A DNA stretch of 64,000 bases from Lachnospiraceae bacterium (GTDB lineage Bacteria; Bacillota; Clostridia; Lachnospirales; Lachnospiraceae), in contig JAILRA010000033.1 of assembly GCA_024698715.1 (NCBI GenBank), positions 1 to 64,000 of the forward strand, in the 5' to 3' direction. The notes under the pieces are model-generated. The model did no database searches. It had not been told where the DNA came from and saw nothing but the letters and a program-made list of their open reading frames with translations. A program made the translations under genes and the position numbers. Below, in pieces: positions 1 through 64,000 of this stretch. Numbering within the stretch: position 1 is the stretch's first letter; each line of letters opens with the position of its first letter.

Positions 1-484
1 CTACATCAAGAATCGTATTGATATCGCATTCAATCTCCCATCCGTTTGACTCCCAATATTCAATCATTTCAATAAGCAAATCTTTGTAAATCAATCTGCT
101 CGGATCTGAGGAACTGTTTTTGTATCTCATGAAAAATTCAATCGTCCCGCTTTTTGTATTGTCAAACGCTTTGTTTTCTTTAAGATGCATACCGTTTTGA
201 AACAAAAGATTAATTATAAACGTTCTCGGATCTTCAAGAGTTTTCTCTTTTTCGGAAAGAATCATCTGAGTTTTTTCTCTTATGCGTAGTAAAAACAAAT
301 CCAGAACAAATTCTTCCTTGTCCTTATAGAAGTTATAAAATCCGCCTTGCGCAATCCCCACTTCTTTAGTCAGTTCTCTGATTGAAATATTTCTTATTCC
401 GTCTTTTGCAAGGAGTTTTAACCCTGTTCTTCTGAGTTTTTCCTGTACTTCGTCACGTTCTTCTTTTGTAAATGCTCTTCCCAT
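1..484 (-). CDS. TetR-family transcriptional regulator, 3' end outside the window
   Basis: The frame is open from an ATG at 484 to the window edge, giving 161 visible residues. Residues 1-60 form a TetR-type helix-turn-helix: a helix around RNISIRELTKEVGIAQGGFY followed by NFYKDKEEF, the usual recognition-helix and 'YxxFxxKEEL' arrangement. The rest should be the ligand-binding helical domain, and its C-terminus is missing. The start is fixed by AGGAG 6 bases upstream. Its promoter carries an RTTAG-N6-CTAAC palindrome between the -10 box and the ribosome binding site, so it is probably controlled by the same metal regulator as feoA. The genes it controls may lie to the left of the window. The family assignment is firm; the ligand is unknown. 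Confidence 0.88.
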   Translation of the reverse strand, partial: MGRAFTKEERDEVQEKLRRTGLKLLAKDGIRNISIRELTKEVGIAQGGFYNFYKDKEEFVLDLFLLRIREKTQMILSEKEKTLEDPRTFIINLLFQNGMHLKENKAFDNTKSGTIEFFMRYKNSSSDPSRLIYKDLLIEMIEYWESNGWEIECDINTILDV

Positions 485-495
485 ATTTTTCTCCT

Positions 496-511
496 ATTAG
501 TCTTAACTAAC
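496..511. promoter_or_regulatory. Putative iron/metal operator (RTTAG-N6-CTAAC) upstream of the TetR gene
   Basis: Plus-strand ATTAGTCTTAACTAAC is an inverted repeat of TTAG half-sites separated by six bases. It matches the boxes at eno, fldA, feoA and the ABC operon. It lies 12 bp downstream of a good -10 box, in the transcribed leader. Confidence 0.65.
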
Positions 512-522
512 CATCTGTGAAC

Positions 523-551
523 ATTTTATGCTCATGTTCATAGCTTGTCAA
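523..551 (-). promoter_or_regulatory. Sigma-A type promoter of the TetR gene
   Basis: On the minus strand there is a -35 TTGACA (546-551), a 17-bp spacer and a -10 TAAAAT (523-528), placing transcription start near 515, just before the metal box. Confidence 0.65.
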
Positions 552-573
552 TAACAATTTTGTTTTTCCAAAT

Positions 574-608
574 AAAAATCGGACCACCTTTTTCAACGGT
601 CCGATTTT
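574..608 (-). terminator. Intrinsic terminator downstream of the OB-like lipoprotein gene
   Basis: A perfect 11-bp stem AAAATCGGACC/GGTCCGATTTT with a 13-base loop is followed on the minus strand by TTTTTA. It closes the transport gene string that ends at 654. Confidence 0.8.
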
Positions 609-653
609 ACTCTGTTTCATTTTTGTTTTTTAAAAACTTTTCAGGCTGTGATT

Positions 654-1307
654 TTATTCGTAAATCAGTTTTGCTTCTCTTAAAACACAGTATTTATATG
701 AATCTTCCATATAAGTATCAAAAACGCCAACGACACAGATATTCTCGCCTTCTGAAGGATAATCATCCGGCTTTTTAAATTCGTCCGGCAGTTCATATTC
801 GATTCCCTGTGAACAGCATGCCGTCGCATCCATTATTACGCATCCATAGTAATATATATTCCTTGTTTCATCGTAATATATCGTGTTTATGCCATTCATC
901 TTAACAGTTTTGCCGATGTAATTTTCCGGATAATAAACCATATCGTATACTTGGGAATATACCATTATCTGGGATAATACAGTTAAATCAACATCAATAT
1001 TTTCAGTCTCACTGTCATCATTCTTTTCCTCAGCCGATTCATTACCTGTCAGCTCAGAAGACAGTCCCTGCTCATTTGCCTGATTCTCGGATACATTGTC
1101 TTTATCCATGATCGAATCGCTTTCATTTTCAGTATCCATACTCTGATTTTCACTGTCAATTTTGACATCGGTAATAATATCACTTTCTGTCAAAACTGTT
1201 ATTTTATCGGTATTATCATTTGAAGATGCTTTATTAATACAGCCTTGAGTTATAACAGGCAATAAAAGCATTACTGTACATATTCCCAGCATTATTTTCC
1301 TTCTCAT
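654..1307 (-). CDS. Lipoprotein with acidic linker and OB-like C-terminal domain
   Basis: 217 residues. A lipoprotein signal peptide ends at a lipobox (ITQGC, Cys about 23), so the protein should be anchored outside the membrane. Residues 30-105 are acidic and Ser/Asn-rich, a typical surface linker. Residues 110-217 look like a small beta-barrel: GKTVKMNG, a Cys-Cys pair in ATACCSQG, and ICVVGVFDTY recall OB-fold lipoproteins and DUF1980-like domains, but this is a guess from pattern only. It starts 11 bases after the ZnuA-like gene with GGAGAG before the ATG, so the two are probably co-translated and may share a metal-handling role. Function unknown. Confidence 0.75.
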   Translation of the reverse strand: MRRKIMLGICTVMLLLPVITQGCINKASSNDNTDKITVLTESDIITDVKIDSENQSMDTENESDSIMDKDNVSENQANEQGLSSELTGNESAEEKNDDSETENIDVDLTVLSQIMVYSQVYDMVYYPENYIGKTVKMNGINTIYYDETRNIYYYGCVIMDATACCSQGIEYELPDEFKKPDDYPSEGENICVVGVFDTYMEDSYKYCVLREAKLIYE

Positions 1308-1318
1308 ACGATACTCTC

Positions 1319-2404
1319 CTACTTCATGGCTTCCTTAAGTACCAAAAGATTATCTTTCATTATCGACAAATACGTTGCACCGTTTTGAACATCCTGCGAT
1401 GTTTTTGACTGCATTGAATCCATTACAAGAATCTGCTGATTTCCCGATTCTGTATTTGACACTATCGTTTCCGCTATCTTTTTGTTATTTCCTTCAATTG
1501 TCAGGATTGCATGAAGCGATAATTCATCCATTTTTTCTGCAAGGAAAATAATCGTTTCAAAACTCGCTTCTGTTTCTGTCGAACAACCTGCGAATGCGGC
1601 ATAATAGTTAAGTCCGTAATCGTCAACCATATATCTGAACGGAAAACGGTCTCCAAAAACAAGAGTGTCTTTTGATCCTTCAGCCACGATTTTTTTATAC
1701 TCTTCATCCAGGGCTTTCAATTCATTCACATAAGCATTTGTATTGTTCTTATAAGCACCTGCATTGGCCGGATCAGCTTTCTGAATGGATTCAGAAATAC
1801 GCTCTGTAAGAATTGTCGCATTTCTTAAAGAAAGCCAGACATGTTCATCGTATTCAATCTCATCATGATGTTCATGTTCTTCGTCATTACCATCTTCTTC
1901 ATGATTATCATCGTGACTTTCTCCATCATTTTCATGCTCGTGTTCTTCATCGCTTTCTTCTTCGTCAGCATGCTCATGATCATGTTCGCTTTCTTCCTGC
2001 ATGCCTTCCACCGCTTCCTCCTCTTTAACAGAATCTCCAAGCACTTCCATAAGATTTATAACCTGCATATCCTTGTTATTCGCTTCTTTTAAAACATCTT
2101 CAACCCACTCATCCGACTCACCGCCAACATATACAAAAACATCGCATTCGGATATTTTTACAATATCCTGTGCGGTAGGCTGATAATTGTGCAGATCGAC
2201 TCCCTTGTCAAGAAGCAAAGTCACTTCCGCTTTTGCAGGATTCTCACCAAGTATATTCATAACCCAGTCATATTCAGGGAAAATAGTTGTTACAATTTTA
2301 AGATTGTCATCATTATTGACATTGCCGTCACCGACATTTTGACACGCCAAAAGACTGCATGCAGTTAAAATAACCGCAGCAAAAAAAGAAATATATTTTT
2401 TCAT
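1319..2404 (-). CDS. Zinc/manganese ABC transporter substrate-binding lipoprotein (ZnuA-like)
   Basis: 361 residues. Lipobox around LLAC (Cys about 21). The cluster A-I metal-binding fold is recognised from TTIFPEYDWV near the N-terminus, LHNYQPTAQDI (first metal-ligand His), a region with DEHVWLS (second ligand His), and FGDRFPFRYM toward the C-terminus. Between them, residues about 140-190 form a long Asp/Glu/His loop with many HDHEH-type motifs, as in zinc-specific ZnuA proteins, where it is thought to sense or shuttle Zn. It lacks adjacent ABC permease and ATPase genes of the ZnuBC type, so partners must be elsewhere, or it works with the upstream ABC pair. RBS GGAGG 6 bases before the ATG. 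Confidence 0.92.
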   Translation of the reverse strand: MKKYISFFAAVILTACSLLACQNVGDGNVNNDDNLKIVTTIFPEYDWVMNILGENPAKAEVTLLLDKGVDLHNYQPTAQDIVKISECDVFVYVGGESDEWVEDVLKEANNKDMQVINLMEVLGDSVKEEEAVEGMQEESEHDHEHADEEESDEEHEHENDGESHDDNHEEDGNDEEHEHHDEIEYDEHVWLSLRNATILTERISESIQKADPANAGAYKNNTNAYVNELKALDEEYKKIVAEGSKDTLVFGDRFPFRYMVDDYGLNYYAAFAGCSTETEASFETIIFLAEKMDELSLHAILTIEGNNKKIAETIVSNTESGNQQILVMDSMQSKTSQDVQNGATYLSIMKDNLLVLKEAMK

Positions 2405-2474
2405 AAAATCCTCCGTTTGATTATTCAGTAAAAAATTTTCAGTATAAAATGTGAAATGCTCAAACAGGATTTCA

Positions 2475-2882
2475 TCAATTATTCAGTCTGACTTTCATGG
2501 AAACAGGTGTGGCAAAAGAAAAACCGCACACCGTCAAGAATTTTAAAACAAGAACTGTTAATGCGGGAATAAATACTATGGATAAAGATATAATCCCGCT
2601 AAAGCCGTGAATATAATTCTCGCACTGATGAAGACATACACAGACAGAACAATCATCATCTTCACAATGAATATAATGATTTGATTCCAAAGACATAAAC
2701 AAATAAGAGAACATAAAAGAAACGAGCATAATAATTGCAAATATGCCCGCTAAAATCTTTTCTGTGTTTTTATGTCTCTTTATGTTCATAAATTTTCCGT
2801 CTTTAGTATCAATCTCTATGCGTCGTTCTACGATTTCAAAATTATAATCACATTGTTTATACGCGTCAAGAGGAACAAACAT
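2475..2882 (-). CDS. Small Cys/His-containing membrane protein
   Basis: 135 residues as drawn, with the ATG directly abutting the previous stop (TGAATG), which suggests translational coupling. An alternative start at residue 32 (MNIKRHKN) has a GACGGA element upstream and would leave a more typical membrane protein. Two transmembrane segments (about 43-65 and 95-118) flank an extracytoplasmic loop with HCEDDDCSVCVCLHQC, five Cys and two His in 20 residues, suggesting metal binding or a disulfide-rich loop. I do not recognise a named family. The position just upstream of a ZnuA-like lipoprotein supports a metal-related role, but that is inference. Confidence 0.65.
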   Translation of the reverse strand: MFVPLDAYKQCDYNFEIVERRIEIDTKDGKFMNIKRHKNTEKILAGIFAIIMLVSFMFSYLFMSLESNHYIHCEDDDCSVCVCLHQCENYIHGFSGIISLSIVFIPALTVLVLKFLTVCGFSFATPVSMKVRLNN

Positions 2883-3386
2883 TCATCGCATAATCAATGC
2901 GCAAATCCACGCAGCAAGAGCTGAGGCACCGGGAAATATGACTAATAGTTTCAGTAACTGACTCTTAATGTTATATCCGTACTTCATGTTGGAATAAACT
3001 GGTTCTACTTCAGGATAAAAAAATTGAAAAAACTTAAACTTCAAAAGAAGAAAATAATCAAAGCATGTCATATCGTATATCTTGTAGACCGTGAAAATCG
3101 TTACAAATCTTATAAAGAACTGCCAGAACGAAAAGCCGCTTCGGAATCCGTCCCAGATGGATATCACACCCACACCCAGAATCATCAGGATGCTGAATAT
3201 CATAAGAGACCATCCAATCTTCCTTGCTCCCAGGAAAAGTTCTTCTTTTCTTTCAAGCGTAACAGCCTGAGCCTCTTTGGGTGCGGACGAAAAGAATTTT
3301 TTGTTCTGTACAAAAGCCACTGCCGAAATCAACATCAAAGTTATCGCCGCGCAGAAAACAATAGTCAAAAATATCGTTAGTATCAT
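2883..3386 (-). CDS. Hypothetical membrane protein, 167 aa
   Basis: Transmembrane segments at about 3-25, 57-80, 84-103 and 145-165, with a cytoplasmic loop containing an aromatic-rich stretch (CFDYFLLLKFKFFQFF). No motif that I recognise. It begins 26 bases after the second ABC transporter gene and its stop touches the next start, so it is part of the same transcript. It may assist the ABC transporter; no function can be claimed. Confidence 0.65.
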   Translation of the reverse strand: MILTIFLTIVFCAAITLMLISAVAFVQNKKFFSSAPKEAQAVTLERKEELFLGARKIGWSLMIFSILMILGVGVISIWDGFRSGFSFWQFFIRFVTIFTVYKIYDMTCFDYFLLLKFKFFQFFYPEVEPVYSNMKYGYNIKSQLLKLLVIFPGASALAAWICALIMR

Positions 3387-3412
3387 TTATATTTCTCCAT
3401 TCCGTGTTAGTT

Positions 3413-5176
3413 CTATGCCGAAGTTTGAAGTGAAACCATATGGGCATATACTCCGTTTTTATCCATAAGAGAATCATGATTGCCTTTTTCAACTATACGG
3501 CCGTCAGATATTACAAGTATCTGATCTGCATCCTTAACGGTTTTAAGTCTGTGCGCAATAACCATCAGTGTCTTATTCCTGCAAAGTTCTGAGATTGCTT
3601 CCTGAATCGCTCGCTCGTTATCAGCATCAACGCTCGCTGTCGCTTCATCAAGGATAACAATCGGGGCATCTTTCAAAATACACCTTGCAATGGAAATTCT
3701 CTGTTGTTCTCCGCCTGACAAGGATGCGCCGCCTTCGCCGATGACAGTATCAAATCCATTGGGAAGCTGCATTATAAAATCATAACATCTCGCCTTTTTA
3801 GCCGCCTCCTCAACTTCCTCTCTGGCCGCATTTGGACGACCGATGGCTATATTGTTATATACGGTATCCTGGAAAAGATACACTCTTTGGAAAACCATGC
3901 TTATCTGATCCATCAGACTGCCAAGTTTTACATCCTTAATATCTTTGCCTTTTACCTTAATGCTTCCGGATTCAATATCCCAAAGTCTGGCAAGAAGCGA
4001 TGCAATGGTCGACTTTCCTCCACCCGAAGGTCCGACAAGCGCAGTCATCTCACCCTTATTAATCTTAAATGAAATATTCTTGAGAACTTCCTTGTCAGTA
4101 TAGCCGAAACTTACATCATCATACTCTATTTCGGGGTGCAAATCGTTGCTGGGCAATGTTAAATCTGCATTTAATTTTTCTGATTTTTCTTCGAATACAG
4201 CCATTCCTTCATCTTTAAGTTCTTCTGCCGCGAAAACTTCTTCGATTCTGTTGAGGCTGGCTTCCGTAACAGTAAGGCGTGCCATCTGAGAGTAATAACT
4301 CTTAATGGCAACGAATAAATCGAAGATAAAAAGTGCCATACCGACCATATAAATATTGTTTATCGATCCAATATAATAAAGATAAGCACATAATGCAAAA
4401 ACTACTGAAGTTCCGATACCGAAAGTCAGATTAAGCGCTCTCGCCCAGGGAGTATAATCAACCTCAAATTTTATACTTTCCCTGCAGCTTTTCTCAAACT
4501 CATCCGTTAATTTCTTTGATTTGTCTCCAAGCATATTATATGATTTAATGATTCCTATGCCTTCGGCAAAGTCCAATACCTCTTCGGTAAGTGATTCAGA
4601 GCATTCCTGCTTAATCTTTGAGTGCTTCAAAGTACTCTTAAGCATTAAGTTGCCGACAAGAATAAATGCTCCCACAAATAACAGAGAAAGAATACCTATT
4701 CTTAAATCCATCACAAACATCATAATTACCATAATTGTCTGTGATGTTATAAAGGAGACGAGTTCTGAGAGTACACCCATGCAGTTTTCCTCGATAAATA
4801 CCATATCCGTCGATAAAACCGTGCTGATTTTACCGATATTTCCCTCGGTAAAATATCCCATTGGAAGTTTTCTTAAATGATCTCCCAGACGAATTCTCAT
4901 ATCCGCAAAAACCATATAGCCTGCTCCAGATTGAAGTACATTGGTTATATGTTCAAATACAGCCTCTAAAATTACACTGGCAAAAACAGCAATTCCAAGA
5001 TACAGACATTTCATTTTATCCATATTGCCGTTCATGAAAAGACTGATTATTAAGAAACTCAACATTAAAGGAATCTTCATCATTATTCCTTTAATGAACG
5101 ATGTAATATACGAGGCTCTGATTCTTGTCTTGTATTTACCGGTTATTCCGATAAGTCTGTGCAGTATTTTTAACAT
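3413..5176 (-). CDS. ABC transporter, fused permease/ATPase, second half of a heterodimer
   Basis: 587 residues: a six-helix exporter-type membrane domain (about 15-310) and a nucleotide-binding domain (about 345-580) with Walker A GPSGGGKST, Q-loop VFQRVYLF, signature LSGGEQQR, Walker B IVILDEATAS and H-loop IAHRLK. It starts one base after the stop of the partner gene. The pair, preceded by an AraC-type regulator and controlled by an iron-type box, resembles the YbtP/YbtQ and IrtAB arrangement, in which exporter-fold proteins import siderophores. Export of a metallophore or another compound is equally possible. Confidence 0.93.
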   Translation of the reverse strand: MLKILHRLIGITGKYKTRIRASYITSFIKGIMMKIPLMLSFLIISLFMNGNMDKMKCLYLGIAVFASVILEAVFEHITNVLQSGAGYMVFADMRIRLGDHLRKLPMGYFTEGNIGKISTVLSTDMVFIEENCMGVLSELVSFITSQTIMVIMMFVMDLRIGILSLLFVGAFILVGNLMLKSTLKHSKIKQECSESLTEEVLDFAEGIGIIKSYNMLGDKSKKLTDEFEKSCRESIKFEVDYTPWARALNLTFGIGTSVVFALCAYLYYIGSINNIYMVGMALFIFDLFVAIKSYYSQMARLTVTEASLNRIEEVFAAEELKDEGMAVFEEKSEKLNADLTLPSNDLHPEIEYDDVSFGYTDKEVLKNISFKINKGEMTALVGPSGGGKSTIASLLARLWDIESGSIKVKGKDIKDVKLGSLMDQISMVFQRVYLFQDTVYNNIAIGRPNAAREEVEEAAKKARCYDFIMQLPNGFDTVIGEGGASLSGGEQQRISIARCILKDAPIVILDEATASVDADNERAIQEAISELCRNKTLMVIAHRLKTVKDADQILVISDGRIVEKGNHDSLMDKNGVYAHMVSLQTSA

Positions 5177-5177
5177 A

Positions 5178-6911
5178 TTAGGCCTCCTTTATCTTCCAGG
5201 TGCTTGCAGAAACGCTCGCATCCCAAAGTTTCTTGTATTCAGGACAAATCATCAAAAGATTGGCATGAGTATCAGCTTCGATGCATTCACCGTCTTTCAT
5301 TACGCATATCTTATCTGCATTCTTGATTGTCGAAAGTCTGTGTGCAATAACCAAAACCGTCTTGTCCTTAATAATCTCATCTATCGCAGCATTCATCTTC
5401 TCCTCATTTTCGGGATCCATAAATGCAGTTGCCTCGTCAAGTACGATTATTGGAGCATTCTTAAGTATCGCTCTTGCGAGAGAAATACGCTGCCTTTCAC
5501 CACCTGATAACTGTTTTCCGGAATCGCCCGCCTGAGTATCGAGTCCGTTTGGAAATCTTGCTATAAATTCATCACACTGTGCTCTTGATGCTGCATCAAG
5601 CACTTCTTCTCTTGTTGCATCAGGCTTTCCGATTAATATATTTTCATACAGGGTTGTATTAAACAAAAACTGTTCCTGAGATACATACGCAACCTGATTA
5701 TTCAGTGCTTCAAGTGACATATCCGTTATGTCCTGACCACCTATGGAAATATTCCCGTCATTAAGATCATAATAATGAACCAGAAGCTTGGCCAGAGTCG
5801 ATTTGCCGCTTCCGGATTCACCTACCAATGCAGTTGTACTTCCCTGTTTAAGAGAAATATTTACACCGTGAAGAACCTCTTTATCCTCATACGCAAAATG
5901 AATATTTTTAAATTCAATATCAAGATTTTCTCCCTTAAAATTATTTGTTCCTTCTTTAAGAGGCGGATGCTCCATCATCTTCTCAAGTTCCGCAATCTTG
6001 TAATCAAGCTGAGGGAATTTTCCCGCAAAATTAAGTGCTTTAAGGAAAGAAGGTCCCACAGCAAAGGACATGCAAAGAACCAATACGAGTTTATCAAGTG
6101 TTAAAATACCCGATAAAACCATCAAACCTCCGATGGGCAGAATAAGTAAGGCAAGGCAGGGAAGTATACTTGAGTATGCTGCCATCCAGGGCCAGCATAC
6201 CTTGTACCAGTCCAAAGTGAAATCACGATAATTCCGTACAACCTCACCGAATCTCTTGTACGAGTCTCCATCCTTATTAAATACTTTAACAACTTCCATG
6301 CCGTTAACGTATTCAATAATTGTATTATTCATTTTTGCAGCCGATTCATAATAAGCATTCATCTTGGACATTCCTGATTTCATCATCATGCCCATAGCAA
6401 ACATTCCGACGATTAAAGGCACAAAAGATAAAAGTGCAAGTCTCCAGTCAACAACAAACATCAGTATAATGATCAGGGAAGGAATAAAAATATTTGCAAT
6501 GCCTTCAGGGATTGCATGCGCCAAAAGCAATTCAACCTGATCGATATCATCCGTAAATACTTTTTTAATACGTCCCGTTCCCAGTTCTTTGATATTTCCG
6601 AGAGGCTGTTTTTCCAGCTTTCTCTGAAGGGATATTCTTAAATTCTTAAGTGTGTTATATGCACTTATATGAGAAAAAACCAATCCCTGAGTATAAAGAA
6701 TCGCAAAAAGCAATTCGCATATTCCCACAAACAGTACCCTGAACAAAATAAACATAATACTTACATTTTCTCCTTTTGTAAGGGGAGAAATAATCTGATA
6801 TACAAAAAAATACGGCATAACACTGGCTACAATTCCGATTGCCATAAAAACAGCCGCCAGCACAGTATATTTTTTGTACTTGCCGATATAAGGTGCAACT
6901 CTTTTAAACAT
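5178..6911 (-). CDS. ABC transporter, fused permease/ATPase, first half of a heterodimer
   Basis: 577 residues with an exporter-type membrane domain (about 10-310) and an ATPase domain with Walker A GESGSGKST, Q-loop VSQEQFLF, signature LSGGERQR, Walker B IIVLDEATAFMD and H-loop IAHRLST. Both halves keep a Glu after the Walker B Asp, so both sites look catalytically competent. RBS AAGGAG 8 bases before the ATG. The leader contains a metal box inside a hairpin, which points to induction under metal starvation. Confidence 0.93.
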   Translation of the reverse strand: MFKRVAPYIGKYKKYTVLAAVFMAIGIVASVMPYFFVYQIISPLTKGENVSIMFILFRVLFVGICELLFAILYTQGLVFSHISAYNTLKNLRISLQRKLEKQPLGNIKELGTGRIKKVFTDDIDQVELLLAHAIPEGIANIFIPSLIIILMFVVDWRLALLSFVPLIVGMFAMGMMMKSGMSKMNAYYESAAKMNNTIIEYVNGMEVVKVFNKDGDSYKRFGEVVRNYRDFTLDWYKVCWPWMAAYSSILPCLALLILPIGGLMVLSGILTLDKLVLVLCMSFAVGPSFLKALNFAGKFPQLDYKIAELEKMMEHPPLKEGTNNFKGENLDIEFKNIHFAYEDKEVLHGVNISLKQGSTTALVGESGSGKSTLAKLLVHYYDLNDGNISIGGQDITDMSLEALNNQVAYVSQEQFLFNTTLYENILIGKPDATREEVLDAASRAQCDEFIARFPNGLDTQAGDSGKQLSGGERQRISLARAILKNAPIIVLDEATAFMDPENEEKMNAAIDEIIKDKTVLVIAHRLSTIKNADKICVMKDGECIEADTHANLLMICPEYKKLWDASVSASTWKIKEA

Positions 6912-6928
6912 AGCTTCTCCTTTTCATT

Positions 6929-6969
6929 AAAAATCCGTATCGTTAGCCATAACTAACAACACGGATTTT
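6929..6969 (-). promoter_or_regulatory. Metal box embedded in a terminator-like hairpin, ABC operon leader
   Basis: The palindrome GTTAGCCATAACTAAC (6942-6957) sits inside a longer inverted repeat, AAAATCCGT/ACGGATTTT (6930-6938 and 6961-6969), followed on the minus strand by a T-run. It lies between the AraC gene and the ABC pair and could act both as a DNA operator and as a terminator or attenuator. A possible -35 TTGATA is at 6992-6997; the -10 is unclear. Confidence 0.6.
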
Positions 6970-7006
6970 ACAAGCATTTTTTATAATAATCTATCAAATT
7001 AAAATA

Positions 7007-7972
7007 TTATTTTAACACTTTTCGCTCACAGAACTTCTTGGGAGTAATTCCGAATCTTTCTTTGAATTTTTTCGAAAAATGACTCATATGATAATATCCT
7101 GCCTGGATTGCCGCTTCCGTTACGGTATAATTACCCTTCATTAAAAGACCTGCAGCATATTCAAGTCTTTGTTCTTCAACATACGAATGCAACGATGAAG
7201 CATATAATTGTCTGAACAGTCTGTTTAATTTACTCACGCTCATATTCAATTCGGATGCCACTTCCGGTGCACAGTAATCATTATATGGTTCCAATTGAAT
7301 TGTTTCTCTTAATTTTGCAAGTTTTTTTATTTCATTATTATCCGATACAGGCAGTACATCGTTTTCGCCGGGTTCATTATACGTTATTGCATACAAAACC
7401 ATGGCAATCAGTTCAAACATCTTCATTTCCAAAAATACATACTGAAATTCTTTGTATCTGTCCGCACTGTCTATTTCCGAAAGTATTCTATACATATCCG
7501 GAGTAATAACTGTTGTTTTCACCTCAGTGCAAACCATATTTTCAATTTTTTTCTTTTCTTCTCTCGAAAAAAAAGAATTAAGAAAATCTCTGAATTTTTC
7601 AGTTTTCATCTGGAGGCTTTTAAATTGAAATTTTACTCCCTTATCATAATGCATCGATGTCTCATAATTATTATTTCGATAAATGCATACTTCGCCTTTC
7701 TTCATGTTAACGATTTGATGTCCGTCAACTTCCTTATTACCGACAACCCATTCTATATTGCGATTTAAATTGAATATAATCTGTATCTCATCTTTTCCTG
7801 AATTATCGGTTTTCTTCGCATCCATATCCTGAAGGAATTCCAGATCCCATCTGTAATACGAAATATCGCTTTCCGATTTTTTACCTTTTATTTCCGCCTG
7901 TCCCATTCCTTCGGGAAGGCTCTTTTTCCCATTCATGTAATTGTATAAATCTTCTGTTGTTAACGATTGCAT
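7007..7972 (-). CDS. AraC-family transcriptional regulator
   Basis: 321 residues. The C-terminal 100 residues carry the double helix-turn-helix: APEVASELNMSVSKLNRLFRQ and then VTEAAIQAGYYHMSHFSKKFKERFGITPKKF. The N-terminal 200 residues should be the effector-binding part and do not show a clear cupin motif. In PchR- and YbtA-type systems such a regulator binds a siderophore and activates the neighbouring transporter genes, and here it lies just upstream of an exporter-fold ABC pair. That role is inferred from position. RBS AAGG before the ATG at 7972. Confidence 0.88.
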   Translation of the reverse strand: MQSLTTEDLYNYMNGKKSLPEGMGQAEIKGKKSESDISYYRWDLEFLQDMDAKKTDNSGKDEIQIIFNLNRNIEWVVGNKEVDGHQIVNMKKGEVCIYRNNNYETSMHYDKGVKFQFKSLQMKTEKFRDFLNSFFSREEKKKIENMVCTEVKTTVITPDMYRILSEIDSADRYKEFQYVFLEMKMFELIAMVLYAITYNEPGENDVLPVSDNNEIKKLAKLRETIQLEPYNDYCAPEVASELNMSVSKLNRLFRQLYASSLHSYVEEQRLEYAAGLLMKGNYTVTEAAIQAGYYHMSHFSKKFKERFGITPKKFCERKVLK

Positions 7973-7998
7973 ATTATACCTTCATCTTACGGACAAAC

Positions 7999-8026
7999 GG
8001 GGCAGACCGATCGCTCAATCTGCCCC
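7999..8026 (-). terminator. Probable terminator of the enolase gene
   Basis: Stem GGGGCAGA/TCTGCCCC with a 12-base loop, 32 bp beyond the enolase stop. The T-tract after it is weak, so termination may be partial. Confidence 0.5.
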
Positions 8027-8058
8027 AAACGGAAAGGAAATAAAAAGTATGAATAACG

Positions 8059-9471
<1,413 letters not shown>

Positions 9472-9479
9472 TTATTCAA

Positions 9480-9531
9480 GTTAGTTTTCGCTAACTAAAT
9501 ATATGTTAACACCCATCCGGTTAGTTGTCAA
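9480..9531 (-). promoter_or_regulatory. eno promoter with metal box over the start site
   Basis: -35 TTGACA (9526-9531), 17-bp spacer, -10 TAACAT (9503-9508). The palindrome GTTAGTTTTCGCTAAC (9480-9495) lies just downstream of the -10, where a repressor would block initiation. A second, longer-spaced repeat (TTAGTT-N6-AACTAA, 9521-9538) covers the -35. Confidence 0.65.
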
Positions 9532-9555
9532 TAACTAAATTTATAAATATGAAAA

Positions 9556-9590
9556 GAGCAAATCAAGATGCTTGCAATCTCAATTTGCTC
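9556..9590 (-). terminator. Terminator of the flavodoxin gene
   Basis: GAGCAAAT/ATTTGCTC stem, extended inward with two non-Watson-Crick positions, followed on the minus strand by TTTTC. It lies about 75 bp after the flavodoxin stop and just before the eno promoter. Confidence 0.65.
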
Positions 9591-9662
9591 CATTCAAGTA
9601 CGGCTATTTCCTCTGTTAAAAGAGGGAGGTTAATATAAAAATATAATGGTAAAACGGCTAGT

Positions 9663-10085
9663 TTAGTTAAGTGACGCTCCAAGTGCTTTGCAATTGGCTA
9701 TATCTGCATCACTCGGGCCTTCATTAGCCATCAGGCCTTCATTGATAAGATTGATGCCATTGGATTTACATCTGTCAACCCAATCTCTCATCCACTGTCC
9801 GTCGCCCCATCCGTAGGATCCGAACAAAGCAACTTTTTTATATTTGATCAACGGCTCTACAGCGGTAAACATAGGATTGAATTCTGTATCATCAAGTTCT
9901 TCCGCTCCCATAGCCGGGCATCCGAAAGCGATGGCATCATAATCATCAACTTTCGTAGCATCAAATTCCGAAGCAGTAAAAATATCTGCATCGGCTCCTG
10001 CCATTTTAGCACCTTCCAATACGGCATTTGCCATAGCTTCCGTATTACCTGTGCTGCTCCAATAAACAACTGCAACTTTACTCAA
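9663..10085 (-). CDS. Flavodoxin
   Basis: 140 residues. The FMN phosphate loop SSTGNTEAMA is at residues 10-19, FGCPAMGAEELDD contributes the first isoalloxazine loop, and GSYGWGDGQWM is the second. Short-chain flavodoxin, cytosolic one-electron carrier, which typically replaces ferredoxin when iron is scarce. The start codon is TTG, supported by GGAGG 8-9 bases upstream and by the family's N-terminus (MSKVAVVYWS). The promoter has two metal boxes and a terminator-like hairpin, consistent with induction by iron limitation. Confidence 0.95.
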   Translation of the reverse strand: MSKVAVVYWSSTGNTEAMANAVLEGAKMAGADADIFTASEFDATKVDDYDAIAFGCPAMGAEELDDTEFNPMFTAVEPLIKYKKVALFGSYGWGDGQWMRDWVDRCKSNGINLINEGLMANEGPSDADIANCKALGASLN

Positions 10086-10135
10086 GTCTGTATCCTCCTA
10101 AAGTGAAATAAATATATGTAAAATAATACTAATCG

Positions 10136-10151
10136 GTTAGTTTAGACTAAC
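10136..10151. promoter_or_regulatory. Second metal box in the flavodoxin leader
   Basis: GTTAGTTTAGACTAAC, a perfect GTTAG-N6-CTAAC palindrome, exactly 50 bp from the first box and downstream of a hairpin in the transcribed leader. Confidence 0.65.
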
Positions 10152-10164
10152 CTTTTCTCCTTTT

Positions 10165-10188
10165 AAAAACCGATATTCTGTATCGGTT
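10165..10188 (-). terminator. Terminator-like hairpin within the flavodoxin leader
   Basis: AACCGATA/TATCGGTT stem (10168-10188) with a 5-base loop, followed on the minus strand by TTTTTA. One arm overlaps the first metal box. It could be an attenuator. Confidence 0.45.
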
Positions 10189-10229
10189 AGTTATGACTAA
10201 CATTATATATGATTATCACAACTTGTCAA
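10186..10229 (-). promoter_or_regulatory. Flavodoxin promoter with metal box over the start site
   Basis: -35 TTGACA (10224-10229), 16-bp spacer, -10 TATAAT (10202-10207), immediately followed by GTTAGTTATGACTAAC (10186-10201, plus strand). The operator abuts the -10 and covers +1. Confidence 0.75.
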
Positions 10230-10271
10230 CAGGATATCGGTTATTTTTTTATAATTACTGTTTTTTTGTTA

Positions 10272-13200
10272 CTATTCTCTATTCTTTAATACTTCATTCT
10301 CGCTGATTTTGTTTAATTTGCCCATAAGTATGAAATTGATTATTTCATACAAACCCATTATCGCTCCGAATAAAATCAGATACATGTACCAGGTAAATTC
10401 AAGATGCATTGAGCATGCAACATTTGCTATAAATGATGGGAACAGAATATCTATCAGTTTTTTGGCTACAGGAATTGATATCAATGCTCCAATCATAATA
10501 ACTAACCTGTTTCCGTCCAGATACAATTTCTTAACTTCTTTGTTTCTGTAGCCCAAAATCTTTAATAATGAAATACCCGTTTTGGCTCTGTCTATCATCA
10601 CGGACATCATTAAATACATAACTATGCAGAATATCACCGCCGACATACTGATCAACATGGAGAATGTCGGAACCATCAGTTTTAAAAAGATTCCCGATGC
10701 TTTGTCTATGTCAGCTTTTGATGTTACCGAATACAGTCTTCCCTCTTCAATATCGAGCTTCTTATCTGACAGAACAACATTGTAATAATCGTCATCTTCT
10801 CCAAACAGTTCTCTCATGCTGTCTATATCCATGAATACCGTAATGCCCACCGAATACGGCACTATTTTTTCTATTGTAAAAGCATAATCGATATCCTCTG
10901 CCGTGTCCGTAAATACTATTTTGTCTCCGACATTTGCATGATATCTCTGAAGAATTGCATCGCTTGCAACTATCTTGTTTTTTCCTTTAACGGTTTCAAC
11001 ATCAAAATAAGGATTGTCATCATCTATGCCTATTATCGTAATATCCAGATTGTATCCGTACTGCTCTTTTTTCAGGGTTGTTATATAGCACGCTTCCCCG
11101 CCCTCGGGAACTTCTTTGGTCGGATATTTGTATGTATACATATAGTTATATTTTGTATCCTGACTGTTTAATCTTCCCACGCTTTCACAAAGAACATAGC
11201 AGTCCATTCCGAGCATGAAAATCAAAAGCGAAATAACCATCCCGAAAATAACGGTGATTGCCGTTCTTCTTTCCCTTAAAATCTGTCTTATTCTGTATGT
11301 GGAAATAAATGACATTTTACCGAGTTTTATATCTTTTCCCTTGCTTATCTTCTGTTCATTCCTAAGGAGCGAAAGAGCTGTTCTTGAAAGGCTTTTGTTT
11401 ATTACCAGATAATTGACAATCGCCGCAACCACAGCAGGCATCACAAGCGCATAAAGAATCAAATATAAAGGAGCCCTGACAGGCAGATCCGGAATTGAGA
11501 AATAGCTGTAACAGTCAGACATCTGCCATTTGCAACCGTATTTGCTCATCCCCGCCAAACCGCCGATTGTTCCGCCTAAGAAAGCTATCATTGTAGGTAT
11601 AAAAATATAATGCAGAACCAAATCGCTTTTTCTTGCGCCTAAAGAATACAGCGCACCTATAACACTGCTTTCGGTTTTTATCTGATGAATAACGAATACA
11701 GAAAGGACATAAGTTAAAAGAATAATAACGATTACTCCCGCAAACAAGCCGACTGTTTTATCTATTTCAACATCGCCTGCCGCTCCTCCGATTCTTATAT
11801 TCTCATTTCTATTCATGAACTGTGTTATGTTATCGGGAGACACTGAAAACAGTTTATCAAGCATGTCATCCGATTGTTTTTTTAAATCTTTAACACCGTC
11901 TTTTAATTCTTTAACACCGTCTTTTAATTCTTTAGTTCCGTCCTGTAATTCAGTCACGCCGTCATCAAGTTCAATCGAAGCGTCACTTGCTTCTTTAATC
12001 GCATCATCCAGTTCTCTGGTTCCGTCATACAATTCCCTGGATCCGTCTTTAAGCTTTACCGTTCCATCCTTCAATTCGGAAACACCTTTGTGCAGCGAAT
12101 TCATTCCGTTGGCAAGTTCTCCCGCTCCGCTTTCGAGTGCTTTTGCCCCTGATAAAGCGGATTCGCTTCCTTTGGCCAGTTCCGCTGCTCCTGCTGCAAT
12201 TTTATCCGCACCATCCGTATATGCACCTACACCGGTCACATATTGTTTAACACCATCGAGCATAGCCTTTGCTGCATAAATTTCACTTGCATCCATCCCG
12301 AAATTTTCAATCATCAGTGCGAACTTAGTCAATTCATCCCCGTAATTATCCCCGTTAAGCGAAAGATGTGAGATGCCGGCTCCCGTAGCCGTATTAATTT
12401 CGTCTATCTTCGCGTTAATAGAATTCTGAGTCGATTCAAGCATTCCGTTAAATATCTGATTGGCACCCGCTTTAATCGCTGGACTGTTTTGACTTAAAGC
12501 ATTGCTGCCGTCCTTTAATGAGTTTGCACCATCTTTAATCAAATTCATTCCGTCTTTTAAAGATGTCGTCCCTTTGTATAAAGAGAGCGCACCATCACTT
12601 AACTTGCCGCTTCCGTCTTTTAATTCACCGGCACCTTTATCCAAAGCTTCAACTCCGTCTTTGAATTCTTTTACACCGTCAACAAGTTCATCACTTCCTT
12701 GGGCCAGTTCGTGCATTCCGTCTTTGAATTCTTTCGTTCCGTCCTTTAATTCATCGACTCCGTCCGCAAGTTCAACACATCCGTCATAGAGTTCGTCAAC
12801 TCCGTCAACGAGATCGTTGATTCCGTCTTCTATTTCATCTTTTTTCCCGTAAGTATCTTCAAGCATTTCTTTGTAATAAGGATCCTCAACTCTTTGGTAA
12901 TCGAATTCAAAATCCTTAACCATCTGCTTAAGATTATCGCTTGTAATTGAATCGTTTAAAAGAAATGCATAAGTAACATCTTCCGTTCCGGATTTTTTAT
13001 CCTTTTTCAATATCCTGTAATCTTCCTCGCAGACAAAAGCTGTTCCGAAAACACTCGAATCAATCGCTGTGTCAGACAGTTTTCTGTAAGGAGCATCGTA
13101 ATCCACAGAACTTCCGATTCCTACTACAGTGTAATCTTCATTCCCTAATTTTATTTTGTCTCCAACTTTTATATTGTTTTCTGTTGCATATCTGTTTAAT

Positions 13201-13580
13201 AAAACTATCTCCCCGTGTTTACTTGCTTCTCTTCCTTCATCGTAGCTTACAAGATCGATTTTCTCTCTGTTGGCGAATATTCTTAAAACAGTATCGTCTT
13301 CAAGTGTATAATCGAAACTTGCGTGGGATTCAACAGTAACACCCTTATCCTCAATAGCTTTTATTTCGTCATCCGTAAAAGGATTAAAAAGTGTCACCTG
13401 ACAGTCTTCCAGATGCATTTCATCCTGCAGTTCTTTTGTTCCTTCTATGATTGAATAAGAACTGTCAACGATTGCCACAACAAGAAACATACATACGGCA
13501 ATGAGGGCAAATAAAGCAAAATATCTGAAAAAGTTTTTCTTAATATCTCTTAAATATCTTTTAAACAAAACTCTTTTCAT
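10272..13580 (-). CDS. ABC transporter permease, FtsX/MacB-type, with long coiled-coil extracellular region
   Basis: 1102 residues. A transmembrane helix at about 17-38, then a large external region, transmembrane helices around 625-730, a second external domain (about 790-930) and four C-terminal helices (about 945-1090) typical of FtsX permeases. Residues about 250-375 and 455-605 are made of short repeats of the kind ELKDGxxELxDG, predicted to form a long amphipathic coil. They recall the YhgE/Pip-type stalk. The start overlaps the ATPase stop by one base (TAATG), so the two are coupled and form one exporter. The TetR gene just upstream is its likely repressor. The substrate is unknown; drugs, peptides or lipids are typical for the family. 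Confidence 0.9.
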   Translation of the reverse strand: MKRVLFKRYLRDIKKNFFRYFALFALIAVCMFLVVAIVDSSYSIIEGTKELQDEMHLEDCQVTLFNPFTDDEIKAIEDKGVTVESHASFDYTLEDDTVLRIFANREKIDLVSYDEGREASKHGEIVLLNRYATENNIKVGDKIKLGNEDYTVVGIGSSVDYDAPYRKLSDTAIDSSVFGTAFVCEEDYRILKKDKKSGTEDVTYAFLLNDSITSDNLKQMVKDFEFDYQRVEDPYYKEMLEDTYGKKDEIEDGINDLVDGVDELYDGCVELADGVDELKDGTKEFKDGMHELAQGSDELVDGVKEFKDGVEALDKGAGELKDGSGKLSDGALSLYKGTTSLKDGMNLIKDGANSLKDGSNALSQNSPAIKAGANQIFNGMLESTQNSINAKIDEINTATGAGISHLSLNGDNYGDELTKFALMIENFGMDASEIYAAKAMLDGVKQYVTGVGAYTDGADKIAAGAAELAKGSESALSGAKALESGAGELANGMNSLHKGVSELKDGTVKLKDGSRELYDGTRELDDAIKEASDASIELDDGVTELQDGTKELKDGVKELKDGVKDLKKQSDDMLDKLFSVSPDNITQFMNRNENIRIGGAAGDVEIDKTVGLFAGVIVIILLTYVLSVFVIHQIKTESSVIGALYSLGARKSDLVLHYIFIPTMIAFLGGTIGGLAGMSKYGCKWQMSDCYSYFSIPDLPVRAPLYLILYALVMPAVVAAIVNYLVINKSLSRTALSLLRNEQKISKGKDIKLGKMSFISTYRIRQILRERRTAITVIFGMVISLLIFMLGMDCYVLCESVGRLNSQDTKYNYMYTYKYPTKEVPEGGEACYITTLKKEQYGYNLDITIIGIDDDNPYFDVETVKGKNKIVASDAILQRYHANVGDKIVFTDTAEDIDYAFTIEKIVPYSVGITVFMDIDSMRELFGEDDDYYNVVLSDKKLDIEEGRLYSVTSKADIDKASGIFLKLMVPTFSMLISMSAVIFCIVMYLMMSVMIDRAKTGISLLKILGYRNKEVKKLYLDGNRLVIMIGALISIPVAKKLIDILFPSFIANVACSMHLEFTWYMYLILFGAIMGLYEIINFILMGKLNKISENEVLKNRE
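11850..12830 (-). repeat. Degenerate 21-bp coding repeats (heptad coils) in the FtsX gene
   Basis: Two arrays (about 11850-12210 and 12460-12830) encode reiterated K-D-G-x-x-E-L heptads; several adjacent units are nearly identical at DNA level, for example the repeated cttttaattctttaacaccg at 11891-11930. The arrays are separated by about 80 residues without the pattern. Confidence 0.7.
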
Positions 13581-14281
13581 TACAGATCCTCCAATTCGCT
13601 TGCGGGAATTCTTATTTCGTTTATGTACTCGTTTTTAACAAGACCGTCCTTAAGATAAATAACTTTGTGAACCATGTTTTTAATGGAATTGTTATGCGTA
13701 ACAATAACCATAGTTGTGTTGTACATCTCATTGATTCTCTCGAGGAGCATAAGTATGTCTCTTGATGTATTTGAATCAAGCGCGCCGGTCGGTTCATCGC
13801 AAAGAAGCAATTTGGGATTTTTAATTAAAGCCCTTGCAATAGCGCATCGCTGCTGCTGACCGCCTGATAACTGCGAAGGGAATTTGTTCTGATGTTCCGT
13901 AAGACCCAATACATCCAGAAGTTCATTCATGTTAAGAGGATTCTTTGTCAGGTATTCGCATACCTGAATGTTTTCTTTGACCGTAAGATTGGGAACAAGA
14001 TTATAAAACTGAAATATAAAACCGAGATTAGCTCTTCTGTATTCTGCAAGATTCTTGTTTTTCATGCCGAATATTTCAGTCTTATCAACGATAACCGAAC
14101 CCGAATCCATAGTATCCAAACCTCCGATACAGTTTAAGAGGGTGGATTTTCCCGAACCGGATGTTCCCTGTATTACGCACATCTGGCCTCTTTCAACTCC
14201 GGTTGTTACGCCTTTTAAAACCTGAACGAAACTCCCTCCTTCTCCATAGCTTTTCTTAACATTCTTAATTTCAAGATACAT
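13580..14281 (-). CDS. ABC transporter ATP-binding protein, MacB/LolD type
   Basis: 233 residues from the ATG at 14281. Walker A GTSGSGKST, Q-loop FIFQFYNLV, signature LSGGQQQR, Walker B LLLCDEPTGALD and H-loop VTHN are all present. It energises the FtsX-type permease encoded next. The frame is open to 14365, but the start at 14281 (MYLEIKNVKKSYGEG) has GGAG 6 bases upstream and matches the family N-terminus. The longer version would also run through an operator palindrome. Confidence 0.93.
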   Translation of the reverse strand: MYLEIKNVKKSYGEGGSFVQVLKGVTTGVERGQMCVIQGTSGSGKSTLLNCIGGLDTMDSGSVIVDKTEIFGMKNKNLAEYRRANLGFIFQFYNLVPNLTVKENIQVCEYLTKNPLNMNELLDVLGLTEHQNKFPSQLSGGQQQRCAIARALIKNPKLLLCDEPTGALDSNTSRDILMLLERINEMYNTTMVIVTHNNSIKNMVHKVIYLKDGLVKNEYINEIRIPASELEDL

Positions 14282-14362
14282 ATATTTCTCCATTCCGTTG
14301 CATAAGCAACAATATTTTGTCTGTATATTTTTTATTGCAAAACACATCCATGTTTCTCGTCG

Positions 14363-14414
14363 CATAACATTGTTATGTATTTGTTATTTTTTAATCACAT
14401 AACATTGTTATGTG
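14363..14414. promoter_or_regulatory. Two TetR-type operators upstream of the ABC/FtsX operon
   Basis: CATAACATTGTTATG (14363-14377) and CACATAACATTGTTATGTG (14396-14414), near-identical palindromes with centres 35 bp apart. The same core recurs at the promoter of the adjacent TetR gene. No clear -35/-10 pair is visible here. Confidence 0.7.
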
Positions 14415-14567
14415 ATTGTTATTTTTTTACCGCTTCTTTTGGAAGCGGCCGAGATATTATTTATGTATTTTTTCTTTATTGTTTTGCTTTACGTTTTTTA
14501 TTGTATTTAGTTTTATTTTATGTTTCGCGTTTCTTTTTATGTATTTTTATATATTTAGCTTAAAGTT

Positions 14568-15236
14568 TTACGCTTTCTTTTTCGTTCCCTTTTTTGTTTT
14601 CGTTTTTATGTCTTTTTTATCCGCCGGTATAAGGACAAGTTTAACCCATCCTATCACAAGATAATTCATTATGCCTTGTATTCTCTTTTGAGCGGTTTTC
14701 TCGTCTTTCTCGTGCATTATTATCTGGGCTATCGAGTCCACCGTGGTGTGTGCCATCCAGTGAGTCATAAACGGATCGTATGTATAAAGATCTGAATCTT
14801 TAACCATCATTACTGTGGATTTTTCAACAAGTTCTACAAACTCATCAATTATCTGTTCAAGTGCATCTTCTTTGGACCCTGAGAGTAAAAGAACAAAGCT
14901 GTCATAATTTTTATAAATATGTTTTACCAGCATTTCAGCCAGATCCGAATGGTCAATGTTGCCCAAATCCATGGAATCCAGATTAATCATGAACTCCCTG
15001 TCTTCTTTGAAATGCTCCATAATAATTCTCTTTAACTCTTCGAGAGGGGGATTGATTATCGATGCGTATAAATCTTCTTTGCTGTCAAAGAAAAAATACA
15101 GAGCACCCGTGGTCATGCCGGCTTTAGCGCAGATGTTACGAAGCGATGCTTTATTGTATCCCTTTTCAAGAAATTCTTTCCTGGCAGCTTCAATCAACAG
15201 TCTTCGTTTTTCATAATCATTCTCGTTTTTTACCAT
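14568..15236 (-). CDS. TetR-family repressor of the ABC/FtsX exporter
   Basis: 222 residues. The N-terminal helix-turn-helix (KASLRNICAKAGMTTGALYFFFDSKEDLYASII, residues about 25-57) is a classic TetR/AcrR domain; residues 60-200 are the helical ligand domain. It ends in a Lys/Thr-rich basic tail (KTKTKKGTKKKA). AAAGGA precedes the ATG. Palindromes of one type occur at its own promoter and before the exporter operon, implying autoregulation and control of the exporter. The ligand is unknown. Confidence 0.9.
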   Translation of the reverse strand: MVKNENDYEKRRLLIEAARKEFLEKGYNKASLRNICAKAGMTTGALYFFFDSKEDLYASIINPPLEELKRIIMEHFKEDREFMINLDSMDLGNIDHSDLAEMLVKHIYKNYDSFVLLLSGSKEDALEQIIDEFVELVEKSTVMMVKDSDLYTYDPFMTHWMAHTTVDSIAQIIMHEKDEKTAQKRIQGIMNYLVIGWVKLVLIPADKKDIKTKTKKGTKKKA

Positions 15237-15273
15237 CGCAAATCCTTTATCAAAACATACATCGAAAATTACA

Positions 15274-15325
15274 TAACATTGTTACATAACACTGTTATCA
15301 TATATTCTCAAAAAGAATTTGTCAA
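15274..15325 (-). promoter_or_regulatory. tetR promoter with overlapping operators
   Basis: -35 TTGACA (15320-15325), 17-bp spacer, -10 TATGAT (15297-15302). Two operator-like repeats lie at and after the -10: ATAACACTGTTAT (15286-15298) and TAACATTGTTA (15274-15284). This is the expected layout for autorepression. Confidence 0.7.
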
Positions 15326-15372
15326 TATCTTTTATTTTTCCGAAATGTACTCACCTCATCCGTCAGTTTTAA

Positions 15373-16161
15373 TCACCCCAATGCCACATCAAGCGCCATC
15401 ATCAATATGAATCCTATCGAAAATGTTATTGTTCCTATATTGGAATGTTTTCCCTGTGACATTTCCGGAATCAGTTCTTCCACAACTACGTATATCATTG
15501 TGCCTGCCGCAAAGCTTAAAAGATACGGCATCATCGGAACAAAAAATCCGGCTGCGAATATCGTTAAAAGCGCGCCTATCGGTTCCACCGCACCTGACAG
15601 AGTCCCCTTCAAAAAAGCATTAATTTTACTGTCTCCGTTTGCATTTAATGGCATTGAAATAATCGCGCCTTCAGGAAAGTTCTGTATTGCAATTCCTATT
15701 GCCAAAGCGAGTGCACCTCCTGCGGTTATGTTGGAATTGCCCGAAATCAATCCTGCATATACTACTCCGACAGCCATTCCTTCCGGAATATTGTGAAGTG
15801 TTACAGCCAGAACCATCATGGTTGTTTTCTTAAAATTGCTCTTTGGTCCCTCTGCCTTTTCCGCATTCATATGAATATGCGGAATCAGTGAATCCAGCAA
15901 AAGAAGGAATATTATTCCTGTCGAAAACCCAATCGCTGACGGGATAAAGGACATCTTGCCCATGCCCCGCGAAAGTTCTATTGAAGGAATAATCAGACTC
16001 CATATCGATGCCGCAACCATAACTCCGCTTGCAAATCCGGTTAATGCTTTTTGTATATTATCTGACAGATTCTTTTTTAAGAAGAATACACATAAGGATC
16101 CGAGGGTCGTTCCTAAAAACGGAATCAGCAGACCTAAGCTTATTTCCTTAAACATATCCAC
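15373..16161 (-). CDS. ZIP-family divalent metal transporter
   Basis: 262 residues and about eight transmembrane helices. The signature metal-site motifs are HNIPEGMAVG in helix 4 and QNFPEGAIIS in helix 5 (usually H/QNxPEG), with EELIPE in helix 6. ZIP proteins move Zn, Fe or Mn into the cytosol, some as channels. It is the last gene of the feo operon, 8 bases after the DtxR-like gene, suggesting iron or manganese uptake, although specificity cannot be read from sequence. Confidence 0.92.
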   Translation of the reverse strand: MDMFKEISLGLLIPFLGTTLGSLCVFFLKKNLSDNIQKALTGFASGVMVAASIWSLIIPSIELSRGMGKMSFIPSAIGFSTGIIFLLLLDSLIPHIHMNAEKAEGPKSNFKKTTMMVLAVTLHNIPEGMAVGVVYAGLISGNSNITAGGALALAIGIAIQNFPEGAIISMPLNANGDSKINAFLKGTLSGAVEPIGALLTIFAAGFFVPMMPYLLSFAAGTMIYVVVEELIPEMSQGKHSNIGTITFSIGFILMMALDVALG

Positions 16162-16169
16162 TCCTGTCT

Positions 16170-16559
16170 TTACTGTTGTCTGTATGCAGTAAAATTTGAC
16201 GATTTATAAAGTTTCCCCAAACAATTATACGTTTCCTCGCTTATAAAATTCCCTATCATTCCCGCTTCTCCGTTGGCATTTTCTTTGCTTACTCCGATGC
16301 TTAGAAGAAACGTTTCGATAAAAATGTGTTTCTCGTGTATTTTTTGTGCTACTTCCTTCCCGTAATCAGTAAGAAACAAACATTTGTTATCTCCTAAATA
16401 CAAATATTCTTTTTCCGATAATCTTTTTACCATTTCGCAAACCGTAGGTTTGGTGACCCCCAGTTCACGTGCAATATCTATGGATCTCGCAAAGCCGTTT
16501 GTTCTTTGCAGTTTCAATATGCACTCCAGGTAATCTTCTAACAAATTGGTTTTTTGCAT
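16170..16559 (-). CDS. DtxR/MntR-like metal-dependent regulator with altered metal ligands
   Basis: 129 residues, close to the two-domain MntR type (about 140) and without the SH3-like third domain. A winged helix occupies residues 25-70 (ARSIDIARELGVTKPTVCEMVKRL). By eye-alignment to Bacillus MntR, the N-terminal ligands are kept (Asp9, Glu12, His78), but the cluster E99/E102/H103 becomes Gly100, Gly103 and Asn104 within GEAGMIGNFIS. It overlaps the end of the FeoB-associated gene by 22 bases. It is the obvious candidate to bind the RTTAG-N6-CTAAC boxes, yet its ability to sense metal in the normal way is doubtful. Confidence 0.85.
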   Translation of the reverse strand: MQKTNLLEDYLECILKLQRTNGFARSIDIARELGVTKPTVCEMVKRLSEKEYLYLGDNKCLFLTDYGKEVAQKIHEKHIFIETFLLSIGVSKENANGEAGMIGNFISEETYNCLGKLYKSSNFTAYRQQ

Positions 16560-16744
16560 TTACTTTCCCCGTTTTTTACACTTTTGCAGGCTGTGCACAT
16601 TTTGCAATGTGCACAGTTCCCGCCACAGGACGATTTGCCCTGTTTTTTATCTTTAATCATTCCCAAAACTATACCTGTCACAACAGCAGTTAAGACCAAA
16701 AGAATTATTATTGTTCCGATATTCTGAGTTAACCATATAATCAT
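16538..16744 (-). CDS. FeoB-associated Cys-rich membrane protein
   Basis: 68 residues: one transmembrane helix (about 9-30) and a short cytosolic tail with eight Cys (CGGNCAHCKMC, TACKS, KCKKPIC). This matches the FeoB_associated family of small peptides encoded after feoB in Firmicutes, proposed to help the iron transporter or bind Fe(II). RBS GGAGG. It overlaps the regulator gene downstream. Confidence 0.9.
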   Translation of the reverse strand: MIIWLTQNIGTIIILLVLTAVVTGIVLGMIKDKKQGKSSCGGNCAHCKMCTACKSVKNGESKCKKPIC

Positions 16745-16802
16745 TTCAAATCCTCCTTATGCTGTTTGTGTATAAATTCATCTTTTGTAACAAGCATTCA
16801 AA

Positions 16803-19235
16803 TTATTTTAATTTGTCGGCTTCTTTGTATTTCTTAAAGAAGAGCATGTATGCCATTCCTGCAAGCAAAGCAATCGCAAATATCAGACCGACAATGTTAA
16901 GGTTTCCGGTAAATATACTGCCGATCTGGTAGATTAAAAATGCAATTACATATGCAAATCCACACTGATAACCGATTGCAAACCAGGTCCACTTCGCATT
17001 ATTCATTTCTCTCTTAATGGCACCGATTGCAGCGAAGCAGGGTGCGCAAAGAAGGTTAAATACAAGGAATGAGAAACCGGCTACTCCGTTAAACTTGGAA
17101 GCAAGTACCTGATATACCGTCATTCCGTCAACTCCGCCGTAAAGAACGCCCATGGTACCAACGATATTTTCCTTTGCAACCAAACCTGTAATCGAAGCCA
17201 CTGCTGCCTGCCAGTTGCCCCATCCGAGAGGAATGAACAGCCATGATATAAGACTTCCAACCTTGGCAAGAATCGAAAGGTTAACTTCCTCTTCTTCGAG
17301 CATTCTGAATGCACCGTCCGCAACACCGAAATTGGATAAGAACCAGATTACGATTGTTGAAAGAAGAATGATTGTTCCTGCTTTTTTGATGAAAGACCAT
17401 CCTCTTTCCCACATTGAACGAAGTACATTTTTAAGAGTGGGCATATGGTATGCCGGAAGTTCCATTACGAAAGGAGCGGGATCTCCGGAGAACATCTTTG
17501 TTTTCTTAAGCATAATACCTGAAACAATGATTGCTGCCATACCGATAAAGTATGCACTTGCGGATACAACCCATGATCCGTGGAATAATGCGCCTGCAAC
17601 CATTGCAATGAAAGGAATCTTTGCGCCACAGGGAATGAACGTGGTTGTCATAATCGTCATTCGTCTGTCGCGTTCATTTTCGATTGTTCTTGAAGCCATA
17701 ATACCGGGAACACCGCATCCGGTACCTACAAGCATGGGGATGAAAGATTTACCCGATAAACCGAATCTTCTGAATATCCTGTCGAGAACGAAAGCAATTC
17801 TTGCCATATAACCGCACGCTTCAAGGAATGCAAGCAGGAAGAAAAGAACAAGCATCTGGGGAACGAATCCGAGTACTGCGCCCACACCTGCAATAATACC
17901 GTCAAGAATAAGACTCTTTAACCAGTCCGCACAGTTAATTGCATCAAGAATCGTTTCAGCCACTGCGGGAATACTGGGTACCCATACACCGTAGTTTGCA
18001 GGATCGGGTTCTTCGCCCTCGTAAGAAGTATAAACATCAACCGCATCCGCGAGTTCTTCATATGTGTATGTTACATCTTCGGTAGAAAGTGTTTCTTCGT
18101 CTTCCAATGTGTAATCCGCCGTAGCACTCTCATCGATTTCAGAAAAAGCTGTCAAAACCGAATCAACATCCGATTCATCATCAAGTCCTATGAACGCATC
18201 TATTACATTGGATGCATCACCGAATTCTTCACTTGCTTCACCATAAGCTCCGGAACCGATACCAAGCAAATGCCATCCGTCTCCGAAAAGTCCGTCATTT
18301 GCCCAATCGGTAAGCTTTGTTCCGGGTGCAAACGAAGCCATGGACAGCATATATACAAGAGTCATTATAATAGCGAATATGGGAAGTCCGAGCCAGCGGT
18401 TTGTAACAATTTTGTCGATTTTATCAGAAGTTGAAAGTTCTCCGACTTTCTTCTTTTTATAGCATGCTTTAATTACTGAAGCGATATAAACATATCTTTC
18501 ATTCGTAATGATACTTTCCGAATCGTCATCTAGTTCTTTTTCGACTGCCTGAATATCGTTTTCGATATGTGCTCTTGTGGATCCTGAAATATTCAGTTTG
18601 GCAAGAACCTTTTCGTCACGTTCAAAAAGTTTGATTGCATACCATCTCTGCTGTTCCTCAGGCAAATCGTGTACAGTCACTTCTTCAATATGTGCAAGGG
18701 CATGTTCTACCGTTCCCGAGAAAGAATGCTGAGGAATTGTCTTTGTTCCTTTCGCTGCTTTAATTGCCTCATTTGCAGCTTCCATAACTCCTTCATTCTT
18801 TAATGCGGATATCTCTACTACTTTACATCCGAGCTGTCTTGCCAATTCTTCCGTGTTGATTTCATCGCCTTCTTTTCTGACAACATCCATCATGTTGATT
18901 GCGATAACCACGGGAATGCCGAGTTCGGTAAGCTGAGTTGTCAAATAAAGGTTTCTCTCAAGATTGGTTCCGTCAATTATATTTAAAATTGCATCAGGTC
19001 TTGTACCGATGAGATAATCTCTTGCTACAACTTCCTCCAATGTATAAGGAGAAAGCGAATATATACCGGGAAGGTCGGTAATTGTTACGTCATTATTCTT
19101 TTTAAGTTTACCTTCCTTTTTTTCAACGGTAACTCCGGGCCAGTTTCCGACAAACTGATTGGAACCGGTCAATGCATTAAAAAGCGTTGTTTTTCCGCTG
19201 TTAGGGTTTCCTGCAAGTGCAATAGTCAAACTCAT
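16803..19235 (-). CDS. feoB: Ferrous iron transporter FeoB
   Basis: 810 residues. The N-terminal G domain has G1 GNPNSGKTT, G2 Thr in GVTVEK, G3 DLPGIYSLSPYTLEE, G4 NMMD and G5 SALK. Then come the GDI-like helices (about 170-275) and a membrane domain with two Gate repeats, including GCGVPGIMASRT and PCGAKIPFIAM. It imports Fe(II). Unusually, an acidic segment of about 95 residues (about 325-420) is inserted between the first and second membrane helices, probably outside the cell. It starts 16 bases after feoA with a GGAGG-type site. Confidence 0.97.
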   Translation of the reverse strand: MSLTIALAGNPNSGKTTLFNALTGSNQFVGNWPGVTVEKKEGKLKKNNDVTITDLPGIYSLSPYTLEEVVARDYLIGTRPDAILNIIDGTNLERNLYLTTQLTELGIPVVIAINMMDVVRKEGDEINTEELARQLGCKVVEISALKNEGVMEAANEAIKAAKGTKTIPQHSFSGTVEHALAHIEEVTVHDLPEEQQRWYAIKLFERDEKVLAKLNISGSTRAHIENDIQAVEKELDDDSESIITNERYVYIASVIKACYKKKKVGELSTSDKIDKIVTNRWLGLPIFAIIMTLVYMLSMASFAPGTKLTDWANDGLFGDGWHLLGIGSGAYGEASEEFGDASNVIDAFIGLDDESDVDSVLTAFSEIDESATADYTLEDEETLSTEDVTYTYEELADAVDVYTSYEGEEPDPANYGVWVPSIPAVAETILDAINCADWLKSLILDGIIAGVGAVLGFVPQMLVLFFLLAFLEACGYMARIAFVLDRIFRRFGLSGKSFIPMLVGTGCGVPGIMASRTIENERDRRMTIMTTTFIPCGAKIPFIAMVAGALFHGSWVVSASAYFIGMAAIIVSGIMLKKTKMFSGDPAPFVMELPAYHMPTLKNVLRSMWERGWSFIKKAGTIILLSTIVIWFLSNFGVADGAFRMLEEEEVNLSILAKVGSLISWLFIPLGWGNWQAAVASITGLVAKENIVGTMGVLYGGVDGMTVYQVLASKFNGVAGFSFLVFNLLCAPCFAAIGAIKREMNNAKWTWFAIGYQCGFAYVIAFLIYQIGSIFTGNLNIVGLIFAIALLAGMAYMLFFKKYKEADKLK

Positions 19236-19250
19236 GTTTATTTCATCCTC

Positions 19251-19472
19251 CTACTCTACTTCAACCATTTCGGCATCAGCCTTACGAAGCGATAATTCAT
19301 AATTTCTTACCGTCATCTCAATCGGATCTCCGAGAGGCGCAACTTTTCTCACTGTTATTTCAGTTCCTTTGGTCAAACCCATATCCATGATTCGGCGTTT
19401 AATTGCTCCCTCACCATGAATCTTTTTAACTGTCGCTTTTTCACCGATTTTTACATCTCTGAGTGTTTTCAA
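19251..19472 (-). CDS. feoA: FeoA domain protein (second copy, adjacent to feoB)
   Basis: 73 residues, an SH3-like beta-barrel with the FeoA pattern KIHGEGAIKRRIMDMGLTKGTEI and APLGDPIEMTVRNYELSLRKADAEMV. FeoA proteins bind FeoB and modulate its activity. This copy, closest to feoB, is the more canonical one. Confidence 0.95.
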   Translation of the reverse strand: MKTLRDVKIGEKATVKKIHGEGAIKRRIMDMGLTKGTEITVRKVAPLGDPIEMTVRNYELSLRKADAEMVEVE

Positions 19473-19524
19473 ATCTTTATCCTCCTTGTCGACAATAAAT
19501 ATATTCCTTAATCCTGCGGGATTT

Positions 19525-19737
19525 TCAGATCATAATTTTACGTGCGAGTTCTTCGCTGACTGCTACACGACTTTCCTTAATCTTAACTATCAGGTTTCCG
19601 CCGAGTGTATTCACTACGCTGACATTTCCGCCCACATTAAATCCCAAATCTTCCAGATGTTTTCTTACTTCCGGAGAACCGCCGATCTTTTTTATTATTT
19701 GCTCCTCTCCGGGTTCTGCTAATATCAGTGGCATCAT
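19525..19737 (-). CDS. FeoA domain protein (first gene of the feo operon)
   Basis: 70 residues with the FeoA fold: a conserved HLEDLGFNVGGNVSVVNTLGGNLIVKIKESRVAVSEELARKI pattern. Two feoA genes in tandem are common in Clostridia. This one begins the operon, with AGGAGG before the ATG and three metal boxes in its promoter region. Confidence 0.93.
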   Translation of the reverse strand: MMPLILAEPGEEQIIKKIGGSPEVRKHLEDLGFNVGGNVSVVNTLGGNLIVKIKESRVAVSEELARKIMI

Positions 19738-19759
19738 ATTTATCCTCCTAATCCTGTCG

Positions 19760-19847
19760 GTTAGTTTTATATAACCTTGTTCGCCTAAAAAAGCGGTTAG
19801 TTTTTTCTAACCGCCTATATAATAATTAGTCTTGCCTAACTTGTCAA
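19760..19847 (-). promoter_or_regulatory. feo operon promoter with three metal boxes
   Basis: -35 TTGACA (19842-19847), 17-bp spacer, -10 TATTAT (19819-19824). Box 1 ATTAGTCTTGCCTAAC (19825-19840) fills the spacer; box 2 GTTAGTTTTTTCTAAC (19796-19811) lies just after the -10; box 3 GTTAGTTTTATATAAC (19760-19775) is imperfect and lies in the leader. Confidence 0.78.
19787..19814 (-). terminator. Operator that is also a perfect intrinsic-terminator shape, feo leader
   Basis: GCGGTTAG/CTAACCGC, an 8-bp stem with a 6-base loop (19793-19814), followed on the minus strand by six T. It contains metal box 2. Either an attenuator or an incidental result of operator symmetry. Confidence 0.5.
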
Positions 19848-19875
19848 GACTGTTTTATGATTTTCTTAAATTTTT

Positions 19876-20354
19876 TTAAAGACCAAATCTAATACCCTTT
19901 TTACTGAGTATCTCTTTCTGCCTTTCCTCATCATCCATGTCTATACTGAGAAATTCATTTAGTTCTTCTTCTGTAAACCGCTTACCTGAATAAGTTTCAT
20001 AACATGCACCCAATGGACTGAACAATTGTTCCTCAACTTCGTGTTCCTCATAGATCTTTCCGTCTGAATCTATATAAACATAGTCACCCCCATAGCCCAG
20101 CCATAAGAGTTACTCCATATTACATTTATAGTTTTATCCATAGATATATCTTCAGTATTTGCATCCAACTCCGACTCTTCCGGAGAAGGTTCCTGTATTT
20201 CAGAAACATCCCGTTCCTCGATTATGTTCGTTTCTACAATCTGTTCCGACCCGTTTCCGCCTGATGAACCTGCATTGTCGGCATTTTCAATGTTGCATCC
20301 TGCAAACGTCATAACCAAAGAACAGGCAATTATTGCAAATACGGTTTTTTTCAT
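19876..20354 (-). pseudogene. Lipoprotein gene interrupted by a frameshift
   Basis: The first part (20354-20070, 94 residues) has a lipoprotein signal peptide (MTFAGC) and an acidic linker, and stops shortly after NSYGWAMG. In the -1 frame, reading continues without a stop from about 20085 to 19876: GGDYVYIDSDGKIYEEHEVEE and then a further coherent acidic region with GACYETYSGKRFTEEELNEF. One missing base near the G5 run at about 20088-20092 would explain it, and the restored protein would be about 159 residues. It may be a real mutation or a sequencing error. RBS GGAGG before the ATG. Confidence 0.7.
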
Positions 20355-20446
20355 AATTAAATATCCTCCAGGTTAAATATTTGATCCGTTTATATAATTT
20401 ACGGACCATACCGTGGGATTTTATGGTTCAAAGTAAGCAAATTTTC

Positions 20447-22945
20447 CTATTTCCTTTTTCTTCTTATAACAATCAGAACAATCCATAAAACGATAATTAC
20501 AAACAAAAAGCAAAGCTTAATATAAGTTAAAGGACGTATCTGTATTTTATCGTTTTCATTTTCGTTTTCAACAATTTTGACTGAGTCCTCCTGTTTTGTT
20601 TCTTCCGGATATTCTTCTATTGTTTTGTCAGCATCCGATACCTCAAATTCGTTTTGCAAATTCACATCAGTCTTTGAATTTTCATTTTCATCATTAATAT
20701 CATACGAGGTCGTAATAGTCTCTTCTTCCTCCTTTTCTGCAATAACATCTTCATCGATTGAGATTATGATTGAATCGTCGGTTTTTTTACTCTTTTTTAT
20801 TGCGAATCGTATCTCATCCGTCCCTTCGTTGAGCCTGGTATCATTAATGTTTCCGGCATCATCCGTATCCGCAAGCGAAATCGTATATACGCCCTCTTTT
20901 TCAAATAAAGTGTCATCAAAATCGTAATAATATGTATATCCTTTTTCACTCGCACTTTCGGTTGTTCTGAAATCTCTTCCCGCTTCAAGATCTATCACTT
21001 TGGCATCATGCGTAAATATCGTCCTTACATTTTCAGGATTAACCTTTGAAATATTGTTTTCGATAATTCTGACATTCGTTATATTTTCTATGGTTTTACC
21101 CAAAGAATCCTTCAATTCATTGCTTATATCAAATGATGAACCTCTCCTGTTTAATGTGAATTCTTTGATGATTTCGCTTTCATTTCCCGACTTGTCTTTG
21201 GAATGGCATTTCAATGTGTAATAATCATCATTTAATTCTTTTTCATCGGACACATTTACTGTCATCGCAGAATCGTTCGTTTCAAATTCATATTTAATCG
21301 TATTTTCATTACGTCCGATAAGTTCTACATATGAATCGTTTTTATCCGGCCATTCGTCAGATAAAGAAACCGTAAACGTAAGCAATCCGTTAAATGTATC
21401 ATTATCCTCTATGCCCTCAACATTCAATTCCGGCGCAGTGTAATCCTGAATAAATTCACTGCTTTTATATTCACTTTCATTACCTGCTTTGTCTGCTATA
21501 TTTAATTCCAGCGAGTCCGTTCCCTCTTTGAATACATAGACGAATTCGCTTTCTCCTTCCGGATTGTCATCATAGATTTTCACGAAAGCTTTTCGTTCTT
21601 TGTTTGTATATTTTTGATTTTCATCTTCGATTGCAACATTTATTATCGGAGCCTTTGTATCAATACAGAATTCGCCTATCGTATATACGGTCTCATGTCC
21701 TGTGAAATCCTTTGCGATTACTTTGCTGCCGTGTTTTCCGTCTCCCGAAAATGATATATTCTTTATGATTACATCAGACCCTTTTTCGTTTGTTTTTATT
21801 ATGACCTTAAAATCCTTTTGTGAATTGTTTTTATTTTTTTCTTCTCTATAACTTATTTCATTATTGTTTATATCTTCAATGCCTGTTTCATTTCCTTTTG
21901 CTTCTTCGATGTTTATTTCATTTTCATCCACGATAACCGATACGGATTCCATATCCAGATAAGTGTCCTTAATTTCTATGACTGCACTTCTGTCATGGTT
22001 GCTGTAATAGCCCGTATTTGAGTCATTGAATTCGACTTTAATCGTCGGCTCACTCGTATCAATATGCAATCCTGTTTCATATGAGAATCCTGTTTCGTTT
22101 CCGACTCTTTCTGATAAAGGACTGTCATTTTTATCGGCATCAAATTCAAGATACTCGACGAAAATCATTATTCTGTTAAAGCCTTCTCGGTTAACGATTT
22201 CACTATCGAATTCAAAACTTCCTTTCGATATATTTTCCAAATATTCGATGAACTTATCATCTGTAGAATCATCATCGTCGTCATCATCCCCCGGATCATC
22301 GTCATCATCTGAATCGTCGTCATCGTCATCATCGCCTGGATCATCTTCGTCATCTTCAGAATCATCATCGTTATCGTCAGGATTATCATCATCTGCTTCT
22401 TCTGTATCAGAACCGCCTTCGCCGATATTTTCTTTTGTGAAATTCTCTTTGCAGGTAATTTCCTCATCGGCATTTTCGTTGCAAAAATCAAATTCATTTA
22501 TATTACTTTCGTTTAAACCAAAATCTTCGAATTTGACATTTCCTTTGTCAACTTCCGGTTCTATCTTTCTTATTCTCCTTTCGATTTCTGCCATAATCTC
22601 ATCGTAATCTTCGTTCTCAAATAAAGTTTTAGCATTGATTGTATTATCGGTTTCATTTACCGAAACATATCCGATTCTTTTTATAATCGCATTCTTATAT
22701 TCAACTTCTTCTTTAAGAACTGCTTCCCCGTCATACATCGGTTTATCTTCAAAAATAAAATCCGTTTCGGGCATAGTTATCGTAATTTCTATTCTTTCAT
22801 TTTGTCCGGAATATTCCCATTTTTCATTTCCTTCTTCTGCCCTTGCTTTTATTATTCCCATCGGTGAAATGCACATTATTATCAATATGATTGTTATTGA
22901 AAATGCCACACCCGCGATTTCTTTTTTTCTTAAATTCTTTTTCAT
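20447..22945 (-). CDS. Large surface protein with Asp-rich stretch, Ig-like repeats and C-terminal membrane anchor
   Basis: 832 residues. A signal/anchor helix at about 12-32, a mixed N-terminal part, then an almost pure Asp/Ser region (about 182-228) that might bind Ca. Three or more Ig-like modules follow, each opening with a variant of 'DTSEPTIKVEF/DTKAPIINVAI/DYTAPELNVEG' and containing VxIxD strands. The C-terminus has a helix (about 805-826) and RRKRK, so the protein is anchored with most of it outside. No sortase motif. It lies just downstream of a transmembrane Ser/Thr kinase gene, so a kinase-linked envelope function is possible. Function unknown. Confidence 0.82.
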   Translation of the reverse strand: MKKNLRKKEIAGVAFSITIILIIMCISPMGIIKARAEEGNEKWEYSGQNERIEITITMPETDFIFEDKPMYDGEAVLKEEVEYKNAIIKRIGYVSVNETDNTINAKTLFENEDYDEIMAEIERRIRKIEPEVDKGNVKFEDFGLNESNINEFDFCNENADEEITCKENFTKENIGEGGSDTEEADDDNPDDNDDDSEDDEDDPGDDDDDDDSDDDDDPGDDDDDDDSTDDKFIEYLENISKGSFEFDSEIVNREGFNRIMIFVEYLEFDADKNDSPLSERVGNETGFSYETGLHIDTSEPTIKVEFNDSNTGYYSNHDRSAVIEIKDTYLDMESVSVIVDENEINIEEAKGNETGIEDINNNEISYREEKNKNNSQKDFKVIIKTNEKGSDVIIKNISFSGDGKHGSKVIAKDFTGHETVYTIGEFCIDTKAPIINVAIEDENQKYTNKERKAFVKIYDDNPEGESEFVYVFKEGTDSLELNIADKAGNESEYKSSEFIQDYTAPELNVEGIEDNDTFNGLLTFTVSLSDEWPDKNDSYVELIGRNENTIKYEFETNDSAMTVNVSDEKELNDDYYTLKCHSKDKSGNESEIIKEFTLNRRGSSFDISNELKDSLGKTIENITNVRIIENNISKVNPENVRTIFTHDAKVIDLEAGRDFRTTESASEKGYTYYYDFDDTLFEKEGVYTISLADTDDAGNINDTRLNEGTDEIRFAIKKSKKTDDSIIISIDEDVIAEKEEEETITTSYDINDENENSKTDVNLQNEFEVSDADKTIEEYPEETKQEDSVKIVENENENDKIQIRPLTYIKLCFLFVIIVLWIVLIVIRRKRK
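22260..22400 (-). repeat. Low-complexity GAY-codon repeat encoding an Asp-rich stretch
   Basis: Reiterated tcatcgtcatcatc-type sequence (plus strand) encoding runs of Asp with Gly-Pro-Asp and Ser interruptions, within the surface-protein gene. Confidence 0.8.
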
Positions 22946-23141
22946 ATTTTGTAACCCTCCGATTATTTCTTTTGATTCTTAAAAGCATCAACAAAACCAT
23001 CGGTATCCGATCCTTAACCAGATAAAATGCTGTCAGAAATGCAAATACCGTCATTGATGCCATACAAACCGTTTCTATTACCCCTATTTTCAATACCCCG
23101 TTGTTATCCGTTAAAATTTCCCTCAATATAGTCAATTTCAA
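22824..23141 (-). CDS. Possible small membrane protein between kinase and surface protein
   Basis: A frame starting at a TTG (23141) or an internal TTG gives up to 105 residues, with one good transmembrane helix (VCMASMTVFAFLTAFYLV) and a basic tail. It overlaps the end of the kinase gene and the first 120 bases of the surface-protein gene, and lacks a strong ribosome binding site. The hydrophobic part falls in the otherwise unexplained 158-bp gap, so a shortened real gene is possible. Confidence 0.3.
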   Translation of the reverse strand: MKLTILREILTDNNGVLKIGVIETVCMASMTVFAFLTAFYLVKDRIPMVLLMLLRIKRNNRRVTKYEKEFKKKRNRGCGIFNNNHIDNNVHFTDGNNKSKGRRRK

Positions 23142-24666
23142 ATACCGCCTCTTTAATTCTTTTCAGTATTTTTTCTCTAATCTTTTCCCCGTTCGAGCCG
23201 TAATCTTTTTCTTCGTTTACATATCCCGAAATACTTTTTAACATATCTCTCATATCATCCGCTTTGATGCCTTCCCTGTAAAAATCACTCCCGTATGCAT
23301 ACACCGAGTCGACCGCCAATTCGTAAATCAGCATTTGCGAATAAATATCTTCCCCATAATCTTTGTAAATAAGATTCTCTATTCCGTTATAAAATTTTGC
23401 ATACATTCCGCCGTCTTTTCCCTCTAAAATCATTGGGCGGATATCTGAAAGAAAATGGCATATATCCGCATAAATCCTGCTCTCTTCATTTGATTCTTTA
23501 CACTTGTCAAACCAAATTGCGGCACGCCTGTATTTTTCATTCCCATTAGCATCGTCCTGATAATAAAACATGTATAATTCACCGATGTTTTCAGCTATTT
23601 CAAAATACAGATTATTTTCTTTTAAAACCTCTTCGTCTCTTTCGATTATGGATTCTATTTTTTCGGCTTCCGTTTCATCAAATACAGTATCTCCCTTTAT
23701 TTCTTCCAGATATTTTAAATACCATGTTTCATCCTTTTCAGATAAAATCAGTTCTTCCAGTTTTACTTTTCTTTTTTCAGAATCAAATGATTCCAAAGCT
23801 TCCCTGACAAGAGATTCTCGCTCCGTGATTTTCATTTTTACTTCATATTGTTCCGATAAAAATAATCCCGCTGCCGACATAAAAAACATAATCGTAAAAA
23901 AGAACGTTTTTCCGATTTTTCGTTTAAGTTTTTCTTCAAATCCGACATTAAACAATTCATTTTTGTTCAGTGCTTCCAATGCATCTTTTGCACTTTCAAA
24001 CCTGTCCTTCGGATTATGTGACGTACATATTGAAATAAAATATTTCATACCCAAAGACATTCTTTCGGGAAGCATATATTTTAATGTGCATCCGAAACAA
24101 TAAATATCACTTTTCTCATCGCATATACCCTCGATTATCGTTTCAGGTGCAGCGAACTCTCTTGTAATAAATCTGTTGTTTTCCGAATAAATACCTGATA
24201 TCTGACTGATTCCGAAATCAATCATTTTTACATCACCCTCTGTGGTTATCATCACATTTGAAGGTTTCAAATCACGATAAATAATCGGCGGATTTCTGCC
24301 ATGCAGATAAATAAGAGTATTCAGTATGCATCGCGATATTCTTGCAGCTTCTTTTTCGCTGAATTTTCCGTTTTCTTTCACAATATCGCGAATGGTTTTT
24401 CCCTCGATATAATCCATCACGACACAGTATGAATCTTCCGTTCTCACTATATCGGTTATTCCCGGAAGAGAAGGGAAATTTACGCTTTTTAAAATCCTGG
24501 TTTCCTTATAAGCCGCACAAATAACATCATCCGTCTGTTCGATTTCTTTCATCGCACGAATGATTCCGATTCTCATATCTTTTACCTTATAAACCTTGGA
24601 CATTCCGCCTTCGGCTATTAATTCTTCCACGCGGTAACGTCCTATCAAATCGCCGTTTTCAGCCAT
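23104..24666 (-). CDS. Transmembrane serine/threonine protein kinase
   Basis: 520 residues. The kinase domain (about 8-240) has the Gly loop IAEGGMSKVYKV, the ATP Lys in AMKEIE, a catalytic loop YRDLKPSNVM (Tyr replaces the usual His of HRD), DFGIS and APE. A transmembrane helix (about 255-275) follows, then an extracellular helical region of about 240 residues, perhaps TPR-like, without PASTA repeats. It probably senses something outside and phosphorylates cytosolic targets. It lies upstream of the Asp-rich surface protein on one apparent transcript. No phosphatase gene is adjacent. Confidence 0.93.
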   Translation of the reverse strand: MAENGDLIGRYRVEELIAEGGMSKVYKVKDMRIGIIRAMKEIEQTDDVICAAYKETRILKSVNFPSLPGITDIVRTEDSYCVVMDYIEGKTIRDIVKENGKFSEKEAARISRCILNTLIYLHGRNPPIIYRDLKPSNVMITTEGDVKMIDFGISQISGIYSENNRFITREFAAPETIIEGICDEKSDIYCFGCTLKYMLPERMSLGMKYFISICTSHNPKDRFESAKDALEALNKNELFNVGFEEKLKRKIGKTFFFTIMFFMSAAGLFLSEQYEVKMKITERESLVREALESFDSEKRKVKLEELILSEKDETWYLKYLEEIKGDTVFDETEAEKIESIIERDEEVLKENNLYFEIAENIGELYMFYYQDDANGNEKYRRAAIWFDKCKESNEESRIYADICHFLSDIRPMILEGKDGGMYAKFYNGIENLIYKDYGEDIYSQMLIYELAVDSVYAYGSDFYREGIKADDMRDMLKSISGYVNEEKDYGSNGEKIREKILKRIKEAVFEIDYIEGNFNG

Positions 24667-24788
24667 ACCAAACTCATACTCCTTTTGTATGTAAATTAGC
24701 GTTTACACAGTCAAAAGCAGACACGAAAAAAACGCCCCATGCGACTTATTATTTTATTTGGGAAATAATCCGGGAGAATCCCGATAAA

Positions 24789-24819
24789 GAAAAAACATCA
24801 CAACCTTTCGATTGTGATG
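24789..24819 (-). terminator. Terminator after the DHH phosphoesterase gene
   Basis: CATCACAA/TTGTGATG stem with an 8-base loop (24796-24819), then TTTTTTC on the minus strand. It ends the EAL-rsuA-WYL-DHH gene string. The 237-bp gap around it contains nothing else that I recognise. Confidence 0.85.
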
Positions 24820-24902
24820 CTTATTGTAACACCTGTTATGATAATTTGTAAACCTGATTTTCGGACATTTAGAAAAATTTCTCAACCGATTTTCGAAAAT
24901 CT

Positions 24903-26399
24903 CTATTCTTCTTCCTGATAGGACTTAAAGAAAACATCTCTTTCTATCACATATATATCCTTCGGATCATCCTCACGGCATGCTATGAAATCACCGGGCT
25001 TTCCGAAAAAGTATGTATCTTCGTTGTAGTACGTAAATATCTTAACCATTTTAGTAAGTTCTCTGGCATAAATATACGAATTGTCAAAGTTAATACAGGT
25101 TTTTGCATAGGATACGATATTAATGATCTTACGCTCATTCTTTACATGGATAACGGGTTCGTACTCGCCGTTAAATTCATATTTTTCATCCAGTACCTTG
25201 TAGGATTTATAGAACTTATCCTTGAGGATCGGATAAACTTCACCCTTGATCCCGATCTGGATATAGTAATTGTGATCAACCTCGATATCTATGTCGCCTT
25301 CAAGTGTTCTGACTGTTATTTCGGTTCCTTCCGGAAGGATCTCGCTCGGATCCGCAAATCCTCTCTTGATATGTTTCTTGGAGTATTTCTTCATGCCTTC
25401 CATGGATATCTCATAATCCCTGGCATAAATGATCTCGGTATTCTTAAAATATCTTTTCAGTCTTTCTCTCAGATAATCATCCATTTCAAGACCGTTGTAT
25501 ATTTTATCAAAAGATTCCTTGTCAACATACCCTCCCGCTTTTTCGGTATGACCGCCGCCGGAACCGATCTTTTCGGTAAGGTAATCAGCGAGTTCGTTCG
25601 CCCTGACTTCTTTAGAACAGCTTCGAACGGAAAGTTTGAATCCGTTATTAAGTTCATTGTATACAATGCTGACCATGATCTTATCAACCTGAAGAGCAAG
25701 GTCGTTGATGAATCCGAGAATATTCGGATCGCAGGGTTTTGAATATATGATCAGATAATGATACTCATCATCGTAATCGTAATGAATGAGTGCCTGACCT
25801 GCGATTTCCAGTTCGTTTAATGATATATTCGAATTGGAAAACAGTTTAACCAGGGGCTTTGAATACTTCACGTTTTCCATCATATCCCTGTCAAGCGGGT
25901 GCGACAATTCCATGAAATTGCTTGTGTCCGTCATTAAGCCGTAATAAAATGCGGTTCCGAGTTTTATTTTATCGTCGATATCAAATCCTTCTTTTAACAT
26001 CATTGACCATACAAGTGTTGCACAGCTTCCGAGATAAGGACACATTTCTTTGTATTCGGCAATTCCCTCACCCTGATGATGATCGATTATGGCAGTATGT
26101 TCCGCCTTAAGACAGCTGACATTTCCTTCACCGAGCTGACAGTCAACGGAGATAAGAAGGGCATCGCCGAAGTCCGTTCCCTCTTCAACGTATTCTATCG
26201 GTATTTCGCACTCGTTTATCATAAGAACAAGATTTGATTTCTGAATCCTGCTTCTGCCGCTATATACTATCTTCGCGTCACTTCCCCTCTCCTTAAAAAA
26301 AGTATACAGTCCGAACGCCGAAGCGATCGCATCGGGATCCGGATTGTCATGCGGCTGTATGAATATTCTTTCATATTTTTCAAGTTCCGAAAGTCTCAT
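24903..26399 (-). CDS. DHH/DHHA1 phosphoesterase with extra C-terminal domain
   Basis: 498 residues. DHH motifs: PHDNPDPDAIAS (motif I), ISVDCQ (II), IIDHHQGEG (III, the DHH triad), and a DHHA1 GSGGGHTEKAGG. This is the NrnA class, which cleaves short RNAs, pAp or linear dinucleotides such as pGpG and pApA. It lacks the membrane, PAS and GGDEF parts of GdpP. Residues about 330-498 form an additional domain ending in GKPGDFIACREDDPKDIYVI, a pattern I cannot name with certainty. It is last in a gene string that begins with a c-di-GMP phosphodiesterase-like protein, which makes pGpG turnover an attractive role. Confidence 0.9.
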   Translation of the reverse strand: MRLSELEKYERIFIQPHDNPDPDAIASAFGLYTFFKERGSDAKIVYSGRSRIQKSNLVLMINECEIPIEYVEEGTDFGDALLISVDCQLGEGNVSCLKAEHTAIIDHHQGEGIAEYKEMCPYLGSCATLVWSMMLKEGFDIDDKIKLGTAFYYGLMTDTSNFMELSHPLDRDMMENVKYSKPLVKLFSNSNISLNELEIAGQALIHYDYDDEYHYLIIYSKPCDPNILGFINDLALQVDKIMVSIVYNELNNGFKLSVRSCSKEVRANELADYLTEKIGSGGGHTEKAGGYVDKESFDKIYNGLEMDDYLRERLKRYFKNTEIIYARDYEISMEGMKKYSKKHIKRGFADPSEILPEGTEITVRTLEGDIDIEVDHNYYIQIGIKGEVYPILKDKFYKSYKVLDEKYEFNGEYEPVIHVKNERKIINIVSYAKTCINFDNSYIYARELTKMVKIFTYYNEDTYFFGKPGDFIACREDDPKDIYVIERDVFFKSYQEEE

Positions 26400-26438
26400 T
26401 TAAGTCTCCTGATTTCAGTATTGGTATTTTTTTAAAGC

Positions 26439-27419
26439 TTATTTTAATCTTTTTTTCAACTCTTCATTCATGGCATCGACAACGCTCTGAGGGCCGATTA
26501 TCTGTGCACCCGTACCGAGTCCGAAGATCCATCCGAAAAACTGGTTGCTGACACGAATATTCTCACTGACAACGAATTTTTTCGCACCCTTTTTTATAAT
26601 GTTTACATCCTTGCCGAGTTTATCGATCACAACTCCAGCAAGATCATTGTCGAATTCCATTTTAACACGCTGCATCTTGCCGGAATACATACCGAAGATC
26701 TGTCCCGAATATTCTGAAACGTCGGTGCTCTTGAATTCCTTCGCACCTTCTCTTTTCGCATCAACGAGACACATCTTGTTCATCTTATCAACTCTGAAAT
26801 GTTTGATCTTCTCATCTTCCGAATCGTATGCAACAAGATAATAATTCTCATCGTTCCAGATCAGAGCCCAGGGAGAAACATAATAGAATTCTCCGTCTCT
26901 TTTATATTCCAGTTCCTTGGAAGGAGTAAATTTATAGTATTTGAATCTGATCTGACTGTCTTCGGAAATAGCCGTATGAATGATATCGACATTGATATAA
27001 ATACTCTCATTCATGGTCTTTACTCTGTCGCTTACAAGCACCTGTCTTTCAAGTTTTCCCGCATTGTAAGTACTGGTAAATCCCTCGAGTTTTTTTATCA
27101 GGCTTTTGGATTTTTTTTCGGTAATGAATCTGGATGCACTGACCGAATCCACAAGCATCTTTAATTCGGGAAGCTCGAATTCCCTGTTTGCCAGAAAATA
27201 CGAATAATATCTCTTGCTGTCATCACCCACGATATCATATCCGAAAGTCCTTAATGTTTCGATATCGTCATAAAGGCTCTTTCTTTCCGCACTGACACCG
27301 TATTTATCCAGTTCGGCTATTATCTCGGACATTGTGAGCGAATGCTCATCATCCGTCATGGTCTCAAATATTTTTATCAAATACAAAAGTTTGTATTTCT
27401 GATTGATTCCTCTTGCCAT
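26439..27419 (-). CDS. WYL-domain transcriptional regulator
   Basis: 326 residues: a DeoR-like winged helix at the N-terminus (SLTMSEIIAELDKYGVSAERKSLYDDIETLRTFGYDIV), then a WYL domain (about 140-215; here YVSPWALIWNDENYYLVAYD, with the family's conserved aromatic core) and a WCX-type C-terminal domain (FGWIFGLG). WYL proteins bind nucleic acid or nucleotide ligands. It begins 2 bases after rsuA, so the two are coupled. Its target is unknown. Confidence 0.9.
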   Translation of the reverse strand: MARGINQKYKLLYLIKIFETMTDDEHSLTMSEIIAELDKYGVSAERKSLYDDIETLRTFGYDIVGDDSKRYYSYFLANREFELPELKMLVDSVSASRFITEKKSKSLIKKLEGFTSTYNAGKLERQVLVSDRVKTMNESIYINVDIIHTAISEDSQIRFKYYKFTPSKELEYKRDGEFYYVSPWALIWNDENYYLVAYDSEDEKIKHFRVDKMNKMCLVDAKREGAKEFKSTDVSEYSGQIFGMYSGKMQRVKMEFDNDLAGVVIDKLGKDVNIIKKGAKKFVVSENIRVSNQFFGWIFGLGTGAQIIGPQSVVDAMNEELKKRLK

Positions 27420-27421
27420 TC

Positions 27422-28132
27422 TTATCCCCTCTTTCGCAACAATTCTGTTTCTTTCTCACTCAGTCTTCTGTATTCTCCGGGTTTCAATCCTTCATCAAGT
27501 CCAACTCCGCCCATGGACAGTCTTTTTAAGTATTCAACTTTAAGACCGCACGCTGCGAACATTCTTTTGACCTGATGGTATCTTCCCTCATGCAATGTGA
27601 TCAAAACCTTTTTATCATCGATCTTTTTCACTTTGGCAGGAAGACACGGTTTTTCGTCACCTATATCTATTCCGTTTTCAATTATTTCAATATCCTCTTC
27701 TTTGATCTCATTGTCGAGGATTGCTTCATAAACCTTATCCACGTGCTTATTCGGCGATAAAAGATCATGTGCCAGATTTCCGTCATTGGTGATCAGCAAA
27801 AGACCTTCAGTATCCTTATCGAGTCTTCCGACGGGAAACAGATCTTTTGTGTTTTCTTTTGAAAGCAGCTCGATCACCGTATCGCTGAGTTTGTCTTTTA
27901 CGGCCGATACACATCCTGCCGGTTTATTTAGCATATAGTATCTGAATTGTTCGTAAATTACCGCGGACCCGTCAAGTTCTACCAGATCGTTTCCGGAATC
28001 TATCTTTGTGTCCGCATCTTTTACGGTATTTCCGTTTACCTTTACCCTTCCCGCTTTCAGAATCTCTTTTACCTTGCTCCTTGATTCCGATGTGGAATTC
28101 GAAAGATATTTATCAAGTCTCATTAAGCTCAT
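27422..28132 (-). CDS. Pseudouridine synthase, RsuA/RluB/E/F family
   Basis: 236 residues: an S4 RNA-binding domain (residues 4-55, RLDKYLSNSTSESRSKVKEILKAGRVKVNG) followed by the catalytic domain with the Asp motif GRLDKDTEGLLLITNDG. It isomerises uridine in rRNA, probably 16S U516 in the RsuA class. The start could also be Met4; both have weak upstream sites. It is 26 bases from the EAL gene. Confidence 0.93.
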   Translation of the reverse strand: MSLMRLDKYLSNSTSESRSKVKEILKAGRVKVNGNTVKDADTKIDSGNDLVELDGSAVIYEQFRYYMLNKPAGCVSAVKDKLSDTVIELLSKENTKDLFPVGRLDKDTEGLLLITNDGNLAHDLLSPNKHVDKVYEAILDNEIKEEDIEIIENGIDIGDEKPCLPAKVKKIDDKKVLITLHEGRYHQVKRMFAACGLKVEYLKRLSMGGVGLDEGLKPGEYRRLSEKETELLRKRG

Positions 28133-28158
28133 TTTCTTTATTTCGTTTCCGAAAAAAA

Positions 28159-30864
28159 CTATTCTTCCTTTGAATTTTCTACATCGTTCTGTATGCTTTC
28201 GGGAAGATGCTCGAGAGGTTCGGGATTCGGTTTGGCAGTATAAAATCCCTGAATAAAATCGACTCCGTACTGAACCACGGTCTTTAATTCTTCCTTGGTC
28301 TCGACGCCTTCACCCACCACGCGCATATCATTCATTTTGGCGAATTCTATGATATTGCTGATAAACAGCTGCTTGTTGGAATCCTTGTAGATATCCTTTA
28401 TCAGGAATCTGTCGATCTTAACGATATTGGGCGTATATCTTAAAAGATTCTGGATATTGCTCTGCCCCGAACCGTAATCGTCTACCGCCAGCTGACCGTT
28501 CATTTCGTCAAGAGTCAGAGTCTTGATCTTGAAAAGTTCTCCGTCTGAAATGGAATTCTGTTCCGTTATCTCAAATACGCAGTATTTAATGTAATCCTTG
28601 TATTTTTCGGTAAATCTCTTAAAATCCGCATCGTTAAGGAAATGTCCCGGAATGCTGTTTATGAAAAGCCTTCTTCCTTTAAACTTTTCAAAATGCTCGA
28701 CATAGTAATCCATAATGCCGAACAATGTCATTTTTTCAAGTTCGTAAAGTTTCTTGTATTTCGCTGCCGTCTGAAGAAGGACCAGCGGCGATACATCGAT
28801 TCCGCCTGCCGTTCTCATAAGTGCTTCATAAGCATAGATCTCACCCGTAGCAACATCAACTATCGGCTGGAAATAATACGTCAGAAGGTTCTTGTCGAGT
28901 ACAAGCATCAAATCGTCATAATGATCCTTTGTATCCTCTGCCAGTGTATCCTGAACATAATTCTTTCTCTTGTCACGAAGAATGCATAAATATAATTCCC
29001 CGTATGCCAGACGCATCATCGAACGAAGATCCGAATTCCATCCTTTTTTGAGAATGGTATATCCAACATTAAGTTCGATGCTGTAATCCTTGGATTTGAA
29101 TGAATTATAGTTTTCAACCGCGCTTACAAGTGTATTGACCTCGTCGGTCAGTATATTTTCCGTCGTTTTGGCATTGTCCAGATCGCCGTTATAATCCACT
29201 ACAGCAAATTCATCATCGGAAATACGTGCCACATATTTTTTTCTTCCGTTGTTCCTTGAAAATACGGAAGCAATAAGATTGACCACTTCTTCGATTTCAG
29301 CCACTCCGAAATTCTCATAAATAAATCTGTATCTGTCGAGTTTAAAAATGGCCATTGCCAGAGAAATCTGATGATTTTCACTCTTGGATGAGAATTCATC
29401 GAACCATTTTTCCAGACCCTTAAGATTGGATATCTGAGTCATCGGATCAAGGAATGCAGCCTGTTCGAGTTCCATCTGCATGCCCTTTTGGATCATTCTT
29501 GTATATACCGTTCCGAACGAAAGATTCAGTGCCCTCGACATCCTGTTGACTCTGTTGGCCATAAATCCTATATCCGTGGTTCTGTAGAAATACAGTCCAT
29601 ACTGATAATCCTCAACATAAAGAGCATTGACGATAAATACCGTATCGTCCCTGAACCATTCATCCGCATCGGGAACCATCAGTTTAAGATCGTCGTTCAT
29701 CAGTCCGAATTCTTCTTCGCTTTCGGAAGAAAGGATCACGTATTCATTCGAAAAATCCAGTTCGAGATTGCTCTTATACATTATGTTCAGAGATTCGAAA
29801 AGCATGGATTTAATACAAAGATATGATTTGTCCCCGAGATTGTAATCAACAAGTGCATCAAGCATCTCGGGAAGGGAATCACCCATAAGAAATTTATCCG
29901 CACCGGCAAAAACATCCGACTCATGCGCTGAAAAATCCCTGTTGATTCTCATGCAGTCCGCCATTCTCTGTCTGTAATCGCTGAAATCCTCCTCACTCGG
30001 ACAGCCGCAGGATTCATTGTAAATTACTTTATACGGAATCTTGATTATCTTCTTTTCAGCTTTTCCGTCAAAGATATCTCTGATGAGGCTGGCACATGCT
30101 ACGGCCTCTCCTTCGATATTTCTTCTGACCGTAGTGATGTTCGGAAGAAAATACTTGCCTTCTTCAATACCGTCATATCCCGTGACTATAACATCTTCGG
30201 GAACTCTGTAACCGTATTTGAAAAGTCTTCTGCATACCGCCATTGCCATGATATCGTTGGCGCAGATGATGGCACGGGGCGGTTTTCTTCTCTCTTTTAT
30301 GATCCTTTCGACTTCTTCGTAGGCGGTAATGTCTTTAAACTCTCCATAGCCCACCATACTGTCGTCGAAATTGATGTTTTCGTCTCCAAGTGCCTTTTTA
30401 AAACATGCGAGTCTGTCGAGCGTATCGGGATCCCATCTGTATCCGCCCATGAAAAACAGATCTCTGACACCGTGATCGCGGATCACATGTCTGATGAGAT
30501 TCCTGTAGGACGTTTTGTAATCATCGCTTACGCAAAAGCATCCGTCATCTTCGGCATTTATCAGAATCACAGGAACATTCTTTTCTTTTGCTTTAAGGAT
30601 TATTTCCGATCCCGTCTGCTTGTTTACCAGACCTCTGTCGAAAATAATAAGACAGTCAAGAATATCGTAATTGATTATATTGTAGACCGATGAAGCACCC
30701 GAATCATATATGCTTCCGTCATAAACACTGAGCAGACTGTTGAATACGATCAGCTTACAGTTTTCCCTGACTATTTCATTGTTGAGCATTTCCACGAAAT
30801 CCGATTTGAATCCCGTATGAACCGCCGATATACATATTCCTATAATTCTTTTCTTTCCTATCAT
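28159..30864 (-). CDS. LacI-type periplasmic-binding-like sensor fused to degenerate GGDEF and EAL domains
   Basis: 901 residues with no signal peptide or membrane helix, so cytosolic. Residues 1-290 match the effector-binding fold of LacI regulators (MGGYRWDPDTLDRLACFKKAL, CANDIMAMAVCRRL, VTGYDGIEEGKYFLPNITTVRRN) but have no DNA-binding domain. A middle region of about 180 residues follows. The GGDEF domain (about 480-610) carries SDDEF at its active site and is unlikely to make c-di-GMP. The EAL domain (about 650-890) keeps EAL, INSIPG, FEITEQ, VDDYGSGQSN, VKIDR, EGVET and QGF, so it should hydrolyse c-di-GMP to pGpG. A sugar or related ligand may control this. RBS is weak (GAGAGG). Confidence 0.9.
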   Translation of the reverse strand: MIGKKRIIGICISAVHTGFKSDFVEMLNNEIVRENCKLIVFNSLLSVYDGSIYDSGASSVYNIINYDILDCLIIFDRGLVNKQTGSEIILKAKEKNVPVILINAEDDGCFCVSDDYKTSYRNLIRHVIRDHGVRDLFFMGGYRWDPDTLDRLACFKKALGDENINFDDSMVGYGEFKDITAYEEVERIIKERRKPPRAIICANDIMAMAVCRRLFKYGYRVPEDVIVTGYDGIEEGKYFLPNITTVRRNIEGEAVACASLIRDIFDGKAEKKIIKIPYKVIYNESCGCPSEEDFSDYRQRMADCMRINRDFSAHESDVFAGADKFLMGDSLPEMLDALVDYNLGDKSYLCIKSMLFESLNIMYKSNLELDFSNEYVILSSESEEEFGLMNDDLKLMVPDADEWFRDDTVFIVNALYVEDYQYGLYFYRTTDIGFMANRVNRMSRALNLSFGTVYTRMIQKGMQMELEQAAFLDPMTQISNLKGLEKWFDEFSSKSENHQISLAMAIFKLDRYRFIYENFGVAEIEEVVNLIASVFSRNNGRKKYVARISDDEFAVVDYNGDLDNAKTTENILTDEVNTLVSAVENYNSFKSKDYSIELNVGYTILKKGWNSDLRSMMRLAYGELYLCILRDKRKNYVQDTLAEDTKDHYDDLMLVLDKNLLTYYFQPIVDVATGEIYAYEALMRTAGGIDVSPLVLLQTAAKYKKLYELEKMTLFGIMDYYVEHFEKFKGRRLFINSIPGHFLNDADFKRFTEKYKDYIKYCVFEITEQNSISDGELFKIKTLTLDEMNGQLAVDDYGSGQSNIQNLLRYTPNIVKIDRFLIKDIYKDSNKQLFISNIIEFAKMNDMRVVGEGVETKEELKTVVQYGVDFIQGFYTAKPNPEPLEHLPESIQNDVENSKEE

Positions 30865-30928
30865 TGAAGCCTCTCAGAACCAAAAACACGTAAGGTTTCG
30901 TTGCAAATCAAATGCGAAGATATTTCGC

Positions 30929-32353
30929 TTATACATTGTAATAAAGGTCAAATTCGGCAGGATGAGGAATCTTGTTGATATTGGAACATTCCGCACGTTT
31001 AACCTTTATATAGTTTTCAATAAGTTCACCCGGGAAAACGTCTGCGACTTTAAGATAATCATTATCTTTTTCAAGTGCATCGAGCGCTTCGTCGAGCGAT
31101 GTGGGGAGTCCGGTAAGTTTTGCCTTTTCTTCCTCCGAAAGATTGAAAAGGTTGCAGTCGTAAGGTCCCCATCCGTTAGCGTGAGGGTTGATCTTGTTCT
31201 TGACCCCGTCAAGTCCCGCCATAAGGATTGCGGCATATGCAAAATACGGATTACATGTGGCATCCGGATTTCTTAATTCAAATCTCCTGAGTTCCGGAGA
31301 CTTTGCATAAGCGGGTATTCTTATTACCGCACTTCTGTTGGATGTCGCATATCCCACGGTAACGGGTGCCTCAAATCCGGGTGTCAGTCTCTTGAATGAG
31401 TTGGTCGACGGATTTGTGATCGCGCAGAGCGATGCAATATGTTTAAGAATACCTCCCATAAAATAATGTGCCGTTTCGCTTAAATGCGAATATCCGTTAT
31501 CGTCAGAGAATACAGGCTGCCCGTCTTTTAAGAGAAGCATGTGTACATGCATTCCGCTTCCCGCTTCCCCGTATACGGGTTTCGGCATAAGTGTTGCACT
31601 GAATCCGTGTTTAACGGCCACATTCCTGATAATGTATTTGATAAGGATCGTAGCATCCGCCATCATGGAAAGTTCGCCGAGTTTGGGTTCGATCTCAAAC
31701 TGTCCGGCAGCACCGACTTCGGGATGGTGATATTTTACGGGAATTCCGGCTTTTTCAATCTCGAGAACCATTTCGCTTCTCGCTTCGTAACTTGTATCCT
31801 GCGGCTTAGCGATATGATATGCTTTCTGTTCCCTGATAACATTTCCGCTGCCTTCATAAGCGCTGTTCCAGGGTGCCTGAGCCATATCTACAGCATACCC
31901 TACGGAATTATGGCTTATATCCCATTCAACCTCATGGAAAAGATAAAATTCGAATTCGGGTAAGATCTTCATAGTATCGGCTATACCCGTACTCTTCATG
32001 TATTCGATCGCCGCATTGATTATATTTCTGGGATACTGTTTAAGAGGTCTGTTGTTCGGATAATCTATGATCATTGCATTACCCGTCATCGAAAGAGTCG
32101 CGATCTCACAGAACGGATCTATAAAAGCGGTATCTGGATCCGGAATGAATACCATATCCGATTTCTCGACTACGGCATATCCGTAGTTGGAAGCATCAAA
32201 ACCAATACCGTTTGTCATAATGCTTTCGTCAAAACTTGTGGCGGGGATCGTAACATGGCGGTAATTTCCGTTGATATCCACCATCTTAAAATCCACCATT
32301 TCAATGTCGTTTTCCCTGATCATGTTAATGATGTCATTGACTGTTTTGCCCAT
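30929..32353 (-). CDS. glnA: Glutamine synthetase, type I
   Basis: 474 residues from the ATG at 32353, which has GGAGG 8 bases upstream; the frame is open further to 32440 through the leader, but that part is not protein-like. Motifs: N-terminal beta-grasp domain with VDFKMVDINGNYRHVTIPA, metal and Glu sites in ILPEFEFYLF and AAGQFEIEP, the GSGMHVHMLL loop, the NPSTNSFKRLTPGFEAP loop, and ATSNRSAVIRIPAY for ATP and Glu binding. It makes glutamine from glutamate and ammonia and is the entry to nitrogen assimilation. The leader has an attenuator-like structure. The beta-grasp Asp loop (GFDASNYGYA) differs somewhat from the common FDGSSI. Confidence 0.96.
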   Translation of the reverse strand: MGKTVNDIINMIRENDIEMVDFKMVDINGNYRHVTIPATSFDESIMTNGIGFDASNYGYAVVEKSDMVFIPDPDTAFIDPFCEIATLSMTGNAMIIDYPNNRPLKQYPRNIINAAIEYMKSTGIADTMKILPEFEFYLFHEVEWDISHNSVGYAVDMAQAPWNSAYEGSGNVIREQKAYHIAKPQDTSYEARSEMVLEIEKAGIPVKYHHPEVGAAGQFEIEPKLGELSMMADATILIKYIIRNVAVKHGFSATLMPKPVYGEAGSGMHVHMLLLKDGQPVFSDDNGYSHLSETAHYFMGGILKHIASLCAITNPSTNSFKRLTPGFEAPVTVGYATSNRSAVIRIPAYAKSPELRRFELRNPDATCNPYFAYAAILMAGLDGVKNKINPHANGWGPYDCNLFNLSEEEKAKLTGLPTSLDEALDALEKDNDYLKVADVFPGELIENYIKVKRAECSNINKIPHPAEFDLYYNV

Positions 32354-32384
32354 TTGTAACCTCCAAAACATATAAAATTTTTCT

Positions 32385-32478
32385 AAAAAACATCTGCTGA
32401 AAATCAGCAATAAAAATATAAAAATCTTCCCCGGTGTCAAAACCTTTTCACGAAGAAAAGCACCCTCTGTTCTGACAC
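32385..32478 (-). promoter_or_regulatory. glnA leader with hairpin and terminator-like element
   Basis: On the minus strand a 10-bp stem GTGTCAGAAC/GTTTTGACAC (32434-32443 with 32469-32478) encloses a small hairpin CTTTTC/GAAAAG. About 25 bases later TGCTGA/TCAGCA (32395-32409) is followed by GATGTTTTTT (T-run 32385-32390), just before the ribosome binding site. This suggests transcription attenuation. Clostridial glnA genes are known to be controlled by ANTAR-domain antiterminators. Confidence 0.6.
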
Positions 32479-32539
32479 TAACATCATATTATCATATTTG
32501 AACAGATTAAAAAATGTAAAAATGTCTCTTTAAGCCAAA

Positions 32540-33688
32540 TCACAACCTTTCGCAGTATTCGCAGTATTCGCCGTATTCGCAGCCTACATTTCTCGCCTCG
32601 ATAACATCAATTAGATCCAGACCTTCGCGCTTCTTCTCGTAGATCTTTATTATCGCTTTTCCGGTACCGCCGTTCCAGAGCCTGTTATGCCGTTTCACGC
32701 CGTCGGGAGCAACATAGTTCACAAAGAGCATCTCTTTTTTGGGACATACCGCATTTATCATCAAAAGGCTGTCCTTGTTCTCAAGCCATACTTTCCATGT
32801 AACTTTGTCTTCCGTTTCGGTTGACAGGAATTTCTGTCCGGGCAGCGTCCAGAATTTCGAGAAATTGAAATCGTATTCCTTTCCTTCGAGATACAGACCG
32901 CCCAAAAGCTTTCCGTCAAGTGAAACCCCGAACACTCTCGGCCTTCCTCCGCCGATATCAAATACGCTGTTCCTGAGTTTCTGTTTCTTAACACGGCTGT
33001 ACAGATTATTGGACGATAACCACAGCCATGGTGAAGTAAAATCCCTTCCCCAGTTTTTGTCTGCATATCCGTATGATCTTTCGGGTAGTACGTTGTACAG
33101 TTCTCCGTTCAGTTTAATGCTTCCGCAGTATTTGGTCTTCATTCCCTGTGCATGCCAGTACATATCAAAACCCTGTAACTCACGCATGAGTTTTCCGGCC
33201 CCGTATCCGACATTGTAAGCTACCTGCTTGTTGATGCTGAGCTTCCATTCCATCTCTCCGGCATCGCTCATCCATTCGGGATGTCGTGCAGCAGCTTCTT
33301 TTGAAACTTTTACCACGCCACAGGTTTCATGTTCGTTTAAGAAACAGTTGCCCGCTTTAACTACAAAAGGAGCACCGGGTTTTAAAATGACTTTTTTAAC
33401 TCCGTAGAATCTGTGAAGCTGCAATGAATCCTCACCCCAGCATCCTGCTTTTATCATTACATATGACGGCTTTTCTTTCTTGGCTTTACCGCCCTGTGAC
33501 TGTCCGAATACCGGATATTTCTTGCCGTATTTGGGATTGATCACAAAAAACTCAATAAAAAAAGCCTTCTCTTCGCCCGTTTTTGCATTAACGGCCGTAA
33601 GAGAATGCCACCACCAGTCATAACCCTTTCCTGCGAAGGATTTATTCAACATATATGCGTCTCTTTTTTCATCACCTGAATTGAACAT
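32540..33688 (-). CDS. Tocopherol-cyclase-like protein
   Basis: 382 residues from the ATG at 33688, which has GGAGGG 7 bases upstream (an earlier in-frame start at 33709 lacks one). Trp- and Gly-rich beta-strands throughout (KGYDWWWHSLTAV, DMYWHAQGMKTKYCG, YADKNWGRDFTSPWLWLSSN, FDIGGGRPRVFG) are typical of the tocopherol cyclase/Svf1-like family, which forms a lipocalin-like barrel. Tocopherol synthesis is not expected in an anaerobe; bacterial members have no established substrate, and a lipid ligand is a reasonable guess. The C-terminus ends in a repeated GEYCEYC motif encoded by 9-bp repeats. Confidence 0.85.
   Translation of the reverse strand: MFNSGDEKRDAYMLNKSFAGKGYDWWWHSLTAVNAKTGEEKAFFIEFFVINPKYGKKYPVFGQSQGGKAKKEKPSYVMIKAGCWGEDSLQLHRFYGVKKVILKPGAPFVVKAGNCFLNEHETCGVVKVSKEAAARHPEWMSDAGEMEWKLSINKQVAYNVGYGAGKLMRELQGFDMYWHAQGMKTKYCGSIKLNGELYNVLPERSYGYADKNWGRDFTSPWLWLSSNNLYSRVKKQKLRNSVFDIGGGRPRVFGVSLDGKLLGGLYLEGKEYDFNFSKFWTLPGQKFLSTETEDKVTWKVWLENKDSLLMINAVCPKKEMLFVNYVAPDGVKRHNRLWNGGTGKAIIKIYEKKREGLDLIDVIEARNVGCEYGEYCEYCERL
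32552..32582 (-). repeat. 9-bp tandem repeat at the 3' end of the tocopherol-cyclase-like gene
   Basis: gcagtattc, gcagtattc, gccgtattc and a partial fourth unit in tandem (plus strand), encoding alternating Glu-Tyr-Gly/Cys. It may vary in copy number. Confidence 0.75.
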
Positions 33689-33776
33689 TTTTAACCCTCC
33701 CGATACCACATTATTATACCATTTTTACGGGCACAAGGTCAAAAAATAAATGAAAAAAATGAGTGTTTTTGTAAGT

Positions 33777-34943
33777 TTAATCAACGGAATTTTCATCCGT
33801 ATTCTCAGCAGGCTTATCTTCCTGATCGGTATCCTGTGAGGAATTCTCACTTTCAGCGGAATCGTTCGCTTCATCCGAAACATCTTCTTCCTCGGGCAGA
33901 ATATCACCCTCTTCTGCATACACGGGATCAATGACATTATTCTTTACCATATTTCTCATGGCATTGTAATGATCTCCGCTTCTCCAGCCCTGATCGACCG
34001 ATCCCGAACCGCTCGTAACTATCTTGCAGTCCGGATGAAGCTCTCTGAGTTCCTTCAGTTCTTCTGCGGGTATACGTGTGCCGTATATCCAGAGTTTCTG
34101 AAGATTGGGAAGGTCCTTGATATATTCGGCGCTTGTTACGGGATTGTAACAGAAATTCAGATCCTCAAGTTCGGTAAGATACTGAAGTGCACTGATATCT
34201 TCAACATCGTTGGCAAAAAACTCGAGATAACGGAGTTTGGTGCAGTATTTAAGCGCGGAGATATCCTTAAGTCTTCTGGAACTGCCGTCCGAAGGATAGT
34301 TTTCCACTATGATAAGCACCTTTAGATTGGGCATGTATTCAAGGAAACTCAGATCGGATACACAACAGTGTCCGATATCCAAAGCCACCATATCCGTGCA
34401 GTATTTAAAATACTTTACATCATCGTTGTAAAGTCTTCTGCCGTCATTCTTTCCGATCAATGTGGAAAATCCCACCGAATCCGTGGGGATGGTCCACCAT
34501 CTGGTTTTAATGTCCCAGATAATGCGGAATTCCGGATGTACATCCTGCAATGCAGCATACTCGTCATTGGTGAGTCCGCAGTCTTTCATGGTGATCTTTT
34601 CAAGTTCCGTGAAAGAATCGAGAAAGCCTTCAATATCCAGTTCACTGCAGTCTATTCCGGAAATATCCACAAAATGCTCGTCACTCATTGTCTCAAATTC
34701 ACCGAGCGTGAGCAGAACGGGTTCAGGTTTTACTTCTTCGATCTCAACTTCTTCAATCTCAGGTTCTTCCTCTTCCACATCCGTTTTGTCGACTTCTTCC
34801 GTATCGGTCACTTCTGTTTCTTCGATTTCCGATATCTGTTCATCTGCAGGTTCGGTAACCGGTGATACATTATTGAACGTACATCCGGCTAATCCGAGGA
34901 CAACCGCAAACCCCAGTATTTTTACTAAACTTACTTTTCTCAT
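33777..34943 (-). CDS. Leucine-rich-repeat lipoprotein
   Basis: 388 residues. Lipobox VLGLAGC (Cys about 21), an acidic linker (Glu/Val/Thr-rich, about 30-75), then leucine-rich repeats of the 'DISALKYCTKLRYLEFFANDVEDISALQYLTELEDLNF' kind (about 90-320), and an acidic C-terminal tail. It is exposed on the outer face of the membrane and is probably a binding protein. The operon context is unhelpful: a 90-bp gap to the tocopherol-cyclase-like gene downstream and 88 bp to the methyltransferase gene upstream. Confidence 0.88.
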   Translation of the reverse strand: MRKVSLVKILGFAVVLGLAGCTFNNVSPVTEPADEQISEIEETEVTDTEEVDKTDVEEEEPEIEEVEIEEVKPEPVLLTLGEFETMSDEHFVDISGIDCSELDIEGFLDSFTELEKITMKDCGLTNDEYAALQDVHPEFRIIWDIKTRWWTIPTDSVGFSTLIGKNDGRRLYNDDVKYFKYCTDMVALDIGHCCVSDLSFLEYMPNLKVLIIVENYPSDGSSRRLKDISALKYCTKLRYLEFFANDVEDISALQYLTELEDLNFCYNPVTSAEYIKDLPNLQKLWIYGTRIPAEELKELRELHPDCKIVTSGSGSVDQGWRSGDHYNAMRNMVKNNVIDPVYAEEGDILPEEEDVSDEANDSAESENSSQDTDQEDKPAENTDENSVD

Positions 34944-35032
34944 TTTTTATTCATTCCCCATATGACTTCGGTTTTATACCTCATCATTTTATCACATTTT
35001 TATTTCAGGATAACAGTGCGTTTGACCGGCAC

Positions 35033-36289
35033 TTATTTTTCATCCACAACCTGGAATACGATGAATTTAAGATAATAGCTCTCGTCGGCCGCCCAGAGTA
35101 TCGGATGATCCGGAGACTGCGTTCTGAATTCGATCTGTCTCAGTCTTTTATGCACACTCTTCGCAGCCTGAAGAACGGTCTGTTTGAAAAGTTCTTCGGT
35201 CATAAAATGTGAGCATGAACATGTGGCAAAAAAACCTTTATCCCTTACAAGCTTCAATCCCTTCATGTTGATCTCGCGATACCCTCTTATCGCGTTCTTT
35301 GTAGCTTCTCTTGACTTGGTAAATGCGGGCGGATCAAGAATTACTATATCAAATCTTTCGCCTTCCTTTTCGAGTCTCGGAAGTTCATCGAGAACGTCCG
35401 CACATCTGAATTTAACCGATCCCGAAAGATTGTTTTTTTCCGCATTCTCATTTGCCTGGGATACCGCAAATTCGGATATGTCGAGTCCTGTTACGTCAGT
35501 GGCTCCCGCATATGCGCAGTTAAGTGCAAAAGTACCCATATGTGTAAAGCAATCGAGAACTTTAAGCGTTCCCTTACCTCCGATGTTTTCGGAATTGTTC
35601 AACACACTTTTGCATAATCTCTGCATAGCCAGACGATTGTATTTCTGATCCAGAAAGAATCCGGTTTTCTGGCCGTTTACCACATCCACCGTGTATCTGA
35701 TGCCGTTCTCGCTGATGGGTACGTTCGTGTCGAATTCATCGCCGATGAATCCTTTGTGAAGATACATTCCTTCTTTTTTTCTTACGGATGCATCCGATCT
35801 TTCATACACGCCTTTTATTGCGATACCGTCTTCTTTAAGAACTTCTTTAAGCTCGTTTATTATGGTTTCCTTAAACCTGTCAATTCCGAGTGAAAGCGAC
35901 TGTACGACAAGTACATCGTTATATTTGTCCACGGTCAGCCCCGGCAGAAAATCAGCTTCTCCGAAAATGATCCTTAAGGAATTAAGGCCGTCATCCGTTT
36001 CTGCATTCATTACCGACTTTCTGTAATTCCACGCGTCCCTGACGCGCATCCTGAAAAACGCTTCGTCAATAACCGTATCGGTATTTCTTGAAAGCAGTCT
36101 GATCCTGATCTTGGAATTGTTATTTATAAATCCTTTACCGAGTGCAATTCCGTCATTGTCTTTTACGATCACGATATCTCCGTTTTCGTATTCTCCGGTA
36201 ATGCTTTCGATCTCATTGTCGAAAACCCATGCACCACCGGCTTTTAACAGTCTGCCCTCATTCTTTTTTAAAATCACCAAAGCACTCAT
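35033..36289 (-). CDS. Class I rRNA cytosine methyltransferase, RlmI-like
   Basis: 418 residues: a PUA domain (1-80), an EEHUD-like central region, and a Rossmann methyltransferase domain with motif I VLDCFTHMGTFALNCA, motif II around TGLDISEFAV, and the catalytic motif ILDPPAFTKS, with the second-Cys region SCSHFM. The RlmI family makes m5C1962 in 23S rRNA using S-adenosylmethionine. The full-length match to the family supports the call; the exact target is inferred. Confidence 0.92.
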   Translation of the reverse strand: MSALVILKKNEGRLLKAGGAWVFDNEIESITGEYENGDIVIVKDNDGIALGKGFINNNSKIRIRLLSRNTDTVIDEAFFRMRVRDAWNYRKSVMNAETDDGLNSLRIIFGEADFLPGLTVDKYNDVLVVQSLSLGIDRFKETIINELKEVLKEDGIAIKGVYERSDASVRKKEGMYLHKGFIGDEFDTNVPISENGIRYTVDVVNGQKTGFFLDQKYNRLAMQRLCKSVLNNSENIGGKGTLKVLDCFTHMGTFALNCAYAGATDVTGLDISEFAVSQANENAEKNNLSGSVKFRCADVLDELPRLEKEGERFDIVILDPPAFTKSREATKNAIRGYREINMKGLKLVRDKGFFATCSCSHFMTEELFKQTVLQAAKSVHKRLRQIEFRTQSPDHPILWAADESYYLKFIVFQVVDEK

Positions 36290-36307
36290 AAAAAGCTCCG
36301 AAATTTT

Positions 36308-37300
36308 TTATTCCATCTCACCGAGTCCTTCCGCAACTCCGAGACAAACGATACCGATTATAACTGCGATAACGCATGCGTACTGGCTCGCTTTAAGTTT
36401 TTCTTTTAAGAATACTCTCGAAAGAACAACCGATACTATGCAGTATGACGCAACCATCGGTGCCGCAAGCATCGGCTTGGAAGCCATCGCGAATACGTAA
36501 AAGATCTGTCCGAATTCTTCGAAGCATGCAGCCACACCTTTTGTTCTTATCTCCTTGAGCGAAAAAGGATTATACGGTTTTTTGTTTCTTATCAGCATGA
36601 ATATATAACAGCATATTCCGGCAAGGAGAAACGTCAGACCGTAAAGGATAAGTACATCTATTTCCCCGAGTCCCATTCCGGCTTCTTCGTCAAGAATGAT
36701 GCCGTCAGCCGCCGTTCCAATTGTATCAAACAGACAGTAAACAAGCGGAAAGACAAGTGCAAGCGCACCAAACTGATACTTTCTGTTTTTCTTCTTTTCG
36801 TCATCGGATCTTGCATCCTCGTTCGCTTCCTTTCTCGAGAGACTGTTTTCAACGATCGCAAGTGCAATAACGCCTGCAATGATGATAACGGTTCCGATAA
36901 TGTTAAGAGGTGAAAAATCTCCGAGATCATCATTGACGGTTCCCGTGATCATAAAAAATATCATCATGGCGATCATTGAAAAAGCTCCCGATGCATTCTG
37001 TATCGGGGATACTATGGAAACTTCCAGATATCTTAAACCTGCATATCCGACTACCATCGAAATAATATACGCAAGCGAAGCGGGTGTGTATTTTAACGCA
37101 TTTATGACAAGACTTTTAACATTGAATCCGCTTTCCGAAAAAGGAAGCAGGATAAATGCCACAATACCCATTACAAGTCCGACCCAGACTGCAATCTTCA
37201 AATGGGAATGTTTGTCATTTTCATCAGTTCCCATTTTATAAAACAGATCAGCGAAACCCCATCCCAATGTACAGATCAAAGCAAATATAAACCAACTCAT
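36308..37300 (-). CDS. EamA/DMT-superfamily transporter
   Basis: 330 residues, ten predicted transmembrane helices in two homologous halves, with a charged cytosolic loop (about 158-180) between them. The second half has GVAACFEEFGQIFYVFAMASKPMLAAPMVASYCIVSVVLSRVFLKE, a typical EamA repeat end. Metabolite exporter or permease of unknown substrate, 18 bases upstream of the methyltransferase gene. Confidence 0.88.
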   Translation of the reverse strand: MSWFIFALICTLGWGFADLFYKMGTDENDKHSHLKIAVWVGLVMGIVAFILLPFSESGFNVKSLVINALKYTPASLAYIISMVVGYAGLRYLEVSIVSPIQNASGAFSMIAMMIFFMITGTVNDDLGDFSPLNIIGTVIIIAGVIALAIVENSLSRKEANEDARSDDEKKKNRKYQFGALALVFPLVYCLFDTIGTAADGIILDEEAGMGLGEIDVLILYGLTFLLAGICCYIFMLIRNKKPYNPFSLKEIRTKGVAACFEEFGQIFYVFAMASKPMLAAPMVASYCIVSVVLSRVFLKEKLKASQYACVIAVIIGIVCLGVAEGLGEME

Positions 37301-37363
37301 TTCAAGTAATCTCCTTTATGTCAAATTAATTAATCAGCAAATCATTCAGGTAAAAGGAGTTCT

Positions 37364-38755
37364 CTATGAATCGTCTATGACCAGATTCGAGATCCAGATT
37401 CCTTTTTTGATCATGATATAACCTATGATCACTTTGATAATATCCATTGACTGAACCGCAATATAAATTCCGAAAATATTGAGATTCGTAAAATGTGCGA
37501 GAATGTATGCACAGCTTGCGCAGACCGTCCACGAAAATACCGAATCGAAGATAAAAGTTACTATCGTCTTCCCGCCGGAGCGAAGCGTAAAATACAGTGA
37601 ATTCAAAAATCCCTGCAAAGGGAAAAAGCAGGCCGTAATGATGATAAAAAGCGTGGCCATGTGTTTGGTGGAATCGGAAGTGTCATAAAGAGTCGGGAAC
37701 CACCATGAAACCCCTATAAGGATCGCAGTCAGTACCAGACAAACGATCGCGGTAAACCACATAAGAGTGACCGAACTTTTTTTGGCTTTTTCAAATTCCA
37801 TTGCACCGAGCATCTGTCCGATAACGATCCCAACTGCATTTCCGAGTGCGATGAATACTACATTCAAAAGATTGCATATCGCATTGGAAATATTGATGCC
37901 CGCAAGTACATCCAGTCCTCTGACCGAGTAACACTGCGTCATAAATGCTATGGCACCGGCCCAGAGAAATTCGTTAAGCATTATCGGTATGCTTTTCTTA
38001 AGTACCGGAGAAATGATCTTAGAATTGATCTTAAAGCTTGAGTAGATCCCTTTCAGGAATACATGTTTTTTTCTTCTTAAATGTGCCCATACCACCAATA
38101 CGAAGAATTCCGTGATCCTTGCGATCACCGTTGCGTATGCGGCACCTGCCACACCGAGTTTGGGAAATCCGAAATGTCCGAAGATAAGCAGATAATTGAA
38201 TATAACATCGGTGAACACCGAAATAACGCCGGCGATCATCGGTTTAAAGCTTTCATCCGTCTCACGAAGACTTGTGGCATATACCTGAGTAACGGTGATA
38301 AAAGGAATTCCTATTACCATGATCCTCAGATACTCTTTGGCAAGACTCATCGTAAGTGCGGGATCTATACCCTCTTCTGTCTGCCCTTTCATATAAAGGC
38401 CAATAAGAAAAGTATCCAGATTCAGGAATACAAGCACGCCCAGCACAGTGCAGATGATCGCTCCCCACATTTTGATTCGGAATATATCCTGAACACCTCT
38501 GATATCACCGTTTCCGTAATACTGTGCTCCGAAGATTCCCGGTCCGCTCATGGCTCCGAACAAAAGCAGCCAAAAAACAAACATAAGCTGTCCCGAAACA
38601 GAGACAGCCACTATAGCTTCGGTCCCCTGACTTCCCACCATGATATTGTCGACCAGACCGACGGCATTACCTATACCGTTCTGGATCATTATGGGCACCG
38701 CCAGAAGCAATGTTTTTTTGAATAAATCTTTGTCTATGATATTTCTTTTTTCCAT
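37364..38755 (-). CDS. MATE-family multidrug/metabolite efflux transporter
   Basis: 463 residues with twelve predicted transmembrane helices in two six-helix MatE halves. It begins with LLLAVPIMIQNGIGNAVGLVDNIMVG, the standard MATE helix 1 pattern. Na+ or H+ driven antiporter. No linked regulator, and the substrate is unknown. Confidence 0.93.
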   Translation of the reverse strand: MEKRNIIDKDLFKKTLLLAVPIMIQNGIGNAVGLVDNIMVGSQGTEAIVAVSVSGQLMFVFWLLLFGAMSGPGIFGAQYYGNGDIRGVQDIFRIKMWGAIICTVLGVLVFLNLDTFLIGLYMKGQTEEGIDPALTMSLAKEYLRIMVIGIPFITVTQVYATSLRETDESFKPMIAGVISVFTDVIFNYLLIFGHFGFPKLGVAGAAYATVIARITEFFVLVVWAHLRRKKHVFLKGIYSSFKINSKIISPVLKKSIPIMLNEFLWAGAIAFMTQCYSVRGLDVLAGINISNAICNLLNVVFIALGNAVGIVIGQMLGAMEFEKAKKSSVTLMWFTAIVCLVLTAILIGVSWWFPTLYDTSDSTKHMATLFIIITACFFPLQGFLNSLYFTLRSGGKTIVTFIFDSVFSWTVCASCAYILAHFTNLNIFGIYIAVQSMDIIKVIIGYIMIKKGIWISNLVIDDS

Positions 38756-38834
38756 TTTTCAGGTCTCATGTCAGTCAGGTCGTAAATCAGTAAATACCGT
38801 TGATACCGATACTCTCAATATCAACATACATTGT

Positions 38835-39422
38835 TTATTTTAACATACCGGATATAAATATTTCCAGTCCTATTCCTATCAGAATGATTCCTCCGAATAT
38901 CTGTGCTTTATCGGAAAGTTTCGTCCCCGCCTTCTTTCCTATTAGCAAACCTCCAATGCAGATGATCATCGTTACCAGAGCGATTATCGTCGCACAGACA
39001 AGTGCCATGACCGGTCCGTAATCGGCTATTGTAAATCCGACCGAAAGTGCATCTATGGATGTTGCAATTCCCTGAACTATAAGTGCTTTGATCGTCAAAG
39101 ATCTTGAAACTTCCTCTTCAGTTCCGGGTTTTACTCCGTCGACGATCATTTTGATCCCGATAAATCCCAGAAGAATGAGTGCAATCCAGGGTACGATCTT
39201 GTCAAAAAATCCGAATATTTCCACTATGGTATGAACGCAAATCCATCCCGCAAGTGGCATCAGCGCCTGAAAGCCTCCGAAAACCCCTGCTATAAGAAAC
39301 ATGCGTCCTTTTTTCATTCGGGGTTCGTTAAGTCCGTTTGCCAGCGAAACGCTGAACGCGTCCATGGCAAGCCCGACTCCGAGGAATATGCTGTTAAAAA
39401 AGAATAAAAAACCCCATTCCAT
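38835..39422 (-). CDS. mntP: Manganese efflux pump MntP (DUF204 family)
   Basis: 195 residues from the ATG at 39422 (MEWGFLFFFNS). The frame is open to 39527, but that stretch overlaps the guaB terminator hairpin, so the internal start is preferred although its ribosome site (GAAAGAG) is modest. Six helices in two repeats; the conserved Asp-containing motifs AMDAFSVSLANG and SIDALSVGF are present. It exports Mn2+ to prevent toxicity. The yybP-ykoY riboswitch that often precedes mntP is not evident in the 100 bp upstream. Confidence 0.9.
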   Translation of the reverse strand: MEWGFLFFFNSIFLGVGLAMDAFSVSLANGLNEPRMKKGRMFLIAGVFGGFQALMPLAGWICVHTIVEIFGFFDKIVPWIALILLGFIGIKMIVDGVKPGTEEEVSRSLTIKALIVQGIATSIDALSVGFTIADYGPVMALVCATIIALVTMIICIGGLLIGKKAGTKLSDKAQIFGGIILIGIGLEIFISGMLK

Positions 39423-39481
39423 AGTAACTCTTTCAAATTTATCAAACGGATCATCAGACCCGAAAAATACGCCTTTATCGT

Positions 39482-39512
39482 AAAAACTGCGCGGGAACTT
39501 TTGTCCCCGCGC
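39482..39512 (-). terminator. Terminator of guaB
   Basis: GCGCGGGGAC/GTTCCCGCGC stem with an AAAA loop (39489-39512), a strong hairpin with one G-T pair, then AGTTTTTA on the minus strand, 12 bp after the guaB stop. Confidence 0.9.
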
Positions 39513-39523
39513 TTTGTGTTCGA

Positions 39524-40981
<1,458 letters not shown>

Positions 40982-41018
40982 TCAACCTCCTTTGATTTAT
41001 ATATTTTTTTATTTACTG

Positions 41019-41519
41019 TCAGTTTTTCTTAACTTTCTGCGGATAGAATCTGAGAATGGGCTGAATGAAATCGTCATTCAGTGAAAGAAGGATCTTTCTC
41101 TGCCCTTCATACCAGAGTTCGTACATTTTGGTATCCTCATCGTCCGCTCCCACGGAATAATCGGAAATCTTTGCCTGTCTTTGCGAAAATCCTCTCAGAG
41201 CATCACTTCCGTGAACCGCAAGTATTTCCATTTTGTTAAGATCTATCTTATCAACCTGTTTTCTTGAGTTGAGATTGTATATTCTGTCAATCCTTATCTC
41301 TTTGTCGATATACGTATATTCGAATTCAACCGACATTCTTCTGAAATAGATCAAAAACGATCCGAGTGCTCCGGCAACAATACCTATAATAAAAAAGGGG
41401 CTCACCAGGATTGCGCACGGCAGTGACAGCACGGCGGCAACCAAAAAAGCGTACCCCAATATCTTATTTGTTTTATTGTCCTGTTGCTTGATAAGCAACT
41501 CTTTCATCGTTTCGCTCAT
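41019..41519 (-). CDS. DUF6106-like membrane protein
   Basis: 166 residues from the ATG at 41519 (MSETMKELLIKQQDNKTN), which has GAGGA 5 bases upstream; a TTG start at 41558 would add 13 residues. Two adjacent transmembrane helices (about 20-60), then a cytosolic domain beginning FEYTYIDKEIRIDRIYNLNSRKQVDKIDL that resembles a PH-like or DUF6106 beta-domain. I recognise it as a clostridial protein of unknown function; the role is not known. Confidence 0.75.
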   Translation of the reverse strand: MSETMKELLIKQQDNKTNKILGYAFLVAAVLSLPCAILVSPFFIIGIVAGALGSFLIYFRRMSVEFEYTYIDKEIRIDRIYNLNSRKQVDKIDLNKMEILAVHGSDALRGFSQRQAKISDYSVGADDEDTKMYELWYEGQRKILLSLNDDFIQPILRFYPQKVKKN

Positions 41520-41810
41520 TTCGTCCTCAAATTCCTTATCGTACCTTCCAAGTATCAAAGAAATTCATCGGTTTTTCTTGTCCATCTTGGGCTCCGACCG
41601 CCTGTTTAACGGCTTTTGAGCTTGTCCATCATGGTTATATGGATTAAACCCCGATAAAAATATTGCGTTTATTCTATAATATTTGAGACCATATTTCAAC
41701 CCCCATATTGCTTTTTATCATCAACTTTTTTAAAATATTGTAAATGAATTGAAATTTGTTCTTTAAAATACGGATTTTAAGCAGATTTCAAAAAACGGCG
41801 GACAAAAACA

Positions 41811-43265
41811 ATGCTTTTTAATTCCTATCTTTTCATATTAATATTTATACCGCTCTGCCTTCTGGGGTATTTTTTACTGAACGGTTTTAAAAAGTATACC
41901 GTCGCACAGTGCTTTCTTTTGGGAATGTCACTCTGGTTCTACGGATATTTCAACTATTATTATCTTCTTATTATAGTCATAAGCATTTTCGCCAATTACG
42001 GTCTCTATCATTTCATCGGAAAATTCAGGGGTACCAAAAAATCCAAAACACTTATGATATTAGGTGTAACAGCCAATCTCTGCGTACTGGGATTTTTCAA
42101 ATATACGGATTTCTTTATCGACAATATCAATTTCGTATTTAAAAGCAATCTGCCCCTCCTTCATATCCTGCTCCCTCTCGGGATCAGTTTTTTCACTTTT
42201 CAGCAGATTTCCTTTATCGTCGATACTTACAAAGGCAAGGTCGGAAAATACGGTTTTCTTCACTACGCTTCCTTCGTAGCTTTCTTTCCCCAGCTCGTAG
42301 CAGGTCCGATAGTTACTCACGACGAACTCATAAATCAGTTTGAAGATCTGCAAAAGAAAAGATTTAATACCGAAAACTTTACCAAAGGTCTCTTTATGTT
42401 TGCGATCGGACTTTCAAAAAAAGTCCTGATTGCGGATGTCTTCGGAGCCGTTGTTAACTATGGTTATGTTGCAAGTGAACGTCTGAACACCGTTTCCGCA
42501 TGGATTGTGATCCTCTGCTATACTTTTCAGATCTATTTTGATTTTTCCGGATACAGCGATATGGCGATCGGACTAGCCAAAATGTTCAATATCGATCTGC
42601 CGATAAACTTCAATTCGCCGTACAGATCTGTCAATATAAACGATTTTTGGGACAGATGGCATATGACACTGACCAGATTTTTCACAAAATATGTCTATAT
42701 CCCGCTCGGCGGCAACCGTAAAGGAAAAGCGAAACTTGTTCTTAATATCCTTATAGTGTTTTTCTTAAGCGGTCTCTGGCACGGAGCCGGATGGACATTC
42801 ATTATCTGGGGAATAATGCATGGTCTGCTAAGCATCATTTCACGTGCGATCAAAAAACCGACAAACAAGATCCTTTGCGTGCTTTCCGGATTTGTGACTT
42901 TCATTTTCATAAATATCACATGGGTATTTTTCAGAGCGGATACCGTAACGGATGCGATCTTCATTTTGGGAAAAGCTTTTTCGTTCAATTTTGCCCCTGT
43001 AGATCCCATAATCATTAACGCGTTCCGAACACCCGAACTTATTCAGCTTTTCGCTTTGGCGGATGTGGAGCAGAAATTCCCGAATATAATTGCAGTCATA
43101 TATCTTATCACAGCATTTGTTATCACTTTCCTGCTCCCGAATTCCAAAAAGATGTATGACCGCTTTAAACCGAATATCCTGACATTTGTTTTCACTTTCC
43201 TGCTTTTTATATGGAGTTTCCTGTCATTAAGCGGTGTAAGTACATTCCTGTATTTTAATTTCTGA
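41811..43265 (+). CDS. MBOAT-family O-acyltransferase (AlgI/DltB/PatA type)
   Basis: 484 residues with about eleven transmembrane helices. The family core is clear: FPQLVAGPI, FCYSDMAIG-like FSGYSDMAIGLAKMF, NFNSPYRSVNINDFWDRWHMTL, and the active-site His in LSGLWHGAGWTFIIWGIMHGL. It moves an acyl group, usually acetyl, across the membrane to a cell-surface polymer. The next gene encodes an SGNH-like extracellular protein, the standard partner. One of only three genes on the plus strand; the 290-bp intergenic region before it shows no motif I can name, and its ribosome binding site (GGCGGA) is weak. Confidence 0.94.
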   Translation: MLFNSYLFILIFIPLCLLGYFLLNGFKKYTVAQCFLLGMSLWFYGYFNYYYLLIIVISIFANYGLYHFIGKFRGTKKSKTLMILGVTANLCVLGFFKYTDFFIDNINFVFKSNLPLLHILLPLGISFFTFQQISFIVDTYKGKVGKYGFLHYASFVAFFPQLVAGPIVTHDELINQFEDLQKKRFNTENFTKGLFMFAIGLSKKVLIADVFGAVVNYGYVASERLNTVSAWIVILCYTFQIYFDFSGYSDMAIGLAKMFNIDLPINFNSPYRSVNINDFWDRWHMTLTRFFTKYVYIPLGGNRKGKAKLVLNILIVFFLSGLWHGAGWTFIIWGIMHGLLSIISRAIKKPTNKILCVLSGFVTFIFINITWVFFRADTVTDAIFILGKAFSFNFAPVDPIIINAFRTPELIQLFALADVEQKFPNIIAVIYLITAFVITFLLPNSKKMYDRFKPNILTFVFTFLLFIWSFLSLSGVSTFLYFNF

Positions 43266-43289
43266 TCGTTGGTCCGAAAGGTTTTATAG

Positions 43290-44357
43290 ATGAAAAAAAG
43301 CAGAATCTTTTTCATATCTTTTATATCGGTTTTGATCGCAACAATGCTTCTTTGCGGAAGCATAGTCGTTTATGTCGATCCTTTTATCCATTACCACGCT
43401 CCTCTTTCGGGAAAGAATTATATTCTTAAAGAGCAGCGCTATCTTAATGACGGTATCGTTAAAAACTGTGATTACAATGCCATGATCTTAGGCAGTTCAA
43501 TGACCGAATGTTTTCGTCCTTCCGTAATGGATTCACTTTTCGGTACCAAAGGAATAAAGGTTCCTTTTTCAGGCGGAAGTTATCTTGAAGTCGGAGATCT
43601 TTCCAGAACCGCATGCGAGAACAATCCGAATCTTAAAATGGTCATAAGAGGACTTGACTGCAACAGATTTTTTAACACAAAAGACGAGCGAGATTATGAA
43701 GAAAACAGTTATCCGAAATATCTTTACGACAATAATTATTTTAATGACGTGAATTATCTGTTTAACAAATATGCGATCATCGATTCACTGCTCATACTCA
43801 TCCAAAGAGGCGAAGCTTCCAAACCTTCGTCGTTTGACACTTACTCAAACTGGAATAACGATTATCCGTTCGGAAAGAATGCAATACTATCGAATTATGA
43901 CAGAAATGCCGTTGAGAAAAGCAACACCGCTTCATCCTTAAGCGACGAAGACAAAAAGATCATCATTGAAAACATAACACAGAATGTGACCGATATCGCG
44001 GATGATTTTCCGAATGTGGATTTTTATGTGTACTATACACCGTACAGCATATATTACATTGATTTCTATTCAAGAAGCGGTGAACTTGAAAGACAGATCC
44101 GTGCCGAAGAATACATCACCTCTCTTCTTCTTGAACATGAAAACATACATGTCTATTCGTTTTTCATGAAACACGAATTGATAGAAAATCCCGATTATTA
44201 CAAAGATATGGCGCATCACGGTCAGGATGCGAGCGATCTTATATTAAAGTGGATCTTCGAAAAGGAAGGCGAACTCACCAAAGACAATTATGAAGACTAC
44301 TATTCCGAAATGCGTGATTACTATTCATCCTTCGATTTTGACGCTGAACTCGAATAA
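43290..44357 (+). CDS. SGNH-hydrolase-like partner of the O-acyltransferase (AlgJ/DltD-like)
   Basis: 355 residues with an N-terminal signal anchor (about 7-30) and an extracellular domain. MILGSSMTECF (about 66-76) carries the block I Ser; DMAHHGQDASD (about 307-317) fits the Asp-x-x-His block V. This follows the logic of AlgJ, DltD and PatB: the MBOAT protein delivers the acyl group and the SGNH protein transfers it to the polymer. The gene starts 24 bases after the MBOAT stop and is followed by a terminator. Confidence 0.82.
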   Translation: MKKSRIFFISFISVLIATMLLCGSIVVYVDPFIHYHAPLSGKNYILKEQRYLNDGIVKNCDYNAMILGSSMTECFRPSVMDSLFGTKGIKVPFSGGSYLEVGDLSRTACENNPNLKMVIRGLDCNRFFNTKDERDYEENSYPKYLYDNNYFNDVNYLFNKYAIIDSLLILIQRGEASKPSSFDTYSNWNNDYPFGKNAILSNYDRNAVEKSNTASSLSDEDKKIIIENITQNVTDIADDFPNVDFYVYYTPYSIYYIDFYSRSGELERQIRAEEYITSLLLEHENIHVYSFFMKHELIENPDYYKDMAHHGQDASDLILKWIFEKEGELTKDNYEDYYSEMRDYYSSFDFDAELE

Positions 44358-44369
44358 AAATTGACCCAA

Positions 44370-44403
44370 AAAAGGCAACTTCATCAGCTGCCTTTTATTT
44401 TTT
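44370..44403. terminator. Bidirectional terminator between the acyltransferase operon and rarA
   Basis: AAAAGGCA/TGCCTTTT stem (44370-44377 and 44389-44396) with T-rich tails on both sides. The stem includes the rarA stop codon. Confidence 0.85.
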
Positions 44404-45703
44404 TGAAATGCTCTTTGATCTTTGACTCATAGCCCAGGTCGCCCGGTCTGTAAAAATTCATTCCTTTAAGTTCATAGGGAAGATACTGTTCCTTTATATA
44501 ATGATTCTCATAAAGATGAGGATATTTGTATTCCGTTCCGTGACCTAGTTCCTTTGCGCCCGGATAATGTGCATCCCTTAAATGAGCGGGTATGGGATGA
44601 TTGCCACCGTTCTTTACGGCATCTTCGGCTTCTTCAAGTGCGACTGTTACCGAATTGGATTTCGGTGCACATGCAAGATATATTGCAGCCTGTGAAAGTA
44701 TCAGTTCCGCTTCCGGAAGTCCCACTCTTTCTACTGCAAGAGAAGCATTCACTGCCACACAGAGTGCCATCGGGTCAGCATTTCCGACATCTTCCGAAGC
44801 GAAGATCATCATTCTTCTTGCAATGAATGTTACACTCTCTCCGGCTTCAATCATCCTTACAAGATAGTATTCGGCAGCATCAGGGTCGGAACCGCGCATG
44901 CTCTTTATAAATGCCGAGATCGTATCGTAATGATTATCCCCGTCTTTATCATATTTGAGCGTTCTCTTCTGAACACAGTCTCCCGCTACTTCAAGATCTA
45001 TATGGATCTTTCCTTCTTTATCTCTCGGAGTGGTCATCACCGCAAGTTCCACACCGTTAAGCGCAACCCTTGCGTCTCCACCCGAAACATCCGCAAGGAA
45101 TTCAACCGCTTCTTCATCAATAACGGCATTCATTGCACCCAGTCCTCTTTCAGTGTCATTTACGGCTGTGTTGATGAGCGTTTTGACATTTTCTTTGGAA
45201 AGAGGCGAAAGACGGAAAATATTCGATCTTGATACAAGAGCTTTGTTTACTTCAAAAAAGGGATTCTCAGTTGTAGCACCGATCAGTATTATGGTCCCGT
45301 CTTCAACGTAAGGAAGCAGAAAATCCTGCTGGGCCTTGTTAAACCTGTGAATCTCATCTATAAACAGAATCGTTTTCTTTCCCGAAAACGAAAATTCCTT
45401 TTGTGCAAAATCGACCACTTCTTCCATATCCTTTTTACCGGAAATGGTTGCATTAAGCTGTCTGAATTCGGCTTTGGTGGTTTGTGCGATCACTTTTGCC
45501 AGTGTGGTCTTTCCGCATCCCGGCGGTCCGTAAAAAATGATCGAGCCGATCCTGTCCGCTTCTATGGCCCTTCTTAACATTTTCCCTTCGCCAAGGATAT
45601 CTTCCTGTCCCACGACTTCATCGAGTGTTCTGGGACGCATTCTTACGGCAAGCGGCGCTTCTTTTTTCAGTTTCTGTTCTTTAGCAAATTCAAATATATC
45701 CAT
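44384..45703 (-). CDS. rarA: Replication-associated recombination protein A (RarA/MgsA), AAA+ ATPase
   Basis: 439 residues. Begins MDIFEFAKEQKLKKEAPLA; RMRPRTLDEVVGQEDIL is the family start. Walker A GPPGCGKTT, Walker B ILFIDEIHRF, sensor 1 IGATTENPFF, then the C-terminal tetramerisation region with KSMRGSDPDAAEYYLVRM and HYPGAKELGHG. It acts at stalled replication forks. Last gene of an apparent mgtC-murD-DUF4250-rarA operon. Confidence 0.96.
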   Translation of the reverse strand: MDIFEFAKEQKLKKEAPLAVRMRPRTLDEVVGQEDILGEGKMLRRAIEADRIGSIIFYGPPGCGKTTLAKVIAQTTKAEFRQLNATISGKKDMEEVVDFAQKEFSFSGKKTILFIDEIHRFNKAQQDFLLPYVEDGTIILIGATTENPFFEVNKALVSRSNIFRLSPLSKENVKTLINTAVNDTERGLGAMNAVIDEEAVEFLADVSGGDARVALNGVELAVMTTPRDKEGKIHIDLEVAGDCVQKRTLKYDKDGDNHYDTISAFIKSMRGSDPDAAEYYLVRMIEAGESVTFIARRMMIFASEDVGNADPMALCVAVNASLAVERVGLPEAELILSQAAIYLACAPKSNSVTVALEEAEDAVKNGGNHPIPAHLRDAHYPGAKELGHGTEYKYPHLYENHYIKEQYLPYELKGMNFYRPGDLGYESKIKEHFKKIKGS

Positions 45704-45711
45704 ATTATCCG

Positions 45712-45891
45712 TTATTTTGTCTTGAACTGATTCACTTCTTCTTTGTATTCATATCCGATCGATGCGAGTTTTTCTTTAATTTCGTAAAGATCAACATCAA
45801 GTCCGTCCGCGAGTTTTTCAAGCGAAGAAAACTCATCACGAAGTTTGGTATTTATATAACTTAATAAAATATTGGGATCCGAAGGTAACAT
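45712..45891 (-). CDS. DUF4250 family protein
   Basis: 59 residues from the ATG at 45891 (MLPSDPNILLSYINTKLRD), which has GAAAGGA upstream; a longer frame to 45957 overlaps murD and is not needed. The pattern of PSDPNILLSYINTKLRD, SLEKLADGLD and IGYEYKEEVNQF matches DUF4250, a small helical protein common in Clostridia, of unknown function. 10 bases after murD and 8 before rarA. Confidence 0.8.
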   Translation of the reverse strand: MLPSDPNILLSYINTKLRDEFSSLEKLADGLDVDLYEIKEKLASIGYEYKEEVNQFKTK

Positions 45892-45901
45892 CTTTTTCCT
45901 T

Positions 45902-47107
45902 TCAATCGTTTTTCTTTCCGAATATCTTTTCTTTAAAATAATCACCGCGTTCGGCAAAATTCTTAAAATACCCGTAGCTTGCCGCTGCAGGTGAAAGCAC
46001 TACCGCATCGCCTTTCTCGACATATTTTAATGTCACTTCCAAAGCCTCATCTATATCCTTGACCTTCTTGCAGTTAAAAGGTTTGCCCGCTTCTTCAAAA
46101 ATTCGCTCACCTGTGGCATATGCACAAAGGAACATGATGTCTCTTTCTTCTTTAATGAACTTTATAAGTTCCTCATATCCTATTCCCCTGTCCATTCCGC
46201 CTATGATCGCGATCTTTATATTCGGAATGCTCCTGCACGCATTTATGCATGCGAAAGGAATCGTTGAAATGGAATCGTCATAATAATCCACTCCGTCAAG
46301 ATTTCCGATAAATTCAAGTCTGTGAGGAAGTCCTTCGAATTTTTCTATCTCGGATATAACATCGCTCTCATTGAGTTTTAATGCACTGACACAAACCTTT
46401 TTAACAAATTCGGCATTCCACTGGTTATGCTGTCCGAGGATCTTAAGATCGTATTTTTTCTCTTCGAATTCGGGAACCCTGTATTCAAGTCCTCTGGTAT
46501 CAAGCCTTGGAACACTCTCACCCACAAAAACTTTATCGCCGGGCACCTGAAATGCGGCGATATTCATTTTTGCTCTCATGTATTTTTCAAATGTCTTGTA
46601 ATAATCCAGATGTTCTTCATAAAGATTTAAAAAGACAGCAAAATGAGGCGACACCCTGACATTATTCAGTTGATGACAGCTCATTTCCATTACCGCTATC
46701 GCCTGATCGTCCGAGATCATTTCTTCATAATAATCCAGACAGGGAATACCGATATTACCGACCAGGATCACTCTGTTTGAAATAAGATTCGAAAGAACCT
46801 TAAAAAGCATGCTGGATGTTGTGCTCTTTCCTTTCGTACCCGTGATGCCTATGGTCCTTATCCTGAACTCTTCCAGAAAAAGTTCGGTCTGCGATGTGAA
46901 TTTTTCATCGGGATAATCACCGGGAATACCGGGACTTTTTATTACATAATCATACGAAGAAAAATCGGCTTCTTCCGGTTTTCCTTCAAAGACATCGATC
47001 CTTGATGTTTTACAGAATTTATTCAGGAAATTATGTGTGGATTTTCCTTCAATTCCGTATCCCCATATAAGAACCGATCTGTTATCGAATTTTTCAACTA
47101 TGCTCAT
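45902..47107 (-). CDS. murD: Mur ligase, MurD-like (UDP-MurNAc-L-Ala:D-Glu ligase)
   Basis: 401 residues, shorter than the usual 440-450. Rossmann-like N-terminus (IWGYGIEGKST), ATP loop GITGTKGKST (usual MurD: GTNGKTT), EMSCHQL, LDYYKTFEKYMRAK, GQHNQWNA, GLPHRLEFIG, YYDDSISTIP and the C-terminal SPAAASYGYFKNFAERGDYF. These are MurD landmarks, so D-Glu addition in peptidoglycan synthesis is the best call. It sits outside a division-wall cluster and departs from consensus in several motifs, so a second, specialised MurD paralog is possible. Confidence 0.85.
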   Translation of the reverse strand: MSIVEKFDNRSVLIWGYGIEGKSTHNFLNKFCKTSRIDVFEGKPEEADFSSYDYVIKSPGIPGDYPDEKFTSQTELFLEEFRIRTIGITGTKGKSTTSSMLFKVLSNLISNRVILVGNIGIPCLDYYEEMISDDQAIAVMEMSCHQLNNVRVSPHFAVFLNLYEEHLDYYKTFEKYMRAKMNIAAFQVPGDKVFVGESVPRLDTRGLEYRVPEFEEKKYDLKILGQHNQWNAEFVKKVCVSALKLNESDVISEIEKFEGLPHRLEFIGNLDGVDYYDDSISTIPFACINACRSIPNIKIAIIGGMDRGIGYEELIKFIKEERDIMFLCAYATGERIFEEAGKPFNCKKVKDIDEALEVTLKYVEKGDAVVLSPAAASYGYFKNFAERGDYFKEKIFGKKND

Positions 47108-47130
47108 TTCAGTTTCTCTTTCAATTTCTC

Positions 47131-47847
47131 CTAGCTGAGTTTTTTGGGAATGCTTTCTATCGCATAAATAACATCTTCAAGCTCCACAAGTCTGTCAAGC
47201 AGAGCATTATCCTCTTGTGAATTGTTGATCGGAAATATGGCTTCTATTCCGATATTATCTGTTTTACCGCTTCTGGAAGAAACAACCATAAAGTTCTTGG
47301 CTTTGAACTTTTCATCCAGGATCTTAATGAAATCGTTCACTCTGTGCGCATCGGCGATCTCAATATATATCTCAACATTTTTTCTTCTCTCTTTTTTATC
47401 GTTTTCGAGAGTATAAAGAATGGAAGTTGCTATAAGAACAATGACCGAGCATGCACATGCCGCAACATAAAATCCGAATCCGCAGGCAATGCCTATCGCA
47501 CCAACCGTCCAGATGCCTGCTGCCGTAGTCAGTCCTACGACATGATCCCTTCCTTTGGTGAATATCGTTCCGACACCGAGAAAACCAAGTCCCGAAATAA
47601 CCTGTGCGGGTATTCTGGCTGCATCCGAAGTAATTCCCAGATTAAAGACGATGTACTGTGCTATCAGCGAAGTCATCGCCGCACCGATACATACCAGGAT
47701 ATGCGTTCTGAATCCTGCAGGTCTTTTGTACTTTTCTCTTTCAAGACCGATACATCCGCCGAGTACCGCGGCACAAAGCAATCTTATAATTACAGTAATA
47801 GAATTAAAGTCTTCGAGAAAATCGATAATTTTAATCATTACGCTCAT
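47131..47847 (-). CDS. MgtC/SapB family membrane protein
   Basis: 238 residues. Four to five transmembrane helices at the N-terminus with the family motifs CIGLEREKYKRPAGFRTHILVCIGAAM and GLGFLGVGTIFTKG...GLTTAAGIW, then a C-terminal ACT-like domain (about 150-238). Linked in other bacteria to Mg2+ homeostasis and ATP synthase control; the role here is unproven. 23 bases before murD. Confidence 0.92.
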   Translation of the reverse strand: MSVMIKIIDFLEDFNSITVIIRLLCAAVLGGCIGLEREKYKRPAGFRTHILVCIGAAMTSLIAQYIVFNLGITSDAARIPAQVISGLGFLGVGTIFTKGRDHVVGLTTAAGIWTVGAIGIACGFGFYVAACACSVIVLIATSILYTLENDKKERRKNVEIYIEIADAHRVNDFIKILDEKFKAKNFMVVSSRSGKTDNIGIEAIFPINNSQEDNALLDRLVELEDVIYAIESIPKKLS

Positions 47848-47893
47848 ATGCTCTCTCCTTAAGGGTGTTAACGGACCGATTTTTGACTAATAT

Positions 47894-47922
47894 ATTATAT
47901 CACATAATTGATTGATGGACAA
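47894..47922 (-). promoter_or_regulatory. Promoter of the mgtC-murD-rarA operon
   Basis: -35 TTGTCC (47917-47922), 17-bp spacer, consensus -10 TATAAT (47894-47899) on the minus strand, about 45 bp before the mgtC start. Confidence 0.6.
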
Positions 47923-48025
47923 ACAATCGAAGCCTTCAAAAGCAGGGCGTGATTTCTTATCTTTTCGTGTTGAAATAATCAGACATTTATGCGACTATAA
48001 ATGTATAAATTTCGGAGGAGCGAAA

Positions 48026-48469
48026 ATGGCTTTTGTGGAGATTGAGAGAAAATTCAAAGTTAATAAAATGCCTGAACTTTCTCAGTATAAATTCAAACAG
48101 TTAACACAGGGATATCTTAACAGAAATCCCGTTGTCAGAGTCCGCAAAGAAGATGATGAATATTATCTTACATATAAAGGAAAAGGACTCCTTGAGCACG
48201 AGGAATACAATCTCCCGTTAAACAAGGAATCCTTTGAAAATCTTATCGTAAAATCAGATGGCAGGATCATCAATAAAAAACGCTATCTGATCCCCTATGA
48301 AAAATACACGATCGAACTTGACATATTCGAAGGTGACCTTTCCGGTCTCGTTATTGCCGAAGTCGAATTCGAATCCAGAGAAGAAGCAATGTCTTTTAAT
48401 CCTCCCGAATGGTTCGGCGAGGATGTGACAAACGATCCCGCATATTCGAACTCAAAACTTTCACAATAA
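48026..48469 (+). CDS. CYTH-domain phosphohydrolase
   Basis: 147 residues from the ATG at 48026, with GGAGGAG 6 bases upstream; an open frame back to 47912 lacks a site. The diagnostic EIERKF (ExExK) is at residues 5-10, with VRVRKEDDEYYLTYKGKG, KKRYLIP, TIELDIFEGDLSGLVIAEVEF along the tunnel fold. CYTH proteins act on inorganic triphosphate or adenylate-type substrates. Single plus-strand gene, converging on clpX with only 13 bp between them. Confidence 0.93.
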   Translation: MAFVEIERKFKVNKMPELSQYKFKQLTQGYLNRNPVVRVRKEDDEYYLTYKGKGLLEHEEYNLPLNKESFENLIVKSDGRIINKKRYLIPYEKYTIELDIFEGDLSGLVIAEVEFESREEAMSFNPPEWFGEDVTNDPAYSNSKLSQ

Positions 48470-48482
48470 ATCACACCATAAT

Positions 48483-49973
48483 TCAGGTCCTGATACCTAT
48501 TATCGGACCGCCTTTTCCTTCAATATAATCACCGGTTATCGTAACCGTGCCTATATTGTCGTCCTTTGGAATTTCATACATGATATCCAGCATGAATTTC
48601 TCAATGATAGCCCTGAGTGCTCTCGCACCGGTATCTTTTTCCTTGGCCTTTTTCGCAATGGCTCTCAAAGCTGATTCATCAAAATCAAGTTTTACTTCGT
48701 CAAGTTCCAGAAGTTTCTGATACTGCTTGAGTATTGCATTCTTGGGCTCTTTGAGAATGGCAACAAGTGCATCCTCATCAAGGCTGTCGAGAGGACAGAT
48801 TATCGGAAGTCTTCCTACGAATTCGGGGATCATTCCGTATTTTTTAATATCATCCGTAGTTACTTTATGCAGAAGTTTCGGATCTTTGTCGTATTTGTCT
48901 TTAAGATCGCTGTTAAATCCGATACCGGCCTGCTTGGAGAGTCTGGATTTTATGATCTCTTCAAGATCCGGGAACGCACCGCCGCAGATGAAGAGGATGT
49001 TTCTCGTATTAACGGTTGTCATGGGTACCATGGCATTTTTGCTGGTCGCTCCGACCGGAACTTCGATCTCGGCTCCTTCGAGGAGTTTGAGCATTCCCTG
49101 CTGAACGGATTCACCTGACACATCCCTGTGATTTGTATTGGGCTTTTTGGCAAGCTTATCGATCTCATCCACGAAGATGATCCCGCATTCCGCCTTATCC
49201 ACATCGTTGTCTGCTGCCGCAAGAAGTTTGCTTACAACACTTTCGATATCATCACCGATATAACCTGCTTCGGTAAGTGCGGTCGCATCGGCAATGGCAA
49301 GCGGAACATCAAGGAGTTTGGCAAGTGTCTTAACTATATATGTCTTTCCGCATCCCGTAGGACCGAGCATAAGGATGTTTGATTTTTCAATCTCAATCTC
49401 ATCCATCGTTCCCGTAGCCACACGTTTGTAATGGTTGTAAACCGCAACAGAAAGAATCTTTTTTGCCTCTTCCTGACCAATCACATACTCATCAAGCTGA
49501 GCTTTTAATTTATGAGGTGCGGGAATATCTTTTAATTTGATGATGGGTTCACTTTTCTCATCGGGATTTCTTTTCTTGATCTTTGTTCTCGGATTAATAT
49601 TTCCTCCCATAAGATCGTTGAGATTCAAAAAGAATGTTCCGCCTCTCGGAGCAGACTGGTTAGTCTTTTTCTCTTCCTTTTGTTCTTCTTTTTTATCACC
49701 GCCGTCGGGTTCTTCTTTTTCCGATGTTTCAATCTTCGCCTTGTCTTCAGCCGCTGCTTCTACAGAAGGATTCGGCATGCCCGGCATCATGATCGAAAGT
49801 TCCGAAGGATCCATTCCGAGCATTTCCTTGTACGGCGACTGATTAAGCATATCAGTACTTTTTTGCAGACAGTCCATGCAGATGCAGAGTGTGTCATTCA
49901 TCTTAAGCATTCTGCCTGCGGTTCTCTCGGTCCGATGGCATATCGAACAAACATCTTCGTATTCGTTATTCAT
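48483..49973 (-). CDS. clpX: ClpX, ATP-dependent Clp protease ATPase subunit
   Basis: 496 residues, about 70 longer than typical ClpX because of a charged linker (about 60-140) between the zinc-binding N-terminus (CSICHRTERTAGRM, CICMDC) and the AAA+ domain. Walker A GPTGCGKTY, pore loop GYIG, Walker B IIFVDEIDKL, RDVSGESVQQGMLKLLEG, and an IGF loop (AGIGF) for docking to ClpP. C-terminal sensor 2 in GARALRAI. Unfolds substrates for ClpP. A neighbouring clpP is not seen in the window. The variant pore and linker may mark a second ClpX-type protein. Confidence 0.94.
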   Translation of the reverse strand: MNNEYEDVCSICHRTERTAGRMLKMNDTLCICMDCLQKSTDMLNQSPYKEMLGMDPSELSIMMPGMPNPSVEAAAEDKAKIETSEKEEPDGGDKKEEQKEEKKTNQSAPRGGTFFLNLNDLMGGNINPRTKIKKRNPDEKSEPIIKLKDIPAPHKLKAQLDEYVIGQEEAKKILSVAVYNHYKRVATGTMDEIEIEKSNILMLGPTGCGKTYIVKTLAKLLDVPLAIADATALTEAGYIGDDIESVVSKLLAAADNDVDKAECGIIFVDEIDKLAKKPNTNHRDVSGESVQQGMLKLLEGAEIEVPVGATSKNAMVPMTTVNTRNILFICGGAFPDLEEIIKSRLSKQAGIGFNSDLKDKYDKDPKLLHKVTTDDIKKYGMIPEFVGRLPIICPLDSLDEDALVAILKEPKNAILKQYQKLLELDEVKLDFDESALRAIAKKAKEKDTGARALRAIIEKFMLDIMYEIPKDDNIGTVTITGDYIEGKGGPIIGIRT

Positions 49974-50075
49974 ATTTTCTCGTATAATCCAATCTTCCCG
50001 GACGATGATTGAATTAAATCCTTTCTTTCAGTAATCAATGGGTTTTCCCCTAAAGCTTTTAGCTGTACAAAGCTG

Positions 50076-51362
50076 TTATTTCTTGCCCTGTAGCAGAACG
50101 TCCACCGTGAATTCCTCGTATTCAAAGGTTACGGCATTATATCTCTTATATGTAATCCTTACCTTGCTTCCCGATGAATAGGATGCAAGATACTTCTTGA
50201 ACTCAGCCATGGAAACTATGGAATCGCCTTCAAACTCGGTAATGATATCGCCTCTTGTAAGTCCTGCCGAATCTGCGGTTCCACCGGGAACAACTTCGGA
50301 AATATATACACCCTTGGGTATTATGGTACCTTCGTTCGTATAAAGCGTGGAATTGATCTCCACTGCCGAAATACCGAAATATGACTGCTGATCCTCGGGA
50401 AGTTCCACAAGCTGAACCTTATTCATAAGTTCACGGATTATGGGCTCTGCTTCGTTAATGGGAATGGCGTATCCCATTCCTTCAACTGCACTTCCGAAAA
50501 GTTTATCGGAGTTGATACCGATAAGCTCGCCTCTCATATTTAAAAGCGCACCGCCGGAGTTACCGGGGTTAATAGCCGCATCCGTCTGAATGAAATTGCC
50601 TGTCTCGCCTGATTCGGTAACAATTTCTCTGTTTAATGCACTTACGACACCGGATGTAACCGACTGACCGTAGCCCATGGCATTTCCTATTGCCACAACA
50701 CCTTCGCCGACTTTTGTCTCATCGGAATTTCCGAGTGTTGCTATTCCGATGTTCTTAAGGGTATTATCCGACAGTTCGGAAAGATCGACCGCAAGAACAG
50801 CCAGGTCCATAGATACCTTCTTGCCCTTAACCGTTGCGGGTGCATCGGAATCATCACAGAAGTTTATGCTGATGGTTTTATTGCTCTCAACTACATGGTA
50901 ATTGGTTGCGATCAGAAGTTCGGTATCACTTTTTCCTACTATGATCCCGCTGCCTGCACTTTCGCCTTCAGCCTTATATCCGCCGTAATCATACTCTCCG
51001 ACAACATTTATGGATACAATTGCAGGCATGCAGTTTTCCGCAACCTGTGCAACCGAAAGATCCTCGTTGGCGGTTACGACTATATCTTCCACTTCGGCGA
51101 TCTTTTCTTCCTGTTCTGTCTGTAATTCCGCATGATGATTGCCGGTTTCATCCTTTACGGGATCCGCCTGCATGGTTAACTGTGTCAGATTAGTACCCGA
51201 AGAAATACTTCCTTCCGTACCGGGAATCACAAATTTATAAGACAAAATACTCAATCCCGTAAACGTAACCGATGCACAAATTCCGAATACTATTCCGAAA
51301 AGTACCATCCAAAGAAATGTGACAAATTTATTTGGTTTTCTTCCTTTTTCGTTCGTGCTCAT
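50076..51362 (-). CDS. HtrA/DegP-family membrane-anchored serine protease
   Basis: 428 residues: cytosolic start, one transmembrane helix (about 12-38), a linker, then the trypsin-like domain with catalytic His in TNYHVVE, Asp in MDLAVLAVD and Ser in GNSGGALL, and a C-terminal PDZ domain (about 335-420, VVPGGTADSAGLTRGDIITEFEG). It degrades or refolds damaged exported proteins. 110 bp from clpX. Confidence 0.95.
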   Translation of the reverse strand: MSTNEKGRKPNKFVTFLWMVLFGIVFGICASVTFTGLSILSYKFVIPGTEGSISSGTNLTQLTMQADPVKDETGNHHAELQTEQEEKIAEVEDIVVTANEDLSVAQVAENCMPAIVSINVVGEYDYGGYKAEGESAGSGIIVGKSDTELLIATNYHVVESNKTISINFCDDSDAPATVKGKKVSMDLAVLAVDLSELSDNTLKNIGIATLGNSDETKVGEGVVAIGNAMGYGQSVTSGVVSALNREIVTESGETGNFIQTDAAINPGNSGGALLNMRGELIGINSDKLFGSAVEGMGYAIPINEAEPIIRELMNKVQLVELPEDQQSYFGISAVEINSTLYTNEGTIIPKGVYISEVVPGGTADSAGLTRGDIITEFEGDSIVSMAEFKKYLASYSSGSKVRITYKRYNAVTFEYEEFTVDVLLQGKK

Positions 51363-51392
51363 GTTATCGCCTCCTCGATTTCAAAAGAAATA

Positions 51393-51420
51393 ATTTTATA
51401 ATGCCTGATTATCGTATCAA
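51393..51420 (-). promoter_or_regulatory. Promoter of the HtrA-like protease gene
   Basis: -35 TTGATA (51415-51420), 16-bp spacer, -10 TAAAAT (51393-51398), about 30 bp upstream of the start codon. Confidence 0.55.
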
Positions 51421-51467
51421 TTTGTTAAAAAAATGTGACAATGATCTGAATATACTATGAAAAATTC

Positions 51468-52643
51468 CTATTCGGTATCGCTCTTCCACGCCACTTCCGG
51501 ATTGGGTCTGGGTGCATTGGAACGATCGATCATCTTATCTTTCGGTCGTAATTTTATTTCGTCTCTCAAAGTGGATTTTCTGCCGTCATCCCTGTAAGTG
51601 GTATTCTCGGATGAAGCTTTGTGGATCTGTCTTCCGTCCACTCTTTCGGATTCCGTGATCCCGTATCCCGAATGATAATTGATCTTTTTCTGATTCTCAT
51701 ACATTTCTTTTCCCGTCCAGTATTCGGGAAGAGAAGAACATTTCTTCACTAGCCATTTCGGCAGGAATTCATACATATATCCCAGTCTGTATCCGAGATA
51801 TTTGAAACCGCTGTTTATTATCAGTTTGGGTATCAGAATACTCTTTTTTCTTTTTTTCAGATGGGCTATCGTTCTGCTTATAAGCTTTTTTCCTTCTCCG
51901 ACGGAAGAAACGCTTTTGAATATCTCGGGATGATCGGACTGCGACACACCGAGATCGAAATTTCTTTTAAATAACGCTATATTGCCGTAATCATGAGAAT
52001 GGATAACTTCCGCATTCGCCGTATAAGCTATCTTGTATCCTGTCTTGATCGCGTGTGCGGCATACACCATATCTTCGTTAAAGATAATGTATTCTTCAAA
52101 TCCGCCGAGTTTATCATATACTTCACGATTGTATGCTGCACAGACATTTGAGCAGAAATACGCTTTAATACCCATTTCCTTCACATCCGCTTCGCCTTTC
52201 AAAACCGACTTTCTCGGATAATTGAAGTTTCTGGTAAATTTTTCTATTTCATTCGAACTTCTTTTGGCTACCTGTCTCGCATATGACACTACGGCTTTTT
52301 CCGTTATCAGCGGATTGATAAGCCTCTCGATCATTTCCTCGTTTTTCGGAACCGCATCATCGGTCATCATAACGAAGATATCCGCTTCCGATCTGAAAAC
52401 TCCGTCCCTTCTGGTACGACCGTGGTTGAACTCCTTTTTCGAGATATGCGTTACATGGATATTGTCATACGCTTTATCAAGAGGATGATTATACATGAGA
52501 GACGTGTAATACTGTTCTTCTGTATTCATCACTATTATTCTGTTTATCGGGTATGTCTGTTTTTCCAGCATTTCGACGAGTTTTATAAACGATTCGCCGG
52601 GTTTGTATGCAGGAATTATGACATCTACTGTCGGATTGTTCAT
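51468..52643 (-). CDS. Family 2 glycosyltransferase, rhamnosyltransferase-like
   Basis: 391 residues. GT-A fold: VDVIIPAYKPGESFIKLVEMLEKQTYP at the start, FNHGRTRRDG and a DDA metal motif in FVMMTDDAVP. SNVCAAYNREVYDKLGGF is the acceptor-side region. After about residue 260 comes a region with an amphipathic helix and a low-complexity polar C-terminus. It probably adds a sugar, perhaps rhamnose, to a surface polysaccharide. Confidence 0.88.
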   Translation of the reverse strand: MNNPTVDVIIPAYKPGESFIKLVEMLEKQTYPINRIIVMNTEEQYYTSLMYNHPLDKAYDNIHVTHISKKEFNHGRTRRDGVFRSEADIFVMMTDDAVPKNEEMIERLINPLITEKAVVSYARQVAKRSSNEIEKFTRNFNYPRKSVLKGEADVKEMGIKAYFCSNVCAAYNREVYDKLGGFEEYIIFNEDMVYAAHAIKTGYKIAYTANAEVIHSHDYGNIALFKRNFDLGVSQSDHPEIFKSVSSVGEGKKLISRTIAHLKKRKKSILIPKLIINSGFKYLGYRLGYMYEFLPKWLVKKCSSLPEYWTGKEMYENQKKINYHSGYGITESERVDGRQIHKASSENTTYRDDGRKSTLRDEIKLRPKDKMIDRSNAPRPNPEVAWKSDTE

Positions 52644-52708
52644 GCTGCCCTGTTAAACTCTCTGTACAATATACGTTTACTTAAGTTTATTTTTATGTAA
52701 TATATTTC

Positions 52709-52739
52709 AAAAAGGTCTCCATATGCAAATATGGAGACC
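52709..52739 (-). terminator. Terminator of the LCP gene
   Basis: GGTCTCCATAT/ATATGGAGACC, an 11-bp perfect stem (52714-52739) with a 4-base loop, then TTTTTG on the minus strand. Confidence 0.92.
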
Positions 52740-52747
52740 GCTTCATT

Positions 52748-53890
52748 TTACTTTCCGTATCTGGCCGCTTCAGCTTTTATATCTGAACTGGTCTTTATAA
52801 CTGTTTCGGAAGGAGTATATGTAATACTTGGATCGGGATATAAAAATCTGTGAAGCTCCTCTACATTGCTCTGTAAATCAACGGGAATTACACAATCACC
52901 TTTTGCTCCCAAAAGTCCGGTTGTAATCTTATCATCAAACGGGAAACCTCTTGATGCCACTATTTCATATTTTCCCACATCCGAAGCCATAGGGATAATA
53001 TCATTGTTAAGATCCATATTTGTGGCAACCAGAGGGAATACATCGTTACAGATCTTTGAGATCTTTATGGGATCGAGCTTTTTGGATTTGCTTACGATCT
53101 GTGTTACAACATCTCTCTGTCTTTCTGTACGTTTGAAATCGTTTCCGGCTGTATAACGGATACGACAATATGCCAGAGCCTGATATCCGGACAAAGTCTG
53201 AAGTCCTGTATTGGTAATGGGAACATAATTGTCTGTAATAACGGTATTGGTTTCCGTAGAGTACATGGAAGCCTGATAATCGTTCAGGTACTTGATCTCA
53301 TTCTGCTGGATATCGATATCCACGCCGCCGACAGCATCAACCGTTTTCATAACGCCGTCAAAACCAACAGTAATAAACTGCGTAATGTAAAGATCGAGGT
53401 TCTGGTTAAGCATATTAAGGGCTCTTTCGGGTCCTCCGTATGCATATGCCGCATTACACTTCGAATATGAAGGTTTGTCCTGAGTACCAATATTAAGAAG
53501 CGTATCTCTGTAAATACTGCAAAGACGCGTTTCTCCTGTCTCATTGTCTATGGCACAGATGATGATGGTATCTGTTCTTGTTCCCTTTTCAAGAGTGCCG
53601 TTTCTTGCGTCAACTCCGAAGAAAGCAAGTGTGGTATAACCTTTTCTGATCTCTTTTACTGTCGGATCGTCTTCTTCGACATTAATGATAATGTCTTCGG
53701 GTTTGATATCGTATTTCTGAACGCCTGTTTCCTCGCCGGTTCCTCTGAACACGAAAATCATTACAACAATCACGGCGATGAGCACTACCGCTTCAACACC
53801 GATGATTATGTTTCTTATTACTTTGTTTCCGCTGTTTTTCTTCTTCTTTCTTCTCTTTACGCCTGCGGATGAGGGTCTTTTGTTCGCCAT
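52748..53890 (-). CDS. LytR-CpsA-Psr (LCP) family wall-polymer ligase
   Basis: 380 residues with a basic cytosolic start (VKRRKKKKN), a transmembrane helix (about 25-50), and an extracellular LCP domain (about 85-320). FFGVDARN, GTRTDTIIICAID, RLCSIYRDTLLNI and GYQALAYCRIRYTAGNDFKRTERQRDVV hold the Arg and Asp residues that bind the pyrophosphate lipid. It transfers a polysaccharide from undecaprenyl pyrophosphate to peptidoglycan, consistent with the polymer-building genes upstream. Confidence 0.94.
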   Translation of the reverse strand: MANKRPSSAGVKRRKKKKNSGNKVIRNIIIGVEAVVLIAVIVVMIFVFRGTGEETGVQKYDIKPEDIIINVEEDDPTVKEIRKGYTTLAFFGVDARNGTLEKGTRTDTIIICAIDNETGETRLCSIYRDTLLNIGTQDKPSYSKCNAAYAYGGPERALNMLNQNLDLYITQFITVGFDGVMKTVDAVGGVDIDIQQNEIKYLNDYQASMYSTETNTVITDNYVPITNTGLQTLSGYQALAYCRIRYTAGNDFKRTERQRDVVTQIVSKSKKLDPIKISKICNDVFPLVATNMDLNNDIIPMASDVGKYEIVASRGFPFDDKITTGLLGAKGDCVIPVDLQSNVEELHRFLYPDPSITYTPSETVIKTSSDIKAEAARYGK

Positions 53891-53929
53891 ATTATAAACT
53901 TTCTACTTACAAAAATTAAAAGTAGCCTC

Positions 53930-55330
53930 CTAGTACGCATTTTTATTAATAAATCCTTTTACAAACGTAAGCAGGATAATTTGTATATCAAGCCAAATGG
54001 TCCAGTTTTCTATATAATATATATCATATTCGACTCTTTTTCTTATGGAAGTATCACCGCGGTATCCGTTCACCTGAGCCCATCCGGTAAGTCCCGGACG
54101 AACCTGATGCTTAACCATATATCTGGGGATCTCCTCTTTAAACTGCTCTACAAACTGCGGTCTTTCCGGTCTCGGACCGATAAGAGACATATCACCTTTA
54201 AGAATATTGAAAAACTGAGGAGTTTCATCCAGACTGGTCCTTCTCAAAAACTTACCGAATCCGGTAACTCTCGGATCGTCTTTGGTAGTCCACTCTTTTT
54301 CCTCTTCCTCGGGTTTCTGCTCAACCATGGTTCGGAATTTATACATCTTAAAGGTTTTGTTGTGAAGTCCCACTCTCTCCTGAACAAACAATACCGGTCC
54401 GTCTTTATGACACTTGATCACGATCACTGAAAGTATCATAATGGGCGAAAACAGTATGATCGCCACAAGTGAGCCAATGATATCTACTGCTCTTTTAATA
54501 TACCAGTTGAATGTGCTTGTAAGCGGTACTCTTCTGATATTGATCACGGGAAGTCCCGACAGATCTTCTGTATAAGGTTTTGAAGGAATGACCGAATTGT
54601 AATCGGGAATAAACTTTGTATGCACACCCGATTTCTCGCATCTGGCCACTATTTCCTCAAGTCTTTTGTAATTCTTAAGAGGAAGTGCAACGGCAATCTC
54701 ATCAAGCTTGTTCTGAGGAAGTATCACTTCGAGATTGTCTATCCTTCCGAGTACCTGAATTCCTTTATAATATGTTCCCGCCGGAACTTCGTCATCCAGT
54801 ATACCCCTGATCTCATATCCCCACTGGGGATTGACGAGGATTCTGTCTATGTATTGTTCGCAGGCCCTCGAATATCCTACTATAACAACCTGTTTCGAAT
54901 TATATCCTTTCTTTCTGATATAATTCAAAATCTTTCTTACTATCAGTCTGTAAAGACTCATCAGAAATACATTTCCGAGTGCGAAGAAAATGATCAGAGA
55001 TCTCGAAAAATACTTCTGATTGATCAAATACAAAACTACAAGGAAAATCATGGCACCCACAACGTTTGCCTTTACGATGTCGACAAACTCGTTCAGCCAT
55101 GAAGCCATTCTCTTGGGTTTGTACAGATTAAGCGTGGCGAAAACCGCCAGGTAGCCCGGTATAATAAAATACAACGCAAAAAAGTAAGTTTTCATCGGCA
55201 AAACACCCTGGTTTACCGGTGTGAAAACCACCATTCTGCCATACCATGCACATATATATGCAAAAGCGGTTACAATGCAATCAAGCACTACATGAAATCT
55301 GTTAAAAAATGTTTGATTGTCTTTAATCAT
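53930..55330 (-). CDS. Undecaprenyl-phosphate glycosyl-1-phosphate transferase (WbaP/CpsE type)
   Basis: 466 residues: four N-terminal transmembrane helices, a Rossmann-like CoA-binding-type domain (about 145-260, VVIVGYSRACEQYID), one more helix and the catalytic sugar transferase domain (about 275-466) with KRAVDIIGS, PVLFVQERVG, KMYKFRTM, RRTSLDETPQFFNILKGDMSLIGPRPE and QVRPGLTGWAQVNG. It starts polymer synthesis by moving a sugar phosphate onto the lipid carrier. It is the first membrane step for the cluster of glycosyltransferases here. Confidence 0.95.
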   Translation of the reverse strand: MIKDNQTFFNRFHVVLDCIVTAFAYICAWYGRMVVFTPVNQGVLPMKTYFFALYFIIPGYLAVFATLNLYKPKRMASWLNEFVDIVKANVVGAMIFLVVLYLINQKYFSRSLIIFFALGNVFLMSLYRLIVRKILNYIRKKGYNSKQVVIVGYSRACEQYIDRILVNPQWGYEIRGILDDEVPAGTYYKGIQVLGRIDNLEVILPQNKLDEIAVALPLKNYKRLEEIVARCEKSGVHTKFIPDYNSVIPSKPYTEDLSGLPVINIRRVPLTSTFNWYIKRAVDIIGSLVAIILFSPIMILSVIVIKCHKDGPVLFVQERVGLHNKTFKMYKFRTMVEQKPEEEEKEWTTKDDPRVTGFGKFLRRTSLDETPQFFNILKGDMSLIGPRPERPQFVEQFKEEIPRYMVKHQVRPGLTGWAQVNGYRGDTSIRKRVEYDIYYIENWTIWLDIQIILLTFVKGFINKNAY

Positions 55331-55403
55331 AATTCAACTTTGCGCCATATTACAGACGCCCTCAAATTGTAATAATACAATAAATTGCCTTTTTTTTCAA
55401 GCA

Positions 55404-56369
55404 TTAATAAATGACATTTTTTATCAGTTCCCATTCGACGGCAAGTGCTCTTTTTCTTTTGGCAGAATCAAAATCTACCTTTTTACTGCGTTCTTCAGCT
55501 GTTTTTTTTACGCGCCTGCCCTCTCTGATCCCCTGTCGGTATGCTTTGCCAAGTCCCTTATTGATGAAGTATATCTGCTTTATGATAATTCCCGTTTCCA
55601 TTGCCGGAAAATTGATTATCTTTTGAAGCACTGTCTGGTTTTTGTATCTGACGAGTATGGAATTTCTCGCCGCATATCTTACCTTGAATTCGTTATGTCT
55701 TGAACCGGACGTTGCACTTCCTTCATGAAATACACGTGCGGAGGGTTCATATTTATTGACATATCCGTAAAGTTTTGCCCTGTATCCGATATCCACATCC
55801 TCAAGATAGGAAAAATGATTCTCGTCGAACAGTCCCAGTTCAAGAAGAATGCTTCTTTTATATATTGCCGCCCCGGCACATGCGGAAAAGATCTCAGAAG
55901 GTTTGTTGTTGCTGTCAGCAAGCTTGTTCTTTCCTCTGGTCCTCGCCCAGCCGAGAATATTGTAAAAATCTCCGGCATTGTCTATCAGCGCATGGTTAAC
56001 CGCCGAAAGCATTTTGCACTGCACGGAGAAAGTATTTGAATATTGACCGTCTTGCTCAATGGCATTAAGGATTGCCTTAAGACACCCTTCATCCACATAA
56101 GCATCATTATTTAAAAGAAATACATACTCCGAATCGGAAGCTTTTATCCCATCGTTGACCGCTGCCGCAAATCCCAGGTTCACATCATGTTTGATGAGTC
56201 TCGCTCTCGGAAATCCGGCAACGACCGATTCAACGCCTTCCTCAGTCGAAGCATCATCTACAACAATAATATCGTAATCCCGAAAATCCTGTTTTTCGAG
56301 TTCTTCGAGACATTTGACAAGATATCGTATCCCGTTGTAATTGGGTATAATAACGCTTAATTTCATCAA
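55404..56369 (-). CDS. Family 2 glycosyltransferase (GT2)
   Basis: 321 residues. KLSVIIPNYNGIRYLVKCLEEL at the start, DDAS for UDP or dTDP sugar binding, FLLNNDAYVD as the DxD-type motif, and FSYLEDVDIGYRAKLYG as the acceptor and base region (the ED pair). Similar to rhamnosyl- or galactofuranosyltransferases. It begins 8 bases after the upstream glycosyltransferase gene. Confidence 0.92.
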   Translation of the reverse strand: MMKLSVIIPNYNGIRYLVKCLEELEKQDFRDYDIIVVDDASTEEGVESVVAGFPRARLIKHDVNLGFAAAVNDGIKASDSEYVFLLNNDAYVDEGCLKAILNAIEQDGQYSNTFSVQCKMLSAVNHALIDNAGDFYNILGWARTRGKNKLADSNNKPSEIFSACAGAAIYKRSILLELGLFDENHFSYLEDVDIGYRAKLYGYVNKYEPSARVFHEGSATSGSRHNEFKVRYAARNSILVRYKNQTVLQKIINFPAMETGIIIKQIYFINKGLGKAYRQGIREGRRVKKTAEERSKKVDFDSAKRKRALAVEWELIKNVIY

Positions 56370-56377
56370 ATGTTCCC

Positions 56378-57781
56378 TTATTCCTTCTTATGATCGGGAT
56401 CGTAAATAATCCTGTAACCAAGCTCTCTCACCCTTTTGCAGAATGCAAGGCTGATGCCGACATAATCCGGTGCATTCTTGGCAAGTTTCGATTCGACCAT
56501 ATCGTCATAAAGATTTTCCAAAACGGGATTGATCCTCATGTTTCTTATATCTGCGGCTTCAACCTGCTGCACAAGAGAACCTCTGTGCATATATCCGCCC
56601 ATGCCTTTTGCCAGTCCGCGGTAAACCACCGAACCGTCTTCACGCATCGCTCCGCCGGAAATTTTACCGAATTTGTAGATCGGACCGCAGAGCATTCCGA
56701 TATCAGGTCTGGTCGAAAAGAGAAGATTTTTATATTCGATATGATAAAATCCAAGATGCGCCGTATGACTGACCGTTACGGCCCAACCCATTTCCTTACA
56801 GTAATCATCGACCGCTCTTCTTCCGGCCTCGTAAGCATATTCCTTTGCATCGGTATTGCCGGCCGTTGATAAAGCATGGCATCTCCAGTGATAAAGGATC
56901 TTCGGAACGTGAAGCGTCTGTCCTTCGGGGTCTTCCATGGCTCTCAACGCTCTTAAATAAAGATCGTAATCCTGTGCACCGTCATATTCGGATCTGAACC
57001 TTAATTCCTGTATGAGTTTCCTTTCCAGAAAAGTCAGATGACAGATATAATTATTCGTCAGGATCATATCCATATTCAGATTGGCTTTTCTGTTGGGTTC
57101 GTAAAATGTCTTGCCCTTTGCATCAGTTTTGTCTTCATCCGAATAGATAAGTTTTGCCTTGTATTCATTGCTTACCAAAGCCTTAGACATATAATAAAGC
57201 GCATCCGGTGTAAGAAGATCGTCATGATCGAGGATTCCGACATAATCACCTGTTGCAAGGTCTATTCCCTGATTACAGTTGGCGGAAATACCGCCGTTTG
57301 TCGTCAGGTGGACGTATTTGATGACACAGCCCTCGTAATTGTATGTTACATCCATATCTACCGAGAGCCTGTAATTTTTTCTGATCTCTTCAAGTGAAAG
57401 GCTTTTTCCTGCGGGTATGTTCCCGTCAATGACACCGGCTATTCTTTCGATCTCATCAACGATCCTCATGGTTCTCGAACCGTCAACAATTATCATTTCC
57501 CAGTTGTTGTAGGTCTGTCCGAGAACGCTGGCCAGCATTTCATCAAAATATAATGAATCCGTCTCATATGTAGGAACTACAAGCGTAAATTTTATACTCG
57601 AAGAAAATCTCTTGCTCCAGGCTCTCTGAGCCTTCAGTTCTTCAGTTGTCGCAAGCTGATATTTAAAATTCTTGGGAGCTTTGCTCAAAGCGGTATCCGC
57701 AACGGCCATCGCCGTTTTTTCAATCCCGTTTCTTTTTAAATATCTGTTCGCTTTGCCGTATAAATCCCCTGCACTGGCCAT
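56378..57781 (-). CDS. Family 2 glycosyltransferase (GT2), longer form
   Basis: 467 residues. An N-terminal helical extension (about 1-60) precedes the GT-A domain: FTLVVPTYETDSLYFDEMLASVLGQTYNNWEMIIVDGS, GGISANCNQGIDLATGDYVGILDHDDLL (DHD metal motif), and YSDEDKTDAKGK. The C-terminal part (about 330-467) may form a second small domain. It acts upstream of the shorter GT2 on the same transcript. Confidence 0.92.
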   Translation of the reverse strand: MASAGDLYGKANRYLKRNGIEKTAMAVADTALSKAPKNFKYQLATTEELKAQRAWSKRFSSSIKFTLVVPTYETDSLYFDEMLASVLGQTYNNWEMIIVDGSRTMRIVDEIERIAGVIDGNIPAGKSLSLEEIRKNYRLSVDMDVTYNYEGCVIKYVHLTTNGGISANCNQGIDLATGDYVGILDHDDLLTPDALYYMSKALVSNEYKAKLIYSDEDKTDAKGKTFYEPNRKANLNMDMILTNNYICHLTFLERKLIQELRFRSEYDGAQDYDLYLRALRAMEDPEGQTLHVPKILYHWRCHALSTAGNTDAKEYAYEAGRRAVDDYCKEMGWAVTVSHTAHLGFYHIEYKNLLFSTRPDIGMLCGPIYKFGKISGGAMREDGSVVYRGLAKGMGGYMHRGSLVQQVEAADIRNMRINPVLENLYDDMVESKLAKNAPDYVGISLAFCKRVRELGYRIIYDPDHKKE

Positions 57782-57821
57782 AGCTGCCTCCGTCGCCTTT
57801 TACACCGTTAAATCTCAGTAT

Positions 57822-59546
57822 CTATTCCAATTTGCTCTTTAAAGCATCGGTAAGTTCTTTTACCTTTTCCTCTGCATCTGCGAGGCTCTGACCTTTCACA
57901 CCCATATAGAACTTGATCTTGGGCTCTGTTCCCGAAGGTCTTGCGCAGCACCATGCATCATCCGAGAGTTCGAAATAAAGTACATTCGAATAAGGTAATC
58001 CGGTAGGTGCCTTTTCACCAGTAGCTATATCTGTTCTCTCGTCCTTTGTATAATCTCTCATTGCGAGAACTTTCCATGAAGCAAACTCTTTGGGAGGATT
58101 GGCTCTCAGGCCTTCCATAATGGCAGCTATCTTTTCACTGCCTTCTTTTCCCTTCATGGTTATCGTATAAAGTGCTTCTTTGTAGTAGCCGTATTTTTCA
58201 TACATATCGAGCATCATATCCCATACGGTAATGCCCTGTTTCTTGCAATAAGCCGCAACTTCGCAAAGACACATAACAGCCACAATGGCATCCTTGTCTC
58301 TGGCGTGTGTTCCGGCAAGGCATCCGTAACTTTCTTCGAGACCGAATACGTAATTGTATGTACCCTGTTCGATAAACCACTTTATCTGCTCACCAATGTA
58401 CTTGAATCCTGTCAGAACTTCTATCTGTTTAACATTGTATGCCTTCGTGATAACATCCGCCATGTTGGTTGTAACGATGGTTTTAACCAGAGCGGGATTC
58501 TCAGGCATAAGACCGAGTTTTGTACGCTCTCTTAATATATACTCTGCAATGAGCATACCTGACATATTTCCCGTGAAAGGAACATATTCTCCAGATTTTG
58601 TATCAAGAGCGTATATTCCGAGTCTGTCAGCATCGGGATCGGTAGCAAGTACGATATCGGCATTAACTTCCTTTGCAAGTTTAAGAGCAAGAGTAAATGC
58701 CTTGGGATCTTCGGGGTTGGGATATTCGAGCGTCGTAAAGTTGGGATCTGGCATTTCCTGCTCGGGAACAACGATAACGTTTTCGAATCCGACTTCCTTA
58801 AGAATTCTTCTTGCGGGAACATTACCCGTTCCGTTGAAAGGAGTATAAACGATCTTTAATTCCTTACCCATCTCTTTGATGATGTCGGGATGGATGATCT
58901 GCTTTTTCAATTCAGCCATAAAGGCATCGTCTATTTCTTTTCCTGTCTGAATGTACAATCCTTTGCTTATCGCTTCGGCCTTGTCCATCGTCTTAACTGT
59001 ATGGAAATCCGTTACGTTCTTAACGTAGGAAATGATCTCTTTGTCTCTGGGGCTTGTAACCTGAGCACCGTCTTCCCAGTAAACCTTGTATCCGTTGTAT
59101 TCGGGAGGATTATGGCTTGCAGTGATAACGATGCCTGCCGTGCATCCTAAATATCTTACCGAGAAAGAAAGCTCGGGTGTGGGGCGAAGTGCATCAAACA
59201 CATATGCCTTGATCCCGTTTGCTGCCATGCAAAGAGCCGCTTCATCCGCAAATTCGGGTGACATACGTCTTGAATCGTATGCGATCGAAATCCCCTTGTC
59301 CTGTGTTCCCTGAGCGAGAATATAATTGGCAAGTCCCTGTGTTGCCTTTCTTACGGTATATAAGTTCATTCTGTTTGTTCCGGCACCTATAACCCCTCTT
59401 AATCCGCCGGTACCGAATTCCAAATCTCTGTAAAATCTATCTTCCACTTCAGTGTCATCATTTCTGATGGCAAGGAGTTCCTTTTTGGTGTCTTCATCAA
59501 AATAATCATCTTCCAGCCAGAAGTTAAACTGCTCTCTGTAATCCAT
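57822..59546 (-). CDS. Phosphoglucomutase/phosphomannomutase (alpha-D-phosphohexomutase)
   Basis: 574 residues from the ATG at 59546 with AAGGAG about 9 bases upstream; an in-frame GTG at 59588 would add 14 residues. Active-site phosphoserine in TASHNPPEYNGYK, metal loop DPDADRLGI, sugar loop GLEESYG, phosphate-binding RPSGTEPKIKFY. It interconverts hexose 1- and 6-phosphates and so supplies nucleotide sugars for the adjacent polysaccharide genes. Length fits the PgcA-type enzymes of Firmicutes. Confidence 0.95.
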   Translation of the reverse strand: MDYREQFNFWLEDDYFDEDTKKELLAIRNDDTEVEDRFYRDLEFGTGGLRGVIGAGTNRMNLYTVRKATQGLANYILAQGTQDKGISIAYDSRRMSPEFADEAALCMAANGIKAYVFDALRPTPELSFSVRYLGCTAGIVITASHNPPEYNGYKVYWEDGAQVTSPRDKEIISYVKNVTDFHTVKTMDKAEAISKGLYIQTGKEIDDAFMAELKKQIIHPDIIKEMGKELKIVYTPFNGTGNVPARRILKEVGFENVIVVPEQEMPDPNFTTLEYPNPEDPKAFTLALKLAKEVNADIVLATDPDADRLGIYALDTKSGEYVPFTGNMSGMLIAEYILRERTKLGLMPENPALVKTIVTTNMADVITKAYNVKQIEVLTGFKYIGEQIKWFIEQGTYNYVFGLEESYGCLAGTHARDKDAIVAVMCLCEVAAYCKKQGITVWDMMLDMYEKYGYYKEALYTITMKGKEGSEKIAAIMEGLRANPPKEFASWKVLAMRDYTKDERTDIATGEKAPTGLPYSNVLYFELSDDAWCCARPSGTEPKIKFYMGVKGQSLADAEEKVKELTDALKSKLE

Positions 59547-59631
59547 AGTTTTTTGCTCCTTTACATTTAATGACTTATGTGTATGCACACACTATTTATT
59601 TTAACTCTTTTTCGGGTTAAAAACAATAAAA

Positions 59632-59653
59632 AAGGCAGTCCGAAGACTACCTT
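59632..59653 (-). terminator. Terminator of the DUF2752 gene
   Basis: AAGGTAGTC-TTCG-GACTGCCTT, a 9-bp stem with a stable tetraloop and one G-T pair, then TTTTATTG on the minus strand, immediately after the stop codon. Confidence 0.85.
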
Positions 59654-60088
59654 TTATAAACAAGTTATTCCCCAGCCGAGATATAGGATGTTTCTTATTA
59701 TCCATTGTCCCAAAAGGACTGCAATTCCCACATAAATAGAGTATGTTATCGGGAATCCGGTAAAGCCCAGTTTTTTCGTGGTTTTGACCAATATGGTGTT
59801 GATCATGAAAAATGTATAATCAACAAAAGTATACGGCACAAACGGATGGCAAAGGAAACTCTTGATGAAATGACCGTGAATCAGATGATATACACTCCTC
59901 GTTCCTCCGCATCCCGGGCAATACAGATGAGTTATCATAAGAAAACCGCATTTCATTCCGCCCTTTGTGAGAAAATCACCGAAAAAGATAAATACCGGAA
60001 TTATAACGGCAACTATACATACACCGAAAACTATTCCCAGTTTAAACCACGTATCGGTCAGATCATCCTTAAACTCTCTTTTTTCCAT
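59654..60088 (-). CDS. DUF2752 membrane protein
   Basis: 144 residues, three to four transmembrane helices. The DUF2752 hallmark HLYCPGCGGTRSVYHLIHGHFIKSF is at residues about 50-75: a CPxCGxxR pattern at a membrane edge, possibly binding metal. Function unknown. 8 bases after the DUF4190 gene. Confidence 0.88.
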   Translation of the reverse strand: MEKREFKDDLTDTWFKLGIVFGVCIVAVIIPVFIFFGDFLTKGGMKCGFLMITHLYCPGCGGTRSVYHLIHGHFIKSFLCHPFVPYTFVDYTFFMINTILVKTTKKLGFTGFPITYSIYVGIAVLLGQWIIRNILYLGWGITCL

Positions 60089-60096
60089 ATCTCTTA

Positions 60097-60636
60097 TCAG
60101 GAGTTATTAATAATTGAGATGATTACCAAAATCAGGTATATCAATACTATCAGTAATGAAATCACCGTACCGATAATACTGATTATCATACCGGCCGTAG
60201 CAGGTCCTGCTGCTTTCTTCTTTTTGGCAACGATGCCGAGGATCATACCTACCAGACCGAAAATAAAGTTCAGGCAGGGTGTCCAGCAACATACGATTGA
60301 AAGAATACCGAGAATAAGTGAGGCAATCGAAAGTCCTTTTCCGCCTCCGGCATTTTCCTCATTATCCTCATAGGAATCATTGTAGCTGTATGTTACTTCT
60401 TCAGCTGCTTCCTGTACAGGCTGAGGTGCAGGTGCGGGCTGAGGTTCGGGAGCAGGCTGAGGTGCTGCCTGAGGTGCGGGTGCGGGCTGTGCCTCCTGTA
60501 CCGGCTGTGCTTCTGCCTGAGGTGCAGGTGCGGGCTGTGCCTCCTGTACCGGCTGTGCTTCTGCCTGAGGTGCGGGTGCAGGCTGTGCTTCCTGTACCGG
60601 CTGTACGGGTGTTTCGTTCAGATTGTTGTTATCCAT
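60097..60636 (-). CDS. DUF4190 membrane protein with Pro/Ala/Gln repeat N-terminus
   Basis: 179 residues. Residues 10-75 are a proline-rich tail with a 16-residue repeat (PVQEAQPAPAPQAEAQ, 2.8 copies). Residues about 97-175 are the DUF4190 domain with two hydrophobic hairpins (LSIASLILGILSIVCCW and GMIISIIGTVISLLI). Likely a small membrane protein with a flexible cytosolic or external tail. RBS AGGAGG not obvious: GGAGG lies 8 bases before the ATG. Role unknown. Confidence 0.85.
   Translation of the reverse strand: MDNNNLNETPVQPVQEAQPAPAPQAEAQPVQEAQPAPAPQAEAQPVQEAQPAPAPQAAPQPAPEPQPAPAPQPVQEAAEEVTYSYNDSYEDNEENAGGGKGLSIASLILGILSIVCCWTPCLNFIFGLVGMILGIVAKKKKAAGPATAGMIISIIGTVISLLIVLIYLILVIISIINNS
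60466..60600 (-). repeat. 48-bp tandem repeat in the DUF4190 gene
   Basis: 2.8 copies of a 48-bp unit (residues 13-28, 29-44, 45-57) with near-identical DNA. Such arrays often change copy number. Confidence 0.85.
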
Positions 60637-60685
60637 GTTTTTTCCTCCAAAAGAATTCCTTTATTATTTGCTTTTCAAAGCATAT

Positions 60686-63600
60686 TTATACATGACTTAT
60701 ATCGGTATACATTGCAAGATCCGTGTCTATTGTACAGATATCATTGAGATTGAGATCATGAACATTGTTATGACCGGTACTTCTGCAGATTTCCTTGAGA
60801 GCTTCCGTCATACTGTTGGCCATATCAATATTAAATCCTCTTTCAACCAGTACAAAGTTTGCTCCGAGAGCAAGGATCTTTGCAAGTTCCTGCGCATCTT
60901 TCAAAGCTTCAACGCATACAAGGATCTCAAGTTTTGAATTAACCCTGTTAAGATAATTTCTTGCTCTTCTTAATGCGTAAGGAAGTATTCTCGAAGATAC
61001 ATCGTTAAGTATTACGAAATCAACCTTTGCATATACACATGCCTCAAGATCTGCTTCGATTCTTCCGGCAACAAGATCGATACCTACGGGAGTTCCGTTA
61101 AATCTTACTTTTGCGATCTCAACTTCTTCTCTTAATTCTTCCTTGCTGGAAAGATTGGGTATATGTCCTTCTTCACCCTTTACCAGAACAAGTGCCTGAT
61201 TGGTGTATTTCTCGGGTTTTGAATTGTTGGGAATATGTTCTCCCCAAATAAACAGTTTCGAGAAACAGAAAGGCTGAAGAACTTCTACGGGGCAGGATGT
61301 AAGTGCACCGATAACAGTCTTGGTATCCACATATGCGTTTCTCTTTAAAGGAAGAGGATTGCACTGTGCGGGAAGAAGGATGATATTTTCAAGACCGTTG
61401 GAAACATTACCGTCAACCAGACTGTAATCATCAAATATCTTCTGAGCTTCCGTATCGTAAAGAACCGTATACTTGGTATCTCTCTTAAGCATCGAGTAGG
61501 CAACGGGTTTTCCTTCTTCGTTTACTTCGCTCTCATCAAGACAGATATAACCTCTCTGGTCTTCTGCACTTTCTTCAGCTGCTTCATTTTCATTTATTTC
61601 TTCTGAAGTTTCAGTTTCTGCGTTTTCTTCAACGCTTTCTTCCGGTTCTTCAGCTACTGCTTCATTATCTTCCGAAACAACACCTGCAAAGAAAGGAACG
61701 GCTCCTGCTACAGTATCTTCTGTATTCTCTTCTGCTGCAACTTCTTCTGCGGCTTCTTCTGTAATTTCATCTGCTACAGTTTCTTCGGCGATTGCTTCAG
61801 GTTCTGCAGCCTCTTCAGTTTCAACTGCTTCTTCGGTAGCTTCTTCTAAGGCTTCTTCTGCAACTTCTTCAGCCACAGTTTCTTCTATACTTTCTTCTGC
61901 AATTGTTTCAGATTCTGCAGTCTCTTCGGTTTCAGCAACTGCTTCTTCTGTGGTTTCCTCTGCTGCTTCTTCTGCTGCAGATCCTTCCGTACTTTCTTCT
62001 GCAACCGCTTCTTCTACAGTTTCTTCAACGATTGCTTCAGGTTCTGCAGTCTCTTCAGTCTCTTCGGTTTCAACTGCTGCTTCTTCTGTGGTTTCCTCTG
62101 CAACTTCTTCGGCTGCAGGTTCTTCTATACTTTCTTCAGCTACTGCTTCTTCTACAGTTTCTTCAACGATTGCTTCAGGTTCCGCAGTCTCTTCTGTTTC
62201 AGCTGTTGCTTCTTCCGTGATTTCCTCTGCTGCTTCTTCAGTTGCAGGTTCTTCTGTACTTTCTTCAACAACTGCTTCTGATACAGTTTCTTCAACGATT
62301 GCTTCGGCTTCTGCTGCCTCTTCGGTTTCAACAGTTTCTTCTGCGTTTTCTTCTGTTTCAACTGCTGCTTCTTCAGCGTTTTCCTCTGCAGTCTCTTCTG
62401 CAACTTCTTCTGTAATTTCTTCTGCGGCAGCTTCTTCTGTTACAGCGTCTTCAAAGATTGTTTCAAATTCTTCCGCTGCTGTTTCTTCCGATACTGCTTC
62501 AGCAGCAGGCTCGGTGTTTTCTGACGCTTCTTCGGTCACTTCATCTGAAATCTCATCAGGATTGGAAGGTTCTGTAAAGAAATCGTCTTCCGTTTCCGCC
62601 TCTTCATCGCCGAAGTTAAGGAATACCACTCCTTCGTCATCCGGTTCGTTGGCTTTGATTTCTCCCGAAACACTTTCTGTTTCTTCAGAAATGCTTTCGC
62701 TGATCTCTTCTTCAACAGACTCCGCAACTTCATTTTCGGGTATTTCAACGTTTTCTTCTGCAACCTCATCGGTTTCTGCTACAGTTTCTTCTGTTTCCGT
62801 TGCAACTTCTTCGGTTTCTGTTGCAGTTTCTTCTGTTTCCGCTGCAACCTCTTCAGTTTCTGCTGCAATTTCCTCGGTTTCTGCTGCGGTTTCTTCGTTT
62901 TCTTCAAACGAATCGTTATAGTTTTCGACCGGTGCTTCCTCGAAAACAAGTTCTTCGGAATCATCAATCATCGGTTCACTTGAACCATCGGAAGTTTCAA
63001 CTTTTTCGGCACCTACTACTTTTTGTACTGTACCCAGTCCGTTGCCCCAAAGAGGAACGAAATCGTTTTCTTTATTCTTGGCTTCTTCTTCAGCCCTTAA
63101 TTCCTCTTCCGTCTTTACGGATGAGCCGCTTGTATAGAATGTCTGGATCAGACTGTTTTCTTTATTCTCTTCTTTTTCTGCAAAATCTTCTTTCTCGGAA
63201 GTTTCGGGAGCAAAACCGTTATCATCCTGACCGATCACTCTTTGTACACTTCCTGTACGATTCAGGATAAATGCTGATTTTTCTTCTTTTGCGGGAACAG
63301 GCTCTTCCGTCTTGATTTCGTCATCCTTCTTCCAGAATTCCTGACGTTTTTCTATGACAAATCCTGTTTCTTCTTTCTTTTCAGGTTCTGAAGATTCAGT
63401 CTCTTCATTATTTGTCGTTTCTGAAGTTTCGAGTTCCGCATTATCTGCAGATTCCGTTACGCTTTCCTCAGTGTTCTGACTGTCGTTTTCTGCGGTAATC
63501 TCTTCCGGAACTTCTTCTTTTTCTTCGGTTTCCTCAAAAACTATCTCATCAAATTCCGTTTTTGACTCATTTTCAGCATCTGCTGAGGCTTCTTTATTTT

Positions 63601-64000
63601 CTTCGGAAGCATTCTCTTCAAGAACTTCATCGATAAAGTCCTTTCTGCCGTAACTTCCGAATTCGCTTACGGTTGAATATGAACTGCTCTTTTCTCTTTC
63701 TCTGAGAAAATCAGCAAAACTTCCCGAAGAAGTCTGTTCACTCTCGGATGTATTTTCTTCACCGGAGTCATCCTTGTTTTCCGCTTCGTTGCTTTCCTCG
63801 GATTTAACCTCTTCAGCTTCCTCAAAAACAAAATCATCGCCTTCTTCGGTTGTTTCCTCTTTTTGGGGAACTTCTTCCTCTTCGATTATTTTGAATTCGA
63901 TCTTTGACGCATCACAAACCGGACAACTGTACAGGTTGTCAAAGGACTCTCCGGCCTGCTGTTCGTCGAAAACATAACCACATACTTTGCATTCGTATTT
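60686..64000 (-). CDS. Rubredoxin-like / acidic repeat / glutamate-synthase-like (FMN barrel) fusion, 5' end outside the window
   Basis: The frame is open without a stop from 64000 to 60686, at least 1104 residues; shorter starts such as the GTG at 63238 are not needed. The visible N-terminus is a rubredoxin-type knuckle pair, YECKVCGYVFD and YSCPVCDASKIEF. Then come about 780 residues dominated by Glu, Ala, Thr and Val, including tandem repeats of about 43 residues. The last 289 residues resemble the glutamate synthase (GltB) FMN domain: IILLPAQCNPLPLKRNAYVDTKTVIG, then GHIPNLSSKEELREEV, GIDLVAGRIEADL and KVDFVILND. The usual MSFGALS and the Fe-S Cys region are replaced, so activity is doubtful. 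I infer a non-catalytic or scaffolding role. Confidence 0.8.
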   Translation of the reverse strand, partial: KYECKVCGYVFDEQQAGESFDNLYSCPVCDASKIEFKIIEEEEVPQKEETTEEGDDFVFEEAEEVKSEESNEAENKDDSGEENTSESEQTSSGSFADFLREREKSSSYSTVSEFGSYGRKDFIDEVLEENASEENKEASADAENESKTEFDEIVFEETEEKEEVPEEITAENDSQNTEESVTESADNAELETSETTNNEETESSEPEKKEETGFVIEKRQEFWKKDDEIKTEEPVPAKEEKSAFILNRTGSVQRVIGQDDNGFAPETSEKEDFAEKEENKENSLIQTFYTSGSSVKTEEELRAEEEAKNKENDFVPLWGNGLGTVQKVVGAEKVETSDGSSEPMIDDSEELVFEEAPVENYNDSFEENEETAAETEEIAAETEEVAAETEETATETEEVATETEETVAETDEVAEENVEIPENEVAESVEEEISESISEETESVSGEIKANEPDDEGVVFLNFGDEEAETEDDFFTEPSNPDEISDEVTEEASENTEPAAEAVSEETAAEEFETIFEDAVTEEAAAEEITEEVAEETAEENAEEAAVETEENAEETVETEEAAEAEAIVEETVSEAVVEESTEEPATEEAAEEITEEATAETEETAEPEAIVEETVEEAVAEESIEEPAAEEVAEETTEEAAVETEETEETAEPEAIVEETVEEAVAEESTEGSAAEEAAEETTEEAVAETEETAESETIAEESIEETVAEEVAEEALEEATEEAVETEEAAEPEAIAEETVADEITEEAAEEVAAEENTEDTVAGAVPFFAGVVSEDNEAVAEEPEESVEENAETETSEEINENEAAEESAEDQRGYICLDESEVNEEGKPVAYSMLKRDTKYTVLYDTEAQKIFDDYSLVDGNVSNGLENIILLPAQCNPLPLKRNAYVDTKTVIGALTSCPVEVLQPFCFSKLFIWGEHIPNNSKPEKYTNQALVLVKGEEGHIPNLSSKEELREEVEIAKVRFNGTPVGIDLVAGRIEADLEACVYAKVDFVILNDVSSRILPYALRRARNYLNRVNSKLEILVCVEALKDAQELAKILALGANFVLVERGFNIDMANSMTEALKEICRSTGHNNVHDLNLNDICTIDTDLAMYTDISHV
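61700..62420 (-). repeat. Acidic tandem repeats (about 130 bp unit) in the rubredoxin/glutamate-synthase-like gene
   Basis: At least four units of about 42-45 residues of the type EPEAIVEETVEEAVAEES followed by (I/T)EEPAAEEVAEETTEEAAVETEETA. Neighbouring units are highly similar at DNA level, so unequal crossing-over is likely. Confidence 0.75.

Follow-up and report, generated by a model that had tools for sequence, protein, structure and literature searches.

Passages of one study (PMC11980386) describe CD0828 of Clostridioides difficile, a 480-aa protein in which an inter-domain loop of about 40 residues separates a rubredoxin with a Cys spacing of x21 from a domain with predicted FMN and C-x5-C-x4-C 3Fe-4S sites. 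According to the same passages, CD0828 is reduced by NADH, its absence leads to poorer H2O2 survival of C. difficile, and its electron transfer to Rbr and Sor is slow even with the intact protein. CD0828 is an example of the rubredoxin and GltB-like fusion which the initial annotation of the present DNA had regarded as known in anaerobes. A further point of comparison is the C-terminal region of RNase E, described in part of another source as a bacterial region that uses several short linear motifs to assemble a complex (PMC11964227).

The gene considered here was found in a Lachnospiraceae bacterium, at the end of the window, i.e., the whole analysed stretch of 64,000 nucleotides. Its combination of a rubredoxin with a glutamate-synthase (GltS)-like domain is already known; judged by sequence, the new elements would be a motif-bearing linker of about 800 residues and the decay of the cofactor sites.

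Reading frame and domain order

The window part of the gene is one minus-strand frame with its stop at 60686, open through to 64000. The contig runs on past the window (229,132 bp in all), and the missing 5' end was recovered from it: the ATG, preceded by GGAGGG, is located at contig position 64006, and truncation by the window costs Met-Ala alone. The full ORF of 1106 aa encodes successively a rubredoxin (1-45), the acidic linker and a glutamate-synthase-type FMN barrel relic; no stop or frameshift separates the rubredoxin from the C-terminal part, and the single-gene fusion proposed in the initial annotation is borne out. The features of the gene, all on the minus strand, are as follows:

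60686..64000, minus strand: window part of the gene, residues 3-1106 plus stop (ATG 6 bases past the window end)
63872..64000, minus strand: rubredoxin-type domain, residues 3-45 of 1-45, four Cys as C-x2-C-x18-C-x2-C
63332..63361, minus strand: motif m1, FVIEKRQEFW, residues 216-225, family form [FY][VT][IV]E[KR]RQ[ED]FW
63230..63253, minus strand: motif m2, GSVQRVIG, residues 252-259, absent from subclade B (L044-L050)
63098..63154, minus strand: motif m3, SLIQTFYTSGSSVKTEEEL, residues 285-303, weak in or absent from L051 and L052
63011..63061, minus strand: motif m4, FVPLWGNGLGTVQKVVG, residues 316-332, terminating in a second m2-like element, GTVQKVVG
61712..62905, minus strand: Glu/Ala/Thr/Val repeat stretch, residues about 368-765
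61676..61708, minus strand: short hydrophobic stretch AGAVPFFAGVV near the linker end, longer in several relatives
60689..61396, minus strand: FMN barrel relic of glutamate-synthase type, residues 871-1106, with a conserved C-terminal tail

The barrel relic and the rubredoxin end

Taken alone, the relic reaches 10.8 bits against Glu_synthase (PF01645), under the curated cut-off of 20.4. Profile-profile comparison (hhalign) with the intact short family, represented by seven intact Lachnospirales proteins, gives a probability of 100 and an E of 4e-50 over 235 columns. The similarity to GltB expected from the initial annotation is found by way of the intact short family and not in single-sequence or profile matches of the relic to PDB entries, all of which have E > 0.4 and are regarded as chance. 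The AlphaFold model of the relic, built from 11 close sequences, is poor (pLDDT 52, pTM 0.57), with beta-alpha units in the second half, so the Foldseek result is weak: mixed TIM barrels were retrieved, with IMP dehydrogenase and hydroxy-acid oxidase on top, PEP-mutase-like and transaldolase folds also among the top ten, and GltS 6s6s at rank 23.

Alignment of the genus loci, trimmed to their last 240 residues (the resulting reference gap 46-96 is not counted), revealed four internal blocks deleted in 25/25 loci. The deletions remove (i) the CSGEGG segment; (ii) the DGRGGATG loop; (iii) all three 3Fe-4S Cys of C-x5-C-x4-C. The TGGLR segment is altered, its T, first G and R occurring in 0/25 loci and its second G in 5/25. 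From GltS structures, CSGEGG, DGRGGATG and TGGLR are presumed to be FMN-site segments, and what had been noted as a loss of key FMN-loop and Cys residues is a deletion of whole segments. The relic could yet bind a ligand or another cofactor.

The rubredoxin end scores close to the cut-offs, with 24 bits (genome search) and 20.9 bits (hmmscan) against PF00301 (cut-off 23), and 26.2 bits (hmmscan, cut-off 26.5) against RUBY_RBDX. The four-Cys pattern is present in 22/22 near-full-length members whose 5' end is available, and dN/dS of this end is 0-0.073 in the seven pairs where it is computable. Such strongly selected conservation would fit a protein still working in redox chemistry, in which the rubredoxin carries electrons (rubrerythrin-like peroxidases being one possible acceptor), while the linker and relic only position it close to its partner or to a new reductase. 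Two relatives moreover have the intact module in fusion with rubrerythrin (L058, by Pfam; L059, by eye in an alignment) and another, by eye, with an iron-hydrogenase-like protein, and the H2O2 phenotype reported in passages on CD0828 points the same way (PMC11980386). However, the built-in reductase sites are gone from the relic, the genome encodes a separate small rubredoxin, inspection by eye of the listed neighbours revealed no oxidative-stress gene, and the slow transfer to Rbr and Sor described for intact CD0828 in the same source speaks against an efficient carrier. Such a redox function is considered doubtful, though it is the rival that survives best.

The acidic linker, gene neighbours and distribution

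Counted as residues 46-836, the linker comprises 791 aa (E 33%, A 13%, T 10%) with a net charge of -263, and, relative to the charge-hydropathy line, falls on the disordered side; by composition, it is probably floppy or disordered. About 780 residues of Glu/Ala/Thr repeats had been expected. The acidic linker stands, while the repeat is mainly confined to residues 368-765 or so, roughly half of it, and the disorder-like composition goes together with ordered motifs instead of a purely simple repeat. Within the same genome, no acidic repeat was found outside the target gene at E <= 0.001.

The linker carries short motifs in constant order beyond the Glu/Ala/Thr filler, in a region otherwise variable and, by composition, disorder-like. 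The strongest, m1, also scanned for as an exact DNA pattern, is present in all 24 near-full-length loci and two contig-edge copies, i.e., in 26/26 copies reaching it, and scores 0.94 against 0.27 for shuffled linkers (10 distant members). Acidic repeat windows also score above shuffled controls, by a smaller margin than the motifs. Conservation of m2-m4 is below that of m1, with partial losses in subclades; the PLW part of m4 is missing from subclade B and its GTVQKV part is degenerate in L052. None of the four motifs has a profile match in the intact family, and their derivation from its inter-domain segment was rejected on that ground. The search for a second protein with linker motifs in the same genome gave one weak match (E 0.13), a chemoreceptor-looking ORF, judged to be chance.

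The linker might instead be a bulk polyanion, a buffer of metal ions or polyamines, a solubiliser or a condensate former, in which sequence detail is irrelevant. Across 24 loci (two lacking the 5' end) its length is 399-841 residues and its net charge -127 to -313, and its codon adaptation exceeds that of all compared neighbour genes in 4/4 subclade B loci, with only two or three ribosomal reference genes per locus. Bulk charge, buffering included, leaves both m1-m4 and the strong selection on the relic unexplained, and is an unlikely account; ordered motifs conserved across the genus make specific binding by the linker the likelier option.

Two genes follow downstream:

60097..60636, minus strand: Pro/Ala/Gln repeat with a DUF4190-like membrane domain (29.5 bits, cut-off of 35 not reached)
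59654..60088, minus strand: DUF2752 protein (58.6 bits, cut-off 27)

The order target, DUF4190-like, DUF2752 occurs in the window and in 10/10 subclade A loci, and DUF2752 is close to the target in 7/7 subclade B loci. Several linkers also contain hydrophobic stretches some 20-26 residues long. This would fit a membrane-linked envelope protein acting with both neighbours, perhaps via such a stretch. However, the seven subclade C loci yielded no counterpart of any neighbour in the window, and the stretch is short or missing in many members, so that an envelope protein appears very improbable. Neighbours vary between subclades and thus give no operon hint to function. Encapsulin cargo was rejected (PF04454 in 0/31 genus genomes, many of them incomplete), as was bacterial microcompartment cargo (PF00936 absent from the gene's own genome, 89% complete).

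The relic occurs in 24/31 genomes of the genus (its own and 23/30 others), or 26/31 counting two contig-edge fragments; five contain neither the relic nor exact m1, one of these being rated 95% complete. The genus comprises rumen and gut bacteria. No long decayed form was recognised outside it among 348 family genomes sampled, and no intact short rubredoxin-GltS form within its 31 genomes, judged by PF01645 match span and frame length, or in a rubredoxin search of the gene's own genome. Open-literature searches found no description of the long form, which is not proof of absence. Sequence comparison places the relic under purifying selection, with dN/dS of 0.014-0.079 in 11 pairs. Repetitive DNA and one degenerate domain might suggest a decaying pseudogene or an assembly artefact, a reading scarcely credible and already contradicted by the long open frame at 24 loci in 23 genomes, Lachnospiraceae bacterium G41 among them, and by relic occurrence in 24/31 genomes with dN/dS far under 1.

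A candidate scaffold and its relation to known systems

The loss of cofactor sites, with retention of an acidic middle and its conserved motifs, suggests an enzyme turned binding scaffold. The best explanation, which we hold to be evenly balanced between right and wrong, is a genus-specific pseudoenzyme scaffold: a CD0828-type enzyme converted into a motif-bearing disordered scaffold, one end of which carries the metal site of a rubredoxin. The ancestor would have combined a rubredoxin with an FMN/3Fe-4S glutamate-synthase-like domain; in the common ancestor of the genus, the cofactor sites would have been lost and the long acidic linker gained. One or more putative partner proteins may be recruited through RQEFW and the motifs of GTVQKVVG type. 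The barrel relic and its conserved tail would form a second end for docking or dimerisation, and Fe or Zn would be bound by the rubredoxin end, which may act as a sensor or relay electrons from another reductase. The redox-linked scaffold offered as one option in the initial annotation is possible and comes near to this. More tentatively, as something possible rather than probable, the protein may be a hub made from a killed redox enzyme, with the dead FMN/Fe-S domain as docking end, a disordered polyanionic arm of about 800 residues that bears the strictly conserved RQEFW as docking motif, and the rubredoxin as redox or metal switch of a genus-specific complex or condensate.

Pseudoenzymes turned scaffolds have been described mostly from eukaryotes. 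The present protein is a candidate bacterial case, with the intact family surviving in related genera and the cofactor segments cleanly deleted; the dead-looking domain is strongly selected and m1 is retained in every copy reaching it.

The glutaminase domain is a part of GltB. With the glutamate synthase large subunit (PDB 1ea0, 1llw, 6s6s, 7mfm) the genus protein shares distant homology via the intact short family, but it lacks the FMN-loop and 3Fe-4S segments and has no glutaminase domain. In common with CD0828 and the short Lachnospiraceae proteins it has the N-terminal rubredoxin, the homologous C-terminal domain, their order and the C-terminal tail, a likeness measured on the short proteins of Lachnospiraceae. 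In contrast to CD0828, as described in passages of PMC11980386, the genus proteins have an acidic linker with new motifs in place of the short loop, deleted cofactor-site segments and, in the protein of the window, a rubredoxin spacing of x18 instead of x21. The RNase E C-terminal scaffold, as part of PMC11964227 presents it, is a comparison of working principle only, with no sequence relation claimed and the genus partners putative; unlike that scaffold, the genus linker has a rubredoxin on one side and a dead barrel on the other.

Reading frame and rubredoxin end

The window covers bases 1-64000 of contig C62, which is 229,132 bp long. The gene occupies the minus strand as a single open frame, and its protein of 1106 residues lies within the window except for Met-Ala. 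Over the full reading frame, neither an internal stop nor a frameshift was found. The following features are referred to below:
60686-64000, minus strand: target gene, with its stop at 60686 and its ATG start codon at contig position 64006, supplied by the contig past the window end
61676-61708, within the target gene: short hydrophobic stretch of the linker
60097-60636: DUF4190-like neighbour with a long, disordered-looking arm of VQEAQPAPAPQAEAQP repeats
51468-57781: row of glycosyltransferase-like, sugar-transferase-like and LytR/CpsA-like genes (by eye), probably an exopolysaccharide cluster

Residues 1-45 form a short rubredoxin-type domain with four cysteines (C-x2-C-x18-C-x2-C). The profile scores fall close to their thresholds: PF00301 reached 24 bits in one search (cut-off 23) and 20.9 bits in another, on either side of the cut-off, and RUBY_RBDX reached 26.2 against 26.5. 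The four-cysteine pattern is present in all 22 near-full-length members having the 5' end, the loci L034 and L056, cut at contig ends, being left out of the count. The metal site looks intact. A rubredoxin search of the window's own genome matched one small rubredoxin and the target gene only.

Identity and decay of the barrel

Taken alone, the last 277 residues gave no significant family or PDB match; the identity of this glutamate-synthase-type relic is settled by relatives, which bridge it to PF01645 and to the intact family, the short rubredoxin and GltS-like proteins of other genera. A profile of 18 members from the window's genus matched seven intact proteins with probability 100 and E 4e-50 over 235 columns, and the intact profile hit rubredoxins and five different PDB sequences of glutamate synthase (E 1e-42 to 4e-39 for the latter). 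In a search of 99 genomes the relic was present in 24 of the 31 same-genus genomes (own included), with weaker matches in 10 of the 68 outside the genus. At these ten places PF01645 likewise exceeded its cut-off, and nine of the ten proteins carry a rubredoxin-type N-terminus (by eye; Pfam was run on three). The tenth, a GltS-like protein of genome G094 (L065:5211-7064), has an intact domain with CDGSH iron-binding and Fer4_19 domains in place of rubredoxin.

To map the losses, 25 genus loci were aligned with 10 intact proteins, which share 132 invariant columns; four internal blocks are gapped in every genus locus.

Deleted blocks of the relic (numbering of intact protein L061_57; all absent in 25/25 genus loci)
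149-188: contains CSGEGG
226-252
301-314: DGRGGATG
378-417: C-x5-C-x4-C region

In the TGGLR segment, T, the first G and R occur in none of the 25 loci and the second G in five. The residues kept belong to the mid-barrel and to the C-terminal tail TGHxxVxDLNxxDxCT....TDIxH. We take CSGEGG, DGRGGATG, TGGLR and the cysteine segments to bind FMN and 3Fe-4S, as in GltS structures. This role agrees with the prediction for the Cys motif of CD0828 of Clostridioides difficile in PMC11980386. The target protein most likely no longer performs its own flavin chemistry.

The data fit a single loss of the cofactor segments in the genus ancestor, because the deletions are shared and the tree splits the genus from the intact set (local support 0.80). 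Across the 31 genus genomes, the PF01645 hits were full-length GltB-sized frames, a type of about 510 aa, fragments and weak matches; none was a short rubredoxin-GltS form, as judged by hit span and frame length.

Acidic linker and selection

The 24 near-full-length loci, from 23 genomes and including two with the 5' end cut, have linkers of 399-841 residues with 24-35% Glu and a net charge of -127 to -313. The Glu/Ala/Thr repeats of the window protein lie mainly at residues 368-765, with DNA periods of 129 and 267 bases. The stretch preceding the repeats contains four motifs in constant order.

Linker motifs (all before the repeats)
m1: [FY][VT][IV]E[KR]RQ[ED]FW
m2: GSVQRVIG
m3: around TFY...VKT.EEL
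m4: PLWGxGxGTVQKVVG

The strictest is m1, found in 24/24 loci and two contig-edge copies (G010, G012), that is, in all 26 copies reaching it. Against 30 shuffles of the linkers of 10 distant members, m1 scored 0.94 (shuffled 0.27), the GTVQKVV window of m4 0.57 and m2 0.51 (0.26 each); repeat windows also score above their own shuffles (e.g. 0.81 against 0.60). Subclade B (L044-L050) lacks m2 and the PLW part of m4; L052 has a degenerate GTVQKV part, and both L051 and L052 show m3 weakly or not at all. The exact m1 DNA pattern, which misses the Tyr-starting forms (L046, L051, L052), occurs in 22 of 61 genomes, all within the genus, and in none of the 30 other genomes scanned. It occurs once each except in G001, whose two loci (L056, L057; contigs C21 and C68) have equal relic scores and are possibly assembly redundancy or a strain mixture. 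A profile comparison of the motifs with the intact family found no match. In the linkers of L038, L039, L040, L041, L043, L048 and L053, about 20-26 residues rich in Ala, Gly and Val make up a hydrophobic stretch; that of the window protein is short.

The gene or part of it is found in 26 of 31 genus genomes, contig-edge fragments counted; G009, G015, G017, G021 and G028 yielded neither the relic nor exact m1, and in G009, rated 95% complete, the gene is possibly truly absent.

Among 11 pairs of genus genes, two including the 5'-cut L034 and two with saturated dS, dN/dS was 0.014-0.079 for the relic and 0.097-0.287 for the linker, the latter values hinging on how the repeats align; the rubredoxin gave 0-0.073 in the seven computable pairs. 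Relic dS exceeds 1 in six pairs, and the five with dS below 1 keep the same range, 0.014-0.079. By these ratios, selection maintains the dead-looking relic. Codon adaptation, computed for four subclade B loci with small reference sets, puts the linker above every compared neighbour (4/4) and the relic above them in only 2/4, which hints weakly at fair expression.

An acidic arm that varies yet holds one strict motif, joined to a conserved barrel end without cofactor segments, would have the look of a docking scaffold, in which the rubredoxin end may play a structural, sensing or electron-carrying role.

Neighbourhood, distribution and comparison with CD0828

Neighbour genes were named by eye, except the DUF4190-like and DUF2752 genes. 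The order target, DUF4190-like gene with a Pro/Ala/Gln arm, DUF2752 and phosphoglucomutase-like gene recurs in all ten other loci of subclade A (L034-L043). DUF2752 lies near the target in 7/7 subclade B loci, with a DUF4190-like gene between them in both Pfam-tested loci (L046, L048; below cut-off); these neighbours (L046:4531-5610; L048:7819-8745) have a long arm with VDAPT..N-like segments. None of the window's neighbours was found in the seven loci of subclade C (L051-L057; gene lists for L051, L052, L053 and L055). Upstream of the target lies a divergent truA-like gene (by eye). A 120-aa gene (L003:7846-8208) reading like an MntR/DtxR-type metal-dependent regulator lies about 1.8 kb upstream, past truA-like and proC-like genes (by eye).

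At 1e-10 the relic profile matches 67 of 348 family genomes, two in the genus and 65 outside, where open frames are mostly about 430-520 aa or 667-723 aa. Two frames are short (G229, 284 aa; G166, 288 aa). Frame lengths and inspection of L058, L059 and the G246 protein described below revealed no second long decayed form outside the genus in the 348 genomes. In the two proteins of the 667-723 aa class that were looked at, L058:4615-6621 (Pfam) and L059:4109-6205 (by eye in the alignment), rubrerythrin is fused to the C-terminus of an intact rubredoxin-GltS protein, a fusion linking the intact family to defence against peroxide.

The described relative is CD0828, a purified protein of 480 aa with rubredoxin at 1-48, a loop at 49-88 and a Cys motif at 398-409; its FMN and 3Fe-4S cluster are model-based (accessible part of PMC11980386). 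We placed it with the intact set by architecture, length and identical C-x5-C-x4-C spacing. Another kind of fusion involving a CD0828-type module is found in G246, where L068:4711-7578 joins an iron-hydrogenase-like protein to an intact rubredoxin-GltS module (962-aa frame, 955 aa; by eye).
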